From a virus, in IMG/VR virus record IMGVR_UViG_3300023109_000141, positions 1 to 23,787 of that record: a DNA stretch of 23,787 nt. One strand, given 5' to 3'. Under the pieces are notes generated by a model. It worked only from the letters and a program-made list of their open reading frames with translations, had not been told where the DNA came from and made no database searches. The position numbers were made by a program, and so were the translations under genes. Of this stretch, positions 1 through 23,787 are shown in pieces; within the stretch, counting starts at the first letter, position 1; each line of letters opens with the position of its first letter.

Positions 1-19
1 TCAATTCTTTCATACTCAT

Positions 20-27
20 TATTTATA
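20..27 (-). promoter_or_regulatory. T4-type late promoter TATAAATA pointing out of the window
   Basis: A perfect TATAAATA on the minus strand sits three bases past the terminator, repeating the terminator-then-promoter layout seen at 6814-6872. It should drive the next gene, beyond the left edge. ATG triplets at 17-19 and 11-13 are too close to the motif to be accepted as starts without more sequence. Confidence 0.8.
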
Positions 28-29
28 CT

Positions 30-55
30 AAAAAAAAGACTCCGAAGAGTCTTTT
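30..55 (-). terminator. Rho-independent terminator closing the adhesin cassette
   Basis: On the minus strand, AAAAGACTC, a TTCG tetraloop and GAGTCTTTT form a stable stem (core GACTC 38-42 with GAGTC 47-51), and the right arm runs into eight T residues (30-37). It lies about 80 bases after the stop of the 1318-residue gene. The intervening stretch 56-134 shows no convincing gene. Confidence 0.93.
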
Positions 56-134
56 CTCGTTACGTTGCTTGTCATCCCTGACCATCAGTTCCCCATTGCG
101 GTTTCTATGTAGTAGTCCATTTGACCGTTGTACC

Positions 135-3100
135 TTAATTAATGTATATTGCAACTTTTGGTGAACCCGCTGAACCATTGGCGACATAGACGGAGTTATT
201 ACCGCTAGTGGGGAATGGAGATATTCCGTGGCTGTGATTACACCAAAAGTTTTCAGCATTGTTCAAAATTTCACGAGATAATGCCAAAACACTATAATCC
301 CCGCCAGTGAGACTAACGCCTGAAGTTTCTTGATGCCAGTGTGTTTGATACCCCGCAGAGTTTGTTCCAGATCCAGAATTCGCAAACGCAGAAGGACCAA
401 TAGTAGTAGTATTAATTGGTCTTACATTACAAGTTAACAAATCTGCAATTGCATATCTTTGTGTAGCAGTCCCAGAGTTGCTGGTAAACACATATGTGAT
501 TGTTGTTCCTGCCGCAATTTTAGAAGCAAAATACGAGTCAGTTGCATAACGATTTTCATAAGTCGGCGAAAGGGCAGAGATGTCGTTTGAAGCAACCGCG
601 TTCAATTCATATCCGTTAACATTATTATATCCATAAGTGTTATAATAAGCAACCAACGTTCCATAAGTTGGATCTTCTAAGCACAAAGGACCAGTCGTAC
701 CCCAAATAGGATGTTCGTCGGTAGTGAACAATGTGGCGCCTGTGGCAAAGCCTGATGGTAGTGACGGTATGTTAGTAACGTTCCAATCATTGAGGTTCTG
801 ATCAAATGCAGCAGCGTTATTGAACATAGAAGTCATGTTGGTAACAGCGCCAGTGTCCCAACCAGATATACTCCAAGAAGCCGGTGCAGTTAAGTCAAAG
901 ATATATGCTTTACCTGAAGTAGTACCACCAGCATCATCTTCGCCCCGAGCACTGACGATAGCATAAGTATCAGTAATGATTACTTTGGATCCAAAGTAAT
1001 CATTTGCGCTCGTACTATAAGCATTAGGATTATCTAAAGTATGGAGTAATGCACCAGTGGCATTGTTGTAGATATATGCTTTGCCTGATCTAGTACCACC
1101 AGCATCATCTTCTCGATAAGCACCGACGATAGCGTAAGTATCAGTTATTGCTACTGAGTGTCCAAAGTAATCATTTGCACTTGTACTATGAAAATTAGGA
1201 TTATTTAAGGTATGTACTAATGCACCAGTGGCAGTGTTGTAGATATATGCTATACCTGAATAGGAAGCAAGCGCCTGAGCACCATATTCAGCATAAGCAC
1301 CTACGATAGCATAGGTGTCTGATATTGCTACTGAGTATCCAAAGTAATCATTTGCGCTCGTACTATAAGCATTAGGATTATTTAAGGTATGTACTAACGC
1401 ACCAGTGGCAGTGTTGTAGATATATGCTTTACCTGAATTAGCACCGCCAGCATCATCTTCAGCCCAAGCACCGACGATAGCATAAGTATCAGTTATTGCT
1501 ACTGAGTGTCCAAAGTAATCATCTGCGCTCGTACTATAAGCATTAGGATTATTTAAGGTATGTACTAACGCACCAGTGACAGTGTTGTAGATATATGCTT
1601 TACCTGAAGTAGTACCACCAGCATCATCTTCGCCCCGAGCACTGACGATAGCATAAGTATCAGTTATTGCTACTCTGTATCCAAACATATCATCTGCACT
1701 TGTATTATAAGCATTAGGATTATTTAAGGTATATACTAACGCACCAGTGGCAGTGTTGTAGATATATGCTTTACCTGAACCAGTACCGCCAGCCTCATCT
1801 TCGCCCCAAGCACCGACGATAGCATAGGTGTCTGTTATTGCTACTGAGGATCCAAAGTTATCATTTGCACTCGTACCATAAGGATTAGGATTATTTAAGG
1901 TATGTACTAACGCACCAGTGGCAGTGTTGTAGATATATGCTTTACCTGAATTAGCACCGCCAGCATCATCTTCAGCCCAAGCACCGACGATAGAATAGGT
2001 GTCTGATGATGCCATTGCGTATCCAAACGTATCATTTGCGCTCGTACTATAAGCATTAGGATTATCCAACGTATGCTTTAATGCAACCGAAAACTCACCA
2101 CTACCAAATTTAGATGCGTCTTTGAACATACTACTCATATTGGTGACAGTGCTGACATCCCAAGAACTAATATCTTCATTGAATGCCGTGGCATTCGCCA
2201 ACATCGATTCCATATTAGTAATCGGTGCTGATGTCTCGATGCCGACATTAGGAATGAACTGATATCCAGCCGGCGCAAAATTGTTTCTCCAAGTTGAGCT
2301 GGTAGGATCTGTTGCAGTATTGCTCATTGGGTATGCATAGCGCCCCTTAAATATGTAAACCGCCCCAGAATTGCTCTGAGAAGCGGAATCTTCCCCTTTC
2401 GCGGAAGATGCAAAAAACCTCCCCGAAATTGCAACTTCAGTTCCAAACCGATCATCGGATCCGGTGGCAGAATATGTGTTCGGATTATCTATAGTATGTA
2501 ATAAGCTACCTGATACTGCGTCATATACATAACATTTGCCAGAATCTGCTCCCGCAGATCCAGATTCATACCACGCACTTACAAATACTGATCTTTGGTC
2601 AATAGCGACAGACCATCCCATATAATCAAACTCTGTTCCGTTGTCGGGATTTGGGTTGTCGATTGTGTGTAATAACGTGCCGGCAGATATGTCGTATATG
2701 TATACCTTACCGGAACCCGCCCCTACCGCATCGTCAGATTCGCCGAAAGCACCTACTACAAGATAGTTTCCGTCAATTGCGCAGTCAATTCCAAAGTTGT
2801 CTAACGAGCTTGTCGAGTGAGCATTTGGATTGAGGAATGTGTGTATTCTGAGACCGGTTGATGCGTTGTAAACATATGCTACGCCCGAATTACTTCCGTC
2901 AGCAGCATCCTCTTCTACCGTAGACACTACCACGTAATTTCCAGAAATGTCTACGACTTGACCAAATTGATCGCCCGTAGGCGCTCCATATGCGTTTGGA
3001 TTGGTTAACGTATGAATAACATTTCCAGCAGACGCCGAGCAAATGTACGCCTTATCTACCCCAAATCCACCTACGACAACAGTCCCAGAATCTATTTTGA

Positions 3101-4091
3101 CCGAATGGCCGAAATAAGCACCAGCATCTGGGGAGTTTATTGTTCTCAGCAAAGATCCTGACATATTGAATATGTCGACTTGCTCTGCAGATCGGTTTCC
3201 GACTACGATATATGTCCCGTCAGTTCCTACCGCATTTCTCCTTGCCCAGCTTCCGATTTCTACTGGCGTCGGGCACAATATTGTCTGTTCTACTGATCCC
3301 GTAGCATTATTGATTACATAAACTGCACCATATCCGTTGTTTGCTTTATCGACACCTAGTACCGTATATTGATCGGTCATGTCTAATGATAAATCGGATT
3401 CGCCTATGACTGGTCCGAGGTCTTCGACATTTATAGAAAATGTGTTGGATACTGCAAGAGGAGACCAATCTATAAAAGAAGAACTTTCGGCTGGCGTTTG
3501 GGGGTTGCTAGAATTCAGAATAATCGCTGCAACTTTCCAGTCTGTCCCGCCCCAGTATTTCAGCTCAGATGATTGGGCATCAAATACGACTTCGCCATTG
3601 TTGCCGGATATTGGTAGGGCTTGTGTTGTTGCATATTCGGGAATATTGAATATATTTGAAGAATTTTGAAACTTGCCCGCAAGACTATTGTATACCAATG
3701 TTTGGTCATTTTCTATTGTCGACAATTGAACATTATGAATAGTTTCTAGAGTTATATTAGACCAAGATTTTGATGCTCCGTTGCTACCAAAAAATTTTTC
3801 AGAAGAAGTTGCGTCAATTACGATATATTCTCCCGAGACCGCAGAGCTCTGCAGCTGCAGAACATTTCTAATTGCTTTTGCAATTTGTCTAAGCTCGAAA
3901 GCTTGCGCTGTGGTTGCTAACACTTCCGCTCGACTATTGGTCGCGATTTCTAGTGCCGAGTTTTCTCGCTGCTCCAGCCTGGGCCCAACACTCGATAGAT
4001 TGTACAATTCTTTTGCCGATGCTGAGTTAGCAATTTCGATAGCCCTAGAGCTTATAGCAGAAATTGAGTTCAATAGATTTTCGTCGGTCAT
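135..4091 (-). CDS. Giant adhesin paralogue, 1318 residues, twin seven-blade FG-GAP sets and BspA-like repeats
   Basis: Last gene of the cassette, with AAGGAG eight bases before the ATG. Residues 1-80 match the shared helical domain (N52-S53-R54), and the cap LKYWGGTDWKVAA follows near 185-200. Residues about 218-581 form seven FG-GAP-type blades of 44-58 residues. A BspA/DUF285-like stretch (TNMESMLANATAFNEDISSWD) spans about 622-671. Residues 673-1067 are seven further blades of 57 residues, nearly identical to each other. The BspA-like pattern then resumes (GWDTGAVTNMTSMFNNAAAF). The last 190 residues (about 1130-1318) are a Tyr/Asn/Thr-rich end domain with HWHQE and a NHSHG segment. FG-GAP repeats build beta-propellers in integrins and lectins, and BspA-like repeats are surface-binding modules. 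The protein is therefore very likely a host-binding tip; the receptor is unknown. Fold and role are inferred from repeats. Confidence 0.86.
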   Translation of the reverse strand: MTDENLLNSISAISSRAIEIANSASAKELYNLSSVGPRLEQRENSALEIATNSRAEVLATTAQAFELRQIAKAIRNVLQLQSSAVSGEYIVIDATSSEKFFGSNGASKSWSNITLETIHNVQLSTIENDQTLVYNSLAGKFQNSSNIFNIPEYATTQALPISGNNGEVVFDAQSSELKYWGGTDWKVAAIILNSSNPQTPAESSSFIDWSPLAVSNTFSINVEDLGPVIGESDLSLDMTDQYTVLGVDKANNGYGAVYVINNATGSVEQTILCPTPVEIGSWARRNAVGTDGTYIVVGNRSAEQVDIFNMSGSLLRTINSPDAGAYFGHSVKIDSGTVVVGGFGVDKAYICSASAGNVIHTLTNPNAYGAPTGDQFGQVVDISGNYVVVSTVEEDAADGSNSGVAYVYNASTGLRIHTFLNPNAHSTSSLDNFGIDCAIDGNYLVVGAFGESDDAVGAGSGKVYIYDISAGTLLHTIDNPNPDNGTEFDYMGWSVAIDQRSVFVSAWYESGSAGADSGKCYVYDAVSGSLLHTIDNPNTYSATGSDDRFGTEVAISGRFFASSAKGEDSASQSNSGAVYIFKGRYAYPMSNTATDPTSSTWRNNFAPAGYQFIPNVGIETSAPITNMESMLANATAFNEDISSWDVSTVTNMSSMFKDASKFGSGEFSVALKHTLDNPNAYSTSANDTFGYAMASSDTYSIVGAWAEDDAGGANSGKAYIYNTATGALVHTLNNPNPYGTSANDNFGSSVAITDTYAIVGAWGEDEAGGTGSGKAYIYNTATGALVYTLNNPNAYNTSADDMFGYRVAITDTYAIVSARGEDDAGGTTSGKAYIYNTVTGALVHTLNNPNAYSTSADDYFGHSVAITDTYAIVGAWAEDDAGGANSGKAYIYNTATGALVHTLNNPNAYSTSANDYFGYSVAISDTYAIVGAYAEYGAQALASYSGIAYIYNTATGALVHTLNNPNFHSTSANDYFGHSVAITDTYAIVGAYREDDAGGTRSGKAYIYNNATGALLHTLDNPNAYSTSANDYFGSKVIITDTYAIVSARGEDDAGGTTSGKAYIFDLTAPASWSISGWDTGAVTNMTSMFNNAAAFDQNLNDWNVTNIPSLPSGFATGATLFTTDEHPIWGTTGPLCLEDPTYGTLVAYYNTYGYNNVNGYELNAVASNDISALSPTYENRYATDSYFASKIAAGTTITYVFTSNSGTATQRYAIADLLTCNVRPINTTTIGPSAFANSGSGTNSAGYQTHWHQETSGVSLTGGDYSVLALSREILNNAENFWCNHSHGISPFPTSGNNSVYVANGSAGSPKVAIYIN
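891..2075 (-). repeat. Seven ~171-bp near-identical tandem repeats (FG-GAP blades)
   Basis: Seven units lie in tandem with a period of 171 bp. The fifth in coding order is 177 bp. The landmark attagga starts at 1023, 1194, 1371, 1542, 1713, 1884 and 2055. The consensus blade is HTLNNPNAYSTSANDYFG, then S-V-A-I-T-D-T-Y-A-I-V, then GEDDAGG, then SGKAYIYNTATGALV. Blades 1 and 4 share an identical middle, as do blades 3 and 7, while blade 5 has a replaced segment (YGAQALASYS). The upstream blade set (about 2346-3440) lacks this DNA-level similarity. Confidence 0.95.
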
Positions 4092-4136
4092 TTAGCCAAC
4101 TCCTTAGTAGATGATGATTGTACTATGGCCAAATAA

Positions 4137-4165
4137 TGTGCTCGGACAAACTATGTCCGAGCACA
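4137..4165 (-). other. Perfect 12-bp inverted repeat between adhesin genes
   Basis: TGTGCTCGGACA (4137-4148) and TGTCCGAGCACA (4154-4165) are exact reverse complements around a five-base loop. On the minus strand the stem is followed by ATTATTTGG, which is T-rich but not a clean T-run. It begins only eight bases after the upstream stop. It may be a leaky terminator, an mRNA-stabilising end or a processing site that sets the ratio of the small and giant adhesins. Confidence 0.85.
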
Positions 4166-4172
4166 AGAGTTT

Positions 4173-4712
4173 CTAGGATACCGCGACGCTATACCACCCA
4201 GAACCGGTGAATATATACATTCGGTTGTTAGATGTCACTAGCGCTTGGTCTCCTGCAGAATTTCCGCTGACGGGAAGCTCAGAAGGATTTGTAAAAACTG
4301 ACATTCCTCCAGCTGGAGCCGAAAATGAAAACTCTCCAGAAGTTGGATTATACGAAACATCTCCAGAAGATTGTACCATCTCTCTGGTTCCCTGCTGCGA
4401 ATAATATTGGTTCGATGAGCCCGCAGGGACATCATCTGAATTAGCAATTGACACTCCTCCGGTATCACTCTCTCTGGTGATAAGCTTATTTACGCCTCTG
4501 CTTAATCTGTCTATATCTTTAGCGGTTGCAGTTGTCGTCAATGATAGGGCTCTGATATTAAAATCAGTTTCTACTTCTCCATCTGTATCCAGTCCGGTAT
4601 TTTTAGCGGCTCTGGATAATTTTAACATACTGGTCGAATTCGCAGCACCCACTTCTGAGCGAATCTTAACTTTCATTGCCCCGATTGATGCTTGTAAATT
4701 TGTATCTGCCAT
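4173..4712 (-). CDS. Adhesin paralogue, 179 residues, minimal cap
   Basis: Third gene of the cassette, starting MADTNLQASI like the first gene's MADSNLTTSI, with GAGG ten bases before the ATG. The shared helical domain carries N52-I53-R54 in register with the first and fourth genes. The adapter differs: DDVPAGSSNQYYSQQGTRE followed by a VSYNPTSGEFSFSAP strand pair. SxNQYYxxxRxR-type segments of this kind are common in phage fibre proteins. It ends with the cap NNRMYIFTGSGWYSVAVS. No extra domain is attached. A strong hairpin follows its stop, before the largest paralogue. It is likely a trimeric structural or adaptor protein. The evidence for kinship with its neighbours is the aligned N-terminal landmark and cap, not overall identity. 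Confidence 0.8.
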   Translation of the reverse strand: MADTNLQASIGAMKVKIRSEVGAANSTSMLKLSRAAKNTGLDTDGEVETDFNIRALSLTTTATAKDIDRLSRGVNKLITRESDTGGVSIANSDDVPAGSSNQYYSQQGTREMVQSSGDVSYNPTSGEFSFSAPAGGMSVFTNPSELPVSGNSAGDQALVTSNNRMYIFTGSGWYSVAVS

Positions 4713-4740
4713 GTCTATTATTCCTCGTTATTTTGTATTA

Positions 4741-5331
4741 TTATGAAGAAACAAATGAACCGAACGCGGTCCATGCACTTCCATTCCAATAATAAATGTT
4801 GCTATTCTCTATAACAAAAGCAAAAGCGCCTGAAGACGCACTTGCTGGCAAACTCGCGACTGTACTATATTCTTTAGCAGTAGTCTTATTTGTGAGCTCG
4901 CCGCCGCCCCAAGCTCCAGAGTTGTATATTGGCACTTGGCCCGCCGCAAGCCCAGACAATTCAGATACGTCTGATAATGCAGGAGCTCCCCAAGAAAGAT
5001 TTGTCCCGTCTGTCGTGAGATATTTGCCAGAATTGCCAGACTGTACAGGAAGTTCTCTTCCGGACTGGGTATTAGGCTGAACTAGATCTAAAACTTTTGA
5101 TAAACTGTCCGCCAAGTCCAAAAGAACATCCACATCATCCTCTGTTGCAAGAAGAGTTTCTAGTCTCGTGTTGATCAATGATTCAATAGTATCATTGTCG
5201 GTCTCTTTCAAATTTTTAACCATTCTTGCATATTTTAAGAGATCATCCTTATTTGCAGTAATGATTTGTGATTCGATGTCAGCGACCATTAAAAGTCTTG
5301 CTGAATCTAATGCGCTATCTAAATATGACAT
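4741..5331 (-). CDS. Adhesin paralogue, 196 residues, minimal cap
   Basis: Second gene of the cassette, with CGGAG eight bases before the ATG. The first 80 or so residues are the shared helical domain, with N54-T55-R56 two residues later than in its neighbours. The stem adapter is clear: SGKYLTTDGTNLSWG near residues 100-114, then GQVPIYNSGAW. The protein ends with the uninterrupted cap IYYWNGSAWTAFGSFVSS. GKYLTTDGT and LYYW-type caps are widespread in phage fibre proteins. Nothing is added beyond the cap, so this may represent the ancestral form, a short spacer or a capping subunit. The large upstream and downstream paralogues show that the same end can accept whole extra domains. Function in attachment or baseplate decoration is inferred. 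Confidence 0.8.
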   Translation of the reverse strand: MSYLDSALDSARLLMVADIESQIITANKDDLLKYARMVKNLKETDNDTIESLINTRLETLLATEDDVDVLLDLADSLSKVLDLVQPNTQSGRELPVQSGNSGKYLTTDGTNLSWGAPALSDVSELSGLAAGQVPIYNSGAWGGGELTNKTTAKEYSTVASLPASASSGAFAFVIENSNIYYWNGSAWTAFGSFVSS

Positions 5332-5358
5332 TCGTGTTTCTCCGTTATAATTCTTTTT

Positions 5359-6249
5359 TTAGTTTGCAGCCGTTACATCGACCCAAGGGCTGGCCACGGT
5401 AATAGTTCCTACCATTGCTGAATGATTGCCGCACTGATAATATAAAGTGCTGGGTGCGTCATAAGGAACTGTGATTGTCACATTACCTGCTGTGGATCTA
5501 GAGTTTGATACTCCGCTCGTATATTCTCCTACATAACTTCCTGCAACAAACCCAGCACCCGAATCTGTCGTGAAATACAAAGGGTGTCCTGTGGTAGTTG
5601 AACCGTCCAGCGCAAATGTGTATGTACTTCCTCTATAAAAAGTTAATGCAGGATTATTTTCGGTATCGACGACATATGCACCACTAACGGCAGTTACATT
5701 GTGCGTTGCGCTTTTTATGTAATAAAATTTGAAGTCAGATCCGACAAGGATAATTTCGCCCTTTGTTGACTGTGCTGGGATGGCTGATATATCAGCAAAT
5801 GCTCTAAATTTCGCTGCGGCAGTAGGGGTGGCTGATAGTTTATTGGCAGTTTCGTCATATACCAAAACGTCGCCGTCTGAGGGAGTTCCTACTAGTGCGT
5901 CCATGTCGGTCAACGAAACCTTACTCCAAGAAGTCGACATTCCGTTTGTCTTTAGCACACTTCCTGCAGAAGACGAGTCATCCGGAAATTGAACTCCGTC
6001 TACAAACTTAGTTTCTAGCATGTTAGCCAGTGCTCGGGTCAATTTGAGCTTTTCGTCTATGGTTGATCCAGAATAAAGAGTGAGTATTCTGGAATTAACA
6101 GCGGCCTCAGCGGCCGCGTCATCAGTTTTTTTAATCTTTTTAATAGCATCTGTAATGTCTGCAAGTTCTGATGCGCTAGCACCACCAATCAAAGTCTGAG
6201 CTCGACTCAAGACTGCTGCGATTGATGTGGTTAGGTTTGAATCTGCCAT
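5359..6249 (-). CDS. Adhesin paralogue with inserted cupredoxin-like domain, 296 residues
   Basis: This is the first gene of the four-gene cassette, with an AAAGGAG ribosome site. Residues 1-80 are a helical domain shared with the next three genes, with N52-S53-R54 as a landmark. Residues about 90-175 are a stem adapter (VLKTNGMSTSWSKVSLTDMD, GDVLVYDE). The cap hairpin is split: FYYIKS ends at residue 180 and SPWVDV resumes at 287. Between them is a beta domain starting near NPALTFYRGSTYTF (199-212). It has His222 in GHPLYF and then Cys273, His276 and Met279 in YYQCGNHSAMVG. This is the ligand set of type 1 copper proteins, although the short C-x2-H-x2-M spacing is not that of plastocyanin. 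Related YYxCxxHxxM segments occur in marine phage structural proteins, from memory. Whether copper binds is unknown; the fold may serve purely as a binding tip. Confidence 0.83.
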   Translation of the reverse strand: MADSNLTTSIAAVLSRAQTLIGGASASELADITDAIKKIKKTDDAAAEAAVNSRILTLYSGSTIDEKLKLTRALANMLETKFVDGVQFPDDSSSAGSVLKTNGMSTSWSKVSLTDMDALVGTPSDGDVLVYDETANKLSATPTAAAKFRAFADISAIPAQSTKGEIILVGSDFKFYYIKSATHNVTAVSGAYVVDTENNPALTFYRGSTYTFALDGSTTTGHPLYFTTDSGAGFVAGSYVGEYTSGVSNSRSTAGNVTITVPYDAPSTLYYQCGNHSAMVGTITVASPWVDVTAAN

Positions 6250-6306
6250 GTAGGGTTCTCCTTTGGTAAATTTGATTAATTTATTATTATAAAGTCTTTA
6301 TGTGTT

Positions 6307-6314
6307 TATTTATA
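6307..6314 (-). promoter_or_regulatory. T4-type late promoter TATAAATA (for the four-gene adhesin cassette)
   Basis: A perfect TATAAATA on the minus strand, 57 bases before the ATG at 6249. An AAAGGAG ribosome site lies in the leader. No other copy of this motif was seen before the following three genes, so all four are probably transcribed from here. Confidence 0.86.
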
Positions 6315-6369
6315 GATTTATTTTTCTGAAACCCTCGAATTTGATTGTGCTTAAAATTTATTTTGGGCT

Positions 6370-6585
6370 TTATGACTCTCTTAACTCCTGAGATGTGCCA
6401 ACAAAATATAAACTTCCGTCTAATACCCTCTCTGCGACATCAAACATCTCTCGCTGATATTTAATATAATCTTTTTTTTCTTCTTTACTAGAATCTGGAT
6501 TATAGAAATTGAAGTTTTCTAAATTTTTTTCGATCTTGCTTATAAACGTGAGGAGTTGTGCTCCGTGTATAGTTCTTTTACTCAT
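6370..6585 (-). CDS. Small helical protein, 71 residues, unknown
   Basis: The ATG lies inside the last codons of the 68-residue gene (ATGAGTAA overlap), and the nearest GGAG is 13 bases upstream. It is therefore probably translated by ribosomes finishing the gene before it. The protein is charged and helical, with ISKIEKNLENF and SSKEEKKDYIKYQREMFDVAERVL stretches, and the last dozen residues are SLYFVGTSQELRES. No catalytic motif, signal peptide or membrane segment is seen. No clear terminator follows; the gap to the next promoter is short and AT-rich. The coupled pair may act as a complex, for example in fibre assembly or regulation. This is inference and I recognise no family. Confidence 0.72.
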   Translation of the reverse strand: MSKRTIHGAQLLTFISKIEKNLENFNFYNPDSSKEEKKDYIKYQREMFDVAERVLDGSLYFVGTSQELRES

Positions 6586-6784
6586 CAGCTAACATTAACT
6601 CCAATATGGTCAAGTAGTTTTTTACTAATTTTAAATGAGATTTATATTCTTCTAGTTCTTTATCGTCTCTGAAGTCTGCCAGATAGCAATTCTGTTTTAG
6701 AATCGCGACAGATTCGCTTATGACTTCTCTCACCCTTTCCGGACTTCTTATGGTCTGAATATTATATAATTTCATCGGAACCAT
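6578..6784 (-). CDS. Small helical protein, 68 residues, unknown
   Basis: The protein starts MVPMKLYN, with GGGAG eight bases before the ATG, so the first Met is preferred over the internal Met4. It is predicted mostly helical and charged, with SPERVREVISESVAILKQN and a later ELEEYKSHLKLVKNYLTILE stretch that looks amphipathic and could form a coiled coil. A single Cys is at residue 33. There is no signal peptide or membrane segment. The stop overlaps the start of the 71-residue gene by eight bases, which implies translational coupling. Its own late promoter among fibre genes suggests an assembly helper, chaperone or small virion part, but nothing in the sequence proves this. I do not recognise the family. 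Confidence 0.75.
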   Translation of the reverse strand: MVPMKLYNIQTIRSPERVREVISESVAILKQNCYLADFRDDKELEEYKSHLKLVKNYLTILELMLADE

Positions 6785-6813
6785 TTAACAATCTCCCAAT
6801 TATGCATGTCTAT

Positions 6814-6821
6814 TATTTATA
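6814..6821 (-). promoter_or_regulatory. T4-type late promoter TATAAATA (for two small genes)
   Basis: A perfect TATAAATA on the minus strand, 29 bases before the ATG at 6784 and about 20 bases past the upstream terminator. The arrangement isolates the two small genes as their own late unit. Confidence 0.85.
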
Positions 6822-6842
6822 ATATATTTTTTGATCTGATAT

Positions 6843-6872
6843 AAAAAAAGGGGAGCTTGCGCTCCCCCTTTA
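6843..6872 (-). terminator. Rho-independent terminator after the long fibre gene
   Basis: On the minus strand, GGGGAGC (6861-6867) and GCTCCCC (6850-6856) form a 7-bp GC-rich stem with a GCAA tetraloop, followed directly by seven T residues (6843-6849). It sits 17 bases after the fibre stop and ahead of the next late promoter. Confidence 0.93.
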
Positions 6873-6889
6873 TCACAATAGATATTTTA

Positions 6890-9800
6890 TTAAATATCAG
6901 ACATTGACATTACAGATACTCTAACATGGCTTGATTCCGTGAGGTAACAAGTGACTTTGTTTGAAGTAGTCTGTTCTACGGGTACGAGGTCATTAGCATA
7001 CAGACCGTCGTCGCCCAATACCATAACTTGGACAATCAGATAATCTGAGCTCAAGTTGTGCTGGACTTCGTGGGTCAGAGCTGTTGCTGTAGACTGATAA
7101 ACAAACTTCGTAGAGTTTACTGCAGTTCTGATCGCGCTGTCTCCGGCGATTCTGGCAGCCTGTTCTGTCGCAAGATCCGACTCAACATCGCCAATTTCAG
7201 ATTCCAATTGATCCTGAGATGCTTTGATCGCTGCATCCAACAACACATCAACGGCCTTAAGTGAACTTCCACCTTGCGCGCCATTAATGTAGTTTGTAGT
7301 TGTGTGCGCTACGTATGTGCCGTCAGTTTCGAGACCAGCGGCGAGCTCGATCGCGTCAATTTCAACGCCTACGTTTGCTGCTACATCTGATTCGAGTGTA
7401 GCAATCGCATCTGTGTTGACTTTGATCTGCTGAGACAACTGCAAATCTGCATTATGGAGCGAAGTTGCATCATCAATGTAATCAGCACTTGTATGTGGAT
7501 CATATGCACCAGTGGCCAAAAGGCCTGCGCCGGTTTGAGTGACCGTAAGTTCTGAATTGATTGCTGAGTCAGCAGCTGTACGATCAATTACTTCTTGTGC
7601 AATTGCATCGGAAGCAACTTTGATCTGAGCGTCTAACAACTGATCCGCTTGATATAGAGTCCCTGCACTCTGAATATAGTTTGAGGTTTGATCTGAATCA
7701 TACCCGCCACTTGTGGTCAGGCCGGCAGCTGCTTGTGTCGAATCCAACTCGGACTGAATGGCAACAGCGTCAGATTCTACGGCAGCAATTTGAGCCATAA
7801 CTGAAGCAGAAACCCTAACACCGCTAGCAGACTTAGACATAGTGCCTCCGTCCAACTTCAACTGAAGAGTAGCATCAGTATGAATCGAGGGGGTCGAGCC
7901 ATCTTGAGACAGCATTAAGCCAGAATCTGACGCAAGGTCTAAGCCAATTTCGTCAGAAGGGAGTTCTACAACACCAGCACCAAATGCCAAGAACAGTTCG
8001 TTTCCGTCTTTCTTGATACCCGCACCAGCAAGGATCTGGCCCGCGCCAGAGAACTGGATGAAGTGGACGTCAGTCGTGCCAACTGTAGCAACTGGCTCGC
8101 CAAGAACCCAACCAGTATCTGCATACTGATTACCGCTTGTGACAAAGATAAAGTCTCCTCCTGCCATTTCAGCCGGGGTGTCGAAATCTGATGAACGAGT
8201 CAATACTGTTGTCGAAGTAACGTCGTAAATACCGTTGTGAGCTAGGTTTGCCTGACCATTAACGATAATTCTCTCGCCAATAGAAACTGAGTGTCCGTCG
8301 AGGTCTGTCGCAAGATTTAACACATTCGCCATGGTCAGCGTAGCGCCAACACCAACAGAACCATTACTATAGGTAACAACTCCACCAGAAATCGATTCCA
8401 GCGTACCGGTAAGAACTACTTGTGCCTGTTCGTGGACGTGAAGTCCTTCAGATACTGCGTCGACATATGCTTTGTTAGCAGCATCGCCGTCAGCAACTGG
8501 GGCGGAAAGGTTAGTAATTCTATTTGTGTCCATGTTCAAGACACCCGACATGGTGTCTCCAGATTTTGCAACTGCCGCGTCTGCGAGATCGTATGACGTT
8601 TTGATAGCAGCATCTAGGTCTGTGTCGACTTCGAACATGGTTAATGAGTTATCAATGTAGTTTGTAGATGTGTGAGCAACAAAAGCACCATCGGTGCCAA
8701 GACCTGCAGCTGCTTGAGTTGTAGTAAGCTCTACGTCTACACTGTTGAGTGTTGAAGCTAACAACTCGTCTGCTGAAACCAGTGAAGAGGCCCCACTGAT
8801 AATCGGAGCAGAACCGTTAGGAACATACTGGCCAGCACTGCTAAGGCCCGAACCGGTTTGAGTCGAGTCGAGCTCAGTCTGGAGAGCCGTGACTTGAGAG
8901 GCTCTTAATGCTTCTTCCGTATCGAGATCGTCGGCGACAACTTTAAGCTTTGCATCCAACAACACATCAACGGCCTTAAGTGAACTTCCACCTTGCGAGC
9001 CATTAATGTAGTTTGTAGTTGTGTGCTCTACGTAGGTGCCGTTAGCTTCAAGACCGGTGGCAACTTCGATCGCGTTAACTTCAGCTTCTAGAGAGGCAAT
9101 ACCGCCTGATATAGAACCAGAAACTGAATCGGCAACAGTTTTGATTTGAGCATCTAGCAACACATCTGCGCCTTGCAACGAGCTCGCGCCATTAATGTAG
9201 TTTGTAGTTGTGTGACTAATGAACGAACCATCCGTGGCAAGCCCAGCGGCTGCTTGAGTAGTGGTAAGTTCTGAGTTAGTATTTGAAATAGCCGTCTGAT
9301 TTGCAGCATCACTACTAGCTCTAGTGGAAGCTTCTAATGTTAATGCATCATTGGCAGCTTTGAGCGCTACAGACAACTTAAGGTCTGCATCGCTTAACGA
9401 TGTAGCAGAACTAATGTAATCCGCAGATGAGTGTGCGTCGTAGGAGCCATCAGATGTGACAAGGCCAGCACCGGTTCTTGTTGCTTCGTCCTGAGTTTGG
9501 CGATTTCCCGATTCGGTAGTAACTAAGTCAGAAACAGCTTTGATCTGTGCGTCAAGCAATGCATCGACAGCCTTAACTGAAGTTCCGCCGGCAGATGCAT
9601 CAATGTAGTTTGTATTTACGTGAGCAGCAAAAGTGCCGTCGAGGTTCAAACCTACTGACGTTTCGATCGAATCCATTTCTGTGTGGATTGCAGCATCTGC
9701 AGCAGTCCGAGCAGCAGTTTCTGTTGCGATTGCAGCAGTCATTTCTTGCAAGCTAACAGTCTGACGTACTACGACAGCGTCATTAGCATCAAGACTAGAA

Positions 9801-9949
9801 AATTTAAATACTTTACTGGTAGTGTTGTACCATAATCTACCAGCAGCGACCGGAGTTGGGTCAGATGCTAGTTGTTCGATTCTCATGTTTTTCACGAATG
9901 CGTTTTCTGCAAGCTGAACACCATGAAATTTTATGAATTTATTAGACAT
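6890..9949 (-). CDS. Long tail fibre protein, 1019 residues, nine-repeat shaft
   Basis: The N-terminal 65 residues include AGRLWYNTTSKVFKF, a common fibre entry module. The shaft is made of nine related units with the pattern (A/T)-x-G-L-x-x-D/N-G-x-Y/F, then NYI, then S-L-x-x-A-D-x-L-L-D-A-x-I-K and a heptad-like helix. Six units come before the central region and three after it. The central region (about 460-720) begins SGDTMSG, carries DAANKAYVDAV near 487-497, and then a HNGIYDVTSTT / YADTGWVLGEP beta domain, all frequent in phage tail fibres. The last 70 residues form a cap resembling the 141-residue protein. It has its own late promoter and terminator, so it is a one-gene transcript. 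The likely role is a trimeric host-recognition fibre; the receptor is unknown. Confidence 0.88.
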   Translation of the reverse strand: MSNKFIKFHGVQLAENAFVKNMRIEQLASDPTPVAAGRLWYNTTSKVFKFSSLDANDAVVVRQTVSLQEMTAAIATETAARTAADAAIHTEMDSIETSVGLNLDGTFAAHVNTNYIDASAGGTSVKAVDALLDAQIKAVSDLVTTESGNRQTQDEATRTGAGLVTSDGSYDAHSSADYISSATSLSDADLKLSVALKAANDALTLEASTRASSDAANQTAISNTNSELTTTQAAAGLATDGSFISHTTTNYINGASSLQGADVLLDAQIKTVADSVSGSISGGIASLEAEVNAIEVATGLEANGTYVEHTTTNYINGSQGGSSLKAVDVLLDAKLKVVADDLDTEEALRASQVTALQTELDSTQTGSGLSSAGQYVPNGSAPIISGASSLVSADELLASTLNSVDVELTTTQAAAGLGTDGAFVAHTSTNYIDNSLTMFEVDTDLDAAIKTSYDLADAAVAKSGDTMSGVLNMDTNRITNLSAPVADGDAANKAYVDAVSEGLHVHEQAQVVLTGTLESISGGVVTYSNGSVGVGATLTMANVLNLATDLDGHSVSIGERIIVNGQANLAHNGIYDVTSTTVLTRSSDFDTPAEMAGGDFIFVTSGNQYADTGWVLGEPVATVGTTDVHFIQFSGAGQILAGAGIKKDGNELFLAFGAGVVELPSDEIGLDLASDSGLMLSQDGSTPSIHTDATLQLKLDGGTMSKSASGVRVSASVMAQIAAVESDAVAIQSELDSTQAAAGLTTSGGYDSDQTSNYIQSAGTLYQADQLLDAQIKVASDAIAQEVIDRTAADSAINSELTVTQTGAGLLATGAYDPHTSADYIDDATSLHNADLQLSQQIKVNTDAIATLESDVAANVGVEIDAIELAAGLETDGTYVAHTTTNYINGAQGGSSLKAVDVLLDAAIKASQDQLESEIGDVESDLATEQAARIAGDSAIRTAVNSTKFVYQSTATALTHEVQHNLSSDYLIVQVMVLGDDGLYANDLVPVEQTTSNKVTCYLTESSHVRVSVMSMSDI
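7233..9041 (-). repeat. Pair of ~90-bp near-identical direct repeats in the long fibre gene
   Basis: The segment 7233-7322 recurs at 8952-9041 with only a few mismatches in the aligned stretch, about 1.72 kb apart and in the same frame. Both encode the SSLKAVDVLLDA and YINGxQGG portion of shaft units 9 and 4. Other shaft units are clearly more diverged, so this pair reflects a recent copy or a conversion event. Confidence 0.85.
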
Positions 9950-10001
9950 TGTCTATTCCTCTCTTTAATGGGATTATTGATTTGTTTTTTTTATTGAGCA
10001 A

Positions 10002-10019
10002 GATTCGGTAACTCGAATC
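10002..10019 (-). other. Hairpin in the leader of the long fibre mRNA
   Basis: GATTCG (10002-10007) and CGAATC (10014-10019) form a perfect 6-bp stem with a six-base loop, about 50 bases before the long fibre start. On the minus strand it is followed by an A-run rather than a T-run, so it is not a terminator for that strand. It could stabilise the leader or have no function. Confidence 0.4.
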
Positions 10020-10030
10020 GACAGTGTAAT

Positions 10031-10038
10031 TATTTATA
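10031..10038 (-). promoter_or_regulatory. T4-type late promoter TATAAATA (for the long fibre gene)
   Basis: A perfect TATAAATA on the minus strand, 81 bases before the ATG at 9949. It overlaps an AT-rich 8-bp hairpin (10036-10054, loop of three) that could weakly end transcription from the upstream pair of genes. The leader that follows holds a second hairpin (10002-10019) and a GAGAGGA ribosome site. Confidence 0.82.
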
Positions 10039-10065
10039 AAAACGGGGTTTTTATTTTATGCTAGA

Positions 10066-10491
10066 TTATGGCAATAATTCAACATTATCAAATATTACAT
10101 CAACATACCCAGTGATTGTTTCGGAGAGATGAATTTTAAAACTATTAACGTCTATAGTTTCCACATACGCAAAGAACTGCGACCCGTCTGCCTCAAAAAG
10201 TTTTTCGTGAAATGAGGAGGTTCCTTTATTATGCTGAATGATCCAAGAATTGGCTGCAGAGTTGATAAAATATCTTTCTGTCTTAAGAACTGGCTTATTG
10301 AGCAAGTCTGCATAATCAGAAGATACTGCAACATTAGCGAGTTCTAAATTAGTCCTCGCTTCTGCTGCATTAGATGCTCCTGTGCCGCCATGCTCCAAAC
10401 CGACGTTCTCGCCAGTCTGAAACTCGGCGAGCCCGTCAGTATTTCCGGTTCCATCCCGCTTAACTCTAAGAGGAATAGTAGAGTTAGACAT
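10066..10491 (-). CDS. Short fibre-like adhesin, 141 residues, GGTGAS motif
   Basis: This is a small complete protein following the giant gene by 12 bases, with AGGA seven bases before the ATG. Residues 35-51 read GGTGASNAAEARTNLEL, a signature widely found in phage tail fibre shafts. The C-terminal half (from about residue 70) contains a W-I-I-Q-H-N-K segment and a string of short beta strands ending TITGYVDVIFDNVELLP. A comparable module caps the 1019-residue long fibre (see findings). A DLLNKP segment near residues 62-67 is also common in fibre proteins. The protein probably trimerises and attaches to, or tips, a larger fibre or baseplate protein. Family class is well supported; partner and receptor are not known. 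Confidence 0.82.
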   Translation of the reverse strand: MSNSTIPLRVKRDGTGNTDGLAEFQTGENVGLEHGGTGASNAAEARTNLELANVAVSSDYADLLNKPVLKTERYFINSAANSWIIQHNKGTSSFHEKLFEADGSQFFAYVETIDVNSFKIHLSETITGYVDVIFDNVELLP

Positions 10492-10503
10492 AATTTAATC
10501 CTA

Positions 10504-13500
10504 CTATGATGTTAGGAGTCGCGTATCTGCTTGTGATGCCGTAATTCCGTAACCTGCCACAAGGGTCAAAACTCTCATTCCATTACCAAAAGGTTTGGTA
10601 GACATTAGCGCCTTGTATAGCCGCCTCTTGTCAGAGGTTCCGCTAGAGCTAAATCTGTCACTTGTAATCAGCGTGTCTTGTCCTACTGCACCGCCATCAG
10701 AAAACGCAATCAAATCCAATTCTTTTCCGGTAAAGAAGTATCGCTGGGATCCTAATCTATTCGGGAACTGAATTACTAATTGTCCATCCTCATTCAATGC
10801 AAGCTGTTCCAGTATATTTAGTACTGCATGAGAGTCTGTCTCAGAGATGCCTGCAAAAACATGCCTGTCCCAAGGTTTCAGAACATCTTTTTCGCGAACT
10901 ACAAATCGTCTAAATCGCCCCTGATTTTCGATATCGAAAGCTTTCAATTCTTGTTCTACAAATTCGTCGACTCGGAAATCAAATATTCTAGAGCCGAATT
11001 GATTTGTCAGGCCTTCTACGAAGACTGAGGTTGTTCTGTCTATCGTATCTCCGCTCGATTCGTCTACCGAGAAGAATGGCGTTAAATCAGAATACAGCAG
11101 GGGGGGTTCTGAAGTTTGATATACACAATGTACTGGCTGCGATAGCGAATTGTAATCCGGAACTCCTGATGTAGAATCGACGTGCCTCTGAATAACAAAC
11201 CAAGCATAATCGTCAGATTGTGAGCTTGCGGCCTGATCTCTCAGATAAAATACAAGGCCGTGATCTGCGACTGTCAGAGTATAACTCATTGGGTATGTTA
11301 GTGCAACATTCCTATCCTGCTTTCCAGTTCTTCGGAAGAAGCCCTTTTGCATTCTCAACGTGCCGGTATTAAACGGAGTATCAAATACTAATTCTGTACT
11401 AGAGCCTCTCAGATACTTGTCTTCGTACCTGAATTCTGATTTAGTAGATTCAGAACCATCCGCTGTTCCGCCGCCAAGAACTCTTTCTTCCTCGTTCCCT
11501 GCGGCTACTTTGTTGTGGTCTTTGTGTCCGACAATTCCCGCCGAAGGATTTAGCCCACTAGTTCTGATAGCCCTGAGCGATTGAACTTGCAAGAAATCCG
11601 AAACTTCTGGTGAAATTAGATGTGTTCTTGCTCGAACATATCCCGAGTATTGCGGCCTCACGCCACCAAGAAATCCTGGCTCTCTAAATTCGCCGCGCTC
11701 AAGACCATCAGCACTTTGAATAGAGGTTACTGTTCCGTCGTTCCTAATTTGATACTCTGTCGCGACATGCACCTTCAAATACTCGAATTCGGTATTGCCT
11801 TTATTTCCACCAACACCTTGATAGTTTTGAGTAGCAATAAAGGGAGATGCATCGGTTACTTCATAGCCTCTGCTTACCTCGAAACGAATTCTCCATGGCT
11901 GATCTCCGCCGACACCGCCCAGATTGGTGTTATCATTTGTTTCAAGAACAATGGGCCCAATCGAATAATCGGTAATAACTTCGAAACTTTCTAATTCCAG
12001 CCCACATTCGTGATATGGAAACGTAGAATAATGTGAATAGTTATCAGAAACTGAAACTTCTGGATGATAACCTCTCAAGTCTGGATCAAATGAAGCTTCT
12101 GGTCCTTTTCTGTCTCCTTGAAATATAAATCCTTTAGCAGAATAAGCAGATCCCGCCTCAGATACAAATTTAGGCCCTGCTGCACCAATAACATGTTGTT
12201 TGTATGACGTAAAATACTTGGTATTTCCGCCCAATGATGTTGGGTGAGTCAAAGCGTCCGACGAAGAACCGGCCTGGTTGTGATATCCAGCACCGACCGC
12301 GTCAGATAAGTGATTTATTGGGTCTGCAAACGTCCCAAAATCTCTTGCGAACGGAAATTTGATTTTAACCTTCTGCCTGACTAACGAAGACGGAGTTTGA
12401 GTCCTCACAAACCCGAGGGTTTGTAATGGGCCCAGACCTCCCGTATCGTCGTCATTGAAGTCATATAAAACCATCGGAGAGACTGTAATCTCTCCGGTAA
12501 AAACTGCCTCTGCGGGAAGATCCGACACAAAAAATGCATTGCTGATGTACTGTGTGCCGTCCCAGACTTCCATATCATATAATGTAATATCGGAAGGAAT
12601 CTCTGTATAGCCGTTGGATGTCATTTCGTTAGTAATTACTAAGAAGGTGTCATCTTCAAGCCCAGTCCCTGCTGTAACTATTGAGCTAAATGGATTTGGA
12701 GAATCTGTAGAGCCTGTAAGATATACTGATGAATACTTTGCAGAATTCTCGCGCATCAATCCATACGCACCGGTTTGGTTGTGTATGGTCGTCTTGTCCA
12801 TATATGCCCAAGAATCTGGAGTATATTCAAACTTAATGAAGTTTGATTCGAGACTCACTTTCATGAACTTAGAAATATAAGAATTTTTCATCATATGAGT
12901 CTTGATCGCAGATCCTAGCGCAGCAGAACTATAGTATCTTCTGTCCGCAACATACTCCAATGTCAAATCGAATGTTGTTGGTGTGCTATACGCGTCCGAG
13001 ATAGAGCTTTGCGAGATAAGTCCCTTCAAAATAATTTGGAATTTATCTCCGTAATATGCTTCGTTAGGTAACGAAAAGTCGATTTTATGACGATATCCGC
13101 CCGCGTAGTAAGATCCATTAGCATCAGAGCTTGGTCGAATCGAAGATCCGAACGACCCTTCGATTGCGGAAGTTCCGATAGCAGCAGGTATTGCATTTCT
13201 TGTAGCCGTGTCTACGACTCCCATACCAAACACGGATCTATCTGACTTGCTCCTTGTAGGTTCTGCAGCTTCGCTATAATTTTGGTAGTCATACCCGATT
13301 GATAAATCGAACCCAACCTCATTAGATCTGAATAAAATATTAGATGGGTTTTGCGAATCTATTTCGAAACTATATTCAGGAAGATTGTCATTGAACAGAC
13401 TTACTAAAGTAGCCGCAAAAATGGACACAGAAGAAGATTCTACTACAACTTCTAATTGGACCGGATCGCCAAACAAGACATCCCCGCTGCTGCCCGTATA

Positions 13501-16443
13501 TTTTCCTTTAATTCGCTGGAAGATAAATGTGTACGAATCGCCCAGCTGGAGTCCAGTTACGGGTAGCGATGTAGGAGAAGAATTGTCTTCGGTTTTTAGT
13601 GATATGGTCATAGACCCAAGCAAAGGCTTTGGTTCGACTTGCTCGGAAGTAAAGAATGTTTCTGACTTATCTAGCGCGATCCAGAAATGATGCTTATTGC
13701 CTTGGACGAGCTCTTCTTCCTTATACTGTACGAGGCTTGCCTCGGTAGAAGTTGAAAGGCCGGTAGTGGAGTCTTCTGGAGAAAACTTTACGCCGCGCGC
13801 AGAGTTTATTAAACACCTCTTGACCTTATTATACTCATTTTCGTAGATGAGTTTGGCAACTGTTCCGATACCGATGTATCCAGCAGAATATCCTGCTCCA
13901 GAAATAATTCCGCCCACAGGATCTTTCTTCAAGAAAGTTTTGCCTTCGCCGGAACCGTCGATCTGTCCGTTCGATTCCTCTGGCTGAATCATGTCCAGCG
14001 TTACGTAGCTCATTCTTTCTGTTGGAGATGCGCCCTTTCCATCATACTCATTTTGTTCGTCATAAGTTTGTCTAGCAGCGCCGCTGCCCAGGCTGGGGCG
14101 ATACTTCGTCCAACCTGTAACTAACGCAGGAAAAAATGTAGTCGTAGCAGCATTTTGAATATCTTGAGCTGCCCAACTAGGTATTGATACAGAATCACCG
14201 AGACCATAGGAAGTTCCCTGAGAGTCGTTGACTAGGTTGACAAGTTCTTGTGAGCTCAAAATCTGAGGTATGCCGCCAGGGACTGGAGTAAGATATTGCT
14301 TAATTCTTTCGTACTCGATTCTAAACGATAGAGAAGCTTGCGAACCGGTCCCAGCGGTGTTGCTGTATACTTGTGGCGCATTATTATCGGATAGTGATGA
14401 CAATTCTGTCTGAGAGCCAAACCTACTAGGCCTCGAGAAAGTTAATGCTCCGAATCCGCCGGTCTTGTCTCCCTTTTCGCCGAGAGTCCTGATTCCTGCG
14501 TTAGAAAATCCTACCGTCTGAGGTGGAATTCTAGTTCTTGACGAAACGATAGATTCTCCGCCAGTATAAGTTACCTCCAATATTCCGTCTGTTGGGTAGG
14601 GGGTAGTAGCTGAAGAGCCATTACTGTAGAATTTTTTATAATCGGCCGGTAATAACCGCAAGCTTGCAGCAGTTCCCGTGGTAATTAGCGTCCATTCAGA
14701 AGGAGAAGACATTACCGTCCAGTCGGATTCGTCAGTAGAAATAGATCCATTCGCGAGTTTTGGTTTGTATATCGTTGATACGATTTCTGCGTCCGGATTA
14801 GTCCCACGCAGTCTCTCTACTGCCAATTCTGTCAGCGTTATCGAGGTTTTTTGTGTCGAAATGGCGATTGTTTCAGTTTTATCTTGGAACCAACCGCTCA
14901 AAGTCGCGGTAGCTTGATCGTCGTCCCCAAAGGGAGTTTCTGAAAAAATCTTTTCGCCTGGATAAAAATCTTTAGATACAGCTTCTACTATGAGCTGTCG
15001 TCCTTCTGTTTGCTCTTCCCATTCCTCGATGAAAATAGTTTTTCTTTGTAAATTTCCATATGGTCGGTTTTCTACATTAACTCTGGTATTTGTCTTTGAA
15101 TATGTGGGATCTTCTGAGTCTGGAAGGTCATTTTCTGGAGCATAGTTTCCTCCATAAATCATTCCGGAGCTCGGAAGGCGATTTTTTAGCATTTTGGGTC
15201 CATATGAAATTTCTATATTTGTCCCATTCGGTACAGAAATTGGAGAACCAGCGGAATCTACAAATGTGACTCCCGTTGCAGTTACGTTATAGTCGGGATG
15301 GACTCCCATAGAGGTTAACTTGGTCGCAATACCATCTTCGGTAGTTGTGGTGATCATATACACCTGATCTATTGCGCTATCGAAATCTAAAATATTAAAC
15401 TCTGCAGCAAACTCTATCGAGCTTTTAACACCATCTGAAATGTGAGATGCGGTAGTACCTCTGACCCTAGAAAGAAGTTCTGCATCGTACATCATATTTT
15501 TTTCGAATATGTTTCTGCCAACAACACATGGATTTCCTGTGCTGTCTAAAAATTCTTTTACAACTCCAATAGCGCCCGATTGCTCTCCTATTATTCTCTG
15601 TCCTACTCGGAATTGAGCAATTTCCGTAAATCTTGCAGCTGCAGGATAAATTTCTTTAGCTAACGGCATGTTGTCGTCCGCGCCGTAGCTGTCGTTATCT
15701 CCCGCAAGAGACCCGGGCACTGAAGATTTTGCTACAAAATCGTGATCGTTAGCCCCCAAGAATACCCCAGCACCTTCTTCGCCGATGCTATCTAGTCCAT
15801 TAAAAACTCTTTCGTATTTATCTGCACCAATGTTGAAAATAATTTTTTTGACCGGACTTTGGTGACTGCTAATGCCAGTAATTCCGGATTTGCTTGTCTC
15901 ATTGGTCATCATATTTGATGGGTGTGGGTTTAAGTATGCGAAAAGTTCGGAATTTGGTCCGAGATATGCTGCAGACGATAATGATCCGGAAATTTGGGCT
16001 AACGTAGGAAATTCTGACCATCTTTTATTCCATCTGTCAGGATCTGCGTATGATTGATGTATATATTTAAATCGTTGGCCGGAGGGATTATCGCCGCTTT
16101 CCATAGAAAGATCATATACAAATCTGTTATGATCATGTTCGTTGACGGGGGGCACTGTGTAGCCAGGGACCGTGTCTGGGCTTTCATATGCATTACCATA
16201 CGCGCCTCCACCCAATGTAGAAGGGTCGGAATCATAATGATAAACAATAAATTTGTCGATAAATGAAGTTAGTTCGCTATCAGAAATGGTAAGTTTAATA
16301 ACCTCGGGTCCTACATCAGTAAATCCGTTGGATAATAAATCGTCTGCTAGCTGACTAAGAAGTGGTTTATCGTCATCTCTTTCTTTATCCCAATGATATC
16401 CGTCAAGATGTATAACATTATTTCGTTCAAGATTGACGCCCAT
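10504..16443 (-). CDS. Giant virion structural protein, 1979 residues, unknown family
   Basis: A single uninterrupted frame of nearly 6 kb starts MGVNLERNNVIHLDGYHWDK. AAAGGAG lies six bases before the ATG and a late promoter lies upstream. No signal peptide, transmembrane segment or enzyme motif is evident. Composition is Ser/Thr/Gly/Asp-rich and beta-type, as in baseplate or fibre shafts. Two internal segments, at about residues 960-1055 and 1130-1225, share a pattern: GDxY/F start, a P-containing beta strand, a helix of the A-x-L-V/I-x-x-L/H type, then a final beta pair. This may be a duplicated domain. The C-terminal 150 residues (RRFVVREKDVLKPWDRHVF onwards) look like a separate compact domain. 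It is the largest gene in the window and sits between baseplate-type and fibre-type genes, so it is probably a long connector or fibre. That role is inferred. Confidence 0.75.
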   Translation of the reverse strand: MGVNLERNNVIHLDGYHWDKERDDDKPLLSQLADDLLSNGFTDVGPEVIKLTISDSELTSFIDKFIVYHYDSDPSTLGGGAYGNAYESPDTVPGYTVPPVNEHDHNRFVYDLSMESGDNPSGQRFKYIHQSYADPDRWNKRWSEFPTLAQISGSLSSAAYLGPNSELFAYLNPHPSNMMTNETSKSGITGISSHQSPVKKIIFNIGADKYERVFNGLDSIGEEGAGVFLGANDHDFVAKSSVPGSLAGDNDSYGADDNMPLAKEIYPAAARFTEIAQFRVGQRIIGEQSGAIGVVKEFLDSTGNPCVVGRNIFEKNMMYDAELLSRVRGTTASHISDGVKSSIEFAAEFNILDFDSAIDQVYMITTTTEDGIATKLTSMGVHPDYNVTATGVTFVDSAGSPISVPNGTNIEISYGPKMLKNRLPSSGMIYGGNYAPENDLPDSEDPTYSKTNTRVNVENRPYGNLQRKTIFIEEWEEQTEGRQLIVEAVSKDFYPGEKIFSETPFGDDDQATATLSGWFQDKTETIAISTQKTSITLTELAVERLRGTNPDAEIVSTIYKPKLANGSISTDESDWTVMSSPSEWTLITTGTAASLRLLPADYKKFYSNGSSATTPYPTDGILEVTYTGGESIVSSRTRIPPQTVGFSNAGIRTLGEKGDKTGGFGALTFSRPSRFGSQTELSSLSDNNAPQVYSNTAGTGSQASLSFRIEYERIKQYLTPVPGGIPQILSSQELVNLVNDSQGTSYGLGDSVSIPSWAAQDIQNAATTTFFPALVTGWTKYRPSLGSGAARQTYDEQNEYDGKGASPTERMSYVTLDMIQPEESNGQIDGSGEGKTFLKKDPVGGIISGAGYSAGYIGIGTVAKLIYENEYNKVKRCLINSARGVKFSPEDSTTGLSTSTEASLVQYKEEELVQGNKHHFWIALDKSETFFTSEQVEPKPLLGSMTISLKTEDNSSPTSLPVTGLQLGDSYTFIFQRIKGKYTGSSGDVLFGDPVQLEVVVESSSVSIFAATLVSLFNDNLPEYSFEIDSQNPSNILFRSNEVGFDLSIGYDYQNYSEAAEPTRSKSDRSVFGMGVVDTATRNAIPAAIGTSAIEGSFGSSIRPSSDANGSYYAGGYRHKIDFSLPNEAYYGDKFQIILKGLISQSSISDAYSTPTTFDLTLEYVADRRYYSSAALGSAIKTHMMKNSYISKFMKVSLESNFIKFEYTPDSWAYMDKTTIHNQTGAYGLMRENSAKYSSVYLTGSTDSPNPFSSIVTAGTGLEDDTFLVITNEMTSNGYTEIPSDITLYDMEVWDGTQYISNAFFVSDLPAEAVFTGEITVSPMVLYDFNDDDTGGLGPLQTLGFVRTQTPSSLVRQKVKIKFPFARDFGTFADPINHLSDAVGAGYHNQAGSSSDALTHPTSLGGNTKYFTSYKQHVIGAAGPKFVSEAGSAYSAKGFIFQGDRKGPEASFDPDLRGYHPEVSVSDNYSHYSTFPYHECGLELESFEVITDYSIGPIVLETNDNTNLGGVGGDQPWRIRFEVSRGYEVTDASPFIATQNYQGVGGNKGNTEFEYLKVHVATEYQIRNDGTVTSIQSADGLERGEFREPGFLGGVRPQYSGYVRARTHLISPEVSDFLQVQSLRAIRTSGLNPSAGIVGHKDHNKVAAGNEEERVLGGGTADGSESTKSEFRYEDKYLRGSSTELVFDTPFNTGTLRMQKGFFRRTGKQDRNVALTYPMSYTLTVADHGLVFYLRDQAASSQSDDYAWFVIQRHVDSTSGVPDYNSLSQPVHCVYQTSEPPLLYSDLTPFFSVDESSGDTIDRTTSVFVEGLTNQFGSRIFDFRVDEFVEQELKAFDIENQGRFRRFVVREKDVLKPWDRHVFAGISETDSHAVLNILEQLALNEDGQLVIQFPNRLGSQRYFFTGKELDLIAFSDGGAVGQDTLITSDRFSSSGTSDKRRLYKALMSTKPFGNGMRVLTLVAGYGITASQADTRLLTS

Positions 16444-16503
16444 GTGGAGCTCCTTTGCGCTTGGTTTTAATACTATGTAATATAATTACTTTATCTATCC
16501 TAG

Positions 16504-16511
16504 TATTTATA
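16504..16511 (-). promoter_or_regulatory. T4-type late promoter TATAAATA (for the 1979-residue gene)
   Basis: On the minus strand there is a perfect TATAAATA, the -10-like element that T4-family phages use with their own sigma-like late factor. It lies 60 bases before the ATG at 16443. No -35 element is needed in this system. The leader contains an AAAGGAG ribosome site just before the gene. Confidence 0.85.
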
Positions 16512-16527
16512 ATTCTTTTTTCCTCTA

Positions 16528-17430
16528 TTATGGAGTGGAACTCGATACCAATAGATCGATATCGTCTCTACTGCCGTCTTCTGATGTAAATCTAAGAAGG
16601 CCGCTGATCAATTCTTGACCGTCGAATGTGGTCAATAGCGGCACTTGCTCTTGCGACCCATCATTCAATTTTACCGGTAGGTATGGGACGCTACTGCTGC
16701 CCCCGCCCCCGACAATCGCTGACGGAATAAATTTTCCGGTAGAGTTGTCGTAAACAATCCCGACAGGATCTCCTGCCGCAACTAGAGTATTTATTTCGGA
16801 TTGCGAATGTCCGGCATACTCGAAGTTATTCATTGCACTTTGAATATTCTGTAGATTATTTACTAATGACTCTACACTAGTTGCAATAGAACTTCCAGAT
16901 ACCCCAAATTCTCCGATATATCTAGCACCAGAGATATAAATTACCTTTCCGGTTATCCCGTTCGGAAGATTATTTCCTATAAAATGAAGAATCCCGCTCT
17001 GATAATCAAAAAACCATTCGTCATCATTTCCTGATCCAGCTGCAAATATTTGGCTGCCGGCCGTTTGTGGATTTTGCGTACCAGAAGATTCTACATACAC
17101 CTTGATCTGATACGTGGAGCCAAACTCAGGGGGTATCCAGTCTGTTAGCCCAGTTATCCATGTCCGGTTCGCAGAGGCGGTTAAATCTTTTATGCATTCT
17201 ATAGTGGTAGATTGGGAATCTAGATACACCCCGATATAATCGGTATCGATCGCCGGCATAATTGCAGAAATCTGTGCAGAGTCTGTCCATAGTCGATCGC
17301 CTCTAAGCAGAAGTGGGCTTGGAATGCTTTCGTTAGTCGCGCCCTTTATTGAGTTAATGTCTGTCTTAGAAGCTCCATATCCGAGCTTCTTCCACAGATA
17401 GTCAATTTTTCGATCGTCGGAAATTGCCAT
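16528..17430 (-). CDS. Virion structural protein, 300 residues
   Basis: This is a complete frame with GAGG five bases before the ATG, starting eight bases after the stop of the PKD-containing gene. The N-terminus (MAISDDRKIDYLWKKLGYG followed by ASKTD) resembles, from memory, a conserved start seen in structural proteins of marine T4-like phages. That likeness should be checked by search. The central region has DDEWFFDYQSGILHFIG followed by GKVIYISGARYIGEFG, typical of a beta-sandwich in baseplate or fibre proteins. A helical segment near residues 180-205 (SVESLVNNLQNIQSAMNNF) may trimerise, and a glycine-rich VGGGGSSS hinge precedes the C-terminal domain. It is the last gene before a late promoter and probably closes the upstream transcription block. 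Its precise place in the virion is unknown. Confidence 0.78.
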   Translation of the reverse strand: MAISDDRKIDYLWKKLGYGASKTDINSIKGATNESIPSPLLLRGDRLWTDSAQISAIMPAIDTDYIGVYLDSQSTTIECIKDLTASANRTWITGLTDWIPPEFGSTYQIKVYVESSGTQNPQTAGSQIFAAGSGNDDEWFFDYQSGILHFIGNNLPNGITGKVIYISGARYIGEFGVSGSSIATSVESLVNNLQNIQSAMNNFEYAGHSQSEINTLVAAGDPVGIVYDNSTGKFIPSAIVGGGGSSSVPYLPVKLNDGSQEQVPLLTTFDGQELISGLLRFTSEDGSRDDIDLLVSSSTP

Positions 17431-17438
17431 TATCGCCT

Positions 17439-20258
17439 CTACGTGATAGCAATAGAATTGACTGATTGTCCAGCACTCAGCGCAATTCTAATTAACGCAA
17501 CATTTTCAGTTGCATTTGTTAAGTTTTCTGTTCCTAATGTCATTCTATAACTCCCGCTTAGGTTGATATTTGTTTGCAATCGGTCAGACCCAGTAGATGC
17601 GCAGCCATTACTTCCGTTGCCCCCTAACGCAGTATTCGATCCCGGCACCCCAGCTCCAGCATACTGCACAGAACAATCCAACCACCCATTAATTGTGCTA
17701 GATCCGTCGATTGTTGTGCCTGGAGCTGCAATCCATGCGCCGCTGATTCCGCTGGAAGATATATTAATATTAAAGTTTGCGGTGACAGTTCTTCTGAACG
17801 CAAAAGTAAAATACTGAATGCCTACTGCAGCGCTCCTATCGGGTCCTGTAGGGAGATGGCCAGAGGTATAATTTTCGACGCTATGCTTCAGTTTCCCCAA
17901 TCGTATAGTCGCTTCTTGTGTCCCTGTGACGCCGGGATCTGCCAATTCTGTATATGGGCTGTTTGTGTAATATTGGACAGATCCATTTATAGGCGGATTG
18001 TCTGTAGTCTCTGAAGCAAAATCAAATATTCTTGTGCCGTTATCGTCGAAACCCTCGCCCAGAGAAGAACTAACGCCAATCGAAGTTTCGTTTATTCCTG
18101 CCTGATTCGCGGTATGTACTTGCAAGATCGTATCATTTGTCGCATAACTACTAAAGCCGTTTACGTTATTGGCTCGGATTTTTATTTTTTCGACAGATCG
18201 GACACTAGAATTTGTTATATTGATATCCAAGGAATTTATGTTATATTGGGCAGTCTTTGCAGTATTTGCATTTGGAATGCCTCCTGTTAAAAACGTGTTA
18301 GCGGGATCGTCTATTTCTGAATAAGAATACGTTTTATTAATTATAGAGTTTCCGACAGTTCCTTCTAAATTTACGCCCCCCGAAACTTCTATAACGGCGT
18401 TTGTGCTCTTATATGTCTGGCCTATGAAATTCGTTAATTGTATCCCGCTCCAAATTAAGGAAGATCCGGTATCATAATAAGGAATTCCGCTGATGTATTT
18501 GTAGTTTCCAACATTTTCTGTTATAGTTCCTGATGTAATAGAAGGAGCTGATGTCAAGTCATCTTTGACGAATTCTACGGCATTGGTATTTCCCGTTTCT
18601 GAGTGAGACAGCTTGAAGCTGTTGACGCCGGCTAGAATTGTGCTAGAGGCTTTTGATATTTTTGCTCGGAATCCTTTATATAAATTAGGATAGTAAATGC
18701 TAGAGTTAAATGTTATCAAGTTCCCTTCCGAATTTAGTAGATTATAATCACTTTCCTGAGTGATGGTTAAACTACCATAAGATCCTGAGTTATTTTCCGA
18801 AGTGAGGATTGTAGATCCATCGGCGACTTCGTTGACAATCGCGGTAAGAGAGCCCTGATTTGCATTATACGCGAACGTCTCTATCTCGGAAGATTGAGTA
18901 AGCCCTGAATTGGAGGTTATTCTGCTGACAGAACTACCTGCGACTAATGCCGTGATTCCGCTATTATCTAAGAATCCGTATGCTAACTTTGCCGAGGATC
19001 CGACGTTTTCATTAAAAGCTATTGTTTTAGTATTCAGCCCATTTGGAGGACCTATGTCGGCGCTATATATTTTTAGTGAAGTTGTCTCACTCAGAGGAAT
19101 AACCGAAGGATCTGCTGTTGTATGCGAATCTAGACTGAGCCTAAGAGTGTCCTGCCCGTTGCCGCTAGAAGTTCCTTGGGCCCAAGTGTGCTGCAGCCTA
19201 CTTCCGGCAACTCCGCCCACAGCAGAATCGCTTTCGATAGTATCGTTAGGAGATGTGTCGCCCCATTCCACCGAGTACGACACATCCCCCATTGAAGTAT
19301 TTGTAGTCAAATTCTCCATCCATAAAGAATTTCCTTCTATGACATACATCTCATTATTTGTTATAGGAGCTCCTCCCACCGAGTTGCGATACATTCTGAA
19401 TGCGACTGATGGATTTGCAGTATAAATTATGACATAGTCTTCTTTGATATGCGAAGCATCACTGCCTGTCCCAGTTCCCTGATCATTGAACGCCCGGACT
19501 GTCACAGTATATGGGCTATCAGAATTCGATACATAGCTATGACTGGGAGTAGCATCCGAAGACCCATTTGTTTGAGAACCATCTCCCCAATCTATATCGT
19601 ACCTATTTGGATTTCCGTCCGAAGTTATGTTGAGGACGACATTCATTCCTTCGCCCCCTGATAATGGAGCCCCACTAAATGATACGCTCTTAACAAACGT
19701 ATTATTTCTGACATTATCTAGAGCTTCATTAAGATCATCGATAACATCCGAAGTTTTTGCCGTTTCTTGTATGTCGATTGCGCCATCATCGTATGTCCCG
19801 TCAGACGGCAGTCCGATATTTAATTCCGTCGCAGTTAATATGGTATTGATAGACAACGTTCCGATTTTGCTATTCGAGTCGTAATTGAATATCAAATTCC
19901 CATCAAAAACTAATTTTTCAACTTCTACTTCCGATACAGCTGATCCATCAGAATCTACTCCTGACGCTATTTGGGAACTTCCTACCTCTATCCAAGTATC
20001 ATTGTCGGAATAATATAGTTTTCCGGTAGAAATATCTTTTGCAAGCCTTCCATCGATAGGAGAAGTGTCAAAATCAGCAAAGCTTGAAAACTCTTCATAA
20101 TGTATAGTTTGCAAGTTAGCTCGAAATTGATCTAGGCTTGTTGTTCCTGTGCCACCATTAGCAATTTCAAGAACATCGCCGTCGACAAATTCTCCAAGAA
20201 TAACTTCTCCGTCGTTTTGATATATAGCTTTTACTGGTCTTGGTGTATTGAATGCCAA
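17439..20258 (-). CDS. Fibre-like virion protein with PKD-like domains, 939 residues, probable TTG start
   Basis: The open frame extends back to an ATG at 20357, but that stretch lies inside the PAAR gene. The better start is TTG at 20256-20258, seven bases after a GGAG, giving (M)AFNTPRPVKAIYQNDG. Near residues 35-41 is the tail-fibre motif GGTGTTS, followed by FRANLQ. A GKLYYSDNDTWIEVG cap lies near residues 79-93. A GLPSDGTYDDG segment near 149-159 precedes a DDLNEALDNV helix. Two PKD-like domains follow, at about 187-280 (WGDGS at 224-228, HSY at 240-242) and about 281-400 (EWGD at 331-334). The middle is a long beta-rich shaft. The last 130 residues include GAWIAAPGTTIDG and a Cys-containing segment, consistent with a globular end domain. 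The protein probably lies on the virion surface and binds a partner or the host. The fibre class is supported; the receptor is unknown. Confidence 0.82.
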   Translation of the reverse strand: MAFNTPRPVKAIYQNDGEVILGEFVDGDVLEIANGGTGTTSLDQFRANLQTIHYEEFSSFADFDTSPIDGRLAKDISTGKLYYSDNDTWIEVGSSQIASGVDSDGSAVSEVEVEKLVFDGNLIFNYDSNSKIGTLSINTILTATELNIGLPSDGTYDDGAIDIQETAKTSDVIDDLNEALDNVRNNTFVKSVSFSGAPLSGGEGMNVVLNITSDGNPNRYDIDWGDGSQTNGSSDATPSHSYVSNSDSPYTVTVRAFNDQGTGTGSDASHIKEDYVIIYTANPSVAFRMYRNSVGGAPITNNEMYVIEGNSLWMENLTTNTSMGDVSYSVEWGDTSPNDTIESDSAVGGVAGSRLQHTWAQGTSSGNGQDTLRLSLDSHTTADPSVIPLSETTSLKIYSADIGPPNGLNTKTIAFNENVGSSAKLAYGFLDNSGITALVAGSSVSRITSNSGLTQSSEIETFAYNANQGSLTAIVNEVADGSTILTSENNSGSYGSLTITQESDYNLLNSEGNLITFNSSIYYPNLYKGFRAKISKASSTILAGVNSFKLSHSETGNTNAVEFVKDDLTSAPSITSGTITENVGNYKYISGIPYYDTGSSLIWSGIQLTNFIGQTYKSTNAVIEVSGGVNLEGTVGNSIINKTYSYSEIDDPANTFLTGGIPNANTAKTAQYNINSLDINITNSSVRSVEKIKIRANNVNGFSSYATNDTILQVHTANQAGINETSIGVSSSLGEGFDDNGTRIFDFASETTDNPPINGSVQYYTNSPYTELADPGVTGTQEATIRLGKLKHSVENYTSGHLPTGPDRSAAVGIQYFTFAFRRTVTANFNINISSSGISGAWIAAPGTTIDGSSTINGWLDCSVQYAGAGVPGSNTALGGNGSNGCASTGSDRLQTNINLSGSYRMTLGTENLTNATENVALIRIALSAGQSVNSIAIT

Positions 20259-20268
20259 AATATGTCTC
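20256..20268 (-). promoter_or_regulatory. Ribosome binding site setting a TTG start
   Basis: Immediately after the PAAR stop (20269-20271) the transcript reads GAGACATATTTTGGCATTC, with GGAG overlapping the stop codon and TTG seven bases later in the fibre frame. There is no in-frame ATG between the PAAR stop and the conserved-looking segment AFNTPRPVK. An ATT codon directly before the TTG is a less likely alternative. Confidence 0.65.
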
Positions 20269-20556
20269 CTATCCTCCAGCAAATACGTTGTTGCTGCCCT
20301 GCAATATTGCAGAGCCACAAGAGACGGGATCTCCCTTGCGCGCCAAAGGCTTTCCATTCACATATACTGTCGAAGATCCTGCAGAAGTAACTCCGCCGTG
20401 CTTGGACTTCCCGCAAGGATGTAGATTCCATATATCCCCTTTTCTGTGGGCCGGCCGAGAATTCACGAAAACATTTGAACTTCCTGCAGCGCAAGGCCTT
20501 GGAGCATAACATCCATGACCTGTACAGGAATCTCCTAACCTAGTTACAGCTGACAT
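20269..20556 (-). CDS. PAAR-domain tail spike tip protein (T4 gp5.4-like)
   Basis: This 95-residue protein has the full PAAR pattern. It opens with an N-terminal RLGDSCTGHGC segment. Two beta-hairpin repeats follow, SSNVFVNSRPAHRKGD (residues 26-41) and SSTVYVNGKPLARKGD (61-76), then SCGS and a closing GSNNVFAGG. Proteins of this family form a small cone that caps the trimeric central spike of contractile tails, with a bound metal near the apex held by His and Cys side chains. Good candidates here are His14, His46, His53 and Cys80. The length is close to T4 gp5.4. Its first codons overlap the end of the 896-residue gene by 17 bp, and the next gene starts about ten bases after its stop. Extra cysteines (11, 16, 22, 48) are noted separately. 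The family assignment is confident; the exact metal ligands are inferred. Confidence 0.93.
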   Translation of the reverse strand: MSAVTRLGDSCTGHGCYAPRPCAAGSSNVFVNSRPAHRKGDIWNLHPCGKSKHGGVTSAGSSTVYVNGKPLARKGDPVSCGSAILQGSNNVFAGG

Positions 20557-23230
20557 ATATTGGGTATCCTCTAGTAGTTACTCTTTCTGGTACATCGTCA
20601 TAATAATCCTTCTCGGATATTTCGGTAGAGCAGTCGAATGTAAATTTGTCTATCGTCTCCAGCCGTTCGTATTCTGCTTCTTCTTCTGGGCTTCCCTTAG
20701 AAATTTCCAAAAAATTTAATTGTTCTTCGTACTGATATTGAGTCAATCCGGCAGTTCCATTAGAATATGTAGTTTTCAGCTCGTCTATGACTTGCTGTAT
20801 TTCATTAATATTTTGACTTATATCGAATCGATAATGCCCTTTGTTGCGCATCTCGGTCAACCATTCGTGTCGATCTTCTCTGTCTGTTATGCCGTCCACA
20901 TTTAATAAAAATCTATCTTTATCGTAAGTGTAGTTATTATTTATGGGGAAAAATAAGTCTATAGTTTTGATCAGACCGCTCGCGGTCGATACTTCGGATT
21001 CCAATACTACAAAATTAGACGTTCCGTTTGATGCGGATTGAAGATCTTCGACGACTAGCCTCAACGTATCTTCGACAACTATTTGGTTAACGTCTGATGC
21101 ATTGAAAGAGCCCTCTATATTATCTATTTCGTATCTAATGATATTTAGATTTTTTGGTTCGGCTCCGAGAATTGAAAATTCTCTTTCATAATTAAATAGT
21201 ATTTTTGTTATAGTGGCCTCACCTTGCAGTATTCCAGACTCGTTTTTCTGATGAATTTTGTCTCCTATTTCAAATCCATCAGAATCTATAATATCAATAG
21301 TACCTTTCGTCGTGGCTCTTCCTACGACAGTGACCTCTATCTCTTTGATCTGTTCGGGATTAAAATCCGTATAATCAATATCAATCGTCAAATTTTGTTC
21401 CTGTATCCAAGATTCGTAGGAATAGCGATTCAAAAACTGCTCAGTTTCGCTCAACGATCCGCTTATGATTGAGTTGTCAATAGAAAGGCAATCTGGTAGT
21501 CGAGCATTTACTATATCATAAACAAAATTGAAATTAGTACTTATTGCATTCTGATCTAAATCGTGATATATCTCGTCGAACTCAAAAAGTTTTTGTGATA
21601 CCGAATTTCTTCCCGAAACGATCTGAGCAAATCTGTATTCTTGTGCGATATTGTTCAGAGTAGAATCTTTGATATAATCTATGTCCATTAACCTAGAACT
21701 ATTGCCTAGCGCCACTATGTGCGGAACTGCGTGACCAGTATGCGAACCTCCGGTGGTAGGATGATTTGATTCTGGTCGGTAGTATATAGTTTCGTGAGGC
21801 TTTATTGCGTCGTGAGAAGTTATATTTGTAGACAAAAATAGATCGTTAATATACTCGTATAATGTGTCATAATCCTTATGATACCCAGCATACCTAGCCT
21901 CCATCGTATTATAAAAAACGAATACTTCGCCGACTTCGGTTACGACATATTTTCCGCCAAATTTTATTTCTTCATAGCGGAACTTGAATATATTTCGGTC
22001 CGGAGTATGAACTTTGGTTTGCAAGAATTGTTCGTCTGGAATATATGCGCTATCGGTGGCAGTTTTAATGTAGGGAACATAGCCAAGATAATCTTGATAG
22101 TCGTCTAATTCTATATAAAAAATGCTGCGAATAAATGTTTTATCGCTATCTGATATGTATATCGGCTGTAAATTTATTAAGATATCATTTTTTTGATGAG
22201 CATAAAATTCGGTTTCTACTACGAGGTCAGAAACTACTTTAGCATAATCTCCTGTATGCGCCTGTTTTGGAATATATCGATGAAAGAAATTATTTATCGG
22301 ATGATATTGTGTCTTCGGGCTTCCGTATACTAGATTTTTTGTTTCATATACTCTATCTATTTCATTATCGAAGAACATAGAATCGTCAATATTTTCTAAA
22401 ATAGTATCAAATTTTAAATAATACAGTCCCGAGTCCGGACTCTGTAATATAGGAACTTCTTGTTCAAAAATACTTCTTCCTATGTCTTGAGCAATTGGAG
22501 CCGGAGTTGAATCTAATAAAAACGAGTTTCTATTCAGGGAAAAGTGTTCTAGCCGAGACTTTATCGTAAGCGCTGCGACGATATTCAGGTTCAGAGATCC
22601 GTTTAGTGGATTTAGACTTCCCGTGATTGCGTCTTTTCGATTTTCGCCGAAATATAGTGCATCGATTATGTATTTGGAATTTGTTTGGCCAAGACCAAGC
22701 TCTTTAATGCTATCTTCGATCAAATTTATATTGTTCAGGGCATATTCTTTTTTCTTGTCAAATTGATCCAGCGTCATATGAGAGTATGACTTCAGTCGTC
22801 GCTGTATGTTTTCTGTCAGCTGCCCATAAGATATGCCTGTCGCTATTAGATTATTTAGCGCCTGATGGATTTGTGTTGTATATTTCGTGTCTATTAAATT
22901 AGTTTGATTTCCAGCATTGTAAGCGGAACCTAAAACGTACTCCAAGTTGTGGGAAGGTGCATCAAAAAATGTATTATACATTTCCCCAATATAAACCTCG
23001 TTTGTTGGAAATGAGGTGGAGGTGACTCTGTCCAAATAATCATTATACTTGAATGGGTCATAATATACGTTCTGCTTTTCAGTGAATCCTGCTGCCGTAT
23101 CTATGGTGTATTCTTTGAATAAATTTTTATATACAATATCTATTTCTGATGGCTCAGTAAATATAAACGAAGACATGTTGACTGTCTTCGCTTTGGTTAT
23201 TATATTTCCCGACCCAAAAAATACTGGCAT
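20540..23230 (-). CDS. Virion structural protein of unknown function, 896 residues (baseplate-region)
   Basis: This is a full-length open frame starting MPVFFGSGN. An AAGG purine tract lies about seven bases before the ATG, and the start is one base after the preceding stop. The protein is rich in Asp, Tyr, Asn and Ile, and I see no signal peptide or transmembrane stretch. The first half looks mixed alpha/beta with helical stretches. The second half has repeated beta-type segments such as the TVVGRATTKGTIDIIDSDG region. The C-terminal part (about residue 800 on) is helical and charged and ends YPIYVSCN. I cannot assign it to a named T4 baseplate protein. Its place immediately before the PAAR tip gene, with a 17-bp overlap, suggests that both are made together for the baseplate or spike complex. 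That role is inferred from context only. Confidence 0.75.
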   Translation of the reverse strand: MPVFFGSGNIITKAKTVNMSSFIFTEPSEIDIVYKNLFKEYTIDTAAGFTEKQNVYYDPFKYNDYLDRVTSTSFPTNEVYIGEMYNTFFDAPSHNLEYVLGSAYNAGNQTNLIDTKYTTQIHQALNNLIATGISYGQLTENIQRRLKSYSHMTLDQFDKKKEYALNNINLIEDSIKELGLGQTNSKYIIDALYFGENRKDAITGSLNPLNGSLNLNIVAALTIKSRLEHFSLNRNSFLLDSTPAPIAQDIGRSIFEQEVPILQSPDSGLYYLKFDTILENIDDSMFFDNEIDRVYETKNLVYGSPKTQYHPINNFFHRYIPKQAHTGDYAKVVSDLVVETEFYAHQKNDILINLQPIYISDSDKTFIRSIFYIELDDYQDYLGYVPYIKTATDSAYIPDEQFLQTKVHTPDRNIFKFRYEEIKFGGKYVVTEVGEVFVFYNTMEARYAGYHKDYDTLYEYINDLFLSTNITSHDAIKPHETIYYRPESNHPTTGGSHTGHAVPHIVALGNSSRLMDIDYIKDSTLNNIAQEYRFAQIVSGRNSVSQKLFEFDEIYHDLDQNAISTNFNFVYDIVNARLPDCLSIDNSIISGSLSETEQFLNRYSYESWIQEQNLTIDIDYTDFNPEQIKEIEVTVVGRATTKGTIDIIDSDGFEIGDKIHQKNESGILQGEATITKILFNYEREFSILGAEPKNLNIIRYEIDNIEGSFNASDVNQIVVEDTLRLVVEDLQSASNGTSNFVVLESEVSTASGLIKTIDLFFPINNNYTYDKDRFLLNVDGITDREDRHEWLTEMRNKGHYRFDISQNINEIQQVIDELKTTYSNGTAGLTQYQYEEQLNFLEISKGSPEEEAEYERLETIDKFTFDCSTEISEKDYYDDVPERVTTRGYPIYVSCN

Positions 23231-23231
23231 A

Positions 23232-23787
23232 TTATAACCTTATAGCCCGACTTCTTCCCAAGCGATCGATAAATGGGCCAATGAATTGATTGGAAGTTGA
23301 AATTCTGAATGGTCTCAGCTTGTAAAAAGTCATCCTTCCGTCCCGCAATCTAATTATTCCTTTAGTTTCTGAGTCAGAGTTAACTTCATCTGGATCTTGG
23401 TTTATGTCTGCATTGTCTAATGGTGTTTCTGATAACCCATCACCGTCGGTTAGATCCGAGGTTTCTGTTTCCGCTTGATCTAGGTCATCGGAAATTTCGT
23501 TTGCCTCTGACTCGGCGTCATTATTAGAACTTCCAATCTGAGATGGCTGTTCTTCTACTACATCAGCAGAATCTCCTAATTCGCTAGGCTCTTCTTCGTA
23601 TGAGTCTGAGGAACTTCCAATTTGAGATGGCTGTTCTTCTACTACATCAGCAGAATCTCCTGTGTCTTGTGGTTGTTCTGTTCCTACATCAGCAGAATCT
23701 CCTGTGTCTTGTGGCTGTTCTGTTCCTACATCCGCAGAATCTCCTGTGTCTTGTGGCTGTTCTGTTCCTACATCCGCAGAATCTCCT
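23232..23787 (-). CDS. Partial acidic repeat protein, C-terminal 184 residues (phage structural region)
   Basis: The open frame enters from beyond the window's right edge and stops at TAA 23232-23234, so its start and N-terminal domain are not visible. The visible part begins with three consecutive 14-residue units, GDSADVGTEQPQDT. Two variant units with the core GDSADVVEEQPSQIGSS follow. A long Asp/Glu/Ser-rich low-complexity stretch comes next, then a short basic and aromatic tail (RLRDGRMTFYKLRPFR ... IDRLGRSRAIRL). The acidic repeats look like a flexible, highly charged linker or decoration, and the basic tail could be an anchoring peptide. Only one base separates its stop from the ATG of the next gene, so the two are probably co-transcribed and translationally coupled. 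I do not recognise the family. Its position just before virion genes suggests a structural or baseplate role, but that is inference. Confidence 0.8.
   Translation of the reverse strand, partial: GDSADVGTEQPQDTGDSADVGTEQPQDTGDSADVGTEQPQDTGDSADVVEEQPSQIGSSSDSYEEEPSELGDSADVVEEQPSQIGSSNNDAESEANEISDDLDQAETETSDLTDGDGLSETPLDNADINQDPDEVNSDSETKGIIRLRDGRMTFYKLRPFRISTSNQFIGPFIDRLGRSRAIRL
23527..23786 (-). repeat. 42-bp tandem repeats and 51-bp direct repeat inside the acidic gene
   Basis: Three in-frame 42-bp units lie at 23745-23786, 23703-23744 and 23661-23702. The first two look identical, and the third differs at synonymous positions. The array may continue past the window edge. A 51-bp segment at 23611-23661 recurs at 23527-23577 with about one difference. 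All units keep the reading frame, so copy-number changes would lengthen or shorten the acidic linker without breaking the protein. Confidence 0.9.

What the first reader, a model, noticed from the sequence alone, without database searches (positions are those of the whole stretch)
135..6249. Four tandem adhesin paralogues with one shared docking domain and exchangeable ends
Proteins of 296, 196, 179 and 1318 residues lie consecutively under one late promoter. All begin with a helical domain of about 80 residues. The N-x-R landmark falls at residues 52-54 in three of them and 54-56 in the fourth, preceded by an acidic helix and followed by a helix ending in NxL (for example LARALANML-like, LADSLSKVL). 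All four also have a related cap (YYW/YIF-x-G-S-x-W-x-x-V). What differs is the cargo: none, none, a cupredoxin-like domain, or twin propellers. This looks like a modular receptor-binding kit built by duplication and domain capture, and the common N-terminus would compete for, or co-occupy, the same baseplate site.
Basis: partly seen in the sequence, partly recalled or inferred. Interest (0 to 1): 0.75.

Follow-up and report, generated by a model that had tools for sequence, protein, structure and literature searches.

The report
Phage adhesin family sharing one anchor
An uncultured marine T4-like phage carries a row of related tail-type proteins that share one small helical front domain but carry different, exchangeable binding modules, and one relative has fourteen of them, which suggests a modular system for recognising host cells.

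Summary
Four consecutive minus-strand genes (296, 196, 179, 1318 aa; here A, B, C, R) share an N-terminal helical domain. It is a real family: 115 proteins in 83 clusters among the loci fetched, one copy each, with no Pfam match above cut-off and no PHROG match below E 0.012.

Close relatives continue the array as A-B-C-R-Q-P; one 200-kb relative has 14 copies in three clusters. In a related contig the array precedes T4-type neck, terminase and sheath genes, the T4 gp9-gp12 slot.

Cargo exchange is real but class-specific. In array orthologues A, B and C are conserved throughout; Q and P diverge behind residue ~275, R behind ~186, though R keeps a C-terminal propeller. Distant arrays carry other cargo at position A. 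"Competition for one site" is not supported: six classes are separate lineages.

Best reading: a baseplate-periphery adhesin set with constant and variable classes. Virion location, docking and receptor binding are inferred.

The parts
5359..6249 (-). gene A, 296 aa: N-domain + linker + cupredoxin-like domain
   Evidence: homologues
5995..6249 (-). N-domain of A (residues 1-85), four predicted helices 7-21, 26-38, 45-59, 64-77 in two hairpins
5386..5706 (-). cupredoxin-like domain of A (residues ~182-288) with H...C-x2-H-x2-M
   Evidence: fold not confirmed
4741..5331 (-). gene B, 196 aa: N-domain + linker + terminal cap, no cargo
5077..5331 (-). N-domain of B
4744..4881 (-). cap module at the C-terminus of B (residues ~151-196)
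   Evidence: by eye; seed
4173..4712 (-). gene C, 179 aa: N-domain + linker + terminal cap, no cargo
4458..4712 (-). N-domain of C
4176..4316 (-). cap module at the C-terminus of C (residues ~133-179)
   Evidence: by eye; seed
135..4091 (-). gene R, 1318 aa: N-domain + linker + cap + large cargo
3837..4091 (-). N-domain of R
3501..3641 (-). cap module of R (residues ~151-197), before the cargo; similarity to relatives in this part ends at ~186-191
2349..3392 (-). first propeller of R, 7 repeats (residues 234-581); residues ~207-584 match the C-terminal propeller of four relatives at 66-67% identity
2103..2222 (-). DUF285 stretch between the propellers (residues 624-663)
897..2084 (-). second propeller of R, 7 repeats (residues 670-1065)
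6307..6314 (-). TATAAATA, T4-type late promoter motif, 57 bases before A
20..27 (-). TATAAATA downstream of R, presumably before the next array gene, which is off the contig
   Evidence: next gene inferred

Best explanation
The four genes are the first part of a longer array (A-B-C-R-Q-P in close relatives) of paralogous tail-type proteins in an uncultured marine T4-like myovirus. Each protein starts with the same ~77-residue domain, two copies of a helical hairpin. This is followed by a linker and, mostly, a small beta 'cap' module, together a mounting unit of about 180-190 residues, and then by cargo or none. I propose that the N-domain is an assembly domain that places the protein at the periphery of the baseplate, where T4 uses gp9-gp12. 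A, B and C, conserved over their whole length among close relatives, would be constant members of the complex. R, Q and P would be the adhesins: their cargo is replaced by recombination behind fixed boundaries (in R the middle changes while a terminal propeller is kept among close relatives), and their genes have been duplicated into two further clusters elsewhere in the genome. Shown: homology, internal duplication, N-terminal position, array order in relatives, classes, exchange boundaries, cargo families, T4-like surroundings in a relative. Inferred: that the window's own array continues in the same way, presence in the virion, docking by the N-domain, oligomeric state, receptor binding by the cargo.
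For: Homology of the four N-termini. Domain family: 115 non-contained proteins / 83 clusters at 90% identity and length, none with two copies; 5 of 115 ORFs are called with a 22-32 residue extension and two are cut inside the domain, otherwise it begins within the first ten residues. Internal duplication: hhalign half 1 vs half 2, probability 96.3%, score 37.7; 100 column-shuffled controls at most 13.7, reversed 13.1. Model pLDDT 90.2, pTM 0.78. Array A-B-C-R-Q-P in 4 of 4 close-relative contigs that run on past R: G001, G002, G003, G004. Copies: G001 14, G002 9, G003 6, G004 6. Six classes each one side of a branch, support 97-100 (classes were labelled from N-domain sequence, so only their match with gene position is independent; the tool warns of few columns and long branches). 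Array orthologues only (4 relatives, plus the window for A, B, C, R), median identity of aligned residues 1-80 / 81-180 / 181-275 / 276-end: A .97/.88/.76/.81, B .96/.91/.88, C .96/.93, R .95/.86/.36/.54, Q .94/.89/.82/.27, P .93/.94/.81/.34. Same class, other cargo: class-A N-domains head the cupredoxin-like domain (window clade), LamG (L144) and an unidentified part (L143) at the same place in the gene order. Array followed by gp13, gp14, gp15, TerS, T4-type TerL, sheath in L143; same order in T4.
Against: No direct evidence of virion location, docking or receptor binding. No solved or predicted viral structure resembles the N-domain at E <= 0.001, so the fold gives no functional hint. The full-length A model is poor (pLDDT 58.5). 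The window contig ends before Q, P and gp13. More distant arrays (L143, L144, L185) have A, a small gene of unassigned class, then B, and no recognisable C, Q or P, so the six-gene order belongs to one lineage. R is not simply 'variable at the tip': its last ~360 residues are 85-87% identical among G001-G004, and some pairs (R G001-G002, R G001-G003, Q G001-G002, P G001-G002) stay alignable at 46-70% beyond the boundary. The 1019-aa neighbour matches a 'head decoration' family (E 3e-21). None of six cultured T4-like phages searched by profile has the domain. Counts come from pattern scans in a few related lineages, some perhaps of the same virus, and are not independent events.
Confidence: 0.7

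Rival explanations
1. All N-domains bind one and the same baseplate site, so that the paralogues compete for it or are alternative tips of one fibre.
For: One domain family and several class R, Q and P copies per genome with different cargo; cargo-less R stubs of 189 and 192 aa that end at the cap occur in L175 and L177.
Against: The six N-domain lineages are kept apart across genomes and follow array position. A, B and C each occur once in each of G001-G004 and the window and are conserved end to end. Within one class (for example the four R copies of G001) competition remains possible.
Confidence: 0.2
2. The N-domain is an oligomerisation module only (a trimer starter), with attachment made by the linker/cap or by another protein.
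For: A small all-helical domain at the very N-terminus; weak structural resemblances include designed homotrimers (best Z 8.8, rmsd 2.5, 77 aligned, below the level the tool calls meaningful for helical bundles).
Against: Class-specific conserved lineages are more than a generic oligomeriser needs; the cap is not specific to the family (101 ORFs have it without the N-domain).
Confidence: 0.3
3. The genes encode head or neck decoration proteins rather than baseplate or tail-fibre proteins.
For: One further cluster in G001 lies directly after the major head protein gene; the 1019-aa neighbour matches phrog_2647 'head decoration' (E 3e-21) and a virion structural family; T4 has its whisker gene wac in the same slot.
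Against: The main array follows a PAAR gene and a 141-aa protein with tail-fibre matches and precedes gp13 in L143; cargo families are of the recognition type.
Confidence: 0.15

Closest known systems
Branched tailspike complex of Ackermannviridae phages (CBA120 TSP1-TSP4)
   Same: Clustered receptor-binding genes; conserved N-terminal assembly domains and variable C-termini; genes acquired between phages (passages of PMC11414711; abstract start of PMC8825819 in the listing).
   Different: There the linking domains are gp10-like (XD) in two of the four spikes. Here every member starts with the same duplicated helical hairpin, there are six classes and up to 14 genes, and cargo is propellers, lectin-like and other modules.
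Host recognition cluster (HRC) of pelagimyophages and cyanomyophages
   Same: Hypervariable structural island between VrlC and gp14 in T4-like marine phages; structural proteins with concanavalin A and other binding domains are described there (passages of PMC7029224). Our array lies just before gp13-gp14 in L143.
   Different: The passages read mention no shared N-terminal domain and no ordered classes; the profile finds no N-domain in HTVC008M or in four cyanophages. Whether our phages have VrlC was not established.
T4 baseplate-periphery proteins gp9-gp12 and whisker (wac)
   Same: Same place in gene order, before gp13-gp18.
   Different: No sequence match of the N-domain to any solved chain below E 0.33. 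Only residues 120-286 of A match the 'gp9' connector family, in the last third of that profile.
Marine phage tail fibres and C1q proteins with variable C-termini in metaviromic islands
   Same: Conserved N-terminus and variable recognition end (passages of PMC3909814).
   Different: Different N-terminal domain (T7-type) and, in the passages read, single fibres rather than a large paralogous set.

Membership tests
Phage receptor-binding protein with conserved N-terminus and variable C-terminus (architecture) | Conserved N-terminal part, sharp boundary, variable C-terminal part | tested here: met
   Met by Q and P. R is variable behind ~186 but keeps a terminal propeller among close relatives. 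B and C carry no cargo; A varies only between more distant relatives.
Phage receptor-binding protein with conserved N-terminus and variable C-terminus (architecture) | Located in the virion and binds a host receptor | not testable with these tools
   No virion or binding data.
T4 gp9-gp12/wac slot genes | Gene position before gp13-gp14-gp15-gp16-gp17-gp18 | tested here: met
   L143 against T4. The window itself ends before gp13.
gp9-type baseplate wedge tail fibre connector (phrog_677) | Match over the whole family, N-terminal part included | tested here: not met
   A matches only profile positions 280-409 of 412 with its residues 120-286; its N-domain is unmatched.
Ackermannviridae branched TSP complex | gp10-like XD linking domains or an anchor domain related to TSP4-N | tested here: inconclusive
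   No PDB chain matched by the N-domain profile below E 0.33; no Foldseek match at E <= 0.001.
Ackermannviridae branched TSP complex | Several clustered receptor-binding genes with conserved N-termini and variable C-termini | tested here: met
   (receptor binding itself not tested)
Host recognition cluster of T4-like marine phages | Hypervariable block between VrlC and gp14 | tested here: inconclusive
   Lies just before gp13-gp14 in L143; VrlC was not identified.
Type-1 copper cupredoxin | Ligand set His...Cys-x2-His-x2-Met | tested here: met
   80 of 89 distinct domain sequences keep both HP[FLVIM][YWF] and CxxHxxM (some of the other nine are truncated). Reading these as copper ligands is recalled knowledge.
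Type-1 copper cupredoxin | Cupredoxin fold | tested here: inconclusive
   No convincing PDB sequence match (best E 0.032, a viral VP1). The poor model of A has plastocyanins and multicopper oxidases among its best Foldseek rows at E ~0.01, mixed with Ig folds; none at E <= 0.001.
FG-GAP seven-bladed propeller | Seven FG-GAP-type repeats per propeller | tested here: met
   7 + 7 repeats in R of the window, the first two weak; PF14312 E 4.8e-93 with 12 stretches. No structure was predicted for R.

The most novel reading that the evidence does not exclude
R, Q and P are three obligate, non-interchangeable subunits of one composite adhesin, built on a constant A-B-C mount. The phage keeps up to three complete R/Q/P sets per genome, so each virion could display several composite adhesins with independently exchangeable parts. 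In favour: the further clusters again hold all three classes where seen whole. Cluster II is P-R-Q in G001, G002 and L179/L205 and P-R-Q-P in L178; cluster III is Q-P-P-R...R in G001 and L200. With so few clusters, some perhaps from the same virus, this could be chance or shared descent.
Probability: 0.25. Interest if true: 0.8.

Novelty: new variant of a known kind. Interest (0 to 1): 0.58.

Why it matters
Tail fibre proteins of marine T4-like phages are highly divergent and hard to identify (passage of PMC7029224). A domain that marks every member of such a set gives a handle: it finds the proteins in an assembled genome, separates constant from variable members, and points to natural exchange boundaries (about residue 186 in R, 275 in Q and P) that can be tested. 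It also raises the question why one phage would keep up to 14 such genes.

Tried and rejected
Structure searches with the N-domain model gave nothing at E <= 0.001 in PDB or BFVD; VIA-align best Z 8.8, which the tool says may mean only a common arrangement for helical bundles. PHROGs on 42 N-domains: best E 0.012, scattered. PDB profile search: best E 0.33. Cultured phages: tblastn with one N-domain gave five hits at E 0.6 or worse; whole-protein tblastn with C gave nothing better than E 0.06 among the 30 rows listed, and the listed hits of A and R start behind the N-domain; profile search in six cultured genomes gave none (the tool notes that an empty answer alone shows nothing; the same kind of search rings).

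A strong hairpin between C and R (4137-4165) looked like a terminator, but it is absent from the seven relatives aligned (three of them folded), so I leave it out. Host: the only genome-contig hit is a 37,816-base contig binned in a Saprospirales MAG, the same length as the IMG/VR contig of L011. Many genes have Shine-Dalgarno-like sites (60 of 101 against 22 of 101 shuffled, window plus six G001 stretches), which I recall as unusual for Bacteroidota, so I treat the bin as a lead only.

My first class comparison mixed array orthologues with the extra copies of R, Q and P and counted gap columns, which exaggerated the contrast (behind residue 180: A 0.75, B 0.88 against R 0.19, Q 0.28, P 0.27); one search repeats it on array orthologues only, and these are the numbers used.

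Literature: no paper held FG-GAP + tail fiber + phage + receptor-binding or cupredoxin + phage + baseplate; cupredoxin + cyanophage gave one paper, on Borgs. FG-GAP + bacteriophage + structural protein gave three papers whose titles concern other subjects. Searches for modular, multiple or paralogous fibres gave the comparisons cited; in titles and abstract starts listed I saw no description of this domain. Only an open-access library was searched, and of PMC7029224, PMC3909814 and PMC11414711 I saw passages only.

Rows dropped: of 75 rows printed, 18 were artefacts of my trimming (weak internal matches) and were removed, leaving 57. One search kept the best 80 of 344 relatives (77 loci), so the survey is not exhaustive. 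One search's 115 is after removal of contained copies from 172 ORFs. The class labels printed show B as '?' because of a slip in my script; B is identified by length, place.
Full report
WHAT IS THERE. The window is a whole 23,787-base IMG/VR virus record. Genes run on the minus strand: a repeat-rich frame cut by the contig end, 896 aa, a PAAR protein, 972, 300, 1979, 141, 1019, 68 and 71 aa, then the four genes of the finding: A 296, B 196, C 179, R 1318 aa. No tRNA was found. The PAAR protein is recognised by Pfam; the 896- and 1979-aa proteins have no Pfam match at E <= 0.01. The 141-aa protein matches tail-fibre PHROGs, the 1019-aa protein a 'head decoration' PHROG.

HOMOLOGY OF THE N-TERMINI. 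With the first 100 residues, phmmer scores are A-R 34, A-C 21, A-B 18, B-C 16, C-R 15, B-R 13 bits; the best of about 10,000 shuffled sequences per query is 12.7-14.1 bits. Five of six pairs exceed chance directly; B-R does so only through the family. A profile of the four finds the domain in relatives at E down to 4e-30, and iteration converges at 131 matches. In the 210 loci held later, 172 ORFs carry it, 115 after removing contained copies, 83 clusters at 90% identity and length. No ORF has two copies. It begins the protein except in five ORFs called with a 22-32 residue extension and two cut inside it.

AN INTERNAL DUPLICATION. The consensus suggested two repeats. Profile comparison of the first and second half gives probability 96.3%, score 37.7 over 29 columns; 100 column-shuffled controls reach at most 13.7 and a reversed control 13.1. 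The AlphaFold model of A's N-domain with 42 family members has mean pLDDT 90.2 and four helices, 7-21, 26-38, 45-59, 64-77, that is two hairpins. No PDB or BFVD structure matches at E <= 0.001. Pfam scans of 38 family proteins list no family above its cut-off whose best stretch lies in residues 1-80; PHROGs on 42 N-domains gives nothing below E 0.012.

LINKER AND CAP. Behind the domain follow a linker and a small module (YYWNGSAW in B). A profile of it is found in 72 of 83 N-domain clusters, in 63 of them starting at residues 100-199; in 11 it ends the protein. It also occurs in 101 ORFs without the N-domain, so it is not specific to this family; PHROG tail proteins match the ends of B and C. 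In A the motif appears split, with the cupredoxin-like domain between its halves (by eye, sequences).

THE ARRAY IS LONGER. A's relatives show that the four genes are followed by further N-domain genes. In the four close-relative contigs that run on past R (G001-G004) the order is A-B-C-R-Q-P. The 200,733-base G001 holds 14 copies: A, B, C once, R four, Q three, P four times. They lie in cluster I (111-122 kb), cluster II (136-144 kb, directly after the major head protein gene) and cluster III (194-196 kb and the first 6 kb). G002 holds 9. Cluster II is P-R-Q in G001, G002 and L179/L205, and P-R-Q-P in L178; L180 (R-Q), L183 (P-R) and L207 (P) show parts. Cluster III is seen in G001 and in L200/L174, one contig. 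The more distant arrays of L143, L144 and L185 have A, a small unassigned gene, then B, and other N-domain genes or none behind.

CLASSES. In a tree of 57 N-domains each class is one side of a branch with support 97-100. The labels came from N-domain motifs, so the clustering itself is not a test; what is independent is that the lineages match array positions. The tool warns of few columns and long branches. The class-A lineage includes the first array genes of G013 (L144) and G014 (L143) (support 99/97), whose cargo differs.

CARGO. In 38 N-domain proteins scanned (four of the window, 34) Pfam finds, above cut-off, FG-GAP_2, Laminin_G, TIG, ALK/LTK glycine-rich, Kelch and DUF285; below cut-off Cadherin_5, Big_9, PKD, Gly_rich_2. 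14 of the 38 had no match at E <= 0.01. Among array orthologues the median identity of aligned residues in 1-80, 81-180, 181-275 and beyond is .97/.88/.76/.81 for A.96/.91/.88 for B.96/.93 for C.95/.86/.36/.54 for R.94/.89/.82/.27 for Q and .93/.94/.81/.34 for P. In Q and P, over all copies, identity falls from 0.65-0.69 to 0.06-0.18 at residue ~275. Local alignments of array orthologues end at 270-280 in three of six Q pairs and three of six P pairs; the others run on, for example G001-G002 at 53% (Q) and 60% (P) over most of the length. In R, G004 is 91% identical to G001 and G002 up to residue 186, where those alignments stop, but G001-G003 (70% over 293 columns) and G001-G002 (46% over 610) run on. 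R also keeps a C-terminal part of ~360 residues at 85-87% among G001-G004. The window's first propeller (residues 207-584) is 66-67% identical to that C-terminal propeller (for example 1260-1637 of G001's 1637-aa protein), so in the window it stands directly behind the mounting unit and in the relatives at the far end: modules have been inserted or rearranged. R stubs of 189 and 192 aa end at the cap in L175 and L177. At position A, L144 has a LamG domain and L143 an unidentified part, behind a conserved first ~108 residues, within the gene order 1979-141-1019-(68-71 recognisable in L144 only)-extra gene-A.

SURROUNDINGS. In L143 the array is followed by proteins matching head-tail adaptor gp13, neck gp14 (PF11649), sheath stabiliser gp15, small and T4-type large terminase, and sheath. 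In T4 the genes just before gp13 are 9, 10, 11, 12 and wac. The T4 late motif TATAAATA occurs five times in the window, all on the coding strand, against a shuffled mean of 1.06 (max 4 of 200). In seven of eight close relatives a one-mismatch CATAAATA lies in the same region before A; in L009 the site reads AATAAATA.

HOW IT MOST LIKELY WORKS. The N-domain, the only part common to all members, is at the end where phage fibres attach (general knowledge), is class-specific and is more conserved than the cargo; I infer that it is the assembly domain. A, B and C are constant and R, Q, P variable, so I infer a mount plus adhesins. I do not infer competition for one site between classes; within a class it stays open. 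Confidence 0.70 for the general model, lowered slightly from 0.72 because R proved to keep its terminal propeller among close relatives and because a neighbour matches a head family.

COMPARISON. It works like the multi-spike complexes of Ackermannviridae (passages, PMC11414711) and sits where pelagimyophages keep their host recognition cluster (passages, PMC7029224). It is not shown to be a member of the former: gp10-like linking domains were not detected, and that test is inconclusive. The new elements, as far as the searches named went, are the duplicated-hairpin domain, the ordered classes with three constant and three variable, and the large copy number per genome.

Noticed in passing
window 5386-5706 (-): The cupredoxin-like domain keeps H...C-x2-H-x2-M, a full type-1 copper ligand set by recalled knowledge, in 80 of 89 distinct copies. 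343 phage records, mostly cyanophages, match A; 37 of the 40 rows listed are annotated as gp9-like tail fibre connectors. I found no paper on it.
   Followed up: partly
L118 (G001 81600-91117): Three large proteins (658, 1223, 1253 aa) upstream share a module with the C-terminal part (within residues 1697-1973) of the window's 1979-aa protein: a second paralogous set.
   Followed up: no
window 6890-9949 (-): The 1019-aa protein consists largely of repeats (by eye); homologues in L009, L144, L143 and L185 have 857-990 aa. It matches 'head decoration' phrog_2647.
   Followed up: no
window 23232-23786 (-): The frame cut by the contig end begins with tandem repeats GDSADVGTEQPQDT (by eye); G001 has it as the end of a 1154-aa protein.
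   Followed up: no
L209 / L011: The G004 contig length (37,816 bases) equals that of PAPS01000031.1, binned as a Saprospirales MAG: a weak host lead.
   Followed up: partly
window 4137-4165 (-): A 12-pair hairpin between C and R that the seven close relatives aligned lack.
   Followed up: yes
L144 5650-6642, L185 7818-8798, L143 7158-7997: More distant arrays have an extra protein of 279-330 aa just before gene A; the L144 copy has only weak PHROG matches.
   Followed up: no
G001 ends (2-982 and 197814-200732, minus strand): An R gene cut at one contig end and an FG-GAP-like frame open at the other might belong to one gene of a circular or permuted genome; not joined.
   Followed up: no

Follow-up and report, generated by a model that had tools for sequence, protein, structure and literature searches.

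Among the described systems closest to the domain reported here, amicyanin, which groups with plastocyanin and pseudoazurin in PF00127, is a soluble secreted electron carrier built on the cupredoxin barrel, with its ligands in the order His ... Cys-x2-His-x2-Met and a strand following them. Rusticyanin is a periplasmic carrier in iron oxidation and has a longer ligand loop, and the multicopper oxidases, laccase included, share the cupredoxin fold. Metal is also known from phage particles, since iron occupies HxH sites in the tail fibres of phage T4 and has been proposed to do so in marine phages (the 'Ferrojan horse', PMC11705849), and cyanophages carry petE plastocyanin genes (PMC3037559). 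The cupredoxin fold and the type 1 site are thus already known, but their large-scale occurrence in phage structural proteins was not found described: among the open-access papers covered we found no account of a cupredoxin in a phage virion, the nearest published idea being the iron of tail-fibre HxH sites (PMC11705849).

We analyzed a 23,787-base stretch of a virus record (the window), in which a minus-strand gene encodes a 296-residue protein ending in a cupredoxin domain. This protein is best read as a virion appendage bearing a type-1-copper head domain, and we put at roughly 70% the probability that it is a true cupredoxin with a complete type 1 (blue) copper site, displayed on the virion as a head and stabilized by copper. 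The domain shares barrel, ligand order and following strand with amicyanin, but it sits in a phage structural-type protein and scores below the family cut-offs. Unlike the multicopper oxidases it is a single domain without type 2 or type 3 copper ligands, and with the iron HxH sites it has in common the idea of a metal in a marine phage tail, whereas fold, ligands and probably the metal differ.

The gene and its candidate copper ligands

Full-length relatives of the protein were found on eight IMG/VR contigs. Residues 181-296, encoded by 5359-5709, cover the C-terminal part, and the features of the gene are as follows.

5359-6249, minus strand: open reading frame of 296 residues, N-terminal module followed by cupredoxin domain; full-length relatives 66-71% identical
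5719-6249, minus strand: N-terminal module, residues 1-177, four predicted helices and then beta/linker; BLASTP matches to adjacent genes
5389-5694, minus strand: cupredoxin domain, residues 186-287, from the AlphaFold2 model and PDB matches
5584-5586, minus strand: codon of His222, candidate first ligand; weighted frequency 0.93
5431-5433, minus strand: codon of Cys273, at the end of model strand 103-108; weighted frequency 0.93
5422-5424, minus strand: codon of His276; weighted frequency 0.96
5413-5415, minus strand: codon of Met279, axial ligand position; weighted frequency 0.92

The original prediction had placed a complete ligand set, His222, Cys273, His276 and Met279, within 5359-5709, and all four residues can be read from the translation of the open reading frame. 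They follow the order His ... Cys-x(2-4)-His-x(2-4)-Met, and the domain proper contains no other His, Cys or Met, H183 lying just ahead of it. The ligand loop reads LYYQCGNHSAMVGTI. Its C-x2-H-x2-M spacing had been described as shorter between His and Met than that of plastocyanin, which is correct, but it is not unusual, as profile alignment reveals the same spacing in amicyanin (C-T-P-H-P-F-M-R-G-K-V-V-V, against C-G-N-H-S-A-M-V-G-T-I-T-V in the window domain). The first ligand is followed by Pro (HP), whereas plastocyanin and azurin have Asn at this position (HN); the HP is reminiscent of the laccase motif HPxHLHGH.

Fold and relationship to known cupredoxins

Residues 166-296 were modelled with AlphaFold2 from the window domain and 45 viral relatives, which resulted in a mean pLDDT of 91 (97-98 in the core) and eight strands of at least three residues, within the seven to eight strands of the cupredoxin Greek-key beta-barrel. 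Cys273 (C108 in model numbering) closes strand 103-108, His276 and Met279 (H111 and M114) follow in the loop that leads to the last strand (115-121), with His222 just ahead of strand 59-62; in the model, this placement is the type 1 copper arrangement. A Foldseek search of the PDB returned rusticyanin, plastocyanin and AcoP on top, and the best 21 matches were all single-domain cupredoxins. Rusticyanin, the best structural match, aligned with the model over 101-102 residues at 2.3-2.4 Å (VIA-align, Z 10-11, 22-24% identity), and laccase and multicopper oxidase domains reached a Z of about 10. The model of the full-length protein had a mean pLDDT of 56 and gave structural matches in the cupredoxin part only; it was used solely for the N-terminal helices, predicted with low confidence at residues 3-20, 26-42, 45-60 and 64-77. 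Matches in BFVD include 'beta-sandwich' proteins of Pithovirus/Marseillevirus relatives (A0A481Z6J5, A0A481Z7Q7 and A0A481YVH3, query TM 0.64-0.67) as well as phage proteins possessing an S8 peptidase domain and a cupredoxin fold.

Single-sequence searches with the full-length protein identified no Pfam family and, with phmmer, no match in the PDB. The window domain fell below the gathering cut-off of Pfam PF00127 (Copper-bind; 16.6 vs 21.2 bits) and the equivalog cut-off of the amicyanin model TIGR02657 (14.4 vs 110.2 bits), and no Pfam or NCBIfam model exceeded its cut-off. Searched against the PDB, a family profile built from 50 diverse domain copies (21-77% identity to the window domain) matched copper nitrite reductase (CuNIR) at an E value of 2.5e-5, amicyanin at 1.7e-4 and plastocyanin at 2.7e-4; in the alignments displayed, those with nitrite reductases and amicyanins, the Cys, His and Met coincide with the ligands. 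When the four ligand columns were masked, the score of the amicyanin fragment dropped from 24.9 to 10.1 bits, only narrowly exceeding the highest-scoring of some 4,800 shuffles, which indicates that the sequence homology outside the ligands is weak and that, beyond them, the relationship rests on the modelled fold. A cupredoxin fold with type 1 ligand placement, as originally proposed, is borne out by the confident model, by the matches to rusticyanin, plastocyanin and laccase, and by the profile matches. Indirectly, the positions of Cys, His and Met along strand and loop and the superposition on rusticyanin, itself a type 1 copper protein, also speak against the four residues lying far apart in the model.

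Capture of a soluble plastocyanin or amicyanin, active in the infected cell as an auxiliary metabolic protein, would have a parallel in the petE genes of cyanophages (PMC3037559). We regard this as extremely improbable, as the domain is embedded in large structural-type proteins that carry N-terminal modules instead of forming a short secreted protein, and it falls far short of the amicyanin equivalog cut-off; the candidate was rejected on this protein context and on the TIGR02657 score.

Conservation and joint loss of the ligands

Domain copies were gathered by profile search from 350 loci. The set H, C, H and M is present in 284 distinct copies, and most of the remaining copies are truncated where the fetched DNA runs out; those scored HC-- or HCH- stop at this edge and were not counted as losses. 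Ranked by relative entropy over 292 distinct domains (effective number ~28), the four ligands occupy positions 1-4 of all columns, so that the set goes well beyond what chance would give; the 50-row alignment, whose members share 21-77% identity with the window, shows almost no variation at them. The first locus search used the loop pattern LYYQCGNH, and repeating it with queries that lacked the loop led to the same result; among copies from loci found with a gp9 query cut before the loop, 111 of 111 retained every ligand inside the fetched DNA.

Clustering at 60% identity, with one truncated copy left out and degenerate copies read by eye, yielded 54 clusters. Four, three, two, one and no ligands are kept in 45, 1, 0, 3 and 5 of them, respectively, whereas 29.7, 19.2, 4.6, 0.5 and 0.02 would be expected had the ligands been lost independently at the same rates, the 54 clusters being not fully independent of each other. 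Detection bias opposes this all-or-none pattern, since copies with two or three ligands are easier to find than copies with none. The sole three-ligand copy, from S-CAM3, has lost the Met, i.e. the weak axial ligand. Across these alignments the four residues behave as one unit, like a metal site, and their being both the most conserved columns and jointly lost argues for selection on a metal site and against simple fold reuse. The co-conservation expected by the original prediction therefore stands, the ligands being the top four columns and kept or lost together, and so does its view that more than simple fold reuse is involved, given the strict, all-or-none pattern over 292 domains and 54 clusters.

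The site has nevertheless been lost in 8 of the 54 clusters, which persist with one or no ligand, and the cupredoxin fold is consequently usable without it. This persistence, and the frequent reuse of beta-sandwich domains by phages, would suit a scaffold alone, that is, a beta-sandwich for adhesion or spacing in which Cys, His and Met would be retained because folding or surface contacts need them. We judge such a scaffold quite unlikely, as it would predict neither the ligands as the most conserved columns nor their joint instead of one-by-one loss. Degenerate copies in phage baseplate-type proteins (loci L375-L377, L380-L383, L393 and L096) have a partial fold with most or all ligands gone, and degenerate copies often share a genome with an intact one.

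Type 1 sites accept other metals in vitro, and the site may bind a metal that is not copper in vivo (e.g. Zn, Ni, Co or Fe) or be filled opportunistically, in the manner of the HxH iron of T4 gp37; iron HxH sites in T4 tail fibres, proposed for marine phages too, lend this a precedent (PMC11705849). It is an unlikely account all the same, because the identity, order and spacing of the ligands match type 1 copper, Cys and Met form a soft set favouring copper, and the T4-like route finds no counterpart here, no HxH motif being involved. From the sequences, we infer that copper is the metal and that the virus particles probably bind it.

Distribution, genomic setting and proposed role

Searches with tblastn detected the domain in 338-354 phage records, nearly all of them Synechococcus and Prochlorococcus phages, the remainder being one or two pelagiphages, a few marine single-cell viruses and one lake actinophage; the hosts of the carriers include SAR11 and an actinobacterium. 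T4-like cyanophages carry the domain as the C-terminal part of gp9, the protein behind most of the records, and again in adjacent large baseplate-type proteins, with up to five copies per genome, some degenerate, and it is present in podophage-sized genomes as well (P-GSP1, Baldr). Among the records examined, the proteins are annotated as baseplate, tail-fibre, structural or hypothetical. The C-terminal domain of cyanophage gp9 (phrog_677, 'baseplate wedge tail fiber connector') is the same cupredoxin with all four ligands, and the phrog_677 match is limited to window residues 120-286 against profile positions 280-409 of 412. Orthology of the window protein to gp9 was rejected, since the C-terminal domain alone is shared and the N-terminal part is from another family.

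In bacterial assemblies, large lipoprotein-like proteins from marine Bacteroidetes terminate in this domain. It therefore has the look of a mobile extracellular domain rather than one invented by phages, and exchange between bacterial surface proteins and phage appendages is suggested. All four ligands are present in Bacteroidetes loci L366 (1772-4237), L367, L368, L369 and others. On L365, a contig filed as gammaproteobacterium that is probably a phage contig, two adjacent genes (2291-4243 and 4503-6914) carry the domain; one looks fibre-like and the other contains peptidase-like sequence.

This distribution bears on whether the centre could be redox-active in the virion, exchanging electrons with a host partner or acting as a trigger on host contact. 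Electron-transfer proteins use the same site, many carriers infect cyanobacteria, which possess cupredoxin partners, and the domain also occurs in large surface-type Bacteroidetes proteins. However, no partner or enzyme is hinted at by the sequence, SAR11 and an actinobacterium are also among the hosts of carriers, and an extracellular virion is without an obvious electron donor, so that we regard a redox centre as very unlikely.

At the DNA level the window has no close match among isolate phages. The two largest of the IMG/VR contigs with relatives of the cupredoxin protein, of 200 kb and 127 kb, both encode a T4-type gp23 capsid protein that is ~60% identical to the gp23 of Pelagibacter phage Mosig and of cyanophages such as S-SCSM1 and S-SM2, and the window is on this basis most likely from a marine T4-like phage. 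Residues 1-177 of the cupredoxin protein are homologous to the N-terminal parts of three adjacent genes, the module thus being found in four neighbours, with BLASTP E values of 5e-18 against the gene at 135-4091 and 8e-13 against that at 4741-5331.

4741-5331, minus strand: N-terminal-module paralogue of 196 residues without the cupredoxin, terminal hairpin IYYWNGSAWT, found by BLASTP
4173-4712, minus strand: N-terminal-module paralogue of 179 residues without the cupredoxin, ending in MYIFTGSGWY
135-4091, minus strand: N-terminal-module paralogue of 1318 residues with FG-GAP repeats and DUF285 stretches, found by BLASTP

The C-terminal parts of the four genes differ, comprising FG-GAP/DUF285 repeats, bare hairpins or the cupredoxin. 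Two of the paralogues close the module with the hairpin IYYWNGSAWTAF or MYIFTGSGWYSV, and the equivalent position of the cupredoxin protein reads FYYIK-[cupredoxin]-SPWVDV. Because FYYIK and SPWVDV flank the cupredoxin where the paralogues have the hairpin, the domain has apparently been inserted in the terminal hairpin of the module.

Upstream in the window are genes for a PAAR protein and for a protein with a tail-sheath-like end, which makes a tail or baseplate setting of the gene cluster likely. The 200-kb relative has at least nine module matches in several places, one of them adjoining gp23, and a protein similar to the 179-residue paralogue (4173-4712) adjoins gp23 there. With module copies next to gp23, the protein may also lie in the head, and the virion tip would be one candidate location; the name 'phage tail / virion tip protein' is one that we infer from the tail/baseplate-like gene cluster. 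The gene at 10504-16443 (minus strand) encodes 1979 residues, an odd size for a sheath, of which the last 260 match the tail-sheath family phrog_12249 (E 6e-37). Virion proteomes exist for T4-like cyanophages.

For a copper-stabilized head, we propose that the N-terminal module, which several genes of this phage reuse, probably serves as the virion anchor of the protein, and that the cupredoxin would be the displayed, variable head. Apo-cupredoxins fold without copper, as established for plastocyanin, and for this reason the copper is probably acquired outside the cytoplasm. Folding of the apo domain, as with these proteins, probably takes place in the cytoplasm of the host, and one copper ion would be taken up once the cell has lysed or within the host envelope. 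This ion would clamp the loop of the first His and the Cys-His-Met loop near the C terminus together and so hold the exposed 'northern' end of the barrel in place, which would stabilize the head and give shape to a surface for binding or assembly. Strict conservation of the ligands points to a role after release, which could be stabilization of the exposed end, shaping of a contact surface or, less likely, redox chemistry.

More widely, the chances seem about even that virions of aquatic phages regularly include blue-copper centres, and that their copper state may gate stability or adsorption. On this reading, many marine cyanophages, pelagiphages and related phages would bear at least one cupredoxin head on their tail-associated proteins, and their virions would bind copper. 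Some 350 sequenced isolates already contain the domain, and the colour and EPR signal of a blue-copper centre would make the copper claim easy to test. Should copper occupy the site, abundant marine phages would represent an extracellular class of cuproproteins and cyanophage baseplates would have a likely metal-dependent element, and phage particles would be tied to the copper chemistry of the ocean, as has been proposed for iron.
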